A stretch of DNA of 64,000 nucleotides from a bacterium (GTDB taxonomy: Bacteria > Spirochaetota > Leptospiria > Leptospirales > Leptonemataceae). The notes under the pieces are model-generated. The model had not been told where the DNA came from and did not search any database. It saw nothing but the letters and a program-made list of their open reading frames with translations. A program made the translations under genes and the position numbers. Shown in pieces: positions 1-64,000 of the stretch (position 1 is its first letter; each line of letters starts with the position of its first letter). The DNA lies in assembly GCA_024742665.1 (NCBI GenBank), contig JANSYA010000001.1, positions 820,425 to 884,424 of the forward strand, in the 5' to 3' direction.

Positions 1-822
1 GTAGATAGCCTGGCTATGATAGGGCAGCGTGCCCGCGTCGCTCGCCGAATGCGAAAGAAATACAGGGCTTTTGATTTCTTTCGCGGCCTGGTCCGGCGCC
101 ACTTCGCCGACGTTCATATCGCAGCGCATATTCGCAAGCCACAGCGCTCCCGGCAGCATCGCGCCGATTAGAACCGGGCCGTACTGGCGCTCGCCCCGTT
201 CGACCATCACCGGGGTCAGCGCGCGATAGGGGGAATCGCCGGCGACGAAGGCCAGCTCCGGTTCCAGGGCTGCGGTCATCATTACGATCGAAGCGCCCAT
301 CGATTCGCCCATCAGGCCGATCTGATTTTTTTTCAGACCGGTTTTCATTTGCAGCCAGCCGATGACTCGCTGTAGATCGTAGCGTTCGTGGTAGCCGTAG
401 CTGCCGCAGTCGCCGCCGGACTCGCCGTGATAGCGCGCGTCGACGGAGAGGATCGAGCAGCCGCGCTTCCAGAAAAGGGGGGCGTACTTGATCGCGCCCC
501 AGCGGGTGCCGGTGTGCCCGTGATGCACGATAACCGCGCAGCGGGCGGCGCGGGGATTGGCGAAGTACCAGGCGCCGATTGTAACGGGCTCGGTCGCGGT
601 GCCGCTTTCACTGACCGCGTTTAGAAATTCTTCGCCGATTTGAATTTTCTCCGGCTCCGGCAGGCCCGCGTCGGCCACGCTCTCGAATTTCAAATTCGTG
701 CGATCTTCTTCGAGCGTGCGCTGAGTGAAGTGAATGATGATATTTGAAAAGAACCACGCACCCCCGGTATACAAAACAGCGAGAGTCACCAGGGAGATAA
801 GCAGGATCTTATTGCGCGTCAT
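1..822 (-). CDS. Alpha/beta hydrolase, membrane-anchored (3' end outside window)
   Basis: Open frame of 274 codons that runs off the left edge of the window, so the C-terminus is missing. Residues 5-26 form one hydrophobic segment, a signal anchor that would place the enzyme outside the inner membrane. The oxyanion region is VIVHHGHTG (about 98-105) and the nucleophile elbow is GESMG with Ser174, the classical alpha/beta-hydrolase serine. The Asp and His of the triad would lie beyond or near the missing end. The fold resembles BEM46/YqiA-like serine hydrolases of unknown substrate. Its start overlaps the end of the upstream secreted-protein gene by 14 bp, so the two are probably co-transcribed and translationally coupled. 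Confidence 0.85.
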   Translation of the reverse strand, partial: MTRNKILLISLVTLAVLYTGGAWFFSNIIIHFTQRTLEEDRTNLKFESVADAGLPEPEKIQIGEEFLNAVSESGTATEPVTIGAWYFANPRAARCAVIVHHGHTGTRWGAIKYAPLFWKRGCSILSVDARYHGESGGDCGSYGYHERYDLQRVIGWLQMKTGLKKNQIGLMGESMGASIVMMTAALEPELAFVAGDSPYRALTPVMVERGERQYGPVLIGAMLPGALWLANMRCDMNVGEVAPDQAAKEIKSPVFLSHSASDAGTLPYHSQAIY

Positions 823-1585
823 GATAGGCCCGAGAATTCCGGAGGCCGTTTGGCGCGGCAAGTGGAAAATCGGGGCTGAGAACGCTCTGGCGCAACGACG
901 CCGGAATCAGCTCCGGATGCAGCATCCATGATTCCGATCGCGGGATGCGCTTATGTCCTTCGAAAGAAAGATTGTCGCGAACGACGAATTGCTCTTCGCG
1001 CAAATTTACGGCTTCCCAGCGGACCGGCTCAGGCTGGCCCGTCCGGTAGCGAAACCAGACCTGCGCCATCCGAAGCAGACGCTTCTTCTTGTATGAGAGG
1101 TGCAGGCCCCAGTAACTTCGGCCGCCGTCGGTGGCGATGTCGTATAGAATCGTTTCGCGTTCCCCCTCGACTTTGCGGGCCATATAAAATAAATAACGCG
1201 CGCTGTCTTTTTCAGGACAGGCGAAGGTTTCGCATATGATCAGTTCCTGCCAGCCGACATGGTAATTTCCCGGCGCGGAAGGATGATCGACCGCCGGCAT
1301 TGGGCCGACTGCGACGTACAGCCGTGTGTCTCCGTGCTGCACGGCCTTCCAGGAGCGGGCCGGGCCGCGCCGCGTTTCGCCGCTTGCGGCGAGTAGATTT
1401 TCTTTGAGAGTGTCGTAATCGGGCAGCCTTCCCCAGGGGCCGCGATAAGCCCGCGAGAGTTCGCCGGAAAAATCGGAGGGATCGGGCCGGCCGGCCAGTC
1501 CCTGGCAGGCGAGTGCGAGAATAATCCCGGAGATGAGCAATCGTCGACCATAGATGCGCATGACTGAACTTATGATCGGCCGCAT
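809..1585 (-). CDS. Putative secreted or lipidated protein, unknown function
   Basis: 258 residues that I cannot assign to a family. The N-terminus has basic residues followed by a hydrophobic stretch (about 15-28) ending in ALACQG, which could be a relaxed spirochaete lipobox or an ordinary signal peptidase site. A start at Met9 would give a more usual signal peptide. The mature part is rich in Trp, Tyr and Arg (for example WGLHLSYKKKRLLRMAQVWFRY), more like a beta-sheet domain than a coiled protein. Its stop overlaps the start of the following hydrolase gene, which suggests a two-gene operon. Function unknown. Confidence 0.7.
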   Translation of the reverse strand: MRPIISSVMRIYGRRLLISGIILALACQGLAGRPDPSDFSGELSRAYRGPWGRLPDYDTLKENLLAASGETRRGPARSWKAVQHGDTRLYVAVGPMPAVDHPSAPGNYHVGWQELIICETFACPEKDSARYLFYMARKVEGERETILYDIATDGGRSYWGLHLSYKKKRLLRMAQVWFRYRTGQPEPVRWEAVNLREEQFVVRDNLSFEGHKRIPRSESWMLHPELIPASLRQSVLSPDFPLAAPNGLRNSRAYHDAQ

Positions 1586-1656
1586 CGCGTACGGCGCTGT
1601 TTAAAAAAAGCTTGTGTCTTCGAGGAGGAATCACAGAGTTCAGCTCCCGCTCCCGT

Positions 1657-3237
1657 ATGATTCTCTTCGGCGATATTCACATTCACGTCTTCGACCTGGT
1701 TCTGATCGTCGTCTATCTCGTGGGCATGATCGCCTTCGGTTTCTATTACAGTCGTCACGTAAAGGGCGCTCACGATTATTTCCTGGCCGGTCGCAGTCTG
1801 CCCTGGTGGGTCGTCGGCATGTCGATCGTCGGCAGTAATCTCGGCTCCAACGATTATGTCGGCGCGGCCGGCGGCGGCTATCGCATCGGTATCGCCCAGG
1901 CGAATTTCGAGTGGATCGGCGCCATCCCGGCGATGATCCTGTGCGCCTTCATTTTTATACCGTACTTCTGGCGGGCCGGCGTCTATTCCATTCCCGAGTA
2001 TTTGGGTTTGCGCTATAACCAGGCGGTGCGCGTGATCGCCGCTTTAATTCTGTCGTTCTTTTCGCTGTTCATCGTCGGCATCTACCTGTGGGCCACGGCG
2101 ACCATGCTGCAGGTCTACGTGGGCATCGACATCAGCGTCGGCGTCTGGATTACCGCCGTGGTCGTTGGATTGTATACGATCACCGGAGGCATGGCCGCCG
2201 TCGCCATATCCGATACCGTGCAGTTCGGCATTATGATCGCGGGCGGTCTGGCTCTCGCGGTGCTCGGCGTGCATCGCATCGGCGGCGTCGATGAATTCGT
2301 CACGCGTCTGTCGACCGAGTTCCCGAATCATCTCAACGCATTTTTGCCGGCCGACCACGCCGAGTTTCCCTGGCCGGGAGTGCTGTTAGGACTCGCCCTG
2401 GTCATGTCGCCTTCGTACTGGTGCGCGAACCAGGTGATCTTGCAGCGGACCTTCGCGGCGAAGTCGCGCTGGGACGGTCAGGCCGCGATGATCTTCGCCG
2501 CCTTCGCGAAGACGGTCATGCCTTTCCTGATTATCCTGCCGGGCTTTTTAGTTTTACTCATGAGCACGGACTCCCTTGAGAATCAGGACCAGGCCTTGCC
2601 CTGGCTGATTCGCGAAGTGCTTCCGCCGGGTTTGTCCGGTTTGCTCTTCGTGGCTTTTATCGCGGCGCTGCAATCTTCGGTAGACTCAACGCTGAATTCG
2701 ACGGCGGTCATGCTGACGCGGGATGTTTACGGCGTCGTGAAAAAATCCGACGCGAATATGAATGACGCCGCCGAACGCGAATCGCGCGACCGGAGCGATT
2801 TACGATTGGGCAAGTGGATTACATTTTCAGTGCTCGCACTCGGCGTGCTCTTCGCTTTGAATATCGACAGCGTGAAATCGCAGTTTCGCGGGATCTACTC
2901 ATTCGTGCAGCTGGGGCTCTCGTACTTTCAGGGACCGATGTTCGCGCTTCTGCTTCTGGGGATTCTCACGCGTTCCGTAACGGCGAGCGCAGGCGTCTGG
3001 GGTCTCGGCCTCGGCGTGCTGTCCGCGGTATACATGGGCAGCTTCGGGCTGCCGGGTATGGCCGGCGGCGAATTGAATATGCTCTATATCGCGTTTTACA
3101 GCTTTCTGTTTACGGTGGGCTTGCTCTTCGCGATCAGTCCCTTTACGGCGGCGAAGAGCGACGAACAGCTGCGCAATCTGACGATTCAAACCACGGACAA
3201 ACAAAGGGCCGACGATAGCGCGGAACGCGAAGGCTGA
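1657..3237 (+). CDS. Sodium:solute symporter (SSS family)
   Basis: About 526 residues with some 13-14 hydrophobic segments, the usual size and topology of the SSS/SGLT family that imports sugars, amino acids or organic acids with Na+. Family hallmarks are DYFLAGRSLPWWVVG near the N-terminus, the GSNLGSNDYVGAAGGGY stretch of TM2 and the SSVDSTLNSTA motif in the later bundle helix; the NDYVGAAGGGY form is SGLT-like. The substrate cannot be read from sequence. I chose the ATG at 1657; a TTG 45 bp upstream is in frame, and the only good AGGAGG lies 29 bp before the ATG, so the start is uncertain. A small membrane-protein gene follows after 7 bp. Confidence 0.9.
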   Translation: MILFGDIHIHVFDLVLIVVYLVGMIAFGFYYSRHVKGAHDYFLAGRSLPWWVVGMSIVGSNLGSNDYVGAAGGGYRIGIAQANFEWIGAIPAMILCAFIFIPYFWRAGVYSIPEYLGLRYNQAVRVIAALILSFFSLFIVGIYLWATATMLQVYVGIDISVGVWITAVVVGLYTITGGMAAVAISDTVQFGIMIAGGLALAVLGVHRIGGVDEFVTRLSTEFPNHLNAFLPADHAEFPWPGVLLGLALVMSPSYWCANQVILQRTFAAKSRWDGQAAMIFAAFAKTVMPFLIILPGFLVLLMSTDSLENQDQALPWLIREVLPPGLSGLLFVAFIAALQSSVDSTLNSTAVMLTRDVYGVVKKSDANMNDAAERESRDRSDLRLGKWITFSVLALGVLFALNIDSVKSQFRGIYSFVQLGLSYFQGPMFALLLLGILTRSVTASAGVWGLGLGVLSAVYMGSFGLPGMAGGELNMLYIAFYSFLFTVGLLFAISPFTAAKSDEQLRNLTIQTTDKQRADDSAEREG

Positions 3238-3244
3238 GAATCAG

Positions 3245-3469
3245 ATGCAATCGATCTACGAAATAGTCTTTCAGACGGTGAACGCGTGGCCCCTGTGGTA
3301 CGCGAAGGCCGGCGCGCTGCTGATCTTCGGGGCGATCCTCGCGCTGGTGTGGTCTTTGCCGCGGGCCTACGTGTACGAAGAGGGGGATGCGCTGCCCCGG
3401 CACCGGGATCTCCGGTACTGGGCCTCGGGTCTACTGGTGATCCAGTTCGTGCTGTACTGGATCTTCTAG
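3245..3469 (+). CDS. Small two-helix membrane protein linked to the SSS transporter
   Basis: 74 residues with two predicted membrane helices (about 20-37 and 59-74) joined by a short charged loop (YEEGDALPRHRDLRYW). It starts 7 bp after the symporter stop, so the two are almost certainly co-translated. Several SSS transporters have a small membrane partner encoded next to them (for example YjcH with ActP and YhdT with PanF). This protein is not recognisably either of those, so a subunit role is inferred from position only. Coding is supported by the reading-frame length, the hydrophobic pattern and the tight spacing. Confidence 0.7.
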   Translation: MQSIYEIVFQTVNAWPLWYAKAGALLIFGAILALVWSLPRAYVYEEGDALPRHRDLRYWASGLLVIQFVLYWIF

Positions 3470-3529
3470 CAGATCGGGCAATCGGGCCCGGGATGCGATA
3501 TTGAGCAGTTGGAAGATCTGCGGCGAAGC

Positions 3530-3847
3530 TCAGTTCAGGCCGATCAGCTCTTTCAGTTCTTCCATGGCCTTATCTTTCTGGGCGACCTGGGTTTTCTTGA
3601 TCGCTTTCTTCAGAACGTCGGGCCATTTCTTTTCCGGAATATCTTCTTTCATCTGCTCAAGCAATTCCAGAATCTCAAGACTCTCGGCCGTGTTGAAGAT
3701 TTCGGATTGATCGTAGCGAAAGAGGCCGAACAGGCGCTCGATATAAGATCCGACGCTGCCGCCGGCGCCTTCGCCCTGGATGCGCTCGACTTTTTTTTCA
3801 GACCGGCGTAGTTCTCTTTCGATCCGTTCCATTTCAGTGCGTTTCAT
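3530..3847 (-). CDS. Small charged helical protein, unknown function
   Basis: 105 residues, almost entirely alpha-helical by composition, with a basic/acidic heptad-like N-terminus (MKRTEMERIERELRRSEKK) and a Lys-rich C-terminus ending in KELIGLN. No signal peptide or membrane helix, so cytoplasmic. The ATG at 3847 is preceded by AGGA at a suitable distance; a TTG two codons upstream is less likely. It converges on the symporter operon and is followed by the epimerase gene on the same strand. No family recognised. Confidence 0.65.
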   Translation of the reverse strand: MKRTEMERIERELRRSEKKVERIQGEGAGGSVGSYIERLFGLFRYDQSEIFNTAESLEILELLEQMKEDIPEKKWPDVLKKAIKKTQVAQKDKAMEELKELIGLN

Positions 3848-3934
3848 AGTCAATATCCTATCAGTACTGACGCGGGATCTTCGACCCCGCAGTGCTTCAG
3901 ATGCGTTATTGAGTGAGTTTGATTCTTGCTTTGA

Positions 3935-4972
3935 TTAGAAGAATACTTTCGCGAAGCGCAGAATGCCCTGCTTCCACGGGACCCGGTGAGAGACGCCGCT
4001 TGCGTTCGCGAAGTTGTCCTGATTTTCGAGATACCAGCGATAGTTGCGAACCAGCGCGTCCCGGTTGGAATACTTCGGAGCGTATCCGAGAATCTTTTTC
4101 GCTTTCTCGATCGATACGAACGAGTCCTTGCTGGCGGTTTCGTATACCCACTTATAAAGCGGGCTGAGTTTCAGAGCTTCAAGAATGCGCAGAATCCAGA
4201 TGACCGGCGTTGCGGGGAAGCCGCTGATCTTTTTGCCGAAGCCGGCGTCGTCGAGTACGGCCTGGTAGTCTTCGCGCATCGTCAGAAACTCTTCCGCGCC
4301 GATATTAAAAGTATCGTTGGCTTTGGTTTTGGGTTTCGTCGCGGCGAGATAAATCGCGTCGCAGAGATCTTCTACGTCGAGTAATTGATAACGGTTTTTG
4401 CCGCTGCCGATCATCGGAAAGCCGTGGCCGGTAGCCGCCCAGTCGAAGAAAAGCGCGAAGACGCCGAGGCGTTCCGGGCCGATAAAAGATTTCGGGCGAA
4501 TGATCGGAACCGCCATACCTTTCTCGCGATACTTCAGGCACTCTTCTTCGGCCAGGATCTTCGCTTTGCCGTAGGGGCCGACGCCGTCCAGGCGGTCGTC
4601 TTCGATCAGGGGGTGGTGGTCCGGGATGCCGTAGACCGCGGTCGAGCTGACGTGCACGACGCGCTTGATTTTATTCTGCATGGCCGCTTCGAGAACGTTG
4701 CGCGTTCCGTCGACGTCCGTTGACATGATGTCTTCTTCCGTATAAAGGGGCAGAGCGGCGGCCGTGTGGATCACAATATCGCAGCCTTTCATCGCTTTTT
4801 TCAGCGATTCGAAATCGCGAATGTCGCCGGTTACGATCTGAACTTTGTTTCGTTCGGGATAATCGAACTCTGCGATATCGTAAGAAACGCACTTGTGTTT
4901 CTTTGCCATCAGATGGCGCACCAGATTGATGCCCAGAAAACCGGCGCCGCCGGTGATAAAGTACTTCGCCAT
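3935..4972 (-). CDS. NAD-dependent epimerase/dehydratase (extended SDR)
   Basis: 345 residues of an extended short-chain dehydrogenase/reductase. The Rossmann glycine motif is GGAGFLG (8-14). The adenine-binding GDIRD region lies near 49-53. The catalytic Tyr134-x3-Lys138 (GPYGKAK) and the upstream SSTAVYG serine/threonine are all present. Such enzymes modify nucleotide sugars or sterol-like 3-beta-hydroxy groups; the [14 protein letters not shown] stretch is seen in 3-beta-HSD/NSDHL-like and sugar-epimerase groups, so the substrate is undecided. Cytoplasmic. No neighbouring polysaccharide genes help to decide. Confidence 0.88.
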
Positions 4973-5269
4973 AATATTACCTGCAGATCTTTCCGGGAAT
5001 CCCCGGCGGCTGGCCGCCGAATTTCGAATCGCGCGGATTCAGGAAAGATTAATAGACCACTAAACAAGCATTAAGAGCAATTTTTTCAAGTCTTTCCCGT
5101 ACCTGCCGCGGTCCTCCAAACGATTTTCTAACAGTCCTCAGATCGTCTTCGGCGTTGCCTGCGAACCCCGGTCGTGGCGGTCTCGTCGAATGACGATGAG
5201 CGGGCGGGAAGGCTTATTCTTTCTAACGGCCGATTGGCCCGTTTTTTGAACTGATTTTGGGAGAGATCT

Positions 5270-5872
5270 ATGTCTATTTTTTCAACTCGAAGACTCGCGG
5301 TATTCGGCGGGTCCACTTTTGCAATCTGCGCCGCGGTGATTTTACTGAGCGCCGGCGGCCGGCCGGTTTTCAGCGAGAAGCCGGAAGGCGGCAAGCAGCG
5401 CGCCTGTAGCGCGGACATTAAAAAATTCTGCGGCGGTATTGAGAAGGGCGAAGGCCGCATCATGCAGTGCCTCGAAGAGAATCGCGCGAGCGTTTCCAGC
5501 GAGTGCCGAACGAAATTGGAAAAGCGCGAAGAGCGCCGTGCGAAATTTGACGCGGCCTGCGGTAATGACGCGAAGCAGTTCTGCGGCGAAAAACGCGGCA
5601 AAGAGCTGCGCGCCTGCATGAAAGAAAATCGCGAAAAGCTGTCGACCGGTTGCAGCGAGTTAATCTCGAAGGCCCGCACTAAAAAGAAAGAGGGCAAAGA
5701 GCAGCGCAAAGAAAAACGCAAGGCCGTGGCGAAAGCCTGTCGTGCGGACGCTCGCAAAGTTTGCAAAGGCATCAAGCCCGGCGACGGCAAGCTGATGGCC
5801 TGCCTGCAGGAAAAACGTTCGGAGCTTTCCCAGGCCTGTGCAGCGGTTCTGCCCGCTCCGGCCGGTCAATAA
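5270..5872 (+). CDS. Secreted Cys-rich repeat protein (GLG1/FGFR-type repeats)
   Basis: 200 residues with an N-terminal signal or anchor helix (about 9-28) followed by three copies of a four-cysteine repeat: Cys46/54/67/79, Cys97/105/116/128 and Cys157/165/178/190. The spacing C-x7-C-x10 or 12-C-x11-C is nearly invariant, and each repeat has a D-x3-FC core and a CL/CM-x-E-x-R segment. This matches the cysteine-rich GLG1 repeat known from Golgi protein 1 and scattered bacteria. Repeats 2 and 3 are separated by a very Lys/Glu/Arg-rich linker (about 134-152). Likely periplasmic with disulfides. Preceded by GGGAGAG at a good distance. Function unknown. Confidence 0.85.
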   Translation: MSIFSTRRLAVFGGSTFAICAAVILLSAGGRPVFSEKPEGGKQRACSADIKKFCGGIEKGEGRIMQCLEENRASVSSECRTKLEKREERRAKFDAACGNDAKQFCGEKRGKELRACMKENREKLSTGCSELISKARTKKKEGKEQRKEKRKAVAKACRADARKVCKGIKPGDGKLMACLQEKRSELSQACAAVLPAPAGQ

Positions 5873-5894
5873 TTCGAAGCGTTAATTCATTCCC

Positions 5895-5923
5895 GACGAC
5901 CGCCGCCTGAACCGGCGGTCGTC
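5895..5923. terminator. Bidirectional hairpin between convergent genes
   Basis: Perfect 11-bp stem GACGACCGCCG/CGGCGGTCGTC with a 7-nt loop, lying between the Cys-repeat gene and the convergent SH3 lipoprotein gene. No long T-tract on either side, so termination efficiency is uncertain, but position and symmetry suit a shared terminator. Confidence 0.6.
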
Positions 5924-5925
5924 CT

Positions 5926-6537
5926 TCAGGGCGACGCTTCGGCCGCGCAATCCGCCTGAAAATAGGTGTGAGTCTCGGTACTCAGAGTCTTCCCGGCCAG
6001 CTTCCAGCTTTCACTGCTGTTCTGAACGTCGAGCTCGATATGCGTTACGAGTTTCACGTTGAGAATTTCTCCGCTCCGCGTTCCGTTGATCGTGGATTTG
6101 TAAGCGGTGAAGTATCCGTTGGCTTCGTCGTGCACGGTGCCGCGCAGTTCGCCCTTCACGTTTTCCGGATAAAAGCGCAGCTCAATTTTGCCATCGAAGG
6201 TTTCGCTCGCCACACTATAGCAGCGGAGTTCCGCGGCGCCCGGAGCCGTAGCGCTCAGATAGGCTCCGAAGACCCAGCCGCTTGCGTCGGCGTGCTGTAC
6301 GCGGGTCCACTTGCCCTGCCGGTCACCGATCGTTTCCGATTGGGCCTGCACTTCGAGTACTTCCACGCCGGTCGCGTACGGAATCAGCTGCAAACGCTTT
6401 CCGTCCGTCGCCGGACTTTCGCGCAGCACCAGTCCGCTCGGCGCCGTAACATAACTGAGATTTGCGCCCGCTTTCTCGCCGCAGGCTAAGGCGGAGAGAA
6501 AAGCGATTAGAACCGCGGCTGCCCAATTGAATCGCAT
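5926..6537 (-). CDS. SH3-domain lipoprotein
   Basis: 203 residues with a lipoprotein signal (hydrophobic 6-18, then LSALAC as lipobox). Residues about 28-95 form a bacterial SH3 (SH3b) domain: SGLVLRESPATDGKRLQLIPYATGVEVLE followed by WTRVQHADASGWVFGAYL, the usual GWV ending. SH3b domains in periplasmic lipoproteins usually bind peptidoglycan or other envelope targets. The C-terminal half is a separate beta-rich domain of unknown role with two further cysteines. The start lies 24 bp downstream of the next lipoprotein gene's stop on the same strand, so the two probably form an operon. Confidence 0.82.
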   Translation of the reverse strand: MRFNWAAAVLIAFLSALACGEKAGANLSYVTAPSGLVLRESPATDGKRLQLIPYATGVEVLEVQAQSETIGDRQGKWTRVQHADASGWVFGAYLSATAPGAAELRCYSVASETFDGKIELRFYPENVKGELRGTVHDEANGYFTAYKSTINGTRSGEILNVKLVTHIELDVQNSSESWKLAGKTLSTETHTYFQADCAAEASP

Positions 6538-6561
6538 GGTGATTCTCCCGGCTCGCCGCTC

Positions 6562-6948
6562 TTAGCGATATACGTAGCCGTAGGTGTCGGTGATGACCGG
6601 CGTAAAGATGAGCGAGAACGGCGGGAGGATGTACCACAGGCTGTCGTAGTCCATATTTGTAATCTGAACTTTGGAACCGCCGGCTTTACGGCCGTCCGCC
6701 GTAAAAGAGTGGACGCTCGACTCGACGGTCGCGTTCCCGACAATCGGAAATATGCCGAGGCCCAGGTGCAGGGCGTAGTTCGTGGTGTGCTGATATACGC
6801 GGGGCGCGCCGTCCGGCGTGGTCGTTCCGTTGAACTGCGCGGCGGTCGAAGATGTGTGGATCGCGTCCCCCGGCGTTGTTTTGCATGCGGTCGAACCGGC
6901 GATCAGTGTCGCGACCAGTAATATTCCGAATAGTTTGTGAATTTGCAT
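6562..6948 (-). CDS. Small lipoprotein, unknown function
   Basis: 128 residues with a lipoprotein signal ending in AGSTAC (Cys22) and a short mature part. The C-terminal motif WYILPPFSLIFTPVITDTYGYVYR is hydrophobic and beta-like, suggesting an outer-membrane-facing lipoprotein. Not assigned to a family. It is the first gene of a pair with the SH3 lipoprotein and is divergent from the TPR-like gene. Confidence 0.75.
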   Translation of the reverse strand: MQIHKLFGILLVATLIAGSTACKTTPGDAIHTSSTAAQFNGTTTPDGAPRVYQHTTNYALHLGLGIFPIVGNATVESSVHSFTADGRKAGGSKVQITNMDYDSLWYILPPFSLIFTPVITDTYGYVYR

Positions 6949-7056
6949 TCGCGTGCTCCTTTTTTACAAACGTGTCGAATCGATGCGTTTCGGTCAATTC
7001 GTTCCCGATATGGATTCACGCTTTACGAGCGGCGTCCGGCCGATCACCCGGTTCCT

Positions 7057-7674
7057 GTGAAATATTTCGATCCGAATTTCTATGAACGCGAAGATGATGC
7101 TGAAAAATCGCGCAAAGCGATTGAATACTACTCGGGGGCCCGGAGTTATTTTGAAAGGCAGTCTGCGCAGATCTTAGCAGAAAACTCACAGAGTGTGTCG
7201 ACGGAAGCTTCGCCCGCATCGGACGAATCGGAGCGGGCTGTTGCAGTGCAGGCGGATCTTGGTCGCGCGATCGGCCGCCTGGGGGAGGCCTTGCGTTTCG
7301 CCGGCCGCACCGCGGAAGCCCTGGAATGCAAAATCAGCAGCCTGGAAATCTGGAGGGCCCTGGGGCGATCCCGGGCGGTGAACCTGGCAATGATTCGACT
7401 GGCGATCGTCCTGGACGAGTCCGATCGTCGGGCGGAAGCGCTGGAGATTCTACGAGAGCTGCGCGGAGGCCTGGAGGATCCCGCCCCGGCGGACGATCTG
7501 GCGGTGTACGCGGATTTTATCCACGAGGCCCTGGCTCTGGCGCTGTTTCGTCAGGGAGATGCGGCCGCCGCGCTTCCGGAGCTGGAGGCCGCGTTGAAAA
7601 TCCGGAACGACCGCGGACAGGCGCAAATGATGGAGCGCACACGAGATCTGCTGCAGAGGATCGGCGATTCTTAA
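7057..7674 (+). CDS. TPR-like helical repeat protein
   Basis: About 205 residues of alternating helices with TPR-like spacing (for example LGRAIGRLGEALRFAGRTAE, then AEALEILRELRGG and AAALPELEAALKIRNDRGQ). No signal peptide, so probably a cytoplasmic scaffold. The start is uncertain: I chose GTG at 7057 because coding-like composition begins there. An in-frame GTG at 6937 would overlap the divergent lipoprotein start, and neither has a clear ribosome binding site. Function unknown. Confidence 0.65.
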   Translation: MKYFDPNFYEREDDAEKSRKAIEYYSGARSYFERQSAQILAENSQSVSTEASPASDESERAVAVQADLGRAIGRLGEALRFAGRTAEALECKISSLEIWRALGRSRAVNLAMIRLAIVLDESDRRAEALEILRELRGGLEDPAPADDLAVYADFIHEALALALFRQGDAAAALPELEAALKIRNDRGQAQMMERTRDLLQRIGDS

Positions 7675-7694
7675 AATCCTGGATCGAGGCTGGC

Positions 7695-9038
7695 TCAGAT
7701 GTACTGATCTTTTTCTTTTTTGATCACCAACGCGCCTTCTTCGTCGAGTCGGCGGGCGACCGTCAGCACGTACGAACGGGCCTCGTTGATTTCTTTCACC
7801 GACAGCGGACCGCGCCGGTCCATTTCTTCGAGAATATCCGCCGCGCGATTCTGGGACATCGAGTTGAAAAAGTGGCGGCGAATTTCTTCACCGGCGCCCC
7901 GCAGCCCCGCTGCCAGCAAGAGATCGTCGCCGATTTCCGTAATCAGCATCCGCATTTCGCGGTGATCGAGATTCACCAGCTCCTCGAAAATATACAGTCG
8001 TTCGCGCACGTCTTCGACGATCGCCGGCGCGGCGCCGCCCAGCACGTCGAGAATTTCGTCCTCTTCGGAGCGATCCATATGATTCAGGATATTCGCGAGC
8101 GTATCCGCACCGCCGATCTCCGAATAGATTTCGGCCGTGCGTTTTTCGAATTTTTCACGCAGGACTCGGGCGACGCGCTGCACCGCTTCCGGATGAATGC
8201 GCGAGGTCTTCGCGATGCGCATGGCGACTTCTGAACGAAATTCATTCGGTAGATTTCGCATCACCGCCGCGGCGATGCGCGGCTTTAAGAAGGATAGCGC
8301 GACCGCGGCGATCTGAGTGTGTTCCTGGCTGAGAGCCGCCGAAAGCACGGGCGGCTCAATGCGCTCCAGAAATTCGAAATCGCGGAAGAGGTCCCGCTGG
8401 CTCAGGCGGCCGATGATCTCCTCAGCCACGTCCTGGCCGTGGCTCAGTTCCAGAATCTTTTTGGCCTGCTCGAGTCCGCCGCGCACGGGCTCGTCGAAGT
8501 CTTTTACGACCGTATCGAAGTATTCGAGAATCTCGCGTTTTTCGTCCGCGCTGATGTGATCGATGCGCGCCATTTCGACAGCGAGCTTTTCAATTTCGCC
8601 GGGTTCCAGGTTCTTTAAGATCGTCGCGGCCTGGTCGGGACCCAGGGCGAGCAGCAGCCGCGCCGCGCGATTGGAGCCGTCCCGGGAGTTGAGCAAATCG
8701 CCCGCGGTCGCCGCCGCTCCGCCGCCCATTGGTACGGCGGCGCTGCGGGGCGGGCTGCCGCTTATGGGACGATTCGCGGAGGCCTTTTTGGACGGGGGGC
8801 CGCCGGAAGCGCCGCGCGGATTCTTTTGGCTCTGCTTTTTTTGGGCGCTCTTGCCTCCAGCTTCGGAGCCGGTCACCTGGGATCGCAGCGCTTTGAGCAG
8901 GCCTTCTTCGCCGACCGTAAAGTCGACCTGGCCGCCGGGCGCTCCTGCTTTTTGGGCCGCTTTGCCGGTGCTGGCCGCTTTCTTGCCGGATTTCTTTTTG
9001 CGTGCGAAGCCCATACTGTCCCGCCAACAATGCGACAT
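7695..9038 (-). CDS. fliG: FliG-like flagellar motor switch protein with long N-terminal extension
   Basis: About 447 residues. The last 330 match FliG: the N-terminal domain (RLLLALGPDQAATILKNLEPGEIEKLA), the middle domain (LSQEHTQIAAVALSFLKP contains the EHPQ-like EHTQ motif) and the C-terminal charged torque helix region ending in EARSYVLTVARRLDEEG. FliG sits in the cytoplasmic C-ring and couples stator force to rotation. The first 100 or so residues are a Lys/Gly/Ala/Pro-rich extension not found in normal FliG (about 335 aa). Start at 9038 has AGGAG 8 nt upstream; 9014 (MGFARKKK) is the alternative. Spirochaetes often carry more than one fliG, so this may be the divergent copy. Confidence 0.88.
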   Translation of the reverse strand: MSHCWRDSMGFARKKKSGKKAASTGKAAQKAGAPGGQVDFTVGEEGLLKALRSQVTGSEAGGKSAQKKQSQKNPRGASGGPPSKKASANRPISGSPPRSAAVPMGGGAAATAGDLLNSRDGSNRAARLLLALGPDQAATILKNLEPGEIEKLAVEMARIDHISADEKREILEYFDTVVKDFDEPVRGGLEQAKKILELSHGQDVAEEIIGRLSQRDLFRDFEFLERIEPPVLSAALSQEHTQIAAVALSFLKPRIAAAVMRNLPNEFRSEVAMRIAKTSRIHPEAVQRVARVLREKFEKRTAEIYSEIGGADTLANILNHMDRSEEDEILDVLGGAAPAIVEDVRERLYIFEELVNLDHREMRMLITEIGDDLLLAAGLRGAGEEIRRHFFNSMSQNRAADILEEMDRRGPLSVKEINEARSYVLTVARRLDEEGALVIKKEKDQYI

Positions 9039-9131
9039 AATCCGGCTCCTGGCAACCTGTTTTTTGGTTCGAGGCCGGGCGCTTCCGGACGACAGGAGTC
9101 GTGGGATCGTCATGAGGAAACTTCTCCCGGC

Positions 9132-9839
9132 TCAGGATTGGGACGCGGAACGCCGGCCGGTTTCGCACAGGCCGGCCAGAAGGCATTCCGAACAGCGCGG
9201 AGTGCGAGGTTTGCAAACCAGAGCGGACAGGTCGAGGATCGCCAGGTTGAGCTCCCGGGACCGGGGTGAGTTCACGAAACGATTCGCGAGTTCGATCACT
9301 TCACGATCGCGGCGGCTTTCGGCGTGATAGGGGCGGTCCAGGAGTCGGCACACAAAGCGGGCCACGTTGGAGTCCACCGCGGCGATGGGTTCATTAAACA
9401 GGCGATTGCGCAGCATGGCGCTGGAATAGGGACCCACCCCGGGGATCTCCTCCAGATCGTCAGCGGGCGCCGGGACTCTGTTTTCGTACGCGTCTTTCAG
9501 AAAATGCACGGTATCCCGGAGCTGCCGTCCGCGCCAGGCCAGGCCGAGAGGCTGTAGAATTCGCGCAAAGGTTTGCGGGCGAGCGCTTGCTGCCGCGCCC
9601 GGGGTGGCGTAGCGCTTGCAAAATTCGCGATAGACGGGCACGACCTGGTCCGCACGGGTACGGCGCAGCATCATTTCGGCCATCAAAAGATGGAACCAGT
9701 TCTCAGTTTTGCGCCAGGGGTAATCGCGCTGGTGCGTGGCGAACCAGCGCAAGAGGCCGCGACGCAGGGCGGGCAGCCGGCGCTTGAATAGTGTTACGAC
9801 CTCTGCCGCGCTGTAACCCCCCGCAAACTCTTTATTCAT
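9132..9839 (-). CDS. HhH-GPD DNA glycosylase with 4Fe-4S cluster, mismatch (MIG-like) type
   Basis: 235 residues of the EndoIII/MutY superfamily. The helix-hairpin-helix is EEIPGVGPYSSAML (130-143), the catalytic Asp is Asp156 (AAVDSNVARF) and the 4Fe-4S ligands are Cys209-x6-Cys216-x2-Cys219-x5-Cys225. The residue in the EndoIII Lys120/MutY Ser120 position is Tyr138, 18 residues before the Asp, as in the archaeal T:G mismatch glycosylase MIG; the LLMAEMMLRRT motif also fits that group. It lacks the MutY C-terminal NUDIX-like domain. Expected role is removal of T from G:T mismatches, such as those made by 5-methylcytosine deamination; a cytosine methyltransferase lies two genes away. Often annotated simply as MutY. 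Confidence 0.85.
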   Translation of the reverse strand: MNKEFAGGYSAAEVVTLFKRRLPALRRGLLRWFATHQRDYPWRKTENWFHLLMAEMMLRRTRADQVVPVYREFCKRYATPGAAASARPQTFARILQPLGLAWRGRQLRDTVHFLKDAYENRVPAPADDLEEIPGVGPYSSAMLRNRLFNEPIAAVDSNVARFVCRLLDRPYHAESRRDREVIELANRFVNSPRSRELNLAILDLSALVCKPRTPRCSECLLAGLCETGRRSASQS

Positions 9840-9938
9840 GAACGTCTAACACGAAACCACGTGATTTTTCTGTAGATTTACTTGCATCCTACCACCCGAA
9901 GCGATAGTCTATAGCAAAGCAGCTTGAAATTGGATTAG

Positions 9939-9956
9939 ATTTCGTCTAATTTTTTA
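9939..9956. promoter_or_regulatory. AT-rich inverted repeat before the REC-EAL gene
   Basis: ATTAGA-TTTCG-TCTAAT followed by a run of T, about 60 bp before the REC-GGDEF-EAL start, in the divergent region shared with the glycosylase gene. It could be an operator or a weak hairpin; I cannot decide. Confidence 0.3.
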
Positions 9957-10012
9957 CAATCCCGGGCTCAGTTCGTAGAGCGCGGGTTAAAGGCGTACGA
10001 ATCGGCGTAAGC

Positions 10013-11806
10013 ATGTCATCTACACCGGAGGTCAAAACTAACGAAAGGAATCCGCATCATACGCAGCGGATTCTTGTTGTCGATGACAGCGATTCCAATC
10101 GCGCCCTGCTCGTGCGCCGCATGACCGGCCTGGGCTATGAAGTCGAGAGCGCGGATTCCGGCCCGAACGCTCTGGAGCATCTGCGCGGCACCTCGCATTT
10201 TGATCTGGTCTTACTGGACATTATAATGCCGGGCATGTCCGGTCTGGAAGTCCTCAAACAAATTCGCGAGGATTTTTCCGCCATTCGCCTGCCCGTGATT
10301 ATGGTTTCGGCGCTGGACGAAAGCTCCAGTATCGCCGAAGCGCTGAACCTGGGCGCGAACGATTATATTACGAAGCCCGTCGATGCGATTGTAGCTCGCG
10401 CGCGGATTCGCACTCATCTGAAGTTAAAGGAAGCCGAGGAAGCCATTCACCGGATGGACGCCATGTCCGGTCTGGGGAATCGCCTGTATTTCAGCGAACG
10501 CCTGGACGAGGCCTTCGCTCGCTGCCGGAGCACCGAGCTCGGAATCTTTACCGTCGTTGTGTTCGGACTGGATCGTTACTATATGATCACGGAGTCGCTG
10601 GGGCCCGACGCTTCCGAGGAACTGGCCCGCCAGATCGCCGATCGTCTCAAGCACAATGTCCGTCAGTCTGACACCATCGCGCGACTCGGCGACAATGAGT
10701 TTGCGATTTTAATCGAAGCCGCGCCGGACTCGCCTACTGTTCTGGCAGTGAACGACTTTCTACAAAACGGCCTGCACGGGCCATTTCAAATTCACGGCAC
10801 CGAAATCACCGGCAGCGCTAGCGCGGGCGTTGCCTGCTATGTCGCCGACTATGAACGCGCGGAGCACGTGCTGCGTGACGCGGGCATCGCCCGGAATCGT
10901 GCGAAAGACCTGGGCGGCAATCGCCTGATGGCCTTCCACGATCGCATGCACACCGACTCGACGCGATTGCTTCAAACCGAATCGGAGCTGCGCCGCGGTC
11001 TCCAGCGCGATGAGCTGCACGTTTTTTATCAACCGATCATCTCCGCTCTGACCGGTCGAGTGACCGGATTCGAAGCGCTGGTGCGATGGATTCATCCCGA
11101 ACGCGGCCTGGTGGGGCCGGGCGAATTCATCCCGCTGGCCGAGGCGACCGGGCTGATTGTGCCGCTGGGAGAATACGTGCTGGAAGCGGTCTGCAAGCAG
11201 CTCACGCGTTGGGATCACACCCCGCTCGGTTCTTTGTTCGTGGCGGTCAACGTCTCGGCGCGTCAATTCGCCAATCCGGATTCCATCGAGCGAATTAAAA
11301 AGATCATTGGTTCATACGCTTCGGTCGTGCCCCGCCTGAAAATGGAGATCACCGAAAGCACGGTGATGCACGACGTAGAACACAGCACGCGGACTCTGCG
11401 TCACTTCAACGATATCGGCATCAGCATCAGCATCGACGATTTCGGAACCGGCTATTCCTCTCTGGCGCTGCTGAAATCGCTGCCGATTTCCACTCTGAAA
11501 ATCGATCGATCATTCGTGCGGGACCTGAGCGAGAACAGCGACGACCGGGCGATCATCTCGGCGATTCTGGCTCTTTCGCGCCAGCTCAAGCTGAGCGTTG
11601 TGGCCGAAGGCATCGAAACCGAATCCCAGCGGGAATTCTTGAGCAACGTAGAGTGCGACGAATTCCAGGGTTTTTATTTCAGTCCGCCCCTGGCCATTGA
11701 AGATCTGGAAAAACTCGTGCACCGCTCTCTGGATCAGGAGAGCGGTCCGGGAAACAGTCCGATCTTCGCCAACTGGAAGTCTTCAGGCAACGCGGCGTCG
11801 GCCTGA
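10013..11806 (+). CDS. Response regulator with degenerate GGDEF and intact EAL domain (c-di-GMP phosphodiesterase)
   Basis: 597 residues: REC (about 18-135, phosphoacceptor Asp69 in LLDIIMP, conserved Lys in YITKPVD), GGDEF (about 150-315) and EAL (about 330-575). The GGDEF signature is LGDNEF, so cyclase activity is probably lost and the domain may only bind GTP. The EAL domain keeps EALVRW, the EITES glutamate, DDFGTGYSS, KIDRSF and VVAEGIE, so c-di-GMP hydrolysis controlled by phosphorylation is likely. No histidine kinase is adjacent. The 3' end overlaps the convergent methyltransferase gene by 24 bp. Confidence 0.92.
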   Translation: MSSTPEVKTNERNPHHTQRILVVDDSDSNRALLVRRMTGLGYEVESADSGPNALEHLRGTSHFDLVLLDIIMPGMSGLEVLKQIREDFSAIRLPVIMVSALDESSSIAEALNLGANDYITKPVDAIVARARIRTHLKLKEAEEAIHRMDAMSGLGNRLYFSERLDEAFARCRSTELGIFTVVVFGLDRYYMITESLGPDASEELARQIADRLKHNVRQSDTIARLGDNEFAILIEAAPDSPTVLAVNDFLQNGLHGPFQIHGTEITGSASAGVACYVADYERAEHVLRDAGIARNRAKDLGGNRLMAFHDRMHTDSTRLLQTESELRRGLQRDELHVFYQPIISALTGRVTGFEALVRWIHPERGLVGPGEFIPLAEATGLIVPLGEYVLEAVCKQLTRWDHTPLGSLFVAVNVSARQFANPDSIERIKKIIGSYASVVPRLKMEITESTVMHDVEHSTRTLRHFNDIGISISIDDFGTGYSSLALLKSLPISTLKIDRSFVRDLSENSDDRAIISAILALSRQLKLSVVAEGIETESQREFLSNVECDEFQGFYFSPPLAIEDLEKLVHRSLDQESGPGNSPIFANWKSSGNAASA

Positions 11807-12928
11807 GCTCTTGCGACCGCTGCGGGCCGCGCGGCTGCCGGCGGAAGTCTGGGGCTGCATCGCTTTTTTCGATCCGGACTTCGCGCCGCCGACTCCGCTC
11901 TCTGCGAAGGCCGTCAGCATCTGCCTGGCGATCGCATGCACGACGGGCACGGCGACCGAGTTTCCGAACTGCTTATACGCCTGGGTATCCGATACGACGA
12001 TTTGAAAATCTTCCGGATAACCCATGAGGCGTGCGCATTCCCGGGGAGTCAGGCGCCGGGGGTTGCGGCCTTTGATCGGCACCAGAATTTCCGAACCGTC
12101 TTTATAGTACCGCGCCGAAAGCGTGCGAGCGATGCCGCCCGGTTCGATCATGCCGAAGCCGAAGCCGTGGCCGGCTTTGCGGTGCTTCTCTTTGTAAGCC
12201 TGTAGATAATTCCAGAGCCGGTCGGACAGATGATATCTGGGGTCGGTTTTCTTATCCAGGATATCCGCCATGCGCGGCGGCTGTTTGCGACTCGACTTGA
12301 GCTGCGGAAACTGAAAGGCCCGGGCGGCGTCTTTGTTCTGGAAGCCCACTAAGAAAATGCGTTCGCGATTCTGAGGCAGCACGTCGGCCGCGTTCAGAAT
12401 GCGGTAGTCCATATGATAGCCGAGTTCGTCGGAAAGAGTGCGACGAATGATCTCGAAGGTGCGTCCGCCGTCATGGTATACCAGATTCTTAACGTTTTCC
12501 AGGACGAAGGCCTGCGGGCGGCGTTCCTTGAGAATGCGGGCGACTTCGAAGAACAGGGTGCCCTGGGTTTCATCGAGGAATCCGTGGGCGCGTCCCAGGG
12601 CGTTCTTCTTCGATACGCCCGCGATGCTGAAGGCCTGGCAGGGAAAGCCGCCGCATAATATGTCGAAATCCGGAATATCCGCGGCGTTGACCTCGCGGAT
12701 GTCGCCGGCGGGCACGTCGCCGAAGTTGGCTTCGTAGGTCTTGCGCGCGAATTTATCCCACTCGCTGGAAAATACGCACTCGTTGCCCTGAGACTCAAAG
12801 GCCAATCGAAATCCTCCGATGCCCGCAAATAGATCGATAAATCGCAGTCCGCCGTTTTTCATACTCACCGTAGTATTTAGATCGGAAAAAAACGCCGGTT
12901 GGCTGTGCTTCTTTTTCAGCTTGTTCAT
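11783..12928 (-). CDS. DNA (cytosine-5-)-methyltransferase, Dcm/HhaI-like
   Basis: 381 residues with all main motifs of C5 methyltransferases: SAM site FAGIGGF (34-40), catalytic GGFPCQAFS (Cys97), ENV (144-146), QNRER, and the C-terminal RECARLMGYP and QAYKQFGNSV motifs. The AGVSKKNALGRAHGF segment after PCQ is like E. coli Dcm, which methylates CCWGG, but the target-recognition region (about 240-290) is short and I cannot state the target. A basic low-complexity tail ends the protein. No restriction endonuclease or vsr gene is adjacent, so it may be an orphan regulator or protective methylase. GAGG precedes the start at a suitable distance. Confidence 0.93.
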   Translation of the reverse strand: MNKLKKKHSQPAFFSDLNTTVSMKNGGLRFIDLFAGIGGFRLAFESQGNECVFSSEWDKFARKTYEANFGDVPAGDIREVNAADIPDFDILCGGFPCQAFSIAGVSKKNALGRAHGFLDETQGTLFFEVARILKERRPQAFVLENVKNLVYHDGGRTFEIIRRTLSDELGYHMDYRILNAADVLPQNRERIFLVGFQNKDAARAFQFPQLKSSRKQPPRMADILDKKTDPRYHLSDRLWNYLQAYKEKHRKAGHGFGFGMIEPGGIARTLSARYYKDGSEILVPIKGRNPRRLTPRECARLMGYPEDFQIVVSDTQAYKQFGNSVAVPVVHAIARQMLTAFAESGVGGAKSGSKKAMQPQTSAGSRAARSGRKSSGRRRVA

Positions 12929-13089
12929 GTTTTCGTGTCCTCTTGCGTCGCGTTTCCGAATGCTGCCCCGTGACGATCGCGGCCAGTCGGGCTCGGGCCC
13001 GGTGGACTATCGCGAAGCTTGCAGGGGCGCCGCGCCCGGGCCTGTATTGAACAGATGCCCGCGCACCGCGGTCTGGAAACAGGAGCAAT

Positions 13090-14865
13090 CTACCACGTGG
13101 GTGTGACAGATTTTGCGTGAAAGACGGGTCGGCGGGAGATTTTTTTATTCGAGGCGGGATCGAAATGGCCGTAGGGGGCTCGAATATAGTGCGCTTCGTC
13201 GGCCAGCAGGATGTGCCATTTGGGCCGCTGCCAGCTGCGGCGAAATTCGGCCAGATCCCGGGTTAAGGCTTCGTCGGACTGTTCATTGCCGTCCAGAAAC
13301 TGGATCAGATCCAGGCGCTGCTTTTTCGTGGAAAAATTCTCGTCGAACTGCCGCGCGATTTCGTTCGCCGGCAAAGTCGAGCGCCCCATAATGCGGACCA
13401 GGGGCAGACGCAGATTGGCCGCTTCATAGGCGCGATAGACGAGTTCGGTGCAGACCAGCTCCCGGTCGGTCTGGAAGTCGAAGTTGAAATCATAGGGGCG
13501 GCCGGCGTAGCGAAAGGCGTGCAGAATCGCCCGGGCGACGCCGACTTTGTCCAGGCGCGGTCGCAGCGTGGCCACGGAGTCGGCCGCGGCGGAGTGTTCC
13601 AGGGAAGTAAAACTGACGCCTTCGCTGATTGCCTCCAGCACTCGCGTGGGGTGGGGGACGGATCCCGGATCGGATTCGACGAAATCCACCCGGCTTTGCT
13701 GGTAGGCCACCCGATGCCGCCGCAGCAGTAGATCTTCAAAATCGCCGGACGGCACTCCCTGGCGGCGGACCCAGGTCTGGACTTCGGGGGTCTGGAAAAA
13801 CGCGCGGCGCTCGTCGGCCGTGCCAATGTACAGCGCGGCGTGGGACCAGTAGCCAGGCAGGCCGATATTCGAAAGATACCACTCCCGGCGCTGGAGCATC
13901 ACGTCGCCCGGCTGGAGTTGGGCCAGCATGCCGTCGATCTGGCCGGGTTGAATCAGCGGACGACCCAGGCGATATACTTTCGTATCGCCCATCCACTCGG
14001 CGACGCCGGCCTGAACCGGCAGCCAGGCGGCTCCCGTCGCGCGCTGCACGATGCCCAGTGCGTTCTGAAAGGTCATCGAAGGCCCGCTCCAGGTGGCGGC
14101 CTTCCATACGTAGGCGGTATCGCTGTTGATGTTGCGAGTCCACACGGTGGGATCTTTCGCATCGATCAAGCCCAGCCGCACCAGATCTCCGTAATCTGTG
14201 GCGCTGGAATCGCCGGTGATCGAAGTCGCGAAGGCGTGAGTGGTATAGAGCGTGTTCATGGCCGCGAATTCGGCGGCGCGGCCCAGGTTGAGATAGTGGT
14301 AGCGCAGGCCGTGCAGACTGCCCTCGGGCAGGCCCAGTTCCGGCACGGGTTCGTTTAAGAATACGGCGAAGCCGGGATCGCGCTCCAGGCGTTTCACGAA
14401 TTCCAGGGAGTAGCGGTAGCGGGTCAAATAAGAGCTGTAGGCCGCCAGAAAGGAGCCGGCCCGGGCGGTGCCGCCCAGGCGATAGAAGTCCCGGCGATGA
14501 TACTCGTTGATCGACTCCAGGGCCAGATGATAGTCAAAGAAAGTGCGATAGACTTCCCGCACGATTTTGCGGTCGTCCACGCTGAGGATCTTGCCGGTGC
14601 GGTAGGTCGCCCGGGGAAAGAGATCCGCCCGGCGATCCATGTACTTGATGATCGATTCCAGGCCGCTCCGATATACCTGGATCGAGCGCAGGTCGCCCCG
14701 AATGCGGGCGTTGGCCGCCGCCGCGTCCAGGTCGGTGATCGGCGGCGCGGCTTCCCGGTCGCCGAAGCTCGCGCAGTTCAGGGCCAGCGCGCAGGTCGCG
14801 AGGGACAGGAGGATGCGGCGCAGCGCCCGCATGCGGGGCGGATTACTATATAGAAGAAAGCGCAT
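13090..14865 (-). CDS. YiiX-type permuted papain-like peptidase lipoprotein
   Basis: 591 residues. The N-terminus (especially from the internal Met12, 14832) gives a lipoprotein signal ending in ALNC. The C-terminal half is a circularly permuted NlpC/P60 (YiiX/YebB, orthopox G6R-like) domain: PGDVMLQRREWYL, then GYWSHAALYIG with His342, and LVCTELVY with the candidate nucleophile Cys472. These enzymes cleave amide bonds in peptides or lipid-linked substrates in the envelope; the target here is unknown. The N-terminal 280 residues are helical and unassigned. It sits upstream of the methyltransferase gene on the same strand with a 161-bp gap. Confidence 0.82.
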   Translation of the reverse strand: MRFLLYSNPPRMRALRRILLSLATCALALNCASFGDREAAPPITDLDAAAANARIRGDLRSIQVYRSGLESIIKYMDRRADLFPRATYRTGKILSVDDRKIVREVYRTFFDYHLALESINEYHRRDFYRLGGTARAGSFLAAYSSYLTRYRYSLEFVKRLERDPGFAVFLNEPVPELGLPEGSLHGLRYHYLNLGRAAEFAAMNTLYTTHAFATSITGDSSATDYGDLVRLGLIDAKDPTVWTRNINSDTAYVWKAATWSGPSMTFQNALGIVQRATGAAWLPVQAGVAEWMGDTKVYRLGRPLIQPGQIDGMLAQLQPGDVMLQRREWYLSNIGLPGYWSHAALYIGTADERRAFFQTPEVQTWVRRQGVPSGDFEDLLLRRHRVAYQQSRVDFVESDPGSVPHPTRVLEAISEGVSFTSLEHSAAADSVATLRPRLDKVGVARAILHAFRYAGRPYDFNFDFQTDRELVCTELVYRAYEAANLRLPLVRIMGRSTLPANEIARQFDENFSTKKQRLDLIQFLDGNEQSDEALTRDLAEFRRSWQRPKWHILLADEAHYIRAPYGHFDPASNKKISRRPVFHAKSVTPTW

Positions 14866-14975
14866 TGTTCGGTCGGCTCCGGCAAGAGGCTGACTGCTTA
14901 TCGGTGAAAGTCAAGGGATTCCCGGCCTGCGTCGCCCGAATCCCCGACTGTTTCCGAACAGGGTGCGGCGGCCGA

Positions 14976-17096
14976 CTACACGGCCCGGGAACCGCGCTTT
15001 AATTCCGCCTGCTCGCAGCGTTCCAAAAAGATGCCGGGCATGGGATCTTCCGGCAGAGCCTGCTGCAATTCTGTAAAGATCGTCCGGGCCGCTTCGACTT
15101 CGCCGGCGTGCAGGAGGCGCATGCCTTCCAGAATGCGTTCCCGGGATTCGAGTTTGCCGTCCCGAATCTGTGCAGGGTCATGATCGAAGCATTCGTATAA
15201 TAGCACCGGCTCCTGCACACCCCGCACGCGAATGCGATCGATGATACGCAGATAAAAGGTGTCCCGATATTCTAATGCTTCGACGGTGTGCTCGGTCAAA
15301 AGCAGGGGCAGGCCGTAGCGTTTGGTTGTGGATTCCAGTCGCGCTGCTAAGTTCACCGGACCGCCGATTACGGTTGTGTCCATGCGGGTCATTCCGCCGA
15401 CCGTGCCGAGCATCAGAGCGCCGGTGTTGACGCCCATGCCGATTTGCAGCGGGATCAGGCCGTCGGCCAGGCGTTCCTCGTTGTAGCCGCGCAGAGTGAC
15501 CAGCATGGCGATGCCGGCCCGCAAAGCGTCGTCGGGTTTGCCGCGAAAGAGCGCCATGATCGCGTCGCCGATATATTTGTCGACGAAGCCGTCGTGGCGG
15601 CGAATGGCCGGCTCCATGCGCATCAGATAGTCGTTGATAAACTCAAAATTCTCTTCGGGGGACATGGTGTCGGACAGCTGAGTGAAATTCCGAATGTCCG
15701 AGAAGAGCACGGTCATCTTGCCGCGCATCTGGTCGCCGAGCTGCACGTCGGCGATGTCTTTTTTTTGCAGCAGCTTTAGGAATTCCGTGGGCACGAAGCG
15801 ATAGAACGAATCCTTTTGTTTCGCCAGCTGTAAATTCAGTCGCTCGGATTCGCCGTGCAGCGAAACGAAGCGGCCGGCGAGAATGGCCACGAGGGCGAGC
15901 ACGAGAAACAGGATCGCGTATTCGAGAAAACGAATATTGGTGTGAAAATAAAATGTGTCGAGCATATCCCACACTACGAATAAAACCGAGGCGCCCACGG
16001 CCAATACCATCCAGCGGGCTTCTTTAATGCCGCGTAGATTGGCGCGCACGATGTACACGACCGCGTAGATCAGCTGGGGCAGCGCGAAAATATACCAGGC
16101 CAGCAACAGCGAACGATAATAGCGATACGATAGAAGCACCATCGCCGTAAAAAAGATTATATTCGCCGCGTGCAGCGCGTAGACCCAATAGATCCGGGGC
16201 CGCTGCGCGGTGCCGATCGGAAAATAGCTGCGTAGAAATCCGAGAAAGAACGACAGGCACAGAATCTGGCTGGCGAAGATCGTCAAAAGCATCCAGCGCT
16301 GATCCAGAAGCAGCGAAGAGGCGTAGTTCGATCGCGCGAAAAAATAGAAGGCCATGCCGATCAGGAATGCGCTGAAGTACAGATTGTAGCGATCGTCGCG
16401 GCGATAGATGAACAACATTCCATGATACAAACCGAAAAATAAAAATACGCTGTATAGAACCAGTCGCGGAAACTGAAACTGCTCCTGCTGTAGCTCGGTC
16501 GAATCGCCGATCACATTGCCGCTTTGAAAACGCAGTCCGAAGAAATTGCCGCCGAAGGTCAGAGGCGCGGGGGCGTGTCCAACGAGATGAATCGTGAGAA
16601 TATTATTTCCGTCCGGCTTAAGCAGCGCCGCCGGAAAAGGAATCACAGTCCGGATCTTATAGCGTGAATTTAATATCGAATCGCCGTCCGCCGACGGGTA
16701 CAGCTCTTCTCGCAGCAGGCGGTCGTTCAGGTAAACGGCCCAGTTGTCGCCAATGCCGCTCAGGGCCAGAGCAGGATTGGCCAGGGAGTTTAGATCGGCC
16801 TGCGCGGCTTCGTCGTTTTGGGGAAAGATCGCGCGCAGCGTAACATGATGCAGGTCATGCCCCGCCTGCCAGTCGAAGACTTTTGCGGGATTGATCGGGA
16901 TGCGATGCCCGGTCGCAGTGTTTGCTGAATCAAGCTGTGCTTCGGAATTAACGTTCCAGGCTTCGGGGGCGCCGCTGCGAACTTCCCACTCCAGCTCCGA
17001 AAGATCGATGCGAGCCTGCGGTTCCTGCGCGGTGGAGCCGCAGGCGATCAAGCCGGCAGCGCAAAATATGGCCAGCAGGGAAGATCCGAATCTCAT
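14976..17096 (-). CDS. Membrane adenylate cyclase: DISM ectodomain, 7TM, class III cyclase
   Basis: 706 residues. The signal ends in GLIACG, a good lipobox at Cys19, followed by a jelly-roll extracytoplasmic domain of 7TMR-DISMED type (about 30-190), seven membrane helices (about 195-410) and a class III nucleotide cyclase (about 450-640). The cyclase has both metal aspartates (LFSDIRNFT and KYIGDAIMALF), the adenine-selecting Lys in DKYIGD and the transition-state region VIGGPVNLAARLE, so cAMP synthesis is likely. A short helical tail follows. The ectodomain may sense a carbohydrate or other envelope ligand. A lipid anchor on a seven-helix receptor is unusual. Confidence 0.9.
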   Translation of the reverse strand: MRFGSSLLAIFCAAGLIACGSTAQEPQARIDLSELEWEVRSGAPEAWNVNSEAQLDSANTATGHRIPINPAKVFDWQAGHDLHHVTLRAIFPQNDEAAQADLNSLANPALALSGIGDNWAVYLNDRLLREELYPSADGDSILNSRYKIRTVIPFPAALLKPDGNNILTIHLVGHAPAPLTFGGNFFGLRFQSGNVIGDSTELQQEQFQFPRLVLYSVFLFFGLYHGMLFIYRRDDRYNLYFSAFLIGMAFYFFARSNYASSLLLDQRWMLLTIFASQILCLSFFLGFLRSYFPIGTAQRPRIYWVYALHAANIIFFTAMVLLSYRYYRSLLLAWYIFALPQLIYAVVYIVRANLRGIKEARWMVLAVGASVLFVVWDMLDTFYFHTNIRFLEYAILFLVLALVAILAGRFVSLHGESERLNLQLAKQKDSFYRFVPTEFLKLLQKKDIADVQLGDQMRGKMTVLFSDIRNFTQLSDTMSPEENFEFINDYLMRMEPAIRRHDGFVDKYIGDAIMALFRGKPDDALRAGIAMLVTLRGYNEERLADGLIPLQIGMGVNTGALMLGTVGGMTRMDTTVIGGPVNLAARLESTTKRYGLPLLLTEHTVEALEYRDTFYLRIIDRIRVRGVQEPVLLYECFDHDPAQIRDGKLESRERILEGMRLLHAGEVEAARTIFTELQQALPEDPMPGIFLERCEQAELKRGSRAV

Positions 17097-17226
17097 ACGC
17101 CGAAACAGGAATCAAGGCGATGCTTGTGACAAGCCTTTTAATGAATTCTCGTAGGGAAAGCGATGGAAGGCGAGTCCGCGACGGGGCGCCTCCGGGATTC
17201 GCCGGCCGGGCGGCGTCGCGCGGATC

Positions 17227-18426
17227 TCAATCGATGTCGAAAACGAGCGCTGTTAGATCGTCGGTGAAGGTGTCGCGCTCGCCCAGCATACGCAAGTGGT
17301 CGAGCAGGGCGTCGATCAGAGCCGGTGCGGTATCTTCGGCGTGCTCGAGCATAAACTCTTTGAGGCCTTCGTCGCCGAAGAGATCCAGATCGTCGTTGAT
17401 TTCGGTCAGGCCGTCGGTGTAGATCAGAATGCGGTCGCCGCTTTGCAAGGCGACTTCCCGTTCTTCGATGTCGAGTTCGTCTTTTATACCGATCGGAAAA
17501 CCGCGTCCCACCAGTTCGATCATTTCGCCGGTGGATCGGCGATGCAGGAGCGGGCGGCATTGGCCTGCCAGGGTGTACTTCAGGAGTCGTCGGTCGGGAT
17601 AAAAACAAATATAGAGGCCGGTCAAAAACATGCCCATGACCGAGTACTGCAGCACCGCTTTGTTGATCGTGCCGAGCAGCGATGGCCCGTCTTCGCGGAA
17701 GGCCTGGTTATAGTGAAAGGCCATCTTGGCGACGGCGGAAAAAAACGCTCCCGGAATGCCGTGGCCGGTGACATCCGCCAGCAAGACCCCGAGAAATCTT
17801 TCTTCGCCGGTATCGTGTACGACGAAGTCGTAGAAGTCGCCGCCGATCTTATCCATGGGAATATAGCGGGCATGGATTTGCATGCCGGGGATTTCCGGCG
17901 TGCGATCCGGCAGGAGCTTTTGCTGCAAGGCCCGGGCCATATCCAACTCGCTTTCGATCTGCTGATTGCGCTGGGCGAGCAGGCGGCGATAGCGTGAAAT
18001 GCGCAGCAGCGAATCGACTCTGGCGATCAGCTCCCGGCGATCGAAGGGTTTCGCGATATAATCGTCGGCGCCCTGTTCGAGACCTTCCAGCTTGCCTTCG
18101 GTGTCGGAGCGGGCCGTTAAGAGTACGACCGGGATCGCGGCGAGATAAGGATCCGACTTGATTCGATGGGTCGCTTCATAGCCGTCCATCTCCGGCATGA
18201 GCACGTCCATTAAGATTAGATCCGGCTTGAGTTTGCGCGCCTTATCGAGGCCGATCAGACCGTTGCCCGCTGTGATGATGCGATAACCTTTTTTACCGAG
18301 CAGCGAACTGATCAGGACCTGCATGTCCTCGTTGTCATCGACGACGAGGATTTGCGGCGTTGCGCCCAGGCCGCTGTCGGCTGCGGAGGCGTCGACGCCG
18401 GATTCTTTTTCCTCTTGATTGCCCAT
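17227..18426 (-). CDS. Response regulator with PP2C (SpoIIE/RsbU-type) phosphatase domain
   Basis: 399 residues: REC (about 24-140, phosphoacceptor Asp74 in ILMDVLMPEM, Lys in YIAKPFD), a helical linker (about 150-185) and a SpoIIE-type PPM phosphatase (about 190-395) with GGDFYDFV, VLLADVTGHGIPGAFFSA and YTDGLTE metal-site motifs. Such proteins dephosphorylate anti-sigma antagonists or other partners in partner-switching pathways; no STAS or HPK-like anti-sigma gene is in view. It lies 58 bp downstream of recR and upstream of the adenylate cyclase on the same strand. Confidence 0.92.
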   Translation of the reverse strand: MGNQEEKESGVDASAADSGLGATPQILVVDDNEDMQVLISSLLGKKGYRIITAGNGLIGLDKARKLKPDLILMDVLMPEMDGYEATHRIKSDPYLAAIPVVLLTARSDTEGKLEGLEQGADDYIAKPFDRRELIARVDSLLRISRYRRLLAQRNQQIESELDMARALQQKLLPDRTPEIPGMQIHARYIPMDKIGGDFYDFVVHDTGEERFLGVLLADVTGHGIPGAFFSAVAKMAFHYNQAFREDGPSLLGTINKAVLQYSVMGMFLTGLYICFYPDRRLLKYTLAGQCRPLLHRRSTGEMIELVGRGFPIGIKDELDIEEREVALQSGDRILIYTDGLTEINDDLDLFGDEGLKEFMLEHAEDTAPALIDALLDHLRMLGERDTFTDDLTALVFDID

Positions 18427-18484
18427 GTATGATTGCTTAACGGTTGTGCTTTATCTTGCGGTGCGAGGGCGCCGCGGCGATCGT

Positions 18485-19123
18485 CTATATGTCCATGCGC
18501 GCGCGGATGCTTCGGGCGAGCGTGCTACGATCGGCGTACTCGATGCTTGCTCCGGTCGGAATGCCGTGGGAGATACGCGTGACCCGGATGCCCGTGTCGC
18601 GCAGACGTTCGTGAATATAGTGGGCGGTCGCGTCGCCTTCCAGCGTCGGATTCGTGGCGATAAATATTTCGCTGAAGGTCTTCGCGGCCGCGCTTGAATC
18701 CGAATCCGCGTTCGATGTGCCTGCAACGTTTCGCACGCGTTCTTCTAATTCGCTCAGCCGTAAATCTTCCGGGCCAACGCCGTCAAGAGGCGAAAGCGAT
18801 CCCATCAGCACGTGATAGAGTCCCTGAAATTCTCCGGTCTTTTCGATGGCGAAAATGTCGCCGGGCTCTTCGACGACGCAGAGGGCCGCCGCGTCCCGGG
18901 CGGGGTTGCTGCAGATTTCGCACAGTCCCGCGCTTTCGGAAAGGCCGCCGCAGTCGGAACAAAAGTGAACGTTGCGCCGCAGGTCTAACAGAGCCTGGCT
19001 CAGCTGTTCGGCCTGGAGCTCTTCGTTTTTTAAAACGTGAAAAGCGATGCGCAGAGCGCTGCGTTCGCCGATGCCCGGCAGCGTCGTCAACATGCGGACC
19101 AATTTATCAAGAGCGGGAAACAC
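18485..19123 (-). CDS. recR: Recombination mediator RecR
   Basis: 212 residues, normal length. N-terminal helix-hairpin-helix LTTLPGIGERSALRIAFH, zinc site Cys55-x2-Cys58 and Cys68-x2-Cys71, then the Toprim domain beginning LCVVEEPGDIFAIE. RecR loads RecA onto SSB-coated ssDNA with RecO and RecF. It is the third gene of the widespread dnaX-ebfC-recR order. Confidence 0.96.
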   Translation of the reverse strand: MFPALDKLVRMLTTLPGIGERSALRIAFHVLKNEELQAEQLSQALLDLRRNVHFCSDCGGLSESAGLCEICSNPARDAAALCVVEEPGDIFAIEKTGEFQGLYHVLMGSLSPLDGVGPEDLRLSELEERVRNVAGTSNADSDSSAAAKTFSEIFIATNPTLEGDATAHYIHERLRDTGIRVTRISHGIPTGASIEYADRSTLARSIRARMDI

Positions 19124-19185
19124 TATGCGTTCTCAAAGATTCAGATTGTTCGTCTGCTGTTTATGAATTCTTTCAAGACCGGCGG

Positions 19186-19542
19186 TCAAACGCCGAAGAA
19201 TTTCTCAAGGCCCGGGATCGGCAGGCCGCCGGCCACGCCTTTCATTTCGTGGGCGACCGCTTCTTTGGCGCGTTTGCTCGCGTCGTTGATGGCGGAGATG
19301 ATCAACTCTTCGACCATGGCTTTGTCGTTGGGAGTCAACAGCGCCGGATCGATGTTCACGCTCTGGACCTGGCCTTCGCCGTTTACAGTGACTCGCACCA
19401 TGCCCGCACCGGCTTCGCCGGTAATGCTCATCTTGCTCAGGCGCTCGCGGACCTGGTCCACCTGGCCCTTCATGTCGCCCAGCTGCTTGCCGAAATCTCC
19501 GCCCAGGTTTTTGAGAATATCCGCGAAATTAAAGTCGGCCAT
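19186..19542 (-). CDS. ebfC: YbaB/EbfC nucleoid-associated protein
   Basis: 118 residues. The conserved helix QLGDMKGQVDQVRERLSKM and the beta core GMVRVTVNGEGQVQSVNIDPALL followed by VEELIISAINDASKRAKE define the YbaB/EbfC family, a homodimeric DNA-binding protein. Located between dnaX and recR as in most bacteria. Confidence 0.95.
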   Translation of the reverse strand: MADFNFADILKNLGGDFGKQLGDMKGQVDQVRERLSKMSITGEAGAGMVRVTVNGEGQVQSVNIDPALLTPNDKAMVEELIISAINDASKRAKEAVAHEMKGVAGGLPIPGLEKFFGV

Positions 19543-19620
19543 CTGATTTCCTCCCGGCGGCTTGCGCCGCTGTCGGTAAATAAATATAATAAAACATATT
19601 CAACTTCAGCGCTCCTTTCT

Positions 19621-20940
19621 TCAAGACTCTTCGCCGGGGCCGGCGCGATTCAGGTCGGGCACATCGCCGTCGTTTACGACAGTGCCGAGAAATTGCTTCT
19701 GGAGTTCGAATTCCGGATTGTAGCTGGTGCCGCTCTGCATGGCGGCCGACAGCTGGTTGATTTTTCGCAGGACGCCGGTCATTGAAGGCCGGGCCAGCTT
19801 TTCTTGCAGCGCAATCAGCTCGATCTCCACCAGCACCCGGGTTTCATAAGAGTTGCGCAGGCGCAGGGCGAAGCTTTTGTTTAACAGATCGTAGACGCCG
19901 CTGAAAATCGTCGTCAATCGCACGGGATCGTAGGCGCCCAGAGCTTCGCTCAGGCGATGAATCTCCGGACCGGGAATACCCAGGAACTCGGCGTCGTCCA
20001 CTCCGCGGCGAACGTGAATCGCCACCCGCAGAAAATCCAGATACTCCCAGATAAAACGTCCGAGATCGCCTCCCGCGGCGAAAATCTCGTGCACTGGCGC
20101 GAGCAGGGCGTCGGGAGCCGGGGCTTCGCCGGAATTCGAATCGGGCGAGCCGCTTAAGAGATTCGCGGTTAAAGTTAAGAATAATTCCGCCGGCACCTGG
20201 CCGATCAGCTCTTTGACTTTGGCGGTTTCGACTTTGCCGTCGCTATAGGTGATCGCCTGCTCCATAAAGGACAGACTATCGCGAACGGATCCGTCGCCGC
20301 GTCGCGCGATCCAGAATAAGGCCTCGTCGTCGGCTTCGATGTTTTCGCGGTCGCATAGTTCCCGTAAGTACGCCTGAGCGATTTTTAGCGGAACCTTGCG
20401 AAAATTAAAAACCTGGCAGCGGCTGAGAATCGTCTCGGGGATTTTATTTAGTTCGGTGGTCGCCAGAATAAATAGAACGTGGGCCGGCGGCTCTTCCAGA
20501 GTTTTCAACAGGGCGTTGAAAGACTCGGTGGTCAGCATGTGCACCTCGTCGATGATGTACACTTTCTTGCGCGAAACCATCGGCTGGAATTTTACGTTTT
20601 CGCGCAGCTCGCGAATATTCTGAATGCCGCGGTGCGAAGCCGCGTCGATTTCAAGCACGTCCAGACTGTTGCCGGATAAAATCGATTCGCAGGACTCGCA
20701 GTTATCGCAGGGTTCGCCGTCGACCGGAGCCAGGCAGTTCACGCGTTTGGCGAGCAGACGGGCGATGGTCGTTTTGCCGACGCCGCGCGGACCGAAGAAT
20801 AAATAGCCTGAGCCGAGCCGTCCGGAGTCGAAGGCGTTGCGCAGGGCGCGTACAGCCGTCTGTTGTTCCACGACTTCGGAGAACTTTTGCGGCCGATATT
20901 TGCGGGCCAGAACGAGGTGATTGCTCCCGGAGTCCGACAT
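19621..20940 (-). CDS. dnaX: DNA polymerase III subunit gamma/tau
   Basis: 439 residues from ATG at 20940 (MSDSGSNHLVLARKYRP); the frame stays open about 100 codons upstream but that part is not DnaX-like. It contains the Walker A FGPRGVGKTT, a four-Cys zinc module (about 69-81), Walker B IIDEVHML, sensor 1 ATTELNKIPETILSRC and a C-terminal gamma-type collar domain. It is shorter than E. coli tau (643 aa), so it may lack a full tau tail. It is the clamp-loader ATPase of the replisome. First gene of dnaX-ebfC-recR, divergent from pth. Confidence 0.95.
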   Translation of the reverse strand: MSDSGSNHLVLARKYRPQKFSEVVEQQTAVRALRNAFDSGRLGSGYLFFGPRGVGKTTIARLLAKRVNCLAPVDGEPCDNCESCESILSGNSLDVLEIDAASHRGIQNIRELRENVKFQPMVSRKKVYIIDEVHMLTTESFNALLKTLEEPPAHVLFILATTELNKIPETILSRCQVFNFRKVPLKIAQAYLRELCDRENIEADDEALFWIARRGDGSVRDSLSFMEQAITYSDGKVETAKVKELIGQVPAELFLTLTANLLSGSPDSNSGEAPAPDALLAPVHEIFAAGGDLGRFIWEYLDFLRVAIHVRRGVDDAEFLGIPGPEIHRLSEALGAYDPVRLTTIFSGVYDLLNKSFALRLRNSYETRVLVEIELIALQEKLARPSMTGVLRKINQLSAAMQSGTSYNPEFELQKQFLGTVVNDGDVPDLNRAGPGEES

Positions 20941-20982
20941 AGGTGCCGGTAGCGTGGGTACTGTGGCGCGAGCGGTCAACGG

Positions 20983-20988
20983 TATAAT
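20983..20988 (+). promoter_or_regulatory. Candidate -10 element for pth
   Basis: Perfect TATAAT 38 bp before the pth start, in the 85-bp divergent region with dnaX. The -35 position (about 20960) has only ACTGTG, a poor match, so the promoter is inferred mainly from the -10. Confidence 0.45.
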
Positions 20989-21025
20989 TCTTTGCCAATT
21001 CGGCCGGCTGTAGGATCTGTCCCGA

Positions 21026-21598
21026 ATGGCACCTCCCGTATTCTTAATCGCCGGCCTGGGCAACCCGGGCGATAAGTACCGACTGACGCGACACAACGCC
21101 GGCTTTATGGCTCTCGATTTGCTGTCCCGGCAGTGGGACATTCCCCTGGGCGATACGCGCTGGAAGGCCGAGCTCGGTCGCGGTCGGGTGGAAACCGAAA
21201 ACGGCCCGGCCGACGTCGTGCTGATTCGTCCGCAGACATTCATGAATCTATCGGGGCAGTCGGTGGCGCCGGCCCTCGGCTTTTATAAAGTGCCGCTTTC
21301 GCGGCTGCTGGTGCTGCACGATGAAGTCGAGCTGGCCTTTGCGGATATTCGCCTGAAGTCCGGCGGCGGTCATAAAGGCCACAACGGCATTCGCGACATA
21401 ATCGACAAAACCGGGGAACGCGAATTCGATCGCCTGCGCTTCGGCGTCGGCCGGCCGGCCCAGGGCAGCGTCGCCGACTATTCGTTATCGCCGTTTTTCA
21501 AAGAGGAGCAGGCCGAGCTGGAAGATCTGCTGGAGCGGACAGCCGGAATGGCCCGGGACTGGCTGGCGGCGGGGGTGCAGGCGGCCGGGAAATCCTGA
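21026..21598 (+). CDS. pth: Peptidyl-tRNA hydrolase
   Basis: 190 residues, normal length. Conserved GLGNPGDKYRLTRHNAGF with Asn13 and catalytic His23, FMNLSG with Asn74, HDEVEL with Asp99 and GGGHKGHNG (113-121). It releases peptides from prematurely dropped peptidyl-tRNAs in the cytoplasm. Divergent from dnaX. Confidence 0.96.
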   Translation: MAPPVFLIAGLGNPGDKYRLTRHNAGFMALDLLSRQWDIPLGDTRWKAELGRGRVETENGPADVVLIRPQTFMNLSGQSVAPALGFYKVPLSRLLVLHDEVELAFADIRLKSGGGHKGHNGIRDIIDKTGEREFDRLRFGVGRPAQGSVADYSLSPFFKEEQAELEDLLERTAGMARDWLAAGVQAAGKS

Positions 21599-21700
21599 AA
21601 GCGGCGACGGGCCCGGCCAGAAGCAGTCCGGCCGGCGTTCGGAGCCCGAACAGTCCGCCGGCAGGTGGAATCGGGCTTTAATCCAGCAGAATCATTCTAA

Positions 21701-21728
21701 TTGCTAGAAAAGTGTAAAAAAGTATGAT
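21701..21728 (+). promoter_or_regulatory. Candidate sigma-70 promoter
   Basis: TTGCTA and TATGAT separated by 16 bp in a sharply AT-rich patch, about 115 bp before the small helical protein gene. The leader also holds a 7-bp stem hairpin, CAGCACC (21792-21798) with GGTGCTG (21811-21817), just before the GGAAAGG at about 21824-21830. Confidence 0.5.
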
Positions 21729-21843
21729 AAAGTAAATTCTAACTGAAAAATCGACAACATTCCGGCCAGAAGTTCCGTCCTATTAGCGAATCAGCACCCG
21801 TTACTAAGGCGGTGCTGGCCCACGGAAAGGTTTGACAGAGACG

Positions 21844-22140
21844 ATGGACGCGCAAATGCAATCCAAGCTGGAATACTGGGACGAAAGTTACCCGGACTAT
21901 TGCCGCACGCTCTACCGGGATTGGGAGCTTTCCCGCCAGCGCGGAACCCTCGACCCGACCGGCGCCGCCCGGGCCCTGCGGGAAATGGTCCGCACGGAGA
22001 TTTCCCGCAATCGTTCGCTTGCGGTTTATATTCGCGAGTGCCTGGGTGCCACGCGTTCTCCAGAGCAGCGCCTGGAAGACGATATCCTGACCGTCCCGTA
22101 TCTGAAGCTTCCAGGCAACCAGCAGTTCGCCGGCGTTTGA
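21844..22140 (+). CDS. Small cytoplasmic protein, unknown function
   Basis: 98 residues, polar and helical (KLEYWDESYPDYCRTLYRDWELSRQ near the N-terminus), no signal peptide. The ATG at 21844 is 13 nt after a GGAAAGG; a TTG at 21832 is too close to it. It converges on the MarR gene with a 2-bp gap. The AT-rich promoter-like sequence upstream and good codon structure support a real gene. No family recognised. Confidence 0.6.
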   Translation: MDAQMQSKLEYWDESYPDYCRTLYRDWELSRQRGTLDPTGAARALREMVRTEISRNRSLAVYIRECLGATRSPEQRLEDDILTVPYLKLPGNQQFAGV

Positions 22141-22142
22141 AT

Positions 22143-22631
22143 TCAATCGTGGGCCAGGATTTCGGTTCGCAGCTCCTGCAGCACTGAACGTGCGTTTTGC
22201 AGCCGGCGCAGGCTCAGGCTTTCGGTCATATTTTCATAAAGCCGTCGCTCCTTGCGCAGCATGCTCATCACTTTTTTGCGACCCCGGGCGGTCAGTCCGT
22301 GCAGAGGCGATTTGTCGCTGTTCGGATTTCGATGCCGCTGCACATAATCCAATTCCGCCAGGCGATCCGCAACCTGCAGCATGCGCTGGCGGGTTCGTCC
22401 GCGAGTACGGGCCAGGGCGGGCACGCTTTGCGGTCCATCCGTAAACAGCGCGAATAACACTCCGCGTTCGCTTTCGCCCAGCAGTCCGTCGGCGTGCATA
22501 TTTTCTTCGGCCTGGCGCAGCACCTGAAAGAGCCGCATCGTCTCGTCGACCAATTCGCCCAGGGCGATGGATCGTTGGAGATTTCGGGCTCGGGCCGTGG
22601 GCGATTTTTTGCGTTTCGATGCGGTCGGCAT
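22143..22631 (-). CDS. MarR-family transcriptional regulator
   Basis: 162 residues with a basic N-terminus and a winged helix: LLGESERGVLFALF, then SVPALARTRGRTRQRMLQVADRLAELDYVQRHRNPNSDKSPLHGLTARGRKKV, the typical MarR recognition helix, wing and following helix. MarR proteins are dimeric repressors relieved by small ligands. It is divergent from a dehalogenase/epoxide-hydrolase-like gene, and the shared intergenic region has a perfect palindrome that is a good operator candidate. Confidence 0.85.
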   Translation of the reverse strand: MPTASKRKKSPTARARNLQRSIALGELVDETMRLFQVLRQAEENMHADGLLGESERGVLFALFTDGPQSVPALARTRGRTRQRMLQVADRLAELDYVQRHRNPNSDKSPLHGLTARGRKKVMSMLRKERRLYENMTESLSLRRLQNARSVLQELRTEILAHD

Positions 22632-22663
22632 TGGATTCGATTCTCTCGTATGATTATTCGTGC

Positions 22664-22698
22664 GACAAATAATTTGTCATGATGGAAAATGATTTGTC
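22664..22698. promoter_or_regulatory. Probable MarR operator
   Basis: Perfect 15-bp palindrome GACAAATAATTTGTC at 22664-22678, with a further half-site ATTTGTC at 22692-22698, exactly 20 bp (two helical turns) after the first ATTTGTC. It lies 33 bp upstream of the MarR start in the region shared with the divergent hydrolase gene, so it may control both. Confidence 0.65.
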
Positions 22699-22803
22699 GG
22701 TTGTTCGATTTTTTTAGCGACGCCGACGCCTGTAAAGAAAATTGTTTTGACGGTCCGCGTGATTGCGCGTGGATGCGGGGCGCACTGCGCTCAGGAGGCT
22801 CGC

Positions 22804-23667
22804 ATGACACAGATACAGGATTCGGTAATTCAGGCCGGTCATTACGTGACCGTCGAGAATGTACGCATTCACTATCAGGAATACGGCGCCGAGCACGCCG
22901 GCAAGCAGCCCCCGGTGCTGCTCCTGCACGGCTGGCCGACCTCTTCGTTTTTGTGGCGGAACGTCGCGCCGCATATCGCGCAGGCGGGCCGGCGGGTCAT
23001 CGCAATCGATTTGCCGGGCTTCGGTTTGTCGGACAAACCCCTCGACGAAGTCTATAGCTTTCGCTTTTATTCGAAAATCATCGACGGCTTCTTGAAGCAA
23101 ATCGATGTTCCGGGACCGATCGCCCTGACGGTGCACGATCTGGGCGGACCGGTCGGCGTGTACTGGGCCTGCGCGAATCCCGATCGGGTCGAACGCCTGG
23201 CCTTATTAAATACGCTGGTCTATCCGGAGATGTCCTGGGCGGTGAAGTTGTTTTTCCTGGCGCTGCGTTTGCCCTTCGCGAAAAGCTGGATCACATCGCA
23301 GTCCGGCCTGCGTTTCGCCATGCGCCTGGGCGTCGGCGATCCCGGAGGCCTGGCCCCCGACACGATTCCCGGCACGCAGGAACCTTTTCAGAGTCCGGAA
23401 GCTCGCGCCGCGCTCTTGAAAGCCGGCGGGGAACTGAGTATTAAGGGTTTCTTTATCATGTCCCAGCGGCTGGGGAAACTCAAGATGCCCGCGCGTATGA
23501 TCTACGGCACGGCCGATCGAATTCTGCCGGACGTCGCCGACACCGCGCAGCGACTCAAAGGCGATCTGCCGCAGCTCGAAATCACGGAGCTGCCGGGCTG
23601 CGGTCACTTCCTGCAGGAGGATCGCCCGGACGAGGTCGGTAGATTGCTGGCCGATTTTTTCGGTTGA
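22804..23667 (+). CDS. Alpha/beta hydrolase with Asp nucleophile (haloalkane dehalogenase/epoxide hydrolase-like)
   Basis: 287 residues. The oxyanion motif is HGWPTSS (42-48) and the nucleophile elbow is VHDLGG with Asp112, not Ser; this is the arrangement of haloalkane dehalogenases, epoxide hydrolases and fluoroacetate dehalogenases. Catalytic His is in GCGHFLQEDRP near the C-terminus. HGWP favours epoxide-hydrolase-like chemistry, but the substrate cannot be fixed. No signal peptide. An AGGAGG 5 nt before the ATG at 22804 decides the start. Divergent from the MarR gene, which probably represses it. Confidence 0.88.
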   Translation: MTQIQDSVIQAGHYVTVENVRIHYQEYGAEHAGKQPPVLLLHGWPTSSFLWRNVAPHIAQAGRRVIAIDLPGFGLSDKPLDEVYSFRFYSKIIDGFLKQIDVPGPIALTVHDLGGPVGVYWACANPDRVERLALLNTLVYPEMSWAVKLFFLALRLPFAKSWITSQSGLRFAMRLGVGDPGGLAPDTIPGTQEPFQSPEARAALLKAGGELSIKGFFIMSQRLGKLKMPARMIYGTADRILPDVADTAQRLKGDLPQLEITELPGCGHFLQEDRPDEVGRLLADFFG

Positions 23668-23702
23668 TCATTTGCGCAGGCGGGGCGCCGCCGCGTGGCG
23701 CT

Positions 23703-24623
23703 TCAGCCCCGCACGAAGCGCCGGACGAAGCGTTCGATGGCGCCGAAGTAGGTGTCGGCCTCCAGCATCAAATCATTGTGACCGGCTTCCGGAATCAGCA
23801 GCAGCTCGGCTTCAACGCCGGCCTCTTTCAGGCTTGCGTGGTTGCGCCGCGCGTGTTCCGCCGGAATTAGATGATCCTTTTCGCCGTGAATGACAAGGGC
23901 GGGCAGGGGGCTCTGCCGCAGTTTGTTTTCGTTGGAGAACATTTCGATCACCCGCGGCTCGAATTCCCCCGCGTCGATGCGAAAGAGCTGGAGCAGCAGG
24001 CCGACGTCGGAGAAGCCGCTGTCGAGAATCAGGCCGCTGAAATTTGCGGCCAGCTCCGAGGCCGCGATTTCGCTGGCCGGCGCGCTGCCCAGAGAACGAC
24101 CGAAGAGGATCGGGCGGGGCGGCCGGGCGGCGTCTGAACCCAGGCGCGCCGTTTCCTCTTCAAGAGTTCGCAGAAAGAAACGCACGACCGGGCGGGCGTC
24201 TTCGATCAGCGAGCGCAGCGTGGGTCGGCCGGTGCTCCAGCCGTAGCCGCGATAGTCGACGACGAAAACGTTCAGCTTCGCCAGTTCCAGAAATCCGCGC
24301 GCGACGAAATTATAGTCGGGGACGGTTTCGCCGTTGCCGTGAAAGATCAAGACCGTGGGTAAGCTCGCATCGCTCAGGTACCAGCGAGCGCCCAGGCTCA
24401 CGTCGTCCGTGATTGGAATATTATAATCGATCGCGCCGGGCGGCGGTTCGTTGCGCACCTGGCGCGGAAAATAAACTTCGGAAGCGATTTGCGGGCTGTC
24501 CAGAAAGCTATCGAGATCGGCCGCGACTTCCCGCGGTTTACACTGTTGCATCGACAATAAGACGAAACAAACGACCAATCGCTTCAAGAAAGGGCGACAG
24601 AAAGCGGAACGGGAAATGAACAT
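23703..24623 (-). CDS. Lipoprotein alpha/beta hydrolase, BEM46-like
   Basis: 306 residues with a signal ending in LLSMQQC, a likely relaxed lipobox. The hydrolase core shows IFHGNGETV (oxyanion), DYRGYGWSTG, the nucleophile GRSLGSA, IHGEKDHLI (acid) and AGHND (His), so the triad is complete. It resembles ABHD13/BEM46 serine hydrolases of the envelope; substrate unknown. Convergent with the dehalogenase-like gene. Confidence 0.85.
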   Translation of the reverse strand: MFISRSAFCRPFLKRLVVCFVLLSMQQCKPREVAADLDSFLDSPQIASEVYFPRQVRNEPPPGAIDYNIPITDDVSLGARWYLSDASLPTVLIFHGNGETVPDYNFVARGFLELAKLNVFVVDYRGYGWSTGRPTLRSLIEDARPVVRFFLRTLEEETARLGSDAARPPRPILFGRSLGSAPASEIAASELAANFSGLILDSGFSDVGLLLQLFRIDAGEFEPRVIEMFSNENKLRQSPLPALVIHGEKDHLIPAEHARRNHASLKEAGVEAELLLIPEAGHNDLMLEADTYFGAIERFVRRFVRG

Positions 24624-24708
24624 TCCTCTGTGGTTTCCTCGCGCGAGTCGTCCGCCGGGATCCGCAGGGTGGGAATGCGGCCCGACGACTGCCCGGATCT
24701 CAGTCCCC

Positions 24709-25905
24709 TCAGTTCTTTGGAGTGAACTGCTTTTTCAGATCCGCCGCGATGTTCTTCTGCATCGCTTCGTTGGTGCCGCCGCCGATGCTGAGCAGGATCG
24801 CGTCGCGGAGCAGTCGTTCCACCGGGTATTCTCTAATATAACCGTAGCCGCCGAGCACCTGGATGGCGTTGCGCGCGACGCGTTCGGCCATATTGGTCGC
24901 GACGAGTTTGGCCGAGGCCGCGCCCAGGCTGTTGCGAGCGTTGGGGTGCAGCTGGGCCGCGACCTGATAGACCAGGGCCCGGGCCGCCGCATAATCCGCG
25001 TAGCTTTCGGCGAGCAGGCGCTGGATCTGGCCGTGGTCGACCAGGCTGCGGCCGAAGGCCTGGCGGTCGACGATCGCGTACTTCGCCATCTCATCGATGC
25101 AGCGTCGGGCGATCCCCACGGACTGAGCCGCGAGCGTGACCCGTTCGATTTCCAGGTTGCGCATCATCGACACGACGCCCCGGTTTTCTTCGCTGAGTAA
25201 ATTTTCAGCCGGCACTTCCATGTCTTCGAAGTACAGGACGCAGGTGCTGGAGGCCTTCATGCCCATCTTCTGCTCTTTTTTGCCGACCGAGAAACCTGGA
25301 TAGGCCGATTCGACGACGAAGCTGGTGATGTCTTTTTGATTCGCGTCGAGTTTCGCGTACAGCACCACGTAATCGGCGCAGTCGCCGTTTGTGATAAATT
25401 GCTTCGCGCCGTTGATGATGTAGCGGTCGCTTTTTTTCGTGGCGACGGTCGTCATGCCCAGCACGTCCGTGCCGACGCCGGGTTCGGTCATGCCCATGGC
25501 GCCGATTTTCGTGCCATCGATTACGCCGGGCAGATATTTACGGCGCTGCCGGTCGGTCGCGCTAACGTATAGATTGTTTACGAATAGAATTTCGTGGGCC
25601 AGGTAGCTCAGAGTAAAAGCGGGATCCGTGCGGCTGAGCTCTTCGTGCACGATCACTTCGGCGACCGCGTCCATGCCGGAACCGCCGAATTCTTCAGGGA
25701 CGGTCAGGCCGAAGAGGCCCAGTTCGGAGCCCAGCCGGCGAAAGAGATCCACGTTGAATTCTTCGCGTTCGTCGAAGTCCGTCGCCTGGGCTTCCAGGCT
25801 GGACAGGCTGAATTTTTCGACCATATCGCGCAGGGCCGCATGGGCTTCCGTTGGATTAAAAAGGTCGTGGGGTTGAGTTTCGCGGTCGGTGATCGTGGCG
25901 GGCAT
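24709..25905 (-). CDS. Acyl-CoA dehydrogenase, IVD/LCAD-type active site
   Basis: 398 residues with MGMTEPGVGTDV (FAD/substrate motif), AFGRSL and GGYGYIREYPVERLLRDA. The C-terminal position that holds the catalytic Glu in medium- and short-chain enzymes (YEGT) is IGGGTNE here. The base may instead come from the Glu in the EIERVTLAA helix, as in isovaleryl- and long-chain enzymes; this is read by eye from motif position. The enzyme oxidises acyl-CoA to the 2-enoyl-CoA and passes electrons to ETF, encoded nearby. Confidence 0.93.
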   Translation of the reverse strand: MPATITDRETQPHDLFNPTEAHAALRDMVEKFSLSSLEAQATDFDEREEFNVDLFRRLGSELGLFGLTVPEEFGGSGMDAVAEVIVHEELSRTDPAFTLSYLAHEILFVNNLYVSATDRQRRKYLPGVIDGTKIGAMGMTEPGVGTDVLGMTTVATKKSDRYIINGAKQFITNGDCADYVVLYAKLDANQKDITSFVVESAYPGFSVGKKEQKMGMKASSTCVLYFEDMEVPAENLLSEENRGVVSMMRNLEIERVTLAAQSVGIARRCIDEMAKYAIVDRQAFGRSLVDHGQIQRLLAESYADYAAARALVYQVAAQLHPNARNSLGAASAKLVATNMAERVARNAIQVLGGYGYIREYPVERLLRDAILLSIGGGTNEAMQKNIAADLKKQFTPKN

Positions 25906-26095
25906 AGTGCAAAGAAAATAATGGGGCGGGCGGGACGTGAATCACTTTTTTCTCCTTTCCTCTCCGGGCAGACGGGGGAAAACGGCCCTGTTCTGGAGAC
26001 CGAAACGAGCGCCGAAGCGATCATCGCCCCGCCGCATGCGCGTCTTCCGATCATCGTCGCTCAGCCGCTCGTTTGAATGAGCGCCGCATTGAATC

Positions 26096-26461
26096 ATGTC
26101 CATACCGTTGATCGTCGTCGCAGCTATTCTGTTGGTCCTGGTAGCCGGACTGAGCTTCTATCTGGACCGCCGCTTTCGTGTTTCGCTGACCAGCGTCGAA
26201 GAAAAGAGCGCCGGCCTTGCCTTTTACTATCGATCGCTCCTGAATTCCGTTTTCTCCGCGGACGCCGGCCTCGAAAACTGGCTGGCGCTCGCGCATTACG
26301 TCGCTTTGCATTTGTTGATCCCCGTCACGGGTCTCGGAATCTGGCTGCGGACCGACGGTAATTTTCTGGTCGTGATCGGCTCGCTGCTCTGGAGCATTCA
26401 GCTGGTGCAACGCCTGTATCCCGGCCCGGTTTTCGACGAGTGGGACGAGCCCGCGGATTGA
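26096..26461 (+). CDS. Small membrane protein, unknown function
   Basis: 121 residues with an N-terminal helix (about 3-22), then about two more hydrophobic stretches (66-84 and 90-103) and an acidic tail ending DEWDEPAD. No family recognised. It lies between the acyl-CoA dehydrogenase and the ETF genes, but 265 bp of noncoding DNA separates it from etfB, so co-transcription is uncertain. Confidence 0.65.
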   Translation: MSIPLIVVAAILLVLVAGLSFYLDRRFRVSLTSVEEKSAGLAFYYRSLLNSVFSADAGLENWLALAHYVALHLLIPVTGLGIWLRTDGNFLVVIGSLLWSIQLVQRLYPGPVFDEWDEPAD

Positions 26462-26726
26462 TTCGTGTCGAATTCCGTCGCGGCTTGCGAGCCGACGCTT
26501 CCGCGCGCAGACTCCGGCGGCCCCGGTCCGGGCTGCGACGAATTTATTGCGACTTCGGAGCGCGGAACGCTCGCCGGATTACGGGTGGGGTAATTTAATT
26601 GACCGTGCAGAGGCTTACAAAAGTGTTGCGGTTCCCCGGCCGTGGTTTCGCATATGGCAGCCTCACAGACGGTTGAATCGAAGTTTTCTTTAAGACAGTT
26701 TTGCACTGGAGGATGGATAAAGTATT

Positions 26727-27488
26727 ATGAATATTTTCGTACTGGTTAAGCAGGTCCCGGACACTGAGACCCGCATCAAAATCTCCGGCACCGGTATCGA
26801 TGAAAATGGTATCAAATGGATCGTCTCGCCTTTCGATGAGCACGCTCTCGAAGAGGCTCTGCGCCAGAAAGAGAAAACCGGCGCGACCGTAACGGCCGTA
26901 TCTCTCGGGCCGGCGCGCTGCGTCGAAGCTCTGCGCACGGCATACGCTCTGGGCGTGGACAACGCGGTTCACCTGAAAGACGACGACTACAATGTATTCG
27001 ACGTAAGCTACGCCGCGGCAGTGCTTGCGAAGTATTGCAAAGAGGCTGGCGCCGACGTGGTTCTCGCCGGTCATATCGCCATCGATTCACAGTCTTCTAT
27101 GGTTCCCGCCATGCTCGCCGAGCAGATGGGCGTCGCCAACATTAACAACGCCGTCGAGCTGAGCATCGACGGAGACAAAGTTAAAGTCCGCCGCGAAATT
27201 GAAGGCGGTCTGGCTACGATGGAATCGGCTACGCCGGTCGTCATCAGCGCGGCCAAAAACCTGAACGATCCCCGCTATCCTTCACTGAAAGGCATCATGG
27301 CTTCTAAGAAGAAGAAAGTCGAAGAGAAGGCGGTTTCGGAACTGGGCGTCGACGGCGCCAAAGTCGAAATGCTCGCTATGGAACCCCCTCCGCCGCGCCC
27401 GCCGGGACGCGTCCTGGAAGGCGACAGCCCCGAAGCCAAAGCAGCGGAGCTGGTAAAATCTTTGCGGGAGGAAGCGAAAGTAATCTAA
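26727..27488 (+). CDS. etfB: Electron transfer flavoprotein beta subunit
   Basis: 253 residues, normal length. MNIFVLVKQVPDTE at the start, IVSPFDEHALEEALR, and the ETF-beta signature RREIEGGLATMESATPVVI with LNDPRYPSLKGIMASKKKK. Binds AMP and, with EtfA, carries electrons from acyl-CoA dehydrogenases to the respiratory chain via ETF:quinone oxidoreductase. Followed by etfA after 34 bp. Confidence 0.96.
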   Translation: MNIFVLVKQVPDTETRIKISGTGIDENGIKWIVSPFDEHALEEALRQKEKTGATVTAVSLGPARCVEALRTAYALGVDNAVHLKDDDYNVFDVSYAAAVLAKYCKEAGADVVLAGHIAIDSQSSMVPAMLAEQMGVANINNAVELSIDGDKVKVRREIEGGLATMESATPVVISAAKNLNDPRYPSLKGIMASKKKKVEEKAVSELGVDGAKVEMLAMEPPPPRPPGRVLEGDSPEAKAAELVKSLREEAKVI

Positions 27489-27522
27489 GCGCAAGCTTTG
27501 AATACCTCAGCGGAGTAATATT

Positions 27523-28461
27523 ATGGCAGTACTTGCAATCGCAGAATTAAAAGGCGACGAACTCAAAAAAGTATCCAAAGAGCTGGTAAGCGCCGGTCGC
27601 AAACTGAGCGACACGGTCGTAGCCCTGCTCATCAACGGCAGCGACGCGCACGCGAAAGAATTATTCGAAGCCGGCGCGGACGTGGTCGTGAAAAACGGCA
27701 CCGCGGAATACAGCCCTCAGGGTTATGCGAACGTAGCGGCGGCGGTAGCCGAAGCGAAGGGCGCGAAAGTAATCCTGGTTCCCCATTCCGTAATGGGCAA
27801 AGACTTCGCCGGCCGTCTGGCCGTGAAAGTCGGCGGGGCTCTGGCGGCGGACGTCGTCGAAATCAAAGGCAGCGCCGACGAAGTTGAAGTGCGCAAGCCG
27901 GTCTATTCCGGTAAGGCCTACGCGAATCTGAAAATCAAAGCTCCGGCTGTTGTGACGATTCGTCCCAACTCGCAGGAAGTCATCAGCCACTCCGGCCCGG
28001 AGACCATCGAGTCTTCCGACGCGGCTGAAGGCGATGTCGCTTCTCGTCTGACGGAAGTCGAAGCCGGCGGCGGCGAAAAAATCGCTCTGGCCGACGCTTC
28101 GGTGATCGTTTCCGGCGGTCGCGGCATCAAAGGCCCGGAAAACTGGCCGGTTCTGCAGGAACTCTGCGACGTGGTCGGTGCCGCACTGGGTGCGAGCCGC
28201 GCTGCGGTCGACGCCGGTTGGATCGATCATGGACATCAGGTCGGTCAGACCGGTAAAACGGTTTCTCCGAACTGTTATATTGCTTGCGGTATCTCAGGAG
28301 CCATCCAGCATCTGGCCGGTATGGGTTCCTCGAAGGTGATCGTAGCGATCAACAAAGACCCCGAAGCTCCGATTTTCAAAGTCGCGACCTACGGCGTTGT
28401 CGATGACCTCTTTCAAGTGGTTCCGGCGCTTACGACGGAATTCAAGAAAGTCCTCGGCTGA
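27523..28461 (+). CDS. etfA: Electron transfer flavoprotein alpha subunit
   Basis: 312 residues, normal length. The C-terminal FAD domain carries the signature [24 protein letters not shown] and [10 protein letters not shown]. The N-terminal domain is the usual nucleotide-fold half. The operon partner of etfB; supports fatty-acid beta-oxidation. Confidence 0.96.
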
Positions 28462-28497
28462 TTTTTCGAAGACCACAGGGCCTGCCCTTTGTCCTCC

Positions 28498-28518
28498 GGC
28501 CCCGCGAACTGCGGGGTC
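28498..28518 (+). terminator. Possible hairpin terminator after etfA
   Basis: CCCCGC-GAACT-GCGGGG with two more flanking pairs (one a G-T) and then TCTTG. There is no real T-tract, so it may be only a spacer hairpin before the LolA-like gene. Confidence 0.35.
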
Positions 28519-28549
28519 TTGCGGGCGAGTGGGTGGGCCGTTGTTTTTT

Positions 28550-29161
28550 ATGATGCTTCGCCCGATTACAGTTTTCGCATCGGCTCTGGTAGGGGCGCTC
28601 GCCATCGTTGTATTCGGCGCCTCCCATTCTTTATCCGCCCAGCAGGCGCCGGCCGAAATTCGTTCGGTCGTTTCCAAAATGAGTTCTCTCGGCAGCTTTC
28701 GCGCCACGGTCACGATCGGCTCCGGGAGCGGCGGAACCAGCGGAACGCTTTCGTATTCCGGCGGCAAAGTCCATCTCAAGCTGAGCGACGGACGCGTGAT
28801 CGCCAGCAACGGTCGTGTCGTGATCGTTTACAATCCGGCCAGTCGCGTGGCCGGCAAGCAGCCCGTGGGCGGCGGCGGCGGGATCGGCTGGCTTTTGAAC
28901 GGCTTCGAGTATCGGGTGGCGGGCAATCGGGCCACCGGTCGAGCGATCGACGGCAATTCACGGATTTCTGAAGTGAAAGTGCAGTGGGGCGACGGCTATG
29001 TCTTGCGAAAACTGTCGATGAAGAATCGCGACAGCGACAGCTGGTTTGTAATATCGCTGCGCAACGTGCGCTCGGTCGCTGGATTTCCGGCAGCCTTGTT
29101 TTCTTATAAGCCGCCGGCGGGTTCTCGCACGGTGGAAAATCCGCTGAACGAAATCAATTGA
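28550..29161 (+). CDS. LolA-like periplasmic protein
   Basis: 203 residues with a signal peptide ending SLSAQQ (about 7-30). The mature part has the LolA/LolB-like fold pattern: an N-terminal helix (IRSVVSKMSSLGSFRATVTI), then repeated beta strands (GTLSYSGGKVHLKLSDGRVIASNGRVVIVYNPASR). LolA carries lipoproteins from inner to outer membrane, which would fit a lipoprotein-rich spirochaete, but similar folds have other uses. Two adjacent ATGs (28550 and 28553) are possible starts. Confidence 0.7.
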   Translation: MMLRPITVFASALVGALAIVVFGASHSLSAQQAPAEIRSVVSKMSSLGSFRATVTIGSGSGGTSGTLSYSGGKVHLKLSDGRVIASNGRVVIVYNPASRVAGKQPVGGGGGIGWLLNGFEYRVAGNRATGRAIDGNSRISEVKVQWGDGYVLRKLSMKNRDSDSWFVISLRNVRSVAGFPAALFSYKPPAGSRTVENPLNEIN

Positions 29162-29234
29162 ATCATCAGTATCAATAGAGCGATTTACACACAGGCCATC
29201 ATTCCTTTATATTTTTAGCGTCTACTAAGATCGA

Positions 29235-31058
29235 ATGGACCCGACTCTCACAAACACCCAGGCGCATAAAGTTTTCGGAGACCTGTACCGCAAACAGCGC
29301 CCGGCGGATCTACAGCAGAAAGTAGATCAGATTGTATCCGATACGGCGGACGTTTTCGTTCGCATCAAACGCATTGAAGATCTCGACGCGGGCTACCAGG
29401 CCGAACGTCGTCTCAAAGAAGGCGATCTGGCCGGCGGCCCGAAACGCGTCGCTCGCGGCGGAGCGGGCTCGGGCGGCGGGCGCAAGAGAGTCGCGACGAA
29501 AAAGCCGCAGGCGAAGAAGCAGCGCAGCGGCGGCGGTGGTGCCGGCTTTTTTTCCTGGCTCTTCGGCGGCGCGGGCGGCGGCAACGAACTGACGCGCTGG
29601 GGCGAAGAGACCGGCACGATCGAATCCGGTTTGTTTTCGCGCGGCATGCATTTATCGAGCGCGGTGCCGGCGATCTTCGATAGCTTTCGCGAAGATCAGA
29701 TTACGCCGACGGCCAAAGGTTTTCGCTACGCGATTGCCGGCGCCTGGGAAGAGCTGGAGCCGGCGCGCTACAATGCCATCATCGCCGCCTATCAGTTTTT
29801 CTCGGAATTCGTGAAGGCCGGCGTGGCCTTTCGAAAATCGGAAGAGCCGGAGATCTGGATCACCGAAACCATCAAGCTGCAAAAGTTTTACGCCTTCTTA
29901 TTGCAGTATCCCGAATTCGATAAGATCCTCACGCGGGATTTGCCCGCTTTTATTAAGCGCGGTTCCGAAGCGCAGGCTTTCGCGCCGGCGGTCAAGGCGT
30001 CGATGGACTATATCGTCGCCCTGGAGAATCGCAAGCCGACTCTGAAGAACGCGATTCTCGCGGTGTACATTCTGGCGCGCAAACGTCTATATGAATGGAG
30101 CGACATCGTCAAAGAACTGAACGTCAGTAAGCCGGCCCTCGATACCTATCGCGGACCGGAGCAGGTGATGGCGAAGATCACTCAGCGGGTCAGCGATTTG
30201 AAGACGCGTTATAATCAGTGCGCGGCCCAGCTAAAAGAAGTCGATAAGATCAAAGGCGAATATTTTCAAACCGACGCGAACGGTCGTCTCAAAACGGATT
30301 TTCTAAATCCGATCGTCAACGAAGTCGTGCATCGCACGTACGGCGAAAGCGCGATCAACGAAAGCCTGCTGCAATCGCACAAGCGCGAGCCGCACCGCCT
30401 GCTATTCGCTGTGTTGAAAGACATGGATCTTTCGTTTATCAATTTGATGAACGGTTCCGTGGGGGTGCGCACCGAGTCGCATCATCACGAAGACGTGCTG
30501 CTGTTCAAGCAGGGTCTGTTTAAGTCGTACGGCGACCGTTTCAGCCAGGTGATGCGGGAGATGGAAGCTTTCATGAAGAAGCACCGCGACATCAGCTACA
30601 GCTTCGCGGATTTCATGAATGAGCTGAAAGAACTGCCCGACGATCCGATTGTGCGCAACTTTCACGCGATCGTAAAAAATTCGATCGATCTGCTGGCGAA
30701 GATCAACGTCGATATGCAGACCGTGCTGGGCAATCACGAGCTGGCCCTCGATCGCGAGCGGGCCGGCAAAGTCAGCGAATCTCTCGCGCAAACCAAAGTG
30801 CTGCCGGTCGAGAGTCTGCAGGTCGAATCTCGCTTTATGCCTTATGCCGACCGGGAAATCGTCACGAATACTCGACTGAACGGCCGCACTGTTCACTCGG
30901 TGATCGAAGAGCTGTCTCGCAACGTCTATAATTTTCTGTATATCTTTCGGGATCCGGAACTGACGCGCGCTTTGAACTCGGGGCCGCAGCTGCAAAAACA
31001 AATGTCCGAATACAAAGATCGCCTGGTGCGTCTGGGCGCGCAGCCCGACAATACCTGA
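29235..31058 (+). CDS. Large cytoplasmic protein of unknown function
   Basis: 607 residues with no signal peptide. Residues about 60-125 are a Gly/Lys/Arg-rich low-complexity stretch containing GGGGAGFFSWLFGGAGGG. The rest is strongly helical and Phe/Lys/Glu-rich, with no catalytic motif I recognise. Helical proteins of this length and style are seen in spirochaetes as lineage-specific conserved proteins, but I cannot name the family with certainty. Upstream of pfp by 40 bp on the same strand, so possibly co-transcribed. Confidence 0.78.
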   Translation: MDPTLTNTQAHKVFGDLYRKQRPADLQQKVDQIVSDTADVFVRIKRIEDLDAGYQAERRLKEGDLAGGPKRVARGGAGSGGGRKRVATKKPQAKKQRSGGGGAGFFSWLFGGAGGGNELTRWGEETGTIESGLFSRGMHLSSAVPAIFDSFREDQITPTAKGFRYAIAGAWEELEPARYNAIIAAYQFFSEFVKAGVAFRKSEEPEIWITETIKLQKFYAFLLQYPEFDKILTRDLPAFIKRGSEAQAFAPAVKASMDYIVALENRKPTLKNAILAVYILARKRLYEWSDIVKELNVSKPALDTYRGPEQVMAKITQRVSDLKTRYNQCAAQLKEVDKIKGEYFQTDANGRLKTDFLNPIVNEVVHRTYGESAINESLLQSHKREPHRLLFAVLKDMDLSFINLMNGSVGVRTESHHHEDVLLFKQGLFKSYGDRFSQVMREMEAFMKKHRDISYSFADFMNELKELPDDPIVRNFHAIVKNSIDLLAKINVDMQTVLGNHELALDRERAGKVSESLAQTKVLPVESLQVESRFMPYADREIVTNTRLNGRTVHSVIEELSRNVYNFLYIFRDPELTRALNSGPQLQKQMSEYKDRLVRLGAQPDNT

Positions 31059-31098
31059 AGCAATCGACCAACCCAATCACTCACAGGCTCAAATATCT

Positions 31099-32325
31099 AT
31101 GGCTGACCAAAACCAGAATCTGAAACGAATCGGCATCTTAACTTCCGGCGGCGACTGCGGCGGTCTCAACGGCGTCGTCAAGGGCGCAGCTTTCACCGCT
31201 CTGCACCACGGGATCGAACCGTGCCTGATCCCGAACGGATACGCGGGGCTTTATAATCTGGTCGATTTCGATTCGCTGACGGTGTTGAATCGGGAGCGCC
31301 TGGAAAAATTTCACGTGTATCTGGCGGGCAGCGAGGCGGGCAACAGTCGCGTCAAAGTCTCGAAAATCAAAGACGAAAAAAAATACGAGCGCATCCAGGC
31401 GGGGCTTGCCAAACACAATCTGGACGCCGTCGTGATCGCCGGCGGCGACGACACCGGCAGCGTCGTGGTCGATCTGGCCGGCCGGGGCATTCCCTGTCTG
31501 CACGCTCCTAAGACGATGGACCTGGACCTCATGACCTACAGCGTCGGCGGCGACAGCACAATCAATCGCATCGCCGATTTCGCGCGAGATCTATATACCA
31601 CCGGCAATACTCACAACCGAATCATCGTAATGGAAGTCTTCGGTCGCTACGCGGGTCACACCGCTTTTCGCGGAGGCATCACCGCGGAGGCCGACGCGAT
31701 TTTGATTCCGGAGGTTCTGGTCGATTTTGATTTGCTCTACAAACATCTGCGCGACGTATTCTTACGCCGGGTGAGCGGGAGCGATCATCGCGCCGGCAGC
31801 GCCATGGTGATCGTCGCGGAAGGTCTGCGAGACGCGAGCGGCAAAGAGCTGGTCGATGAAAGCGCGCCTGCGGATTCTTTCGGCCATAAGCCGCTGATGG
31901 GCGCCGGCAAGTACGTCGTAAACGAATTGAACAAACGGATCAAAAACGATCCGGAAATCAAAAAGTTCATGCAGGCCACCGGCCAGTTCGTGGAAAGCGT
32001 CTACGAGGTGCCGGAAGTGCGCGAAATTCGCCCGGGCCACCTTGTGCGCTGCGGCTTCACATCGGCGGTCGACGCGAATTTCGGCCTGCAAGTCGGCGCC
32101 GGTGCCGTCGAGCTCGCCCGTAATAAAGTCTTTGGCGTTACTGTGGTCGGCTATCGCGAAGGCGTCGTGGAATACATGGACTGCGCGGCGGCGATCGAAC
32201 AGCGTTTCGTGGATACGAACGAAGTCGCCATGTACGAAGCGATGGGCGTCTGCTTTGGTCGCAAGCCTGAAGCTCCCAACGCGAAGCTCCAAAAAACTAC
32301 AGACAAACCTGTGCGGCCGTACTAG
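31099..32325 (+). CDS. pfp: Pyrophosphate-dependent 6-phosphofructokinase
   Basis: 408 residues of the PFK family. It has GILTSGGDCGGLNG, GGDDTG (115-120) and PKTMDLD (137-143). Asp118 in GGDD and Lys138 in PKT are the residues that favour PPi over ATP (E. coli ATP-PFK has Gly at both). The catalytic base Asp141 is present, but the usual DND is DLD. It phosphorylates fructose 6-phosphate reversibly with PPi, so serves glycolysis and gluconeogenesis. MEVFGRYAGH and the substrate-site residues near VRCGF are also present. Confidence 0.92.
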   Translation: MADQNQNLKRIGILTSGGDCGGLNGVVKGAAFTALHHGIEPCLIPNGYAGLYNLVDFDSLTVLNRERLEKFHVYLAGSEAGNSRVKVSKIKDEKKYERIQAGLAKHNLDAVVIAGGDDTGSVVVDLAGRGIPCLHAPKTMDLDLMTYSVGGDSTINRIADFARDLYTTGNTHNRIIVMEVFGRYAGHTAFRGGITAEADAILIPEVLVDFDLLYKHLRDVFLRRVSGSDHRAGSAMVIVAEGLRDASGKELVDESAPADSFGHKPLMGAGKYVVNELNKRIKNDPEIKKFMQATGQFVESVYEVPEVREIRPGHLVRCGFTSAVDANFGLQVGAGAVELARNKVFGVTVVGYREGVVEYMDCAAAIEQRFVDTNEVAMYEAMGVCFGRKPEAPNAKLQKTTDKPVRPY

Positions 32326-32391
32326 TTACGCAAAGGCCCTTCGACGCTCCGCGCTCTGAAGGGGCGGGTTGCCGCGATTCTGCCGCGTAGC

Positions 32392-32880
32392 TTATAGACC
32401 TTCGTCGGCTTTTTCGCCGGCCCGGTACGTTGTGTAGAGAATTACGCGCATGTCCATCTCGCCGAGATGGCGATCGATTAGAGGCCGGACGTCCGTCCAG
32501 TCGAGACCGCCGACGCCGGTCGCAAGCCGGGGCATCGCCAGAGACTTGTATTCGCTCTTTTCGAGTTCTTGGTGCAGCTTGCGCAGGCAGTGGTTCACGT
32601 TCTCAATCGTTGCCTTGCCTGGATGCGATCCATGCTCGTAGGCGCCGGCCTGGGTGAGCAGGTTGTAGATCCGCGTGCCGCCCGGGCCGCCCCAGAACCA
32701 GAGGTTGCCGGGTTTCGGATGGTGTTGCTGACAGTAGTGCCGAAAATCTTTGTACAGCGCCGGCCAGTTTTCGCGCAGGCTCAGGGCCAGGCCCTGTTTG
32801 AAATCGTCGTTGGGCGCGACGCCGTGGGCGATGACATCCGCCTCGCTTTGAAGAATATCCCCGGTGACTTCGATGATCAT
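32392..32880 (-). CDS. Macro-domain (ADP-ribose-binding) protein
   Basis: 162 residues forming a single macro domain: the VTGDILQSEADVIAHGVAPN loop, GAYEHGSHPGKATIENVNH and LAMPRLATGVGGLDW. The class is like TARG1/DarG-type macro domains that remove ADP-ribose from proteins or nucleic acids or hydrolyse O-acetyl-ADP-ribose. No DarT toxin is next to it. It follows a NUDIX gene on the same strand by 58 bp. Confidence 0.88.
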   Translation of the reverse strand: MIIEVTGDILQSEADVIAHGVAPNDDFKQGLALSLRENWPALYKDFRHYCQQHHPKPGNLWFWGGPGGTRIYNLLTQAGAYEHGSHPGKATIENVNHCLRKLHQELEKSEYKSLAMPRLATGVGGLDWTDVRPLIDRHLGEMDMRVILYTTYRAGEKADEGL

Positions 32881-32938
32881 ATATTTTTACTCCGGCTTTG
32901 ACACTAATGGGTCGGCCGGCATAAATCTATGATGCAGC

Positions 32939-33688
32939 TCACATAGCGGGTAGACTTTCGATCACAGCCAGTAATTCCGAAAGGATCATCGCGCTGGCGC
33001 CCCAGATTTTGAATTCGTCGTCGCCTTCGCGAAACGAAAAGTACGGAACGCGCACCAGACCTCGCTGAATTTCGCGCTCTTCGCTCAGGCGCTTCGTCGG
33101 ATCGAGCAAATCCGCCAGCGGGATTTCCAGAATGCGATCCACTTCGCGCGGATCCGGCACGAAGTCCGGACGGCCTGCGGACCAACCGACGTACGGCGAG
33201 ACCAGATAGCCGCTGGGAGGCACGTACAGCTGAGACAGCTCGCCGAGAATTTGAACCTCGTCCGGTCGAATCGCAAGTTCCTCTTCGCTTTCGCGCAGCG
33301 CCGTCGCCTGTAGATCGGGATCGTGGGCTTTTTCATAGGCGCCGCCGGGAAAGCTGATCTGCCCGCTGTGGGGTCCGGAGCGAGCGGGTCGCAGCATCAT
33401 GGGAATATGGAAATCATGCAGCGAAGTGGGAGTATTTACCGGTGTCGCCTTCCGGTCGTTTGCCAGGCTTGTACGCGTTCGCGCACTGTCTGTGTGGGCT
33501 TGCGCGTTATCAGCCTGCGGATATAAAAGAATCAGGACCGCCGCCTGGCGCGCATCGGACGGCGGATGCGCGGTGACTTCCGGCCCCGCGCGATGGTCGG
33601 GCGCCATGCGGTACTGCGCGTCCGAGCCTGGCAAGTTTCCGTCGAGATCGCGGGCGAGCAGGTCTAAGGACTTCGGTGGCGAGGTCAC
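32939..33688 (-). CDS. NUDIX hydrolase, CoA pyrophosphatase-like
   Basis: 249 residues. The core begins with GPHSGQISFPGG, like the UPF0035 motif of CoA pyrophosphatases (NudL), followed by the NUDIX helix with ALRESEEELAI, where the three catalytic glutamates are present but the usual closing Gly is Ala. The first 80 residues are Ala/Thr/Pro/Asp-rich and poorly conserved-looking. It hydrolyses diphosphate bonds of CoA or ADP-ribose-type nucleotides. It is the upstream partner of the macro-domain gene. Confidence 0.85.
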   Translation of the reverse strand: MTSPPKSLDLLARDLDGNLPGSDAQYRMAPDHRAGPEVTAHPPSDARQAAVLILLYPQADNAQAHTDSARTRTSLANDRKATPVNTPTSLHDFHIPMMLRPARSGPHSGQISFPGGAYEKAHDPDLQATALRESEEELAIRPDEVQILGELSQLYVPPSGYLVSPYVGWSAGRPDFVPDPREVDRILEIPLADLLDPTKRLSEEREIQRGLVRVPYFSFREGDDEFKIWGASAMILSELLAVIESLPAM

Positions 33689-33754
33689 GATTGGAAGGCT
33701 GGAGTCGATGCGGTCCAGAGTAAATGATTTAATTCGCGGGCGGGAGGCGCGAAT

Positions 33755-34864
33755 TCAGCGATCGATCATATAAGTCAAGAAAGCCTGCATGCGTTGCTTC
33801 GGGATCGGCACTCGGAAATAGTGATCGTTGCGCCAGGCGGGGTAGACGAGCGAGCCCGGGATATAGTTGTCCCCCAATAGGGTCAGGCCGTCGTTCGGCC
33901 CAAATTGTGCAAGGTAATCGTAAAATGGTCGGGCTCGATTACTGACGTGGCGTCTCAGCGGCGCGGGAACGATATTGATCACTTCCATATGCTCCGGAAT
34001 GGCGGGCTGGAAATTCAGGGGACTGTCTTCGCCGTAGCGCATCGACATGAATCCGTCCCAATCATAGCCGTACAAAAAGAAGTAACTTCGCGCTTCCAGA
34101 CGAAACATGAATGTGCTATTTATATCGTCTATCAGCGGGCTGCCGTTGTTGATTCCGCCGATATTGTACCAGGCGATGACTTTTTTGAATTCAGGTGATT
34201 GCCCGCACAATTTTAGCGCGAACTTTACGTCGGCGCCGCCTTTGCTGACGGAAGCCAGGAGGATGCCGTTAAACTGCTGCGTCTTTTGAATATACTCGCA
34301 AATCAGGCGGCCGTTGGTTTCGGCCGTGCCGCTCTGTTCTACCGGGATGATCGCTTCTTTTAATCCCATTTCAGCGGCGATCTTGCGTAGCTGTTCGCCG
34401 CCGGCGCCGACGTCCGGATTGTCTTTCCAGAACATTCCCGGAGCCAGAGCCAGCAGTAGATTTCTATTAGAAAAGTCGGGCGTCTTTTCGATCAGCTCGT
34501 ATTGACGCCGATCCAGATATTCGATCAGGCGACGATTGCGATCATCAAGGATGGCGCGATGATAAAAAACGGCCGTGGCTTTGTCCACGTCGCCGGTTTC
34601 CACTGTGATCTTTTCGAGCGCGGCCGGAGTGAGCGAAGCGAGCGTCGGATATTTTTCGTAATCAGCCGCCCAGCCAATAAGCTCCAATTCGTCTTCGCAG
34701 ATTTTCTGTACGAAATACGCGGATTTCAGGCACAGGTACAGCGGCTGGTTATCATCCACAGTTTCGTCGCGTTCGAAGGAGCGGTCCACATTGCAGGCCG
34801 GCAACGAAAGCGAAAGGAAGCTCAATAGCAATTTGGGTATGAGCGAGGATCTGTAGTACTTCAT
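33755..34864 (-). CDS. Lipoprotein with alpha/beta-hydrolase-like features, unknown function
   Basis: 369 residues with a lipoprotein signal ending in LSLPAC (Cys24). The mature part has SVSKGG, which looks like a nucleophile elbow (G-x-S-x-G form altered to S-x-S-x-G), and GPNDG nearby that could hold the acid, with an HYF close to the C-terminus. These are weak hints of a hydrolase fold. Beside the DUF4105 gene; both are on the minus strand with 18 bp between them. Confidence 0.75.
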   Translation of the reverse strand: MKYYRSSLIPKLLLSFLSLSLPACNVDRSFERDETVDDNQPLYLCLKSAYFVQKICEDELELIGWAADYEKYPTLASLTPAALEKITVETGDVDKATAVFYHRAILDDRNRRLIEYLDRRQYELIEKTPDFSNRNLLLALAPGMFWKDNPDVGAGGEQLRKIAAEMGLKEAIIPVEQSGTAETNGRLICEYIQKTQQFNGILLASVSKGGADVKFALKLCGQSPEFKKVIAWYNIGGINNGSPLIDDINSTFMFRLEARSYFFLYGYDWDGFMSMRYGEDSPLNFQPAIPEHMEVINIVPAPLRRHVSNRARPFYDYLAQFGPNDGLTLLGDNYIPGSLVYPAWRNDHYFRVPIPKQRMQAFLTYMIDR

Positions 34865-34882
34865 TCAGGTGTTTAGAGAGTA

Positions 34883-36175
34883 TTATTCAGAGGCTGCCGT
34901 GGATTGCGCTGATTGCCGAAGTTCAGAGTAGCGACGGTACGTATAGAGGGTGAAAAACACCAGCAAAAACGAGAAAATCGAACCGACGGACTGAGGATGC
35001 GTGGTGAGCAGCAAGGCAATGCCGCCGAGAACGCCGACGAGGCGCGCCGCGCCGAAATAAAGCAGTAAACGTCGCGGTGAATTCTGAAACGGATTCTTCC
35101 ACAGCAAAAAGTCCAGAGGAGTAAAGGCGAGAATCATAATGGTCTCGTCCATAAACTCGAACTGCGTAAATAGCCAGACGAACCAGACGACGACGCCCGC
35201 GATGGTTCCGGCGATCGCGAGGGTTCGATTGGCCCAGATTTGCAAAATTCGGGACGGTCCGCTCGTCAGTTGCGAAAGCAGAATAAATACCGCCACGTAG
35301 AACGCCACGTCATCGACGGTAAATGAGGAGTCCGCAGGCGGCCAGCGATCCGGTAGCAGCTGGCGTACATCGCCTTCCACCAATTCGGCCTGGACAACGG
35401 CCTTTTGCAAATCGTACGGAGTAAAGATCAGCTCCGGACCGGAGCGCTCGCGGTCGGTATCGCGATCGAAAAGCAGCTTCTCGTTGATTCGTAGCCAAAA
35501 CAGCGTTCTCGTATAACGGGTGACCCGACTGCGCCAGGTATATTTGTCCAGGTCTTCGAGCTGCAACGGAGCGCCGACCGCCTCGCCCAATATGTCACGG
35601 ATAAAGGTGACGCAATTGCGGGTGAAGTTCGCGTAATCGTAGCTCTTCGTAAAATTGTCGCTGGATTCAAGTATGAGGTCGAGCACGCGTCGCTTTTGTG
35701 CCCGGGTCAGTTTCAAATCTTGCGCGAAGAGGCCGCGTCCGGACGCCTCCCAGCCCTGAAAGGCGGCCGCCATGGGCAACACATGAGCATAGAAGCGCGC
35801 GTGACCGCGCAGAAAACGCCAGAGGAAACTGGCGCTCTCGTCGTACTGCCCGAAATCGATATAGAAATCCTTTTGGGTGCAGGCCGTATTGGTGTAGGAA
35901 TCGTAAGGACCGCACTCGTTTCCTGAAAAAGCCCGCAGGGCGATGTGGCCGAATGCAGTCGTTACCGTTTTGCCCGGAGTCGCCGTAATCAGCTGAAAGC
36001 GCAGTGAATCCAGGCGAGAACCCTGCATCTCCGCGGCGAATTCTTGAAAGGACTCTTCGGCCAGCTGATAAGCCGATTTAGGATCTTCCGCGTACAGCTT
36101 TGTGAAGTTTGCAAGTGCGAAGATGCTGAGCAGGATGATAAGGAATTTTTTAGGAGTGCGCAACGTTTGTCGCAT
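34883..36175 (-). CDS. DUF4105 (Lnb-like) membrane protein
   Basis: 430 residues. A signal segment (about 10-28) is followed by a periplasmic DUF4105 domain with the LITATPGKTVTTAFGHIALR motif (His77) and YANFTRNCVTFIRD (Cys188), then about four or five membrane helices (about 265-415). DUF4105/Lnb proteins include the lipoprotein intramolecular transacylase Lnb and use a Cys-His pair. A role in lipoprotein acyl transfer here is an inference from family and from the many lipoprotein genes around it. No signs of truncation. Confidence 0.82.
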   Translation of the reverse strand: MRQTLRTPKKFLIILLSIFALANFTKLYAEDPKSAYQLAEESFQEFAAEMQGSRLDSLRFQLITATPGKTVTTAFGHIALRAFSGNECGPYDSYTNTACTQKDFYIDFGQYDESASFLWRFLRGHARFYAHVLPMAAAFQGWEASGRGLFAQDLKLTRAQKRRVLDLILESSDNFTKSYDYANFTRNCVTFIRDILGEAVGAPLQLEDLDKYTWRSRVTRYTRTLFWLRINEKLLFDRDTDRERSGPELIFTPYDLQKAVVQAELVEGDVRQLLPDRWPPADSSFTVDDVAFYVAVFILLSQLTSGPSRILQIWANRTLAIAGTIAGVVVWFVWLFTQFEFMDETIMILAFTPLDFLLWKNPFQNSPRRLLLYFGAARLVGVLGGIALLLTTHPQSVGSIFSFLLVFFTLYTYRRYSELRQSAQSTAASE

Positions 36176-36252
36176 AGAATAGATCAGATGAAAAATTACA
36201 GGAAGGAAAAAATCGGCCCCGGAAAACTCCGGGGCCGGGGCCTGGCGACGAA

Positions 36253-36657
36253 TTATTCGCCGTTAACCAGAATACAGGTTTGTTGGTACACAGAGCTAAC
36301 TACCCGTGAGTACGAACGGTCGACGGAATGTACTTTCGTGATGCCGCCGACGTCAGCAGCCGATTTGAGGCTGAGGTCGCCGGTAGCGATGAGACCCAGA
36401 ATTACACTGGCGCAGCTTTCGCCGGTCTTGCTGCCGATCAGGCCGCCGTTGCCGCCCGTATCGCCGTATTCCTGTTCGCCGATGCAGTCTTCCGCACCCG
36501 CGCCACAGTTAACGTTGTCAGTAGTGCTTTGAAACAGTGAACCACCGGGCGCGTTTACTGCGAAGCCGTTTCCCGGGGGGGCGTCCATCAAGCCTCCCGA
36601 GCAAACGATGGTCAGAGCGCCGACGATGGTAGTAATCAATAGTAATTGCTTTTTCAT
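36253..36657 (-). CDS. TRL-like lipoprotein, copy A
   Basis: 134 residues. Signal ending in TIVCSGG gives a lipobox. Residues about 75-134 match the TRL-like domain: GSKTGESCASVILGLIATGDLSLKSA, then GGITKVHSVD and a closing TCILVNGE. It carries an insert with two extra cysteines (NCGAGAEDCIGEQEYGD) before the domain, shared with copy B. AGGAG lies 12 nt before the ATG. The function of TRL-like lipoproteins is unknown. Confidence 0.85.
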   Translation of the reverse strand: MKKQLLLITTIVGALTIVCSGGLMDAPPGNGFAVNAPGGSLFQSTTDNVNCGAGAEDCIGEQEYGDTGGNGGLIGSKTGESCASVILGLIATGDLSLKSAADVGGITKVHSVDRSYSRVVSSVYQQTCILVNGE

Positions 36658-36692
36658 AGTATTGGGTTTCTCCTTTTATCTCGTCAACCGCA

Positions 36693-37118
36693 TCAGTCCC
36701 CGTTCACGAGGATGCAGGTCTCCTGGTAGATCGAGCTGAGGATTTGGGTGTTGTGCGTATCGATTGAACGAACGCGTGTGATGCCGCCGTTTTCAGCAGC
36801 GGTTTTGATGCCGACATCGCCGGTAGCGATGAGGCCCAGGATGCTGCTGGCGCAGCTTTCGCCCTGCTTGGATCCTACGCCAGCGCCTTCGCCGGTCGCG
36901 TCGCCGTATTCCTGTTCGCCGATACAGTCTTCCGTACCCGCGCCGCAGTTTGCGTTAGTCTTGACGCTCGTGAGCAGCGATCCGGGAGGAATCAGGGGGA
37001 TGATGCCAGCCGGAGCCGTAACGAGAAATCCGTTGTCGCCGCGGCCGTTTCCGAGGCCGGAGCAAACGATCAAAGTCGCGCTCGCGAAAGCCAACAGCAG
37101 TATTAGTTTAGTTTGCAT
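36693..37118 (-). CDS. TRL-like lipoprotein, copy B
   Basis: 141 residues from ATG at 37118, which has AGGAG 10 nt upstream (a GTG three codons earlier is too close to it). Signal ends in ATLIVCSG. TRL domain: GSKQGESCASSILGLIATGDVGIKTA, GGITRVRSID, CILVNGD. DNA around the NCGAG...CIGEQEYGD insert is almost identical to copy A, so this is a recent tandem duplication. Confidence 0.85.
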   Translation of the reverse strand: MQTKLILLLAFASATLIVCSGLGNGRGDNGFLVTAPAGIIPLIPPGSLLTSVKTNANCGAGTEDCIGEQEYGDATGEGAGVGSKQGESCASSILGLIATGDVGIKTAAENGGITRVRSIDTHNTQILSSIYQETCILVNGD

Positions 37119-37347
37119 AGATTTCACTCTCCTAGTGATGGTTAAGTAATGCTGGCAAAGGAGACTACTTACTGGAATCGTTGCAAGTAATTCTTTGAAT
37201 GGATGCCAATTAAATGAACGGGCCGGGGGATCGAAGCGTCATGCTTGCCCGGCAGTCTGATAGATGTGGCGGGTCCGGGATACTTAGATGAGCTTGCGCC
37301 CAGAGTAGTGTCGACGACGGTGTCGCATTTGCGGAGAAACTAAAGAA

Positions 37348-38145
37348 ATGATACAGCTCTGTATGAACCCCGGGCTCTTCGGGCGAATCTCGGTGGCCTG
37401 CGCCGCGCTTTTCCTTCTGACAGCGTGCGTTTCCCGGGTCTCTACGCGTCAGCAGCGGGTTTTGTACGTGGATCAGCAGCTTTCGGAAGTGAACCGACAG
37501 CTTATCGGCCGCCTTTTTCGCTTTTACCGGGGCGTTACGGAGGCTGACCTCGCAGCGATCCAATCTCGTGCCGATGCGGACTGCAGCATAGAGGGGGCGC
37601 AAGAGGCGGACTCTCTGTACGACGGCCGCAAAATCCTGTATACGGGAGACTATCGCGAAGGGATCGCCCGGGGGAAAGTTTGCGTCTGGAGCACGGACGG
37701 CGAGCTATTGAAGTTCGGGGATTACGATCAGGACGGCCGGGTCCGGGGCCTGGCAGTCGAATCCCTTAAGGGTCGCCCTTATATTATTGAGAAGTACCTG
37801 CCGGAAAAGCAGCTACGGGTGCGAAGATCGTTTTTTTTACTGGATTCGGAGAAAAGATTCTATCGTGTTCTGGTGCGCCTGGAGCTCAACTATGAAGCAG
37901 AGGAGCGGCAGGTACGCTACGTATTCGATCATGTCAGCAGTGCTCTCCTGCGACGTTTGGAAACTCGTGTGAGCGCAACGTCCGGTAGTCGGGAGAAAAT
38001 CGGACTGCAATTCATACTGAGTACGAATCAGCTTCAGCCTCTTTGCATCCTCCATACCGAAAGCGGGAAACGTCAGAATGTCGCCTCGGACAGATGCGTG
38101 CTGCCCATTGAGGCGGACCTGGTTACCGGCGGAAATCGAATCTAA
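37348..38145 (+). CDS. Putative lipoprotein, unknown function
   Basis: 265 residues with a lipoprotein signal ending in LLTACVS (Met6 would give a shorter leader). The mature part includes GKVCVWSTDGELLKFGDYDQDGR, a pattern reminiscent of MORN/toxin-immunity-like repeats that print a G-x-Y/W unit, but I cannot assign it. Four cysteines lie scattered in the second half. GGAG precedes the ATG by 11 nt. It is divergent from the TRL pair. Confidence 0.7.
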   Translation: MIQLCMNPGLFGRISVACAALFLLTACVSRVSTRQQRVLYVDQQLSEVNRQLIGRLFRFYRGVTEADLAAIQSRADADCSIEGAQEADSLYDGRKILYTGDYREGIARGKVCVWSTDGELLKFGDYDQDGRVRGLAVESLKGRPYIIEKYLPEKQLRVRRSFFLLDSEKRFYRVLVRLELNYEAEERQVRYVFDHVSSALLRRLETRVSATSGSREKIGLQFILSTNQLQPLCILHTESGKRQNVASDRCVLPIEADLVTGGNRI

Positions 38146-38347
38146 ACGCGGGGCGGAGTCGAGCAAAAGACCGGTCGCCTCTCGCGCTGATTTTTGGGGT
38201 TTTACAGTTCGCGCCATCTAGCCGGGTCTTCGCGCAATCCAATCGGGTCTTCGCGCCGTCCGGGCAGACGTTCGCGCAATGCGTGTGTCGAAAACAGGCC
38301 CGGACGAAATTTCTTGACGAAACACTGACGCAGGTAAGTAATCACCC

Positions 38348-39178
38348 ATGCATCCGGAGGGTCGTTTTGTCCGAAAAATCAATTCAGGCAACGATCCGCA
38401 CCGGGCGGCCCGTGGTATTATTACGATAGCAACAATCTGGCTATTACTTTCGACGGTCTCCTGCGCGCACTATATTGAGCATTCCTCCGAAGCCGCCCGG
38501 GTCGACATAGTTTCCTCTGAATCTTTCCCGAAAGAAAATCCGAAGATCGCGTTAATAGGATTTTACGGTTATACCTCAAGGCCGGCCGAAAACGCGGCGG
38601 GAGAAAGGGGGATCATCGCCGAGATCGATTATTCGCGCGATTTGAAGCAGGCCGTCGGGATGGGCGTGCCGGCGGCGAACATCCCCTTCAAAGGTTTCCG
38701 AAAGATTCAACCGGAAAATCGGAACGCCTTCATCGAGGATTATATCCAGTTCGCGCGGGATAGCGGATTTGTCGAGCTGGCGAAGGTCTTCAATTTTGAC
38801 GGGGATGAGCCGCGCTTCAAACGGCGCGACGTGGATTTTTATATCATGGGCATTCACGTGCCCCCGTTTTCCGAGCGGCGCCCGGGCTGTCTGACGCTGC
38901 TGCCGGAGCTCGTTGGCTGGCTCACCCTGGGCACCGTCCCGATCTGGAGTCAGTACCAGTCGGGTTCGATCATTCACATCTACGACGGCGAGCTGGAAAA
39001 AGTCGGCAGCTATTATTACGATTCAAGCTATTCCGCCGTCGCGAGCTGGTGGTTCTTAAACGGCGACGCCTGGATTTCGGAGCCGAGCGCTCCGCCGCCT
39101 CTGAAGATCTGGAGCGGAGATGTTAAGCAGTTCTCAGAGGATTTTCAGAAGTTGCTCGAGCAGCCGTCTGAAACCTGA
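38348..39178 (+). CDS. Putative lipoprotein, unknown function
   Basis: 276 residues. A long basic N-region precedes the hydrophobic segment ending in LLSTVSCAH (lipobox Cys39). The mature part is beta-rich with many aromatic residues (YYYDSSYSAVASWWFLNGDAW). Repeats of the 13-mer CGGGTCTTCGCGC lie in the intergenic DNA before it. It is followed by another lipoprotein gene after 38 bp. Not assigned to a family. Confidence 0.7.
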   Translation: MHPEGRFVRKINSGNDPHRAARGIITIATIWLLLSTVSCAHYIEHSSEAARVDIVSSESFPKENPKIALIGFYGYTSRPAENAAGERGIIAEIDYSRDLKQAVGMGVPAANIPFKGFRKIQPENRNAFIEDYIQFARDSGFVELAKVFNFDGDEPRFKRRDVDFYIMGIHVPPFSERRPGCLTLLPELVGWLTLGTVPIWSQYQSGSIIHIYDGELEKVGSYYYDSSYSAVASWWFLNGDAWISEPSAPPPLKIWSGDVKQFSEDFQKLLEQPSET

Positions 39179-39216
39179 GGCTCTGCGTCCTTTTATATAG
39201 AAATCAGGAGAATTAA

Positions 39217-40140
39217 ATGAAGAAGGGAAAGGACTTGCGAATATTATTTTTGCCTGTGTTCATGCTCGCGTTCGCGATCTTGAACGGTAATTGTAAGAGC
39301 GCAACGATTCACACAATCAACAACGATTTACGAGTCGGTCTACAGAAAGCCGAAAAACTCGCTGAAGACCAAAAGTACGACGAAGCTCTGGTGGTCTTGC
39401 AGCCGATCAAAGAGATCTATCCCGACGAACCCCGGCTGGTCGCGCTGCTGGATACTATTAAAGCGAACGGTGGGAAAGAGATCAAACGACCGGAGGCGCT
39501 GGGTTTCAACTATGCGTTTCGGAAAGAGGCCGATGCCGGAATTGGTGAGCGCATCGCATGGTATCTGCCGGATCGTTTGTTTGATGCTCTGGACCTGCTA
39601 ACAGTCAAAGTTGGGATCGGATATAATTCCGGGCTTGGTGTGTGGGTTACGCGCTATGCGCAGCTCAAGGCTCTGGGTGGATACAGCTACGGGCTGTCGA
39701 TTGCTCAGAAAAGAAATATTGGAATCTACGGCGGCGGCGGTGGCGAAGTCGCCGTTGGTCCGGCGGATATTGTCGGAATGGGCGAGTCCCGGGTCGGCAC
39801 GAACGGAGTCGATTCGATCTTTATCGCTCAGTCCAAGATGATCACGGCGGGGGATCCGATCTTTATGCGCTACAGAGACGTCTGGGGCATCGGCGTTCAG
39901 GCGGCCGCAGGGGTCGATATCTATGCGGAGATACATCCCCTTGAAATCGTCGATCTGATCGCCGGGTTCTTTCTGATCGATTTTCTAAACGACGATCTGG
40001 CCACGACAGACCGCTTGCAGCTATCATCACGCGATTGGGAAAATCTGAATAAGAGCAGCGGCCAAATTTCGTCTATGACCAGGGCGAAGTACAATACGCT
40101 GTTAAAGACCTATCCCACTCTCTATTCAAAACCACAGTAA
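39217..40140 (+). CDS. Putative lipoprotein with TPR-like N-terminal helices
   Basis: 307 residues, with AGGAGA before the ATG. Signal ends in LNGNCKS (Cys27). Residues about 38-80 look like a TPR pair (LRVGLQKAEKLAEDQKYDEA). The rest is Gly-rich beta (IGIYGGGGGEVAVGPADIVG), perhaps a small barrel or a LemA/BamD-like module; I cannot place it. It follows the preceding lipoprotein gene after 38 bp. Confidence 0.7.
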   Translation: MKKGKDLRILFLPVFMLAFAILNGNCKSATIHTINNDLRVGLQKAEKLAEDQKYDEALVVLQPIKEIYPDEPRLVALLDTIKANGGKEIKRPEALGFNYAFRKEADAGIGERIAWYLPDRLFDALDLLTVKVGIGYNSGLGVWVTRYAQLKALGGYSYGLSIAQKRNIGIYGGGGGEVAVGPADIVGMGESRVGTNGVDSIFIAQSKMITAGDPIFMRYRDVWGIGVQAAAGVDIYAEIHPLEIVDLIAGFFLIDFLNDDLATTDRLQLSSRDWENLNKSSGQISSMTRAKYNTLLKTYPTLYSKPQ

Positions 40141-40266
40141 GCGAATCAGGCCGCCCCGTCTGCGTCCGAAATATCGGCGCAGGCGCTGGCAGCCGTCTCG
40201 TCCTTGATCACCGTTCAGTCGCCGTTCGGCGCGGACCAGGCGGATCCTGCCTGCCGCATCCAATCC

Positions 40267-40812
40267 TCAATACACAGTTTGCTCTAAATCTGCCAGGCGA
40301 TGAGTGACTTCGCCTGATCCAGGTTTCATTTGAAAACCGGTGACGACTTTCCGGCCGGTGTTGCCCGAAAATTCCAGAGTTACCTGGATCGCGTCGCGAT
40401 CTTCTCCGTCCAGGCCGCGGAGCGCGCCGGTCTGCCGTTCAAAGCGCCACTTTATGACGCTGGTGCTGGGCTTATGAATCGCGCCGGTGAGCGCGTCAAT
40501 GGCGAGTCCGACGCCGAAGTTGCAGAAGTTTCCCAGAATCCAGAGATCGACGTCTTTCTCGATGAGCAGAGCGTGCGTTTCGTATCCGCTCAGTTCGAAT
40601 CTTATATTGTAGTTGTTGTTCAGATCCAGGCGGTAGGTGCCGGGAGTCGTAATGTTGGCGATTAAATTTCTGCCTGAGAGAATTGATACGTTCGCCCCGG
40701 GCGGCTCGGATTCAAAGCTATAGTCGTAATTGCTGTCGCTGAAAAGAGTCGCGCAGTGCGAAGCGAAAAGGAGGGGTATGAAAGCCGGAAGCAGGCTGAG
40801 TTTGAAGTTCAT
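40267..40812 (-). CDS. PEGA-like lipoprotein, copy A
   Basis: 181 residues. Signal ends in LFASHCATLF. The mature N-terminus carries a PEGA-like beta motif (SFESEPPGANVSILSGRNLIANITTPGTYRLDL) that resembles the PEGA domain of surface and S-layer-linked proteins. The C-terminus VTLEFSGNTGRKVVTGFQM is shared with copy B. It is one of a tandem pair with the next gene. Confidence 0.78.
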   Translation of the reverse strand: MNFKLSLLPAFIPLLFASHCATLFSDSNYDYSFESEPPGANVSILSGRNLIANITTPGTYRLDLNNNYNIRFELSGYETHALLIEKDVDLWILGNFCNFGVGLAIDALTGAIHKPSTSVIKWRFERQTGALRGLDGEDRDAIQVTLEFSGNTGRKVVTGFQMKPGSGEVTHRLADLEQTVY

Positions 40813-40919
40813 TTCCGCAACCTGCCCGATCCGGCGGGCAGGGCAAGCGATTTCCCTGCTATTGCCTTGAGTTCTTCAGGAATGTCCTCAGGAATGCGTC
40901 GGACCTTTCGCCTGGCTTT

Positions 40920-41468
40920 TCAATATACAGTCGGATTTAGATCGCTCAGCCGGTGAACCACTTCGCCCGTTCCGCGTTTCATTTGAAAGCCGGCGACGAC
41001 CTTCCGGCCGTGATTGCCCGAAAACTCCAGAGTTACGTTGATTGCACCTTGATCTTCTTCGCCGTTCGAATCCTGAGGTGTTCCCTCTGCGCGTTCGAAT
41101 TCCCACCGGATCAGGCTGGTGCTGGGCTTATGAATCGCGCCGGAGATCGCGTCAATGGGCAGACCGTAGCCGAGATTGAGGACGTTGGCCAGGATCCAGA
41201 GGTCGACGTCCTTGTCGATCATGAGCCTGTGGCTCTTGTATCCGCTCAGTTCAAAATGAACATCATAATGCTTGCGCAGGTCGAGGGGAATGGAAGCCGG
41301 CGTCGTGATACTGGCGATTAAATTCCCGCGCGAAGTGATTTTGACGGTGGCCCCGGCCGGCTCGGACTCGAATTCGTAATCGTAGACGCGATCGCTGAAG
41401 ATCGTCGCGCAGTGCGTCGCGAAAAGCAGTGGGATCAGAGGCAGAAGCAGGCCGAGTTTGAATTTCAT
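40920..41468 (-). CDS. PEGA-like lipoprotein, copy B
   Basis: 182 residues, clearly paralogous to copy A over its full length: the same signal ending LFATHCATIF, EFESEPAGATVKITSRGNLIASITTPAS and the same DVDLWILANVLNLGYGLPIDA middle. The two genes lie head to tail with a 107-bp gap, which indicates tandem duplication. Function unknown. Confidence 0.78.
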   Translation of the reverse strand: MKFKLGLLLPLIPLLFATHCATIFSDRVYDYEFESEPAGATVKITSRGNLIASITTPASIPLDLRKHYDVHFELSGYKSHRLMIDKDVDLWILANVLNLGYGLPIDAISGAIHKPSTSLIRWEFERAEGTPQDSNGEEDQGAINVTLEFSGNHGRKVVAGFQMKRGTGEVVHRLSDLNPTVY

Positions 41469-41618
41469 TCCGATAAATTGGCCGGGCGGCTAAGCGCGGC
41501 AAGCGAATTTCTCGGGTTTACTAATGGTTCTTTAGAGATGTGTCCGCTGCCTGTTATTCAGCCGCAAGCAGCGCGACGCCTTATGCAGAAACGTACATAA
41601 TCAGTCGGCCGGCCGGCT

Positions 41619-41909
41619 TTAATCGGAATCGTCGCTGCGGCATTCGCTCGGCACCTGGGACTGGCAAAAGATGCTTCCAAGGAGCAGGTTGGTCGTGCTG
41701 GCCCTCTGGGATGAAGAGGTGCTGCTACTCGAATTGGCGGCAATATACGAAGTCAGAACAGCCAGTGAGCAATCGTCCGCCGCCTGTCGTTTGGCTTCGC
41801 AGTCTCTGAAAGAGCAGCGCACCGTGAGCATTGCCGGCATCGAGACGGCCAGGGCGGCGATCGCCAGCGTTGATTTCAAGCGTGGGCCGAAAAGGTTTCG
41901 TATACTCAT
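41619..41909 (-). CDS. Small secreted Cys-containing protein
   Basis: 96 residues with a signal segment (about 10-28) ending near MLTVRCSF, possibly a lipobox. The short mature part has five cysteines and a Ser-rich central loop (SSSSTSSSQRAS). Coding is supported by the signal and clean codon pattern; a clear ribosome binding site is missing. Unassigned. Confidence 0.55.
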   Translation of the reverse strand: MSIRNLFGPRLKSTLAIAALAVSMPAMLTVRCSFRDCEAKRQAADDCSLAVLTSYIAANSSSSTSSSQRASTTNLLLGSIFCQSQVPSECRSDDSD

Positions 41910-41989
41910 AAAGAATTCTTACTAAGTCTATGCGCTCCGGTCAAACAATAAATCGGCGGCCCATTCGCCGAAATGTCGCAAATACTGAA

Positions 41990-42018
41990 TTGACGAAACT
42001 TAGGCGAGCAAACAATCT
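41990..42018 (+). promoter_or_regulatory. Possible sigma-70 promoter before TRL copy C
   Basis: TTGACG (41990-41995) and CAATCT (42013-42018) with a 17-bp spacer, ending about 28 bp before the TRL start. The -10 is a weak match. Confidence 0.35.
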
Positions 42019-42046
42019 CGACTTTTTGACGGAGAATGTATAAAAA

Positions 42047-42373
42047 ATGAAATTCAATTATTTTGCGGTACTCGCGATCGCTATGGGATTCGCGGTCGCA
42101 TGTTCCTCGATGATGGGCGTCGGCGGCCCCGACGTGGGCGGTTCCATTTTTGGCCGCGTGGCGCGATCCGAATCGATTCCCGGCACCATCGGCAGCAAAG
42201 AGGGTAAGTCCTGCCAGTCAGCGGTTCTCGCGCTCTTCGCTTCCGGCGACGCTTCGGTCGAAGGCGCGGCGAAAGCCGGCGGGATCAGTCGCGTGAGCAG
42301 CGTGAGCTTTGAGCGGACCAACGTTCTGGGATCGGTGTATCTTGCGAATTGTACGCTGGTGACCGGCGAGTGA
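42047..42373 (+). CDS. TRL-like lipoprotein, copy C
   Basis: 108 residues. Signal ends in FAVACSS. TRL domain: GSKEGKSCQSAVLALFASGDASVEGAAKAGGIS, then CTLVTGE at the end. It lacks the two-cysteine insert of copies A and B, so it is closer to the plain family form. A GGAG lies about 12 nt before the ATG. The next TRL gene begins 20 bp downstream. Confidence 0.85.
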   Translation: MKFNYFAVLAIAMGFAVACSSMMGVGGPDVGGSIFGRVARSESIPGTIGSKEGKSCQSAVLALFASGDASVEGAAKAGGISRVSSVSFERTNVLGSVYLANCTLVTGE

Positions 42374-42393
42374 GTCGCGGGAGGATGAAAGCC

Positions 42394-42777
42394 ATGAGAA
42401 ATTCACTTCTCGCAATCGCCGGGGCGGCCGCGCTGCTGGTGGCCTGCGCCGGAACGCTGCCGGTCGGCGATCCGCGCTTTGGTCGGGGGGCGTCGCCTTT
42501 TCTGCCGTCTTCGTATACGTACCCGGCGCCGGGCTATGGCGCGGTCGTTGAGGTCGGTTCAAAGACCGGCACGTCCTGCATTACGGAGATGAGCTATCCT
42601 CTGCCGTATCCGCTGTCGGCTGCGACTCTTTCGATGCACGGAGACGGTTCGGTGGAAACCGCGGCGCGTCTGGGCGGCATCACCGAAATTACGAGCGTAG
42701 CGTATCGCTATAAGAATTCGGGGCTGGGTCTGTTCGGAACCCAGACTCAAATTTGCACGATCGTTACCGGCGAATAA
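42394..42777 (+). CDS. TRL-like lipoprotein, copy D
   Basis: 127 residues from ATG at 42394, 9 nt after GGGAGG; ATG at 42385 touches the ribosome site and is unlikely. Signal ends in LLVACAG. TRL domain: VGSKTGTSCITEMSYPLPYPLSAATLSMHGDGSVETAARLGGI, with a divergent middle, then CTIVTGE. It forms a pair with copy C and ends at a strong terminator. Confidence 0.84.
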   Translation: MRNSLLAIAGAAALLVACAGTLPVGDPRFGRGASPFLPSSYTYPAPGYGAVVEVGSKTGTSCITEMSYPLPYPLSAATLSMHGDGSVETAARLGGITEITSVAYRYKNSGLGLFGTQTQICTIVTGE

Positions 42778-42823
42778 AAAAACGCGCCGCTTCTGAGTAT
42801 TGATTCAGAAGCGGCGCGTTTTT
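42778..42823. terminator. Strong bidirectional terminator
   Basis: Stem AAAAACGCGCCGCTTCTGA with TCAGAAGCGGCGCGTTTTT (19 bp) around an 8-nt loop, between the TRL pair and the convergent aldolase gene. The T-run after the stem makes it a good Rho-independent terminator for both strands. Confidence 0.9.
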
Positions 42824-42829
42824 CGCTGC

Positions 42830-42850
42830 GCGATATGCGATATGCGATAT
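42830..42850. repeat. Heptamer tandem repeat
   Basis: Three exact copies of GCGATAT right after the terminator and before the aldolase 3' end. Too short to classify. Confidence 0.6.
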
Positions 42851-42915
42851 GCGCGACGTGCTGCTTTCGCATGTCGTCGCGCTTTCATTTGTCGATTGTC
42901 TGCGTTTTTACTCTA

Positions 42916-43974
42916 TCAGGCGATCGTGATTTGATCGTCCAAATACACGTCCTGGATCGTTTGCAGCAGCTGCGCGCCTTCTTTCATGTCGCGCTGGAAA
43001 GCCTTGCGACCCGAGATCAGGCCGGTGCCGCCCGCACGTTTGTTGACCACGGCGGTTTTTACAGCTTCGGCGAAGTCGTTGTCCCCCGAGGCGCCGCCGG
43101 AGTTGATCAATCCCGCGCGGCCCATATAGCAGTTCATCACCTGGTAGCGGCACAGGTCGATGGGATGATCGCTGCTTAAGTCGCTATAAACTTTTTCGTG
43201 CGTCTTCGCGAATTTGATCGCGTTAAAGCCGCCGTTGTTTTCCGGCAGCTTCTGTTTGATGATGTCGGCTTCGATCGTAACGCCTAAGTGATTCGCCTGT
43301 CCGGTTAAGTCGGCTGCGACGTGGTAATCTTTGTCCGCTTTGAAGCCGGAGTTGCGCGTATAACACCAGAGCACCGTCGCCATGCCGAGCTCGTGGGCGT
43401 GCTGAAAGGCCTGTGCGATCTCGACGATCTGACGATTCGATTCTTCCGAACCGAAGTAGATCGTGGCGCCGACCGCCACCGCGCCCATATTCCAGGCTTC
43501 TTCGATATTGCCGTACAGGATTTGATCGAAGGTGTTCGGGTAGGTCATCAGCTCGTTGTGATTGATCTTGACGATGAACGGAATCTTATGCGCGTACTTG
43601 CGGGCGACGGATCCCAGCACGCCAAAGGTCGAAGCGACCGCGTTGCAGCCGCCTTCGATGGCCAGCTTCACGATATTTTCCGGATCGAAGTAGATCGGAT
43701 TCGGCGCGAAGCTGGCGGCGGCGGTGTGTTCGATGCCCTGGTCGACGGGCAGGATCGACAGATAGCCGGTGCCGCCCAGACGGCCCGAGTTAAAGAGCTG
43801 GCCCAGGCTTCGCAATACTTGCGGATTGCGATCGGTGATGCTGTAGATATCGTTGATGAAATTCGGGCCCGGCAGATGCAGCAGATCCTTCGAGACCTTC
43901 GCTGTGTGGCCGAGCAGGCTGGCGGCGTCGCCGCCGAGATGTTCTTCGATTTTTGCGTGAGTCGTTGCAGTCAT
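42916..43974 (-). CDS. fbaB: Class I fructose-bisphosphate aldolase (DhnA/FbaB type)
   Basis: 352 residues of the archaeal/DhnA-type class I aldolase: [62 protein letters not shown] and, near the end, [12 protein letters not shown]. It forms a Schiff base with a lysine and needs no metal. It splits fructose 1,6-bisphosphate in glycolysis, downstream of the PPi-PFK encoded at 31-32 kb. Cytoplasmic. Confidence 0.93.
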
Positions 43975-44082
43975 AATTCGTTATCCGTTGGTTCCTCTGG
44001 GAGTATATATCCAGATCGTTCGCCTTCAGGAGGTCGGCGATCCGAATCCGTTTTGCTGTTTCTGTGCTGTGATTTCGTTCGC

Positions 44083-44715
44083 CTATTCGGCTTGCAGGCT
44101 TTCGACCAGCGCGCCCTGGGAAAGCCCTTCGTTCGTGGATTTGCCGAAGAATTGTAGCTCAACTTCCGAAATGCTCGCTTCGCTCAGCTGCGCTTCCGCG
44201 GCTTCCGTAAAGACCATGCGAACGGCAATCCAGGCGCGCGGCGTTTCAAAGAGCTGTTCGCGTCGAGTCGTACGGTTGCCCGTTGCCGAATTCGTTTCGC
44301 GCGGTTCCGATTCCCAGACCGGTCCTTCGACTTCGAAGTCGTCCGCGAGATCCGATACGAAAGCGCGAATCGCGTCTCGATTGCCGCGGCGTTGCATGCG
44401 CACGACATTCAGTTGGTCCGCCTGGGAAAAGAGCGTGATATTCGCGTCGGCCGGAGGGGCGTCGGGCAGTCCCGCGGTCGCCGCGATGCGTTCTGTTTCC
44501 GGATCCGCGCTACGGGTCGCTTCGAATTCCAGGCGCCCTTCGGAGTCCGCGGTCTGGCGCCAGCCGGCGTCCTTCAAATTCGCGGCGGTCTTTGAGGCTT
44601 GCGCGTCCCAGACGAAAACATCCAGAGCGGGTGGATGATCCAGGTCAGCTTGTTTGTCGCCGCCGCAAAACGCGAACGCTCCACCGACCAGGACGATGGC
44701 CAGGCCCTGCCGCAT
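44083..44715 (-). CDS. Putative lipoprotein, unknown function
   Basis: 211 residues from ATG at 44715, which gives a clean lipoprotein signal (MRQGLAIVLVGGAFAFCGG). An ATG 30 codons upstream (44805) has no signal-like start but is also possible; neither has a good ribosome site. The mature part is acidic and Ala/Glu-rich with a conserved-looking middle (FVSDLADDFEVEGPVWESEPRET). No family recognised. Confidence 0.65.
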   Translation of the reverse strand: MRQGLAIVLVGGAFAFCGGDKQADLDHPPALDVFVWDAQASKTAANLKDAGWRQTADSEGRLEFEATRSADPETERIAATAGLPDAPPADANITLFSQADQLNVVRMQRRGNRDAIRAFVSDLADDFEVEGPVWESEPRETNSATGNRTTRREQLFETPRAWIAVRMVFTEAAEAQLSEASISEVELQFFGKSTNEGLSQGALVESLQAE

Positions 44716-45144
44716 CAGTCGGAGCGCGCTACTAGATTGAGGAAAAGCTGAGGCCCGCGCAGCGGTCCGGGTAGAAACGATTTGAGATTCGGCGGGGTTT
44801 CGCATGCTTCCCGGGTACCCCGCTTGCCCCAGGTGCCAAGCACTATTTTACTATCAGCGCGTCTCGCGCGCGTTGTGCGTGCGAAAGCGCAGCATATCAA
44901 ATAATAACGAAGCCGATCGTGGCGCAGGGCGGAAAACGATTGCCAGGAGAGACTTATTATGAGACATAATCCATTGGTCGGTTTTTAGACTGCTAAAGAA
45001 CGCTAAACATATGTTTGCTGTTTTTTAGTGGTTTATGCGGCGGCGCGACTCGCGGGCGAAGAAGTCTTCGCTCTGAATTTCGAGAATCGTCTTCGCGCAG
45101 CTGCTGGTCGCGATCGACGCCGGGTCTGCCCGGGGCAATGTTTT
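44716..45144. other. Noncoding region before flhF
   Basis: About 430 bp between the minus-strand lipoprotein and flhF. It holds a 9-codon frame MRHNPLVGF (44959-44988) with AGGAG 10 nt upstream, a perfect 12-bp palindrome AAACATATGTTT (45005-45016) and an AT-rich stretch. No clear consensus promoter seen. Confidence 0.6.
45005..45016. promoter_or_regulatory. 12-bp palindrome upstream of flhF
   Basis: Perfect palindrome AAACATATGTTT, flanked by CGCT and GCTG, about 130 bp before the flhF start. A possible operator for a dimeric regulator; not matched to a known factor. Confidence 0.35.
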
Positions 45145-46779
45145 ATGAAGTACGATAAGATTCGCGGAAAGAGCGTGGCGGAGTGCATGATGAAGCTGCG
45201 CAGTGCGTACGGTTCTCAGGCGATCATTCTGTCGACTCGCGAAGTCCAGGAAGGCGGACTGCTGGGATCCGGTCTGTTCTCTCGCAAGCTCTACGAAATT
45301 GATTTTATGTTGCCCGAGGAAAGCGCCGGCTCGGGCGGGCGCCCCCTGATCTCCACGAAGCAGAGCAGCGGTCGCGATCGTTCAGCCCTGGGCCGGGCGC
45401 TCGTCGACGCCGCCGCGGCCCGTCAGGCCGCCGATCAACCGGACGCGTCTCTGCCCGCACTCGCCAAATCTGAGGGGCGCTCGTCGGCTGTGGATTCGAC
45501 GACTGGCGCCGGAGATCGTTCTGTGGCCGCGGTGCGAACCGGTGGCAACTCCATTCCCCCGCTGTCTTCGTCCGCCGGACCGGGCGGCTCGACCGCTATC
45601 CCGGGCCCGCAGCGGCCGTATGCCGGGCTGCCGACGCCGCAAACGCCTGAAGAGATCGCCCTGGAGCGCGAAGCTCTGGATATGCTGCTCTCGGAATCCC
45701 ATGCCGGGGAGGGGAGCCGGGTATCTACCGGAGGCCCCGCATCTGAGATATTTGCGGCCGATCCGGCTCTGAATTCAGCGGCGGAGCCCCGATCGCGCGG
45801 CAGATCCGGGCCTGCAGACTATGCGGGAGGCGAGGCGCTGGCGGCTGTCGTCGGATCTTCTGAGTCCCCCACGCATCCTCAGGAGGAAGCCATGTTTGAT
45901 CGATCGGAAGGCGGCGCGACCGTCCGGGCCGGGCTCTCCGGGGACAGCGAAGAGCGCTTTGGTCGGACCCTGCACCGCATTCGGGGTCGATTGCTGTCCT
46001 CGCAGGTGAGCGACGATTTTGCCGATCGTTTTTTACAGCAGGTCGACCACAGTCTGTCGCGGATCGAGCGGGCCGAATACCGCAACGTCGAGGAGCGCTC
46101 GCTCAAAAAGCTGGCGGAAGTCATCCGAACAGTGCCGGATATCGCTCCCCGCCACGGCGAGTGCCAGGCGGTGATGCTGATGGGGCCGACGGGATCGGGC
46201 AAGACGACCAGCCTGGCGAAGCTGGCCGCTCGCTACCATATTATGCAGGGCCGGGACGTTTCGATCTACAGCCTGGACCACTATCGGCTGGCGGCCACGG
46301 AGCAGCTCAAAACCTACGCCGGGGTCATGGACGTGCCCTTTTTTGCGCCGCTGACCCCCCGGGATTTTCAGGAATATCTGCACCGGGACGGGGCCGAATT
46401 GATGCTGATCGATACTTCCGGCATCGGCTACAAGGATCAGGAGCGGATGGATCAGCTCCAGGAGTACGTCGAAGCCTGCGATGTGCGTCTGGAGAAGCAT
46501 TTGGTGCTCGCGGCGAACACCAACGCCGGGATGCTGGAAAAAATATTGCTTGCCTATGACCAAATTGGGCTGGATAAAATTATCCTGACCAAGCTGGACG
46601 AGTCAGATTTTCTGGGGGCATTTATCGAGCTTGCCGATAAGTACAACAGACCGTTTTCATTTTTGATGAACGGTCAGGATGTGCCCGGAAGTATTCTGGA
46701 GGCTGAGTCGTTGGAACTTGCTCGCATGGTGCTGAGCGGACCCGGCGGCAAAAGCGATGGAACGGATTCCGGGGCGTGA
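45145..46779 (+). CDS. flhF: Flagellar GTPase FlhF
   Basis: 544 residues from ATG at 45145 (MKYDKIRGKSVAECMMKLRSAYGSQAIILSTREV matches the FlhF N-terminus). A long Ser/Gly/Pro-rich linker follows (about 60-280). The SRP-type GTPase (NG) domain begins near 320, with P-loop GPTGSGKTT (about 346-354), the DHYRLAATEQL switch, DTSG and TKLDE. FlhF places and counts flagella at the cell pole with FlhG. It starts the flhF-flhG-membrane protein-fliA run. A GTG at 45028 extends the frame but adds non-FlhF sequence. Confidence 0.93.
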   Translation: MKYDKIRGKSVAECMMKLRSAYGSQAIILSTREVQEGGLLGSGLFSRKLYEIDFMLPEESAGSGGRPLISTKQSSGRDRSALGRALVDAAAARQAADQPDASLPALAKSEGRSSAVDSTTGAGDRSVAAVRTGGNSIPPLSSSAGPGGSTAIPGPQRPYAGLPTPQTPEEIALEREALDMLLSESHAGEGSRVSTGGPASEIFAADPALNSAAEPRSRGRSGPADYAGGEALAAVVGSSESPTHPQEEAMFDRSEGGATVRAGLSGDSEERFGRTLHRIRGRLLSSQVSDDFADRFLQQVDHSLSRIERAEYRNVEERSLKKLAEVIRTVPDIAPRHGECQAVMLMGPTGSGKTTSLAKLAARYHIMQGRDVSIYSLDHYRLAATEQLKTYAGVMDVPFFAPLTPRDFQEYLHRDGAELMLIDTSGIGYKDQERMDQLQEYVEACDVRLEKHLVLAANTNAGMLEKILLAYDQIGLDKIILTKLDESDFLGAFIELADKYNRPFSFLMNGQDVPGSILEAESLELARMVLSGPGGKSDGTDSGA

Positions 46780-46808
46780 GATACATCTCCTCAGGAATCT
46801 GACATAAG

Positions 46809-47768
46809 ATGGAAATTATGGATCAGGCTGCCAACCTAAGAAAGCTGGCCGGTGAAAGAAGCGAATCCGCGCCTCCCTCGGGTGGTGTTGGAGCGACAAC
46901 GCTGGAACGTACGGAACTGGAAGAAATCAGTGAACCTGAAACCCGCCGTGGGCGGGTCGTCGCCGTTACTTCCGGGAAGGGCGGCGTCGGTAAATCCACC
47001 CTGTCGGTCAATATGGCCATCGCTCTGGGTCGGCTGGGCAAAAAAGTCCTCCTCTTCGACGGGGATCTGGGACTCGCGAACATCAACGTCCTGATGGGCA
47101 TCATCCCCGAGTTCAGCATCTATGAAGTGCTGAAAGGCAAAAAGAAACTTTCTGATATTATCATTCCGACGGGCTTCGGCATCGACATCATCGCCGGCGC
47201 GAACGGAATCTCACAGCTTGCTAATCTGACGGACGCCCAGCGGGACCTGTTTGTCGAACAACTTTCCGAACTGGAAGGCTACGACGTGCTTCTAATCGAT
47301 ACCGGCGCCGGCGTCGGATCGAATGTCCTGGGTTTGGTGCTGCCCGCCGACGATATTGTCGTCGTCACGACGCCCGAGCCCACGGCCATTACCGACGCCT
47401 ACGGCATGATCAAGAGCATCGTTGCGGCGAGCGGCGCTACGAAAAAGATCAAATTGATTGTAAACCGGGCGCCTTCGGCGATCGAGGCGAAGCGCGTCTC
47501 AGATCGGTTGATGAGTATCTCCGGTCAGTTTTTAAAGGTCGGGGTCGAGAGCCTGGGATTTGTTTTTGAAGAAAATCTCGTCCAAAAGAGTATTCGCAGC
47601 CAGCGACCGCATGTCGTGCTGTATCCGGGTTCGAAGAGCGCGGCATGCATCAATCACATCGGGGCGCGGCTCGTTAACGCATCTGTAAAGGAGGATTCGC
47701 AGGGAATATTCGCGTTTTTTCAGCAGTTTCTCGGATTGGGCCAGTCCCGCAATAACGAGGAAGCTTAG
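46809..47768 (+). CDS. flhG: Flagellar number regulator FlhG (MinD-like ATPase)
   Basis: 319 residues. Deviant Walker A SGKGGVGKST (55-64), switch I DGDLGLANINVLMG and switch II LIDTGAGVG are all MinD/FlhG features. A C-terminal amphipathic tail (IFAFFQQFLGL) could bind membrane. It acts as the ATPase partner of FlhF in setting flagellar number. Encoded 29 bp after flhF. Confidence 0.93.
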   Translation: MEIMDQAANLRKLAGERSESAPPSGGVGATTLERTELEEISEPETRRGRVVAVTSGKGGVGKSTLSVNMAIALGRLGKKVLLFDGDLGLANINVLMGIIPEFSIYEVLKGKKKLSDIIIPTGFGIDIIAGANGISQLANLTDAQRDLFVEQLSELEGYDVLLIDTGAGVGSNVLGLVLPADDIVVVTTPEPTAITDAYGMIKSIVAASGATKKIKLIVNRAPSAIEAKRVSDRLMSISGQFLKVGVESLGFVFEENLVQKSIRSQRPHVVLYPGSKSAACINHIGARLVNASVKEDSQGIFAFFQQFLGLGQSRNNEEA

Positions 47769-47777
47769 GTCGACCAC

Positions 47778-48209
47778 GTGAACCTGATGATCAAATTCGT
47801 CGGGGTCTTCGCCGTCATCGGGCTGATCCTCTCGGTCGCCTTTGGAATCATCGGCGGAAACAGAATTTTCTCGCTGGTCCTGACGGCAGTGCTTTGCAGT
47901 ATGCTGTCTGGAGCCCTCGGAGCCGGGACCTACAAGGTTCTGGAGCAGCGGGTGCCGGAGTTCCTGGAGATCTTCATGCCGCAGGGCATGGGCGATGAAC
48001 TGGAGCTTGGCGACGAGGCCGGTTACGATGACGATGGGCTGGACGCAGAAGGTTACGCGACCTCAGAACAGGATGAAAGCGTCGCCGCGGCGGCGGAAGA
48101 TACGAAACAGTTCGGGGATCATATTATTGTAGACAAGATTAAGATTAAGAACGAACCCAAGTTGATCGCCGAGGCTATTAAAACAATGCTGGCGAAAGAC
48201 GACGCATAA
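47778..48209 (+). CDS. Small membrane protein of the flhFG-fliA operon
   Basis: 143 residues with two membrane helices (about 4-26 and 31-50) and an acidic C-terminus (GDELELGDEAGYDDDG, then VDKIKIKNEPKLIAEAIKTMLAK). Starts at GTG 47778 or ATG 47787. Its place between flhG and fliA suggests a flagellar role; I infer this only from synteny. Confidence 0.78.
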   Translation: MNLMIKFVGVFAVIGLILSVAFGIIGGNRIFSLVLTAVLCSMLSGALGAGTYKVLEQRVPEFLEIFMPQGMGDELELGDEAGYDDDGLDAEGYATSEQDESVAAAAEDTKQFGDHIIVDKIKIKNEPKLIAEAIKTMLAKDDA

Positions 48210-48258
48210 ATTGCATTCTATCATAATCCTGGCGAAACAGTTTTCATAATCAAATTAC

Positions 48259-49056
48259 ATGGGCAAGATCTGGGACAAATATAAAGATCACGAAGAGATC
48301 GAGCTGTGGCGCGAATACCGCCGGAGCAAGAACCGTGAAGTGCGTGATTTTCTGGTCGAGAAGTACTCGCCCCTCGTAAAGTACGTAGCCGGCAAAGTGG
48401 CCATCGGCATGCCGCAGAACGTGGAATTCGACGATCTGGTCAGCTACGGCAGCTTCGGTCTGCTCGACGCCATCGAGAAATTCGACCCCGACCGCGACAT
48501 TAAATTCAAAACCTATGCGATGACCCGGATTCGCGGGGCCATCTTCGACGAGCTGCGCAGTATCGACTGGATCCCGCGTTCGATTCGCCAGAAGGCGAAG
48601 CAGGTCGAAGAGACCATCGCCACCCTCGAAAACAAACTCGGCCACACGGTCGACGACGAAGACATCGCCAAAGAGATGAACCTCTCGCTGGACGAACTGC
48701 ACACGCTGCTGACGAAAATCTCCGGCACCAGCATGATTTCGCTGAACGATATCTGGTATCTCGGCGACGACAACGACGAAGTCTCGTTTATGGAGACCCT
48801 CGAATCTCCGCAGAATTTGAATCCGGATACTCTGATCGAAAAAGAAGAGATCAAAGGCGTGATCGTCGAAGCGATCAAGCATCTCCCGGACAAAGAAAAG
48901 AAAGTGATCGTCCTCTATTACTATGAGGATCTTACCCTCAAAGAGATTGGCGAAGTTCTGGAAGTTACCGAGAGCCGCATTTCTCAGCTGCACACGAAGG
49001 CGATCATGCGTTTGCGCGGCAAGCTGATGCGCATGAAAAACGCGCTCAAGAAATAA
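48259..49056 (+). CDS. fliA: Flagellar sigma factor (sigma-28, FliA/WhiG)
   Basis: 265 residues. Region 2 ([47 protein letters not shown]) and region 4 ([22 protein letters not shown], a helix-turn-helix) are typical of sigma-28. Directs late flagellar genes, perhaps including the flagellins further downstream, though I found no clear sigma-28 box before them. Last gene of the flhF-flhG block. Confidence 0.95.
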
Positions 49057-49199
49057 GCCGCTCAGCCCGCACGGGCGACACCCGGTGATACACCCACCCC
49101 CATGCTATGCTATCATTGAGGAAATGTGTTCGTTTCCCGGGCCTTCTGGCGTTCTAAATTTCTGTTGATCTTGAGCCCCTTCGGGCGCGTCACATCTAT

Positions 49200-50009
49200 A
49201 TGTCCCGAATGATTTCCGTTTTAGTTTTTGTTGGCGCACTTGTCTTCGGCGGTGCCTGTAGTGCGGACCTGGCGACGGCTCAATACTATCTCTCCTCGAT
49301 CGGAAAAGAATACAGCGTCTCCGAGCTGAGGGATGCTTCCGCGCTGGATCTGTCCGGGACCCGGGTTGACGGCTCCGGTCTGCGCTTTCTGGCTGCGCTG
49401 CCGGCGTTGCAACATCTGGATCTGGGCAGCACCAAAATCACAGACGCGGATTTACGATCCTTCGTTGCGCTGCGGCGTCTAAAAAACCTGGATCTGCCGG
49501 ACACGGAGATCAGTGATCGCGGTCTGGAACATCTGAAAGCCCTGCGCAATCTCGAAGGGCTGCGCCTGGATCGCACGCGTATTACCGACGCCGGCCTGGA
49601 GCATCTGAGCGAATTTCCGGAACTGGTCGCTCTGGGTCTGGAGGGCACGGCGATTACCGACGCGGGCATGGCGCGGCTTGCACCGCTTCGTCGACTGAAT
49701 TCCCTCAGCGTCGCGAATACGGCGATCACCGACGCGGGACTTGCACAGTTGAGTTCGCTCGAAGATTTGCACTATCTGATTCTTGAACGAACCCGGATCA
49801 CCGACGCCGGTCTCGCGCATATTAAATCTTTTTCAAAGTTGAGTGGCCTTAATCTTTCCGGAACACAGGTTACGGATCGGGGTCTTGGAGCCCTGGAAAA
49901 TTTGAGGCTGCTGCAGTGGATTATGCTCGAAAACACGTCCGTGACCGCGGCGGGAATCGCGGCGCTGCAGGAGTCGCTGCCGGACCTGGAAATTCAGGGG
50001 GGCCTGTGA
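49200..50009 (+). CDS. Leucine-rich repeat lipoprotein
   Basis: 269 residues. Signal ends in LVFGGACSA (lipobox). About nine repeats of the 24-residue T-x-ITDAGL-x2-L-x2-L-x2-L-x-L type follow (for example RTRITDAGLEHLSEFPELVALGLEGT), forming a curved solenoid likely facing outward for binding. The stop codon overlaps the GTG start of the next gene (GTGA), so the two are probably translationally coupled. Confidence 0.88.
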   Translation: MSRMISVLVFVGALVFGGACSADLATAQYYLSSIGKEYSVSELRDASALDLSGTRVDGSGLRFLAALPALQHLDLGSTKITDADLRSFVALRRLKNLDLPDTEISDRGLEHLKALRNLEGLRLDRTRITDAGLEHLSEFPELVALGLEGTAITDAGMARLAPLRRLNSLSVANTAITDAGLAQLSSLEDLHYLILERTRITDAGLAHIKSFSKLSGLNLSGTQVTDRGLGALENLRLLQWIMLENTSVTAAGIAALQESLPDLEIQGGL

Positions 50010-51406
50010 ATCAAACGATCGCCAGTCCATCGCGCGAAATTCCGCGTATTCCCGCTACTTCGCTGCTGCTGGGAAACCTGCGCGAGTTTATCGCCGACCC
50101 CACCGGATTCTTATTGGAGCTCGGAAACGAATACGATGAGATCGTCGAATCGCGCATGTTGATGTACCGTTCGAGTATGCTGGTTCACCCGCAGGCGATC
50201 GAACACGTGCTGCATCGCAATCATACGAACTACGATAAAAACGTATTCGACTATCGCATGTTGAAGCTGCGGCTCCTGGGCAACGGACTGCTGACGAACG
50301 ACGGCGCGGATTGGCTGCGCCAGCGACGCCTCAGTCAGCCGGCCTTCCATCGGAAACGCATGGCGGGCTACGGCCTGGCGATGCGCGATTGCACGCGGCT
50401 GCTGGTTCAGCGCTGGGAACGCGAGGCGGTCGGCGAGGTTCTGGACATTGGCGAAGAGATGGCCGCTCTGACTCTGCAAATCGTGGGGCGGGCGCTCTTT
50501 TCGCGCGATTTGACCGGCGACGCCGACGAGATTGGCGCGGCGCTCGCGGAGGCGAATCATCTGATGACGGAGCGTTTGCTATCGGGCCTTCCTCCGTGGG
50601 TTAATTTTACTCCGCGCGATTTTAAGCTGAAGAAAGCCGCCCGGCGTCTGTGGGCCGTCGTCGATGCGATGATCGCCGAGCGTATGGCCGACGCTTCCTC
50701 CGCCGCGTCCATAAAAGATGCAGGCGATGCGGATGCGCCAGCGGATCTGCTTTCGATGCTCATGAGCGCCCGCGATGAAAGCGGTCAGGCGATGAGCCCC
50801 CGACAGCTGCGCGATGAAATTTTAACGCTGCTCCTGGCCGGCCACGAAACCACCGCGACGGCCCTGACCTGGACCTTTCATCTGCTGGCGCAAAATCCCG
50901 AAGCGCTGCAACATCTGGAACAGGAAGTCGACGTAAGTGTGCGCGACGGCGCGCCCGCTTTCGACGATCTCGCGAAGCTGCCCTACACCCGGATGGCGCT
51001 CGAAGAATCCATGCGTCTGTATCCGCCGGCTTGGTCGATCGCGCGTCGCGCGATCCAGGCAGATACAATCATGGGCTATCGCATTCCAGCCGGCGCGGTC
51101 TTGTATATGAATCCGCTCGTCACTCATCGCCACCGTTCTTTTTGGGACGAGCCGCTTGCGTTTCGCCCGGAACGCTTTTCGCCGGAGAATCGTAAATCGC
51201 AAATGCCCTACGCGTACTTTCCGTTCGGCGGCGGTCCGCGCCTGTGCATCGGTGCCGACTTCGCGCTGGCCGAGATGACGATGATTCTCGCGGGAATCGT
51301 ATCGCGCTTTCGTTTACGTTCGACCCGGGCCGAAGTCAAAATGCAGGGACTCATCACGCTGCGCCCCGTAGACGGCATGCCGATGCGCATCGAGCTGAGA
51401 ACCTGA
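50006..51406 (+). CDS. Cytochrome P450
   Basis: 466 residues from GTG at 50006, which overlaps the LRR stop. It shows the I-helix AGHETTATAL, the K-helix EESMR, the RPERF motif and the heme-binding FGGGPRLCIG with axial Cys414. This is a full-length class with no fused reductase, so it needs separate ferredoxin or flavodoxin. The substrate (fatty acid, sterol or xenobiotic) is unknown. Its coupling to an LRR lipoprotein is odd. Confidence 0.92.
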   Translation: MNQTIASPSREIPRIPATSLLLGNLREFIADPTGFLLELGNEYDEIVESRMLMYRSSMLVHPQAIEHVLHRNHTNYDKNVFDYRMLKLRLLGNGLLTNDGADWLRQRRLSQPAFHRKRMAGYGLAMRDCTRLLVQRWEREAVGEVLDIGEEMAALTLQIVGRALFSRDLTGDADEIGAALAEANHLMTERLLSGLPPWVNFTPRDFKLKKAARRLWAVVDAMIAERMADASSAASIKDAGDADAPADLLSMLMSARDESGQAMSPRQLRDEILTLLLAGHETTATALTWTFHLLAQNPEALQHLEQEVDVSVRDGAPAFDDLAKLPYTRMALEESMRLYPPAWSIARRAIQADTIMGYRIPAGAVLYMNPLVTHRHRSFWDEPLAFRPERFSPENRKSQMPYAYFPFGGGPRLCIGADFALAEMTMILAGIVSRFRLRSTRAEVKMQGLITLRPVDGMPMRIELRT

Positions 51407-51647
51407 TGTGAAATTTCTCGGAGGCCGTTAATTTCGCATTCGACTCGCCCGCTGGTGACCATCCCGGTATCGCCCTGGGCCCACCCAGCGGACCGCGGTC
51501 CCCATAGCTCCGGGAAAATGAGACATAATCTCCTCCAAACGAGCGAATTTTTTCGTAAAATTTTTGCGACAATTCGGCCGTAAAAGAGCTCAGACCATAA
51601 AGTTCATCCACACAATCGTCGATTGCCTTAATGTGGAGGGTACTTCT

Positions 51648-52091
51648 ATGGACACCCTGATCAAAGATGTTTTACACGCAAGCAATGGACAATCTCCGGT
51701 CTCGGAGACTCAAGCGGCGGTAGCGCGAACCGCAAAGGAATTGGCCGGCGCCGCTATCGAAGCGGCGCAGTTGAAGCTGTCGAATGATTCGACGGCGGCC
51801 GATGCCGGCGCGGAACGCCAGGGGCAAAGCTACACGGACGTAGCGGCCACTCCCGAGAATCGACGTCAAATCGAGTCCGCCGTAAAGGCGCTCGAATACG
51901 TGCACCCCGAATTGACCAGTGCGGACTCGCGCTATCAGATTCGTATGCACCAGGAGACGGGCAAGCTGCAGGTCGCGTTAGTCAATACGCAGACCGGCGA
52001 GACCCTGGAAGAAATTCCGGGAACCAAGCTGCTCGAATTCGCGGAAGCGATGTCGGAACTCGGTGGCCTCTTGTTCGAGAAACGCGCCTGA
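51648..52091 (+). CDS. flaG: FlaG-family flagellar protein
   Basis: 147 residues. The C-terminal 70 residues match FlaG: SRYQIRMHQETGKLQVALVNTQTGETLEEIPGTKLLEFAEAMSELGGLLF. A Ser/Ala/Glu-rich N-terminus precedes it. FlaG influences filament length. The ATG at 51648 follows GGAGGG by 7 nt, which decides the start. Confidence 0.85.
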   Translation: MDTLIKDVLHASNGQSPVSETQAAVARTAKELAGAAIEAAQLKLSNDSTAADAGAERQGQSYTDVAATPENRRQIESAVKALEYVHPELTSADSRYQIRMHQETGKLQVALVNTQTGETLEEIPGTKLLEFAEAMSELGGLLFEKRA

Positions 52092-52310
52092 GCCTTTGCC
52101 ATAAGCAAAGGCGAACCCTTTGCCATATGCAAAGGCGAACAGGTTGCCTGTCGCAGACAGGTGACCGCGAAAGTCTTAACTTTGCCATAAGCAAAGGCGA
52201 AAAAGTCGTCTGCCTTCGGGCAGGTGAGGCCGAAGCCATGCCCGCGGCCTGTCGTTGATCGACAGGCGCGAAAGACCGCGCGTTCCCGGTGAAAACCGGG
52301 GCGGGCGGTC
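52092..52310 (+). repeat. Array of seven short hairpins after flaG
   Basis: Noncoding. In order: GCCTTTGC-CATAA-GCAAAGGC (52092-52112), CCTTTGC-CATAT-GCAAAGG (52117-52135), CCTGTC-GCA-GACAGG (52147-52161), CTTTGC-CATAA-GCAAAG (52180-52196), CTGCC-TTCG-GGCAG (52210-52223), GCCTGTCG-TTGAT-CGACAGGC (52247-52267) and a two-part stem GACCGC...GCGGTC enclosing CCCGGT-GAAA-ACCGGG (52274-52310). Two stem families alternate, several followed by GCGAA or CGCGAAAG. The stop of flaG ends just before the first. Confidence 0.7.
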
Positions 52311-52382
52311 GCGTGTATTCTGGAAGCGGTTCTTGCGAAGCCTTCTGCTGTGAAGGAATTGCGCGCTGAGACTGGCCCAAAC

Positions 52383-52955
52383 TCAAGCAGGATCGCGCGG
52401 ACGGCCTCGCCACTCGTCTTCTAAAATCGCCATGCGATACGCATTCCAGTAGTCACGCCCGGTGAAGGTCGTGCCGCGCATGAGCCCTTCTTTGCGAAAG
52501 CCCGCCTTTTCGTAGCAGCGAACGCCGGCCGTGTTGAAATCGTATACGTTGAGTTCGATGCGATGCAGGCGGTACTTTTCGAAACCCTGCTGGAGAATCT
52601 GACCCAGCATCTCGGGTCCGATTCCCTGGCCGCGATAGTCGGGATGCACCACCATTCGCGTTATAAATGCGGATCCTCGTTCCGTAATGTTGTACAGCTC
52701 GGCGTAGGCCAATCGGATTTCGTTTTCTTTCGCAGCCTGGCGCGCGGAGCGGGCGACGGCAATATATGCGCGACGCAGGGGAACCTTCACGTTGAGTCGC
52801 TTCGCATGCGCGGCCAGCTGCGCTGGTGTAAGCGGATGGCGTAGAGTGTTACCGGCCCACTGACGCAGACCATCGGGCGATTCGTTTTTCAGAAACGAAT
52901 ACATCCAGTCCAGATCGCGGGCCGGGTTCAATGGGCGCAGGCGCAGTTGCGTCAT
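52383..52955 (-). CDS. GNAT-family N-acetyltransferase (RimJ/RimL-like)
   Basis: 190 residues. Motif A reads MVVHPDYRGQGIGPEML (Q/R-x2-G-x-G/A acetyl-CoA loop) and the C-terminus has LNVYDFNTAGVRCYEKAGFRKEG, characteristic of protein or small-molecule N-acetyltransferases such as RimJ/RimL/SpeG. Target unknown. It starts 10 bp after the XAC2610-like gene's stop on the same strand. Confidence 0.88.
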   Translation of the reverse strand: MTQLRLRPLNPARDLDWMYSFLKNESPDGLRQWAGNTLRHPLTPAQLAAHAKRLNVKVPLRRAYIAVARSARQAAKENEIRLAYAELYNITERGSAFITRMVVHPDYRGQGIGPEMLGQILQQGFEKYRLHRIELNVYDFNTAGVRCYEKAGFRKEGLMRGTTFTGRDYWNAYRMAILEDEWRGRPRDPA

Positions 52956-52965
52956 GAGCGCGTCG

Positions 52966-53706
52966 TCAGTCTTCGGCAGGGTCGACGGTTTTCATTTCGT
53001 TTTCGATCTCCACCATTTCGGCGTCGCGGAGCTCGCGAACAATCAGGCGAAAGCGGGATGCGTCTGCATACTCCCGGCTTTCTTCGCGGACCAGCACCAG
53101 CCGGTCGCGGCGAAATTCATAGTAGCTCGTTCCGTTCTTCGCCGCGCCGTCCCGCCAGCGGGTGATGATCTGTCGTTTCTCGGCGTCGACTTCCGGACTC
53201 GTAATGTCGGCGAAGATGTCGCTCGCCGCGAAACGTTTCGTATCTGGATCATACAGCCAGACCAGATAAGGAATATTCGGGCCGGCCGGCAGAAACTCAA
53301 TCAGGCGCAGATCTTTATAGCCGTCGAAGTTCAGATCTTCAATGACGAAGCCGTCCAGATCCTGGCCGTCGATAATCGGACTGGCCGTAAAGCCTTCGAG
53401 CGTTTGAACTTCGCCGTTCCAGTATTGAATTTCAATTTCGCGGATGTCGGAGGCCGGTTGTTCCCGGCTTGCATCGCCTGAATCTGTGGAAGCTTCCGCG
53501 GCGGCCACGGAAGCGGCGGGCCCGGGGCGTAAAACAAATACCGTCTCGACCTGGTCTGAATGAATGCGCTCGGCGAATCGGAAGCCGGAATCATCAGCCC
53601 GGGCGGGGCCGCAGACGGAGAGCCAGAGGATCGCCGGGAAGAATGCCAGGATCAGGTTCTGGCTCTGCAGCCGGCGATTGGTCGATGCGATCGGTAGTCG
53701 TTTCAT
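52966..53706 (-). CDS. Secreted protein with XAC2610-like repeat, unknown function
   Basis: 246 residues with a signal peptide (about 15-36, ending in CGPARADD). The mature part contains DLDGFVIEDLNFDGYKDLRL and YLVWLYDPDTKRF, which resemble the XAC2610-type repeat seen in exported proteins of many Gram-negatives. The C-terminus is acidic. Function unknown. Confidence 0.75.
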   Translation of the reverse strand: MKRLPIASTNRRLQSQNLILAFFPAILWLSVCGPARADDSGFRFAERIHSDQVETVFVLRPGPAASVAAAEASTDSGDASREQPASDIREIEIQYWNGEVQTLEGFTASPIIDGQDLDGFVIEDLNFDGYKDLRLIEFLPAGPNIPYLVWLYDPDTKRFAASDIFADITSPEVDAEKRQIITRWRDGAAKNGTSYYEFRRDRLVLVREESREYADASRFRLIVRELRDAEMVEIENEMKTVDPAED

Positions 53707-53873
53707 GGTGCTGTACGCAACAGGGACGCCCGAATCCGGGTCAGGGCAAGTCGTTTTTCGGGCGATGGGGCTCTCGCGCGGTCCCTTTCCCGGGCCTGCG
53801 GCTCATGCATTTTTTCCTAAAGCCGCGGTATCATTTGCCGATGATATCCACATAGTGAGGGGAATTTCCCTGA

Positions 53874-53887
53874 GGGGCAACTGCCCC
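53874..53887. repeat. Small GC hairpin
   Basis: GGGGCAACTGCCCC, preceded by a partial palindrome GGGGAATTTCCC (53859-53870). Could be the 5' part of a small RNA. Confidence 0.45.
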
Positions 53888-53997
53888 GAAAATAAATGTA
53901 GAAACACACGACAAAATGACACATATGCGCGTACAGCCCTCTCCCGGGCTTTCAGCGGCTTTCTCCCCGAAATCCGCAGCGCAGCACCGGGCGCAAG

Positions 53998-54030
53998 CCC
54001 CGCGAAAAAAGTGACGCTTTTTTTGCGGGG
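53998..54030 (+). terminator. Long hairpin with internal A/T run
   Basis: CCCCGCGAAAAAAG-TGACG-CTTTTTTTGCGGGG: 14 bp with one G-T pair. The T-run is inside the stem, so it is an odd terminator, but it could end a transcript begun upstream and separate it from the flaB leader. Confidence 0.5.
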
Positions 54031-54174
54031 ACGTTCGTTTTTTCCGTACCCGGTGTTAAGTTCCCCCATCCCCCTCCCGATCTAAGTTAGTAATAAACCA
54101 GGTCCAGGTGTACCCGAAAGGAATCGGGCACACTTGAGATCTATATATAGAAAGATTAGTTACACCACTATAGA

Positions 54175-54240
54175 TTTTCGAAGCCAACGGCTGAGAAGAT
54201 CTATGTGCCGGGTTTTCGAAGCCAGTGGCAGCGAAGACCT
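54175..54240 (+). repeat. Imperfect tandem repeat in flaB1 leader
   Basis: Two 28-nt units starting TTTTCGAAGCCA and ending GAAGA-T/C-CT, spaced by 38 nt, matching at about 23 of 28 positions. Both lie in the transcribed leader of the first flagellin by position. Confidence 0.65.
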
Positions 54241-54243
54241 GGA

Positions 54244-54302
54244 GGCGGGCCAACATCCCGCCTGGTCGTTATGACCTCGTGAGAGCGAAAGCTCTAACGA
54301 CG
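54244..54302 (+). promoter_or_regulatory. Structured leader with alternative hairpins
   Basis: GGCGGG...CCCGCC (54244-54262), then GTCGTTA (54265-54271) that can pair with TAACGAC (54295-54301) around AGAGC-GAAA-GCTCT, or form the competing small hairpin GGTC-GTTAT-GACC (54264-54276). The two cannot coexist. Confidence 0.5.
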
Positions 54303-54380
54303 ATACGAAATATTCGGATACGCCGGTTCTGCCTGCGAATCGGAGTCTTTCGTCAGCCGTTCGTGTAACCGAGGAACATC

Positions 54381-54412
54381 GATCACGTTTCAAGGAGGAA
54401 ACGCGAATGATC
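54381..54412 (+). promoter_or_regulatory. Start-site hairpin of flaB1 with SD in the loop
   Basis: Inner stem CGTTTC (54386-54391) with GAAACG (54398-54403) around the hexaloop AAGGAG, which is the Shine-Dalgarno. Outer stem GATCA (54381-54385) with TGATC (54408-54412), which includes the TG of the start codon. A GGA-in-loop hairpin over the ribosome site is the form bound by CsrA. Confidence 0.65.
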
Positions 54413-55252
54413 ATCAACAATAACCTCTCCGCGATCAACTCCCATCGGGTGCTGAAATTCCAGCATGCCGAAGTGGACAAAAATATGGAGAAGCTCTCTT
54501 CGGGCATGCGGATTAACCGCGCCGGAGACGATGCGTCCGGTCTGGCCGTGAGCGAAAAAATGCGCTCGCAAATCAACGGTCTGCGCCAGGCGACTCGAAA
54601 TGCCGAAGACGGCATGAGCATGATCCAGACCACTGAGGGATATCTGTCGGAAACCGCCGATGTGCTCCAGCGCATTCGGGTTCTGTCTGTGCAATCCGCG
54701 AACGGTATCTACACCGCTCAGGATCGTCAGATGATTCAGGTGGAAGTATCGCAGCTGATCGACGAAGTCGATCGCATCGCATCGCAAGCGGAGTTCAACC
54801 AACAGAGTCTGCTGCTCGGCGATTTCGCACGCGGTTCGCGGGAATCTTCGATGTGGTTTCACATCGGACCCAATGCGCACCAACGTGAGCGTGTGTTCAT
54901 CGGCACCATGACCGCTCAGTCGCTCGATCTGCGACGCGTGGACGGCTCAATGGTCAGCCTTTCGACGATGGCTCTGGCCAACGACGCGATCGGCACCATC
55001 GACTCGGCCCTGCATCGCTTGAACAAGCAGCGCGCGGATCTGGGAGCCTACTTCAATCGCCTCGAACATGCGGCGCAAGGTCTTATGACCGCGTACGAAA
55101 ACACCCAGGCGTCCGAAAGCCGCATCCGTGATACGGATATGGCCGAAGAATCCGTGGCGTTCACGAAGAACCAGATTCTGGTTCAGAGTGGAACGGCGAT
55201 GCTGGCTCAGGCCAACATCCGTCCTCAGTCTGTACTCCAGCTCTTGAGATAA
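54407..55252 (+). CDS. flaB: Flagellin FlaB, copy 1
   Basis: 281 residues. N-terminal [41 protein letters not shown] and [22 protein letters not shown], and the C-terminal [28 protein letters not shown] are the conserved ends of spirochaete FlaB core filament proteins. No variable outer domain to speak of, as expected for periplasmic filaments. AAGGAGG precedes the ATG; see the start-site hairpin. It is a paralogue of copy 2, 386 bp downstream. Confidence 0.95.
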
Positions 55253-55638
55253 GCATTTTCGTAAGCTGAAGTAAACGGAACCCTGTGCGGCTCATAGAGC
55301 ATTCATCGACGATTCGCTGGATATCTTGAGCGCCGGGGATTCGCTTCGCGAAATTTTTTCGCGAAGAGGAGGATAGTCGGACACATATAAACGGACTGAT
55401 TGGATTGAACAGCAGGCCAGGTGGTCTGCGCATGATTCCTGCATTTAACTTTTTGCGTTCTCTCTTCGGCCGGTAGCCGGTTGCCGGCCGGGGGGAGAAT
55501 GCAAACTCCTGAGCCTTCGGAGCTGAAGCTCTAAGGGCCTTGAGATTGTTTTCTCTGTCTGCCGCGTGAGCACTCGCGCGAAAGACTCACCGCCTCGCAA
55601 GGATGCGGGGCTTAAAAGAGAAGCAAAAGGAGTGCAGG
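55253..55638. other. Intergenic region between the two flagellins
   Basis: 386 bp holding CTTCGCGAAA-TTT-TTTCGCGAAG (55344-55366), GGCCGG...CCGGCC (55468-55489), GAGCCTTC-GGAGCT-GAAGCTC (55511-55531) and CCTCGC-AAGGAT-GCGGGG (55593-55610), then AAGGAG and the ATG of copy 2. No clear -10/-35 recognised, so copy 2 may have its own promoter or be read through. Confidence 0.6.
55593..55610 (+). promoter_or_regulatory. CsrA-type hairpin before flaB2
   Basis: Stem CCTCGC/GCGGGG (one T-G pair) presenting AAGGAT in a hexaloop, 29 nt before the start codon. Further GGA triplets lie in the Shine-Dalgarno (AAGGAG) and over the start (CAGGATG). Hexaloop AAGGAU in a short GC stem is close to the known high-affinity CsrA target form. 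Confidence 0.6.
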
Positions 55639-56481
55639 ATGATAATCAATCACAACATGAGCGCAGTGAATGCTCACCGTGCTCTAAAGTTCAATCAGTC
55701 GGCAGTGGACAAGTCCATGGCGAATTTGTCGTCCGGTATGCGGATCAACCGCGCCGGGGACGATCCGTCGGGACTGGCGGTGTCGGAAAAGATGCGTACA
55801 CAGGTCCAGGGCCTGCGCCAGGCGGAAAGAAATACTCAGGATGGTTTGAGCATGATTCAAACCACCGAGGGCTTTCTGGCGCAGACGTCGGATATCATTC
55901 AGCGGATCCGCGTTTTAGCGGTTCAATCGTCGAATGGTATTTACAACAATGATGACCGACAGATGATTCAGGTGGAAGTTTCGCAGCTCGTAGACGAAGT
56001 CGATCGAGTGGCATCACAGGCGGAATTCAACCAGTATCAGCTGTTATTGGGTCAATTCGGGCGCAACTCGGCGGTGGCTTCCATGTATTTTCACATGGGG
56101 CCCAACGCGAATCAGCGCGAGCGGGTGTTCATCGGAACGATGACTTCCGCCGCGCTGAAGCTACGAGATGTCGATCGAATGGTCAGTGTTTCGACGCCGG
56201 GACTGTCGAATGATACGATCACGCGGGCCGATGAGGCTCTCTCGATCATCATGAAACAACGTGCGGATCTTGGCGGATACGCGAATCGATTGGAGCATGC
56301 AAGTCGCGGGCTTATGAACGCCTACGAAAACGTGCAGGCTTCTGAATCGCGGATTCGGGACGCGGATATGGCTGAAGAAATGGTCGCGCTGACCACGAAA
56401 CAGATTCTGTCCCAGACATCGATCGCAATGCTCGCGCAAGCGGGAGTGCGTCCGCAGGGGATCTTACATTTGTTGCGATGA
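55639..56481 (+). CDS. flaB: Flagellin FlaB, copy 2
   Basis: 280 residues. [46 protein letters not shown] and [22 protein letters not shown], then [28 protein letters not shown] at the C-terminus. It is closely similar to copy 1. AAGGAG lies about 7 nt before the ATG. It ends before a strong terminator. Confidence 0.95.
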
Positions 56482-56599
56482 CTTTTTTGGAGCTTACAGG
56501 AATTAGCTCCGGATATAGTTTATAATAGCAAATGAACGAATCCCACCGGTGTATAAAGAAAGACTTTTGCGGAGTTCGCGAAAGACTTAAAACCAGCGT

Positions 56600-56630
56600 A
56601 ATCCCGGAGCTCCGCTCCGGGATTTTTTTT
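56600..56630 (+). terminator. Rho-independent terminator after flaB2
   Basis: AATCCCGGAGC-TCC-GCTCCGGGATT (11 bp, 3-nt loop) followed by eight T in all. About 120 bp after the flaB2 stop. Strong on the plus strand. Confidence 0.92.
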
Positions 56631-56724
56631 ATTATCCGAGTGGGATCCGCTCCGGGTACATATCGGCGAAATATGGAAAAGCCTTAGGCAATTTTCAGGT
56701 CCTTAGAAGGCGGCCGGGCGCCGG

Positions 56725-57564
56725 CTATTTGATCTTGCGATAAAGCCCGTCGAAGTAGGCTCGCGCCCCATGGTAGTAGCCACAGTTCGTTTCTTTGACC
56801 GCGATCGTGCGAAAGCCTTTGTGATTCTTCAGGCGAAAGTCCAGTCGACAGCAGGGTTCGGCGCGTCGCCCGCCGTCGAATCGCTGACGAGCGGCGGTTT
56901 CGGAGTCGGGGCAATTCGGTCGCTCTTTGAATACGCCCGTTGCGCCGTTCTGCAAAAACACCTCGCCGTCGATTTCGCCGATGTGGGCGGTCGGGCCGCG
57001 TACGACTTCGATGCGAAATTTATAGGAGTCCTGTTTGTCGCCGGGTTCGAAGGCCAGGCTGCCGGAGAAGCCGTCGTCGTATTCACCGGGCAGACCCGGC
57101 TTTACTCCTTCGCGGCCGAAAGCCCGCCGCAAATATTGAATGCGATCGGTCGTGTAGTCCAGCGCGCAGCGATAGAAGGCGGCCTGGCGCGCGTCGGTCG
57201 TGGCGTTTTGCATCATTTCCGATTGGAATTCGCAGTTGTACTCTTTCATGCGAATCCAGCCCAGAGAGTTGTCTTTCAGATCGCCGCGCACGGGCTCACT
57301 CAGGCTCGCGCGCAGTTTTTTGTACACCGCGTTCAGTTCGCCGTCCGCCCGGGAGAATTCTTTTTTCAGGCAGGCCAGCCGGTCCGGCGGAAAGCTGATC
57401 TCAGCGCAGGGCGGTTTCCGGGGCGTCGCGTTTTCACCGGAATCCCGGGGTGACTCCGCCGGCAGGGGAACGCAGGCGCCCGCCAGGACTAAGAGCGCGA
57501 GCAGCAGCGGCAGCGTTCCCGCTGCTTTGTGCGCGTAAGTTGGGCGATTCGGGTGCTGGGTCAT
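56725..57564 (-). CDS. LprI-like lipoprotein (lysozyme-inhibitor family)
   Basis: 279 residues from ATG at 57564; signal ends in VLAGACVP. Residues about 50-125 match the LprI/DUF1311 domain: CLKKEFSRADGELNAVYKKLRASL, then LGWIRMKEYNCEF with paired cysteines. LprI proteins in other bacteria inhibit lysozyme. The C-terminal half is a separate domain with further Cys (CCRLDF, TNCGYYHG). An AGGA lies about 9 nt before the chosen ATG. Confidence 0.8.
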   Translation of the reverse strand: MTQHPNRPTYAHKAAGTLPLLLALLVLAGACVPLPAESPRDSGENATPRKPPCAEISFPPDRLACLKKEFSRADGELNAVYKKLRASLSEPVRGDLKDNSLGWIRMKEYNCEFQSEMMQNATTDARQAAFYRCALDYTTDRIQYLRRAFGREGVKPGLPGEYDDGFSGSLAFEPGDKQDSYKFRIEVVRGPTAHIGEIDGEVFLQNGATGVFKERPNCPDSETAARQRFDGGRRAEPCCRLDFRLKNHKGFRTIAVKETNCGYYHGARAYFDGLYRKIK

Positions 57565-57656
57565 AGATTGATTCCTGAATGTTTGCCTGGCCAATTGCCG
57601 GGCGCTCGCTCGATCGCTTGCGATCCCGACCGGGATGCGGGCGGCCCCTGCCTGTA

Positions 57657-59384
57657 TTATCGGCGGCCGTCCGTCGGGGGACTGGAAATCGCGTCCGGCG
57701 ACGTGACTTTTTGCGTCTGCTGGACCCCGAGCAGCGTCGCGCTGCGCTTGCGACCATAGTGCCAGGACTGCCAGCCTGGCCGCGATCCTTCGCTCATATT
57801 GTAGTTCTGTTCCTGTTCCTGGAGCTCTGTCCGCCGACGATCAAGGCCGCGCTGTATTTGCGCGGCGGCTACCGGAGCGCTTTTTAGACGTTCGTGGGCC
57901 GCCAGGAGTTCGGGCACCGCGTCATTCGACAGACTGTTCAGATACGAAATATCAAGCATCGGGTCGTGACTGACGCGCGAGTCTCGTCTGGTCCGGCTGC
58001 GTTCGCCGGGATTTGCGGGCCGGGCCCGGGCTTCGGTCGCGGTGGCCTGGCTGCTGTCGGTCTGCGCCTCCGCCGTTGGGGATTGAGTCATCGTCAGGTG
58101 TCGTTCGACGTTGCGTTTTACGATGAAGGCGTCGGGGTTGATCGCGTTCAGCGTCACCAGAAACCCCAGGGCGGCGCCGACCATGCCGACTACGGCGAAC
58201 TGCGACTTATCGCTTAAAATTACGCCGATCAAATACGCCAGCAGAATCGCCAGCCATGCAATGAATACGTAGACCTGCAGGCGCAGCTCCGTGTAGCCGA
58301 AAGTACTTTCGTAGAGCGCCATGCGATTGTAAGCCGAAACCAAAAGCACCAGCACGAGGGCCAGCAGCAGGGCCGTCAGCGCGCCGAACCAGCGCTGCTG
58401 GGTATCGCCTGTGCGTTGGCTGAGGCGTTGAGCCGCCAGTACGAAAGCGACGCAGAAGACGGCGGTGATTACCAATTCAAAGAATCCGCTGCGGGCGTAA
58501 TCGGAATACGTGAAGTCTTCGGCCGTCGCGAGATACTCCACGCCGCCGAAGAGGTAGCTGATTTGAATAACAACGAAAGATACGAACAACAAATTCACGA
58601 GCGTCAACACCGTGATCGTTTCTACGAAGGCCAGCTGGAAGACCTTCGTCACCTCCAACACGCTCGCTTCTAAGGGACTCCGCGCGGGCGCCGCGGGCCG
58701 CAGCACCAGGGCGTAGACCAGGACGCCGGCCGCAAGCCAGCCGAAGATCGTCAGGCGAAAGACCAGGCCGATCCCGCTGAAAATCCAGTCGAGAATTTCG
58801 ACCGAAAAGACGCGTGCCAGAACGTCGGCGAAGATTTCATCCGCGGAAACCATAAGCGCGCCGAAGAAAATCAGGAAGGGCAGGGAGATCAGGATTCCGC
58901 GCGCCACGGCGCCCCAGTGCCTGCTGATCCACGATCGCTGGCCGCCCTGTGCCGCCTGCTCCGCGCGCTGCGTTTTCATTTCGCGATGGAGCGTCGCGCC
59001 GGACACAAGCGCCGCCCGCCCGATATGCAGAGGGATCAGCGCGCCGTTCAGCAGTCCGATCGTCTGGAGCGAACCGGCGGCCAGATAAAAAGGCAGGAAC
59101 AGCATGCCGGAAAAAACTGCGAGTAGATTTAGCGTCGTTAAGAATTCGTTTTCGCGAAATACGATCATGAGCGCGAAGTACAGAAAAAAAGGCAGCGGCC
59201 ATAGATTCCTCAGGCGCAGCGCCGTGCGATTGTAGAGGGCGATGCCGATGAAGATCGCCGCGTACAGCGCGAAGAAAATGACTACGGAAATTCCCGGAGC
59301 ATGCCCCGCGTTTGAATACAGTAAATAATTGCAGGCGGCGGCCAGGCCGATCGCCGCGAAAAAAATTGCGAGGGGGTTTCTCAT
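57657..59384 (-). CDS. DUF4173-family membrane protein
   Basis: 575 residues with about 10-12 membrane helices in the first 430 residues, then a Ser/Thr/Arg-rich soluble tail. Hallmarks are DYARSGFFELV and ALYESTFGYTELRLQVYVFIAWLA, typical of DUF4173/DUF4153 proteins. Function unknown; the tail is unusually long and polar. Upstream gene on the same strand is the LprI-like lipoprotein's neighbour, with a 92-bp gap to it. Confidence 0.85.
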   Translation of the reverse strand: MRNPLAIFFAAIGLAAACNYLLYSNAGHAPGISVVIFFALYAAIFIGIALYNRTALRLRNLWPLPFFLYFALMIVFRENEFLTTLNLLAVFSGMLFLPFYLAAGSLQTIGLLNGALIPLHIGRAALVSGATLHREMKTQRAEQAAQGGQRSWISRHWGAVARGILISLPFLIFFGALMVSADEIFADVLARVFSVEILDWIFSGIGLVFRLTIFGWLAAGVLVYALVLRPAAPARSPLEASVLEVTKVFQLAFVETITVLTLVNLLFVSFVVIQISYLFGGVEYLATAEDFTYSDYARSGFFELVITAVFCVAFVLAAQRLSQRTGDTQQRWFGALTALLLALVLVLLVSAYNRMALYESTFGYTELRLQVYVFIAWLAILLAYLIGVILSDKSQFAVVGMVGAALGFLVTLNAINPDAFIVKRNVERHLTMTQSPTAEAQTDSSQATATEARARPANPGERSRTRRDSRVSHDPMLDISYLNSLSNDAVPELLAAHERLKSAPVAAAQIQRGLDRRRTELQEQEQNYNMSEGSRPGWQSWHYGRKRSATLLGVQQTQKVTSPDAISSPPTDGRR

Positions 59385-59631
59385 ATGGCGTCAGTCTCCA
59401 GAGGATCGACTCTATACGATTGGACGAAGCTTTCGCAAGGGAGTGCGTGCGAATCTAAGACACCCGGGTGCAAATATCAGAGCGCTTCAAGCGGCCCTGC
59501 CTTGCGGCGTATCTCCGGGAGGCACAGTCAGAGACAATCGTTGGTGGGCAGTAGTTGCTGCCGGTCCGCTTTCTGGCTGCTGCAAGCGGGTCCGGCCAAT
59601 CCAGGCCGACGACGGGTGCGTCGCGCTGCCC

Positions 59632-60291
59632 TCAGTTCGACTGCGGAGGCAGCTGCGAAGACAGGCGCTCGCGGTTTTCCAGGCGACGCTGCTGGTGCGA
59701 ATCAGTGGAAACGACCGGCCGGGGCTGAACCTGTTTTTGGCTGTACGGATATACGAAAGCGAGTTCGGTGAGAGCCTGCATGGCCCGGGCAATGCTGTGG
59801 CTCGCGCGATCGACGCGTTCGCTGACCTGCTGCTTCTGACCCTTGCGAAATTGGACCCACTTCAGGATCTCGGCGTTGTTGGCGGTGACGTGTTCGGCAA
59901 TGAATCCGACGACGTTCTGGGTGGACTGCAGGGCGGCTTCTTCCCGCGCCAGATTCAATTCCTGGCGATGGGCTTCCAGCAGCGCCTTCTTCTTGCGCTG
60001 CCACTCAAAATAGACCGCCAGGAAAAATACAGCCTGGCCGGCCAGCAGCGGCAGAATGTACGAAGACAGCAGCTGCGTAATATACTGATGAGATTCGGCG
60101 AGAGGGACGAAGTGAGATGCCACGTAGATCTTGTTCAGCACGACCGCCAGATATACCAGGCTGGTGCCGGCGAGAATCGCGTAGATGAAACGACTCGTTC
60201 CCCGAATGAGGCGCGAGACCGTGGGCTGCTTCGAGGAACTCACGGTTGTGGCCGCAGAGTTCGACGTTTCAGCGGGTGATACTGGTGGCAT
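59632..60291 (-). CDS. Two-helix membrane protein with cytoplasmic helical domain
   Basis: 219 residues. Two membrane helices (about 33-54 and 77-95) follow a Ser/Thr-rich N-terminus. The rest is a long polar helix region (KKKALLEAHRQELNLAREEAALQSTQNVVGF), possibly a coiled coil. It is divergent from the bactofilin gene, so a cytoskeletal link is possible but not shown. Confidence 0.7.
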   Translation of the reverse strand: MPPVSPAETSNSAATTVSSSKQPTVSRLIRGTSRFIYAILAGTSLVYLAVVLNKIYVASHFVPLAESHQYITQLLSSYILPLLAGQAVFFLAVYFEWQRKKKALLEAHRQELNLAREEAALQSTQNVVGFIAEHVTANNAEILKWVQFRKGQKQQVSERVDRASHSIARAMQALTELAFVYPYSQKQVQPRPVVSTDSHQQRRLENRERLSSQLPPQSN

Positions 60292-60392
60292 TGGGACCTC
60301 CGTAGGCGGTGCAGAAAAGCCGTGCCCTGATCACGCCATCGAGAAGGGGAAGTGTCAAGTCCGAAAACTGGAAAATCTAAAATGACATAATT

Positions 60393-60421
60393 TTTAGGTC
60401 TGACGAGCTTTCTTCTATAAT
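60393..60421 (+). promoter_or_regulatory. Candidate promoter for bactofilin
   Basis: TATAAT (60416-60421) with TTTAGG (60393-60398) 17 bp upstream, about 145 bp before the bactofilin start. The -35 is a weak match. Confidence 0.45.
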
Positions 60422-60566
60422 AGAGTGCGAATTCGTCTGGTGCGAAATCGCCAGCGCAGCCGCCAGTGAATCGTGCGGCGCACGAATTTCAGATGGGCGT
60501 CGATGCGGTGCGGACTGGAACACCAAAAAAGCTTTCCAAAAATGCATCCCGGGCCCACGATGGGTT

Positions 60567-60899
60567 ATGGCGATTGATGCACGGCAAAATCACATTGGTG
60601 GAACGCTCCACGTAAAGAACAATCAGGTCGTTTCCGACACGAACCTGATCATCGACGGTGACGTGGTTACCGACGAACTGAAGGCTCCCGGCAAAACCGT
60701 CATCATCAGCAGGGGTTGCACCGTGCAGGCGAATATCGACTGCAATGTTCTCCAGGTGATCGGCACCTTGCAGGGCAACGCCAACGCCACCGAGCTGATT
60801 GAACTCGTCGACGATTCGCTCGTGCAGGGCGACATCGTCGCGCCTATGATCGAAATCGCTTATCGCGCGCGCCTCAGCGGCAACATGCGCTACAGCTGA
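60567..60899 (+). CDS. Bactofilin
   Basis: 110 residues that are almost entirely a right-handed beta-helix: NHIGGTLHVKNNQVVSDTNLIIDGDVVTDELKAPGKTVIISRGCTVQANIDCNVLQVIGTLQGNANATE, then QGDIVAPMIEIAYRARLSG. Bactofilins polymerise into membrane-linked filaments that affect cell shape, polarity and, in some bacteria, motility. It lacks the usual Pro-rich tails, so it is a minimal form. Convergent with the S41 gene by 6 bp. Confidence 0.92.
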   Translation: MAIDARQNHIGGTLHVKNNQVVSDTNLIIDGDVVTDELKAPGKTVIISRGCTVQANIDCNVLQVIGTLQGNANATELIELVDDSLVQGDIVAPMIEIAYRARLSGNMRYS

Positions 60900-60905
60900 A
60901 GCAAT

Positions 60906-62597
60906 CTAATTCGCCTCGGGTTTCGTTTCGATTTTCGAATTGGCGCGAATAGCCTTGAAGAGCCGCTCCAGATCCTTCGCGTTGATCTGGCCTGAATCTT
61001 CCGTTCGAAGCAGTTTTAGACCGGAGGTCTTTACGATTTTTCGAATCCACGCTGAAGGCTCCGGGTTGACGGAAGGGAAGAGGGTTTCGAAATCTTCGAG
61101 CCAGAGCTTCGCCTGGCGAAACGCGTTTGTATTCGCCTGGACGGTGAGGTCTACAGGCAGCCCGGAATCGTTCAGGGATTCGCCGTCAGCTGTCAGATAC
61201 TCGCTTACCCGGTGCTTCAGATAATGACGGGTTTGATTCCCATTGCGATCGGGGAAGCGTAACAAAGCGATCTGGTAGATGCCGGTCACTCCCGCGCTGC
61301 GATCGCCAATCAGCGCCGCCCGCCGATTCGAACGCATAGCTGCGGCGAAGATTTCCGCACTGCCGTAAGTATGCGCGTTCATCCAGATCGCAATCGGGAT
61401 GTCGCCTCGTATGATCGGGTCGGTCGCGCTGTAAGTGACCTCATCTTTCAGCTTCGATTTCGTGCGCGCCAGCGGCAGGAGTTTCGGTAAAAATAGATCC
61501 GCCAGCTCAACGGCCGGACTCAACTGTCCGCCCGGGTTGCCCCGTAAATCAACTACGAGTCCTCTTATCTTTCCTTCCACTTTATCGTAATGCTCGATGA
61601 CGGCCCGATTGATTTCACCTGAAATCCTTTCGCTGAAGTGGCAAATTCTTAAGTATCCAATGCCGGTAGCCTCGACGAATTCAAAATCGACCAGGCAAGC
61701 GGAGCTTTTCTCCGCTTGCTTTGCCGGTCGCGGTGCGAGCGAAGCTGTCCGCAGTCGTCCTTCGCGGGTGCGAATCACGAAGGGAACGGGCGCCGGCGCT
61801 GCAAGTGCGGTTTCAAGCCGGGCCTGGAACTCACGGGGCGTATCAAGCAAAACGATTTCCTTTTGTATCCCGAGAATGCGATCGCCGATTTCCAATCCGG
61901 CTTTCTGTGCGGGGGAATCCGGTGCGATGTGCGTAATCACCTGGCCGACCATTCGGGTTTGGTGCGTGATCAGGCCGAGTAACTGGCTCGTGTTCGAAAA
62001 GCGTAATTTCGAAAACTGGTCGTCATCCAGCAAAAATGACTGCCGGTCGAGAGCGTGCAGGCATCCCCGAGCAGAAATATCAGCGACTCCCTTCGCGTGT
62101 TCGGGGTTTCGCCGCACGAACCAGGCGACCACTGCATCGTATTCTGATTCAGGAAACGGCGTTTCTTTCCAGCGCGCGTCTAGGGCGGCTTCGAATTCGG
62201 CGAATTTCGTTTGTTTCGGCGCATTTGCGAACTTCGGCGTCGCCGGCAGGGCTGCCTCCACGATCACCGAGTTTTTTCCGATCACATCCAACGCGGCGGA
62301 CGCCATGAGATTTTCTGAATTGTATTGCTTTTGATCTGCCGACGCGGTCAGCGGGAGCAGGAAGGCGTCGCCGGAGTCAGCCAGAGCGAGTCGTTCGGCC
62401 GCACCCCTGAGGCAATCGCGGTGGCGAAACGAATCCGACTCGGAATGCATACCGGATATCGTCTCATAAAATTTGGCCAGCGCGTCCGTTTCCGGGGAGG
62501 CATGCACAGACTTAAAAGCATAACCGCTGAATAGAACTATAGCGCTCAGGCACAGTCCTGTTCGATACCTCTTGCTTAAAATCATCATACGAATCAT
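60906..62597 (-). CDS. S41-family protein with PDZ domain, probably degenerate active site
   Basis: 563 residues with a signal peptide (about 12-33), a PDZ domain (about 215-290: MVGQVITHIAPDSPAQKAGLEIGDRILGIQ) and an S41 core (about 310-480) with VVDLRGNPGGQLSPAVELADLFL. The nucleophile region reads MNAHTYGSAEIFAAAM instead of the usual GSASASEI, and the partner Lys region reads IGDRSAGVTGIYQ instead of G-x2-T-x-GKG. The Ser-Lys dyad therefore seems absent, making it a likely pseudo-protease, perhaps a binding or scaffolding protein. Envelope-located. Confidence 0.82.
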   Translation of the reverse strand: MIRMMILSKRYRTGLCLSAIVLFSGYAFKSVHASPETDALAKFYETISGMHSESDSFRHRDCLRGAAERLALADSGDAFLLPLTASADQKQYNSENLMASAALDVIGKNSVIVEAALPATPKFANAPKQTKFAEFEAALDARWKETPFPESEYDAVVAWFVRRNPEHAKGVADISARGCLHALDRQSFLLDDDQFSKLRFSNTSQLLGLITHQTRMVGQVITHIAPDSPAQKAGLEIGDRILGIQKEIVLLDTPREFQARLETALAAPAPVPFVIRTREGRLRTASLAPRPAKQAEKSSACLVDFEFVEATGIGYLRICHFSERISGEINRAVIEHYDKVEGKIRGLVVDLRGNPGGQLSPAVELADLFLPKLLPLARTKSKLKDEVTYSATDPIIRGDIPIAIWMNAHTYGSAEIFAAAMRSNRRAALIGDRSAGVTGIYQIALLRFPDRNGNQTRHYLKHRVSEYLTADGESLNDSGLPVDLTVQANTNAFRQAKLWLEDFETLFPSVNPEPSAWIRKIVKTSGLKLLRTEDSGQINAKDLERLFKAIRANSKIETKPEAN

Positions 62598-62624
62598 CCG
62601 GAGAACGGGAGATCTTCTGCTTTA

Positions 62625-63449
62625 TTATTGAAATTTCGGTCGCCGTCGTTCGGTGAAGGCCGCAAACATTTCGCGTAGATCTTTACTATCCAGGAAGGCC
62701 GCGTTCCAGGTCGCCACGTACTTCAGGCTGTCGTCGAGGGAGTGGTCGGCGACGTAGTTCAAAACCTGTTTCGTGCCCCGGACGGCGATCGATGAGTTCG
62801 CCGAAATTTCTTCCGCGAGCGCCCGGGCGCCGTCCATGAGTTCGGCCTGACTGTCGAAGACCTGCTCCAGCAATCCCATCTTTTCACACTCGGCGGCGCT
62901 GAAGTCCCGGGCGGTGTAGGCCATCAGGCGAGTGTAGCCCATGCCGATAATTCCCGGCAGTCGGTTCAGGCTGCCCATGTCCGCGACGATCGCGACTTTT
63001 GCTTCGCGCAATGATATGCTCGCGTCTTTCGAAGCCAGGCGCAGATCGCAGGCGGCGATTAAATCCAGTCCGCCGCCGATGCAGTGTCTGTGCACGGCCG
63101 CGATATAAATATTCTGGCCTTCCGCCATGCGATTCGTGCCCGCCTGCATTTCCAGGATCATCTTCTGCAGGGCTTCGCGGCCGTCGGCGGTCTCCGCCTG
63201 GAACGTGGACTTCTTTTCCTGAAAAAAATCCACTAAGTCCAGGCCCGTCGAAAAGGATTTCCCCCGGGCGGCGACGATGACGACGCGCACTTCAGGATCC
63301 GCTTCGAGTTCGTCGACGATCAGGGGCAGGTCGCGCCAGTAGGGCCAGTTCATAGCGTTGCGGGCCGAGGGGCGATTGAGATAGAGATGGGCCACGCGCG
63401 TCGTGGCATCTTTTTCGACTTCGAAGAAGGGATAATCGGAATAAGACAT
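62625..63449 (-). CDS. Delta3,5-delta2,4-dienoyl-CoA isomerase-like enzyme (crotonase fold)
   Basis: 274 residues of the enoyl-CoA hydratase/isomerase superfamily. The oxyanion-hole region includes RHCIGGGLDLIAACDLR. The three acids of dienoyl-CoA isomerase are present: Asp in GGGLDLIAACD, Glu in SLREAKV and Asp in VADMGSLNRLP. This arrangement is found in ECH1, which reshapes double bonds of unsaturated fatty acids. It would help the beta-oxidation suggested by the nearby acyl-CoA dehydrogenase and ETF genes. Its ATG is immediately next to a plus-strand ATG (CATATG). Confidence 0.88.
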   Translation of the reverse strand: MSYSDYPFFEVEKDATTRVAHLYLNRPSARNAMNWPYWRDLPLIVDELEADPEVRVVIVAARGKSFSTGLDLVDFFQEKKSTFQAETADGREALQKMILEMQAGTNRMAEGQNIYIAAVHRHCIGGGLDLIAACDLRLASKDASISLREAKVAIVADMGSLNRLPGIIGMGYTRLMAYTARDFSAAECEKMGLLEQVFDSQAELMDGARALAEEISANSSIAVRGTKQVLNYVADHSLDDSLKYVATWNAAFLDSKDLREMFAAFTERRRPKFQ

Positions 63450-63575
63450 ATGTCAGCATTCGTTCACAAATCGCATTCAGCAAGAGGGATTTCCGCGAGA
63501 GCGCACGGCGAGCTGTCCGTCGTTTCGCCGGGCGGCGTCCGGGAATATTGGTTGCCGCCCGGGCCCGAGGCCGGA

Positions 63576-64000
63576 ATGCTGCGGCCTATGCGGGAACTCG
63601 TGCAGGCTCATATTCAGCGGAGCATTGAAGCGAAACAAAAGCTGATCGCCGAATCTCTGGACGATATTGTCCGCGGCGGCGAACTCCTGACGGGAGTTCT
63701 GCAAAAGGGCGGCAAGCTGATGATGTGCGGCAACGGCGGTTCCGCGGCGGACGCCCAGCACATCGCCACCGAATATCTGGTGCGCTATCGCGCAAAACCC
63801 GAACGGCCTTCGCTGCCCGCGATCTCTCTGGCGGCGGATTCAAGCACCCTGACGGCTGGCGGCAACGATTTCGGTTTCGATCACGTCTTCGCCCGCCAGA
63901 TCGAAGGACTCGGTCGCCCGGGGGACGGCCTGCTGGCCATCTCGACTTCCGGCAATTCGGTGAACGTCATCAACGCGCTGAAAACCGCGCGTGCGAAAGG
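63576..64000 (+). CDS. gmhA: Phosphoheptose isomerase GmhA (3' end outside window)
   Basis: Runs off the right edge, so only the first 141 residues are visible. GNGGSAADAQHIATEYLVRYR and DFGFDHVFARQIEGL with STSGNS are SIS-domain and GmhA features; it makes D-glycero-D-manno-heptose 7-phosphate for LPS. The ATG at 63576 has GAGG 6-7 nt upstream; 63588 is also possible. An upstream in-frame ATG (63450) abuts the divergent isomerase start and adds sequence that is not GmhA-like. Confidence 0.92.
   Translation, partial: MLRPMRELVQAHIQRSIEAKQKLIAESLDDIVRGGELLTGVLQKGGKLMMCGNGGSAADAQHIATEYLVRYRAKPERPSLPAISLAADSSTLTAGGNDFGFDHVFARQIEGLGRPGDGLLAISTSGNSVNVINALKTARAK

What the first reader, a model, noticed from the sequence alone, without database searches (positions are those of the whole stretch)
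52092..52310. Array of alternating short hairpins after flaG
Seven consecutive hairpins with two recurring stem types (CTTTGC/GCAAAG three times, CCTGTC/GACAGG twice) and recurrent GCGAA spacers fill 220 bp with no gene. This is not a plain terminator. It could stabilise mRNA, bind an RNA-binding protein, or be a small RNA. The loops carry no GGA, so it is not CsrB-like.
Basis: seen in the sequence. Interest (0 to 1): 0.55.

Follow-up and report, generated by a model that had tools for sequence, protein, structure and literature searches.

The report
Hairpin cluster after flagellar gene flaG
A 220-base stretch right behind a flagellar gene is packed with seven or eight small RNA hairpins, most likely a reinforced end-marker and protective cap for the gene's messenger RNA; it is real and striking to look at, but similar hairpin clusters stand behind other genes of this bacterium, and the general kind is already known.

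Summary
From the base after the flaG stop codon (52092) to 52310 there are seven main hairpins: CTTTGC/GCAAAG three times, CCTGTC/GACAGG twice, five GCGAA spacers, no GGA on the + strand. Dinucleotide shuffles gave at most 3 such stems in 2000 trials (6 observed); the + strand folds at z = -8.4. The order is A-A-B-A-C-B-D, not strictly alternating. The sequence is single-copy, with no match in the viral, phage and plasmid collections and none in Rfam. Its design is not singular: in 1.6 of 6.0 Mb, 10 of 804 gene spaces hold at least four such hairpins, none of them among the 213 divergent spaces; by fold z-score it ranks 12th of 333 gene-end flanks. Behind flaG of 18 relatives I count 0-2 such hairpins against 6, though one relative has four longer ones. 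Best reading: a hairpin cluster acting in the flaG transcript as a U-tract-poor termination zone and barrier to 3' exonucleases, perhaps also separating flaG from the converging GNAT gene. That kind is published (Gupta and Pal 2021). Not a REP element, not CsrB-like; a small RNA is neither supported nor excluded.

The parts
51648..52091 (+). flaG (147 aa), the gene whose transcript would carry the array
   Evidence: Pfam FlaG PF03646, E 2e-12
52092..52112 (+). hairpin A1, GCCTTTGC-CATAA-GCAAAGGC, 8 bp; starts at the base after the stop codon
52117..52135 (+). hairpin A2, CCTTTGC-CATAT-GCAAAGG, 7 bp
52142..52166 (+). hairpin B1, GGTTGCCTGTC-GCA-GACAGGTGACC, 11 pairs in + RNA with two G.U pairs; core 52147-52161
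   Evidence: -15.7 kcal/mol on +, -10.8 on -
52180..52196 (+). hairpin A3, CTTTGC-CATAA-GCAAAG, 6 bp
52206..52227 (+). hairpin C, TCGTCTGCC-TTCG-GGCAGGTGA, 9 pairs in + RNA with two G.U pairs; core 52210-52223 with a C(UUCG)G loop on the + strand
   Evidence: -9.8 kcal/mol on +, -7.8 on -
52228..52237 (+). weak 3-bp hairpin GGC-CGAA-GCC
   Evidence: -2.1 kcal/mol
52247..52267 (+). hairpin B2, GCCTGTCG-TTGAT-CGACAGGC, 8 bp
52274..52310 (+). hairpin D, the largest (15 pairs); apex CCCGGU-GAAA-ACCGGG; no U-tract behind it
   Evidence: -28.9 kcal/mol on +, -22.3 on -
52200..52223 (-). terminator-like site on the - strand, CTGCCCGAAGGCAG ACGACTTTTT (T-run 52204-52200), placed to end the GNAT transcript; candidate only, since 2 such sites were found in 51400-52700 against 1.7 in shuffles
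52383..52955 (-). converging gene, GNAT acetyltransferase
   Evidence: Pfam Acetyltransf_1 E 4.6e-15

Best explanation
A 3'-end hairpin cluster of the flaG transcript. RNA polymerase leaving flaG makes seven or eight short, stable hairpins in a row, starting directly at the stop codon and ending in a 15-pair hairpin. Together they act as a U-tract-poor termination zone (by themselves or with Rho, which the genome has) and as a barrier to 3' exonucleases, keeping the flaG message intact and separating it from the converging GNAT transcript, which may use hairpin C with its T-run on the other strand. Shown: the hairpins, their non-randomness, position, single-copy state, and the company of similar arrays at other gene ends of this genome. 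Inferred: transcription through the array, termination, mRNA protection, insulation. The three A copies probably arose by local duplication of one hairpin (inference).
For: Fold z -8.38 on the + strand, stronger than the - strand (-6.31). Wobble-type mismatches in the extended stems are all G.U in + sense, 4 against 0, two each in B1 and C; B1, C and D are about 5, 2 and 7 kcal/mol more stable as + RNA than as - RNA; + strand loops include C(UUCG)G and GAAA (that these are extra-stable RNA loops is recalled). In the own genome such hairpins are over shuffles 3.2-fold (C9) and 2.5-fold (C18, 8 spaces) in convergent, 2.1-2.3-fold in codirectional, 1.0-1.5-fold in divergent spaces. Spaces with >=3: 9 of 87 convergent, 16 of 504 codirectional, 2 of 213 divergent (Fisher 0.006 convergent against codirectional, 0.0003 against divergent). 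Spaces with >=4: 10 of 804, about 1.0 in shuffles; in 5 of the 6 codirectional ones the array lies within 25 nt of the upstream gene's stop (one of these genes is a doubtful 41-aa call). Few gene-end hairpins have TTTT within 11 nt: 15 of 295 (convergent spaces counted for both genes). Rho is present. One relative (L038) also has four hairpins, of other sequence, in a convergent space behind flaG.
Against: No RNA data. The array is not conserved: 18 family relatives have 0-2 hairpins by the same count in the 225 nt behind flaG. No + strand site of the tested hairpin-plus-T-run kind within the array. The - strand folds strongly too, and the three A hairpins are slightly more stable on the - strand (-12.3, -8.4, -5.6 against -11.4, -7.8, -4.7). 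Genome-wide signs of RNA-level selection are weak: G.U against A-C 31:26, 19:8 (p 0.05) and 10:5 at stems >=4, 5, 6; stable loops sense against antisense 32:19 (p 0.09), 19:6 (p 0.015) and 13:4 (p 0.049) at stems >=5, 6, 7; uncorrected, and a few arrays supply many of the counts; the three relatives show no significant lean.
Confidence: 0.55

Rival explanations
1. Neutral by-product: an ordinary end-of-gene hairpin was locally duplicated and palindromes were sharpened by replication template switching; only one hairpin (D) ends transcription and the others do nothing.
For: Identical A stems in a 24-base tandem step plus a displaced copy; some other arrays in the genome are plain tandem repeats, for example five copies of a GTCTCGCG palindrome at C9:375596-375855; the array sequence is in no other genome of the 30 searched.
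Against: The B, C and D hairpins are not copies of A; arrays of four or more avoid divergent spaces (0 of 213); G.U pairs in B1 and C fit + RNA only.
Confidence: 0.25
2. A trans-acting small RNA or a platform for an RNA-binding protein made from the flaG 3' region.
For: Recurrent GCGAA spacers and two recurrent stem types could serve as repeated binding sites.
Against: No sigma-70-like promoter in 51400-52700; sigma-28-like sites in the window were hardly commoner than in shuffles (13 against a mean of 9.75, largest 17); no Rfam match up to E 1 in 51500-52600; not found in 29 other genomes of the order; no GGA on the + strand.
Confidence: 0.12
3. A REP/BIME-type mobile palindrome cluster spread by a RAYT transposase.
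For: REPs favour convergent and unidirectional spaces and lie downstream of genes, as these arrays do (PMC3733652, abstract read).
Against: No Y1_Tnp (PF01797) in the genome while 5 of 14 control genomes have it; no dispersed copies of the stem. GCAAAGGCGAA occurs 36 times in the genome: three are this array; the 27 others that have a locus all lie within an ORF, 23 of 27 within one of at least 600 bp; 6 places have no locus and were not looked at.
Confidence: 0.03

Closest known systems
Hairpin-cluster intrinsic termination units (Gupta and Pal 2021, Sci Rep, PMC8355165; outline with abstract, passages and the poly-U section seen)
   Same: Several short hairpins less than 15 nt apart, directly downstream of the stop codon, no U-tract required; Leptospira interrogans was among their 13 genomes.
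   Different: Seven to eight hairpins with repeated stems and spacers are many (their identified clusters average 3); termination here is not measured; two stems are longer than their 2-10 bp.
REP/BIME elements (Di Nocera 2013, PMC3733652; abstract seen)
   Same: Short palindromes in clusters at gene ends, favouring convergent and unidirectional spaces.
   Different: Locus-specific stems, single-copy array, no Y1 transposase, no high-copy family.
Bidirectional or tandem terminators between convergent genes (recalled)
   Same: Lies between two converging genes; the - strand reading of hairpin C has a T-run.
   Different: + strand lacks a U-tract; many more hairpins than needed.
CsrB/RsmZ sponge RNAs (recalled)
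   Same: Tandem small hairpins with a recurrent spacer motif.
   Different: No GGA in the + strand; no own promoter found by the sigma-70 scan.

Membership tests
Hairpin-cluster termination unit (PMC8355165) | successive hairpins less than 15 nt apart | tested here: met
   Gaps from the coordinates: 4, 6, 13, 9, 0, 9, 6 nt with B1 and C extended and the weak 3-bp hairpin counted; without the weak hairpin the gap from C to B2 is 19 nt and the cluster would split
Hairpin-cluster termination unit (PMC8355165) | within about 80 nt of the stop codon | tested here: met
   first hairpin starts at the base after TGA
Hairpin-cluster termination unit (PMC8355165) | short stems of 2-10 bp | tested here: inconclusive
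   A1, A2, A3, C, B2 and the weak one have 3-9 pairs; B1 has 11 with G.U pairs, D has 15
Hairpin-cluster termination unit (PMC8355165) | RNA-seq coverage drops at the cluster | not testable with these tools
   no expression data for this genome here
Canonical intrinsic terminator | GC-rich hairpin followed by a U-tract, + strand | tested here: not met
   no + strand site inside the array in the terminator scan; one - strand site at 52223-52200
REP/RAYT element | many dispersed copies | tested here: not met
   exact stem pattern at this locus and at one place inside an ORF only
REP/RAYT element | Y1 tyrosine transposase in the genome | tested here: not met
   PF01797: 0 matches; 5 of 14 control genomes positive. 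[quoted passage not shown]
CsrB/RsmZ-like sponge | repeated GGA in loops | tested here: not met
   0 GGA on the + strand of 52092-52316
Known structured RNA family | match to an Rfam model | tested here: not met
   0 matches at E <= 1 in 51500-52600

The most novel reading that the evidence does not exclude
This spirochaete lineage (a Leptospirales bacterium) ends a share of its genes with home-made arrays of perfect palindromes, different at each locus but built alike, folding in the sense of the upstream gene (some with GNA, GNRA or UUCG loops), in place of U-tract terminators: a gene-end device assembled anew at each locus, not spread as a repeat family.
Probability: 0.15. Interest if true: 0.5.

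Novelty: new member of a known kind. Interest (0 to 1): 0.25.

Why it matters
It is a clear, extreme natural example of a multi-hairpin gene end without a U-tract. If such arrays end transcripts, terminator predictors that demand a U-tract will miss gene ends here; if they protect messages, they help set the expression of single genes such as flaG. My two paper searches that named Leptospira with termination terms listed no paper on gene ends in Leptospirales by title, apart from Gupta and Pal, who include L. interrogans; only the top 12 of 132 and 8 of 57 papers were listed, so this is no claim of absence.

Tried and rejected
Dispersed repeat: GCAAAGGCGAA occurs 36 times in the genome against 4 for the reversed control, which looked like a repeat family; the 27 places outside the array that have a locus all overlap an ORF of 222-1545 bp, so it looks like coding usage; rejected (6 places not examined). 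Genome-wide excess of hairpins irrespective of location: stems of 6-8 bp are about as common as in one order-2 Markov sequence; most loop lengths show an excess only at 10-12 bp and more. Sigma-28 promoter for flaG (candidates 51598, 51556): not above shuffles to a usable degree. GNA triloops as a signature: 15 sense against 5 antisense at stem >=6, but few independent loci. Mobile origin: no match in viral contigs, phages or plasmids. First genome-contig scan with flaG found no relatives; the second, with flagellin, returned Leptospirales/Spirochaetia records. Lineage-specific excess: spaces with >=4 hairpins are 10 of 804 in the own 1.6 Mb and 4 of 502 in 400 kb each of three relatives (G010 3 of 180, G015 1 of 169, G001 0 of 153), so no difference is shown by this count; strong folds (z < -5) are commoner in the own genome, 35 of 333 flanks against 9 of 248. 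My first view that relatives have only plain one- or two-hairpin ends behind flaG was corrected on recount: with loops up to 12 allowed, the first 225 nt hold 7 hairpins here, 4 in L038 and L050, 3 in L046 and L049, 0-2 in the other 14 of 18; some of these reach into the neighbouring gene. Dropped rows: spaces under 60 bp, over 1200 bp or with N; under 120 bp, over 1500 bp or with N; convergent spaces count twice. Genes were called by my own simple coding-score script, not by a standard caller.

Full report
What is there. The window comes from a 6.03-Mb, 26-contig, 93% complete genome. The closest flagellins to its own among named records, up to 84% identical, belong to records titled Leptospiraceae, Leptospirales or Spirochaetia, so I take it for a Leptospirales bacterium; no other species of its genus is among the held genomes of its family and order. 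FlaG (PF03646) ends at 52091. From 52092 to 52310 run the hairpins A1, A2, B1, A3, C, a weak 3-bp one, B2 and D. A converging GNAT gene ends at 52383. The order A-A-B-A-C-B-D has two A copies in a 24-base tandem step and a third displaced by 62 bases. GCGAA stands at or directly behind the ends of A1, A2, B1, A3 and B2.

Is it more than chance. Yes. Six hairpins with stems of at least 6 bp and loops of 3-6 were counted, against 0-3 in 2000 dinucleotide shuffles. Folding z-scores are -8.38 (+) and -6.31 (-), with none of 200 shuffles as good.

Is it unique. The sequence is, as far as searched: the exact stem pattern CTTTGCNNNNNGCAAAG lies only here and at one place inside an 864-bp ORF; the array DNA has a match in 1 of 30 genomes of the order, its own, in none of the phage or plasmid records, and its A unit in no viral contig. 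The design is not. I fetched 1.6 Mb of the own genome, called genes with a simple script and counted hairpins in 804 spaces of 60-1200 bp. Ten hold at least four hairpins, about 1.0 expected from shuffles. None of the ten is among the 213 divergent spaces; four are among the 87 convergent and six among the 504 codirectional ones, and in 5 of these six the array lies within 25 nt of the stop codon of the upstream gene. Spaces with three or more: 9 of 87, 16 of 504, 2 of 213. Neighbouring genes are of many kinds; by my reading of the printed translations (no family search) they include an RNA polymerase beta' subunit, a LexA-like repressor, acyl-CoA dehydrogenases and a response regulator. By fold z-score the flaG flank is 12th of 333 gene-end flanks of the own genome (30 shuffles each, so roughly). 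So arrays sit where transcripts end, and the flaG array is one of a set.

Relatives. In the 225 nt behind flaG the same strict count gives 6 here and 0-2 in each of 18 family relatives; with loops up to 12 it gives 7 here, 4 in L038 and L050, 3 in L046 and L049, and 0-2 in the other 14. L038 is the nearest thing to a counterpart: flaG there converges on a gene whose product I read as ribosomal protein S4 (no family search), and the 200-bp space holds hairpins of 15, 11, 12 and 9 bp, some with T-runs, of unrelated sequence; the last reaches into that gene. Fold z-scores of the first 200 nt of the 18 run from +2.1 to -7.5, two below -5; the flaG flank of the window scores -6.4 in that test, so L038 folds even better than chance by this measure. 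In 400 kb each of three relatives 4 of 502 spaces have at least four hairpins, against 10 of 804 in the own genome: no clear lineage difference, though strong folds are commoner in the own genome (35 of 333 flanks with z below -5, against 9 of 248).

DNA or RNA. Evidence for action in the + RNA: stem extensions hold four G.U and no A-C pairs, two each in B1 and C; B1, C and D are more stable on + than on -; loops C(UUCG)G and GAAA are on the + strand. Against: A1, A2 and A3 are slightly more stable on the - strand. Genome-wide the same signs lean the same way but are weak: stable loops sense against antisense 32:19, 19:6 and 13:4 at stems >=5, 6, 7 (p 0.09, 0.015, 0.049); G.U against A-C 31:26, 19:8 and 10:5 at stems >=4, 5, 6. 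The relatives show no significant lean.

How it most likely works. As a hairpin-cluster gene end: the nascent RNA folds hairpin after hairpin behind the polymerase, helping release without a U-tract, and the remaining structure blocks 3' exonucleases. Gupta and Pal (PMC8355165; abstract, passages and the poly-U section seen) describe clusters of hairpins less than 15 nt apart close to the stop codon as termination units in 13 genomes, Leptospira interrogans among them, mostly without nearby poly-U. Here T-runs are also rare (15 of 295 gene-end hairpins), canonical terminators with long T-runs do exist in the genome (for example near C9:895050), and Rho is present, so Rho may share the work. 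On the - strand hairpin C is followed by a T-run and could end the GNAT transcript; the scan found about as many sites as shuffles would, so this is only a candidate. Termination, protection and insulation are inferences; nothing here measures RNA.

What it is not. No Rfam match, not REP/RAYT, not CsrB-like by the GGA test. A small RNA lacks support but is not excluded. A neutral origin of at least the A copies by local duplication is likely and does not contradict a function.

Verdict. Observation confirmed; a special regulatory RNA is not supported beyond an mRNA-end function; new member of a known kind, extreme in number of hairpins.

Noticed in passing
L080:246-5505 (own genome C9, about 520.2-525.5 kb): A cluster of 15 tRNA genes on both strands, one read with a four-base anticodon (ctaa), within a 7.5-kb stretch in which my script called no gene and which is also rich in perfect hairpins.
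   Followed up: partly
L072 (own C9:375596-375855): Five tandem copies of a palindrome GTCTCGCG-acca-CGCGAGAC with near-identical spacers fill the space between convergent genes.
   Followed up: no
L121 (own C18:155468-155726) and L080 (own C9:531127-531522): Hairpin arrays whose loops, read in the sense of the upstream gene, are mostly GAA, GCA, GGA or GTAA.
   Followed up: partly
L219 and L225 (G010 C1, near 106.3 and 232.5 kb), L238 (G015 C1, near 98.8 kb): Gene-end hairpins of two different genera share an apex resembling CCACGGATGG inside long stems of otherwise different sequence; may be a conserved loop or an uptake-type word.
   Followed up: no
L038:1765-1965 (relative G009): flaG converges on a gene that reads as ribosomal protein S4 across a 200-bp space with four strong hairpins, two of them T-rich; in the window the partner is a GNAT gene instead.
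   Followed up: partly
window 42778-42915: Convergent space with a near-perfect long hairpin with A-rich and T-rich ends (AAAAACGCGCCGCTTCTGA...), a typical two-way terminator, followed by a second strong structure.
   Followed up: no
window 54407-55252 and 55639-56481: Two tandem flagellin genes downstream on the + strand.
   Followed up: no
L057 (own C9:77786-78005): A long inverted repeat nested around smaller hairpins with TTGAAAAA/TTTTTCAA-type ends, fold z -13, possibly a small mobile element.
   Followed up: no
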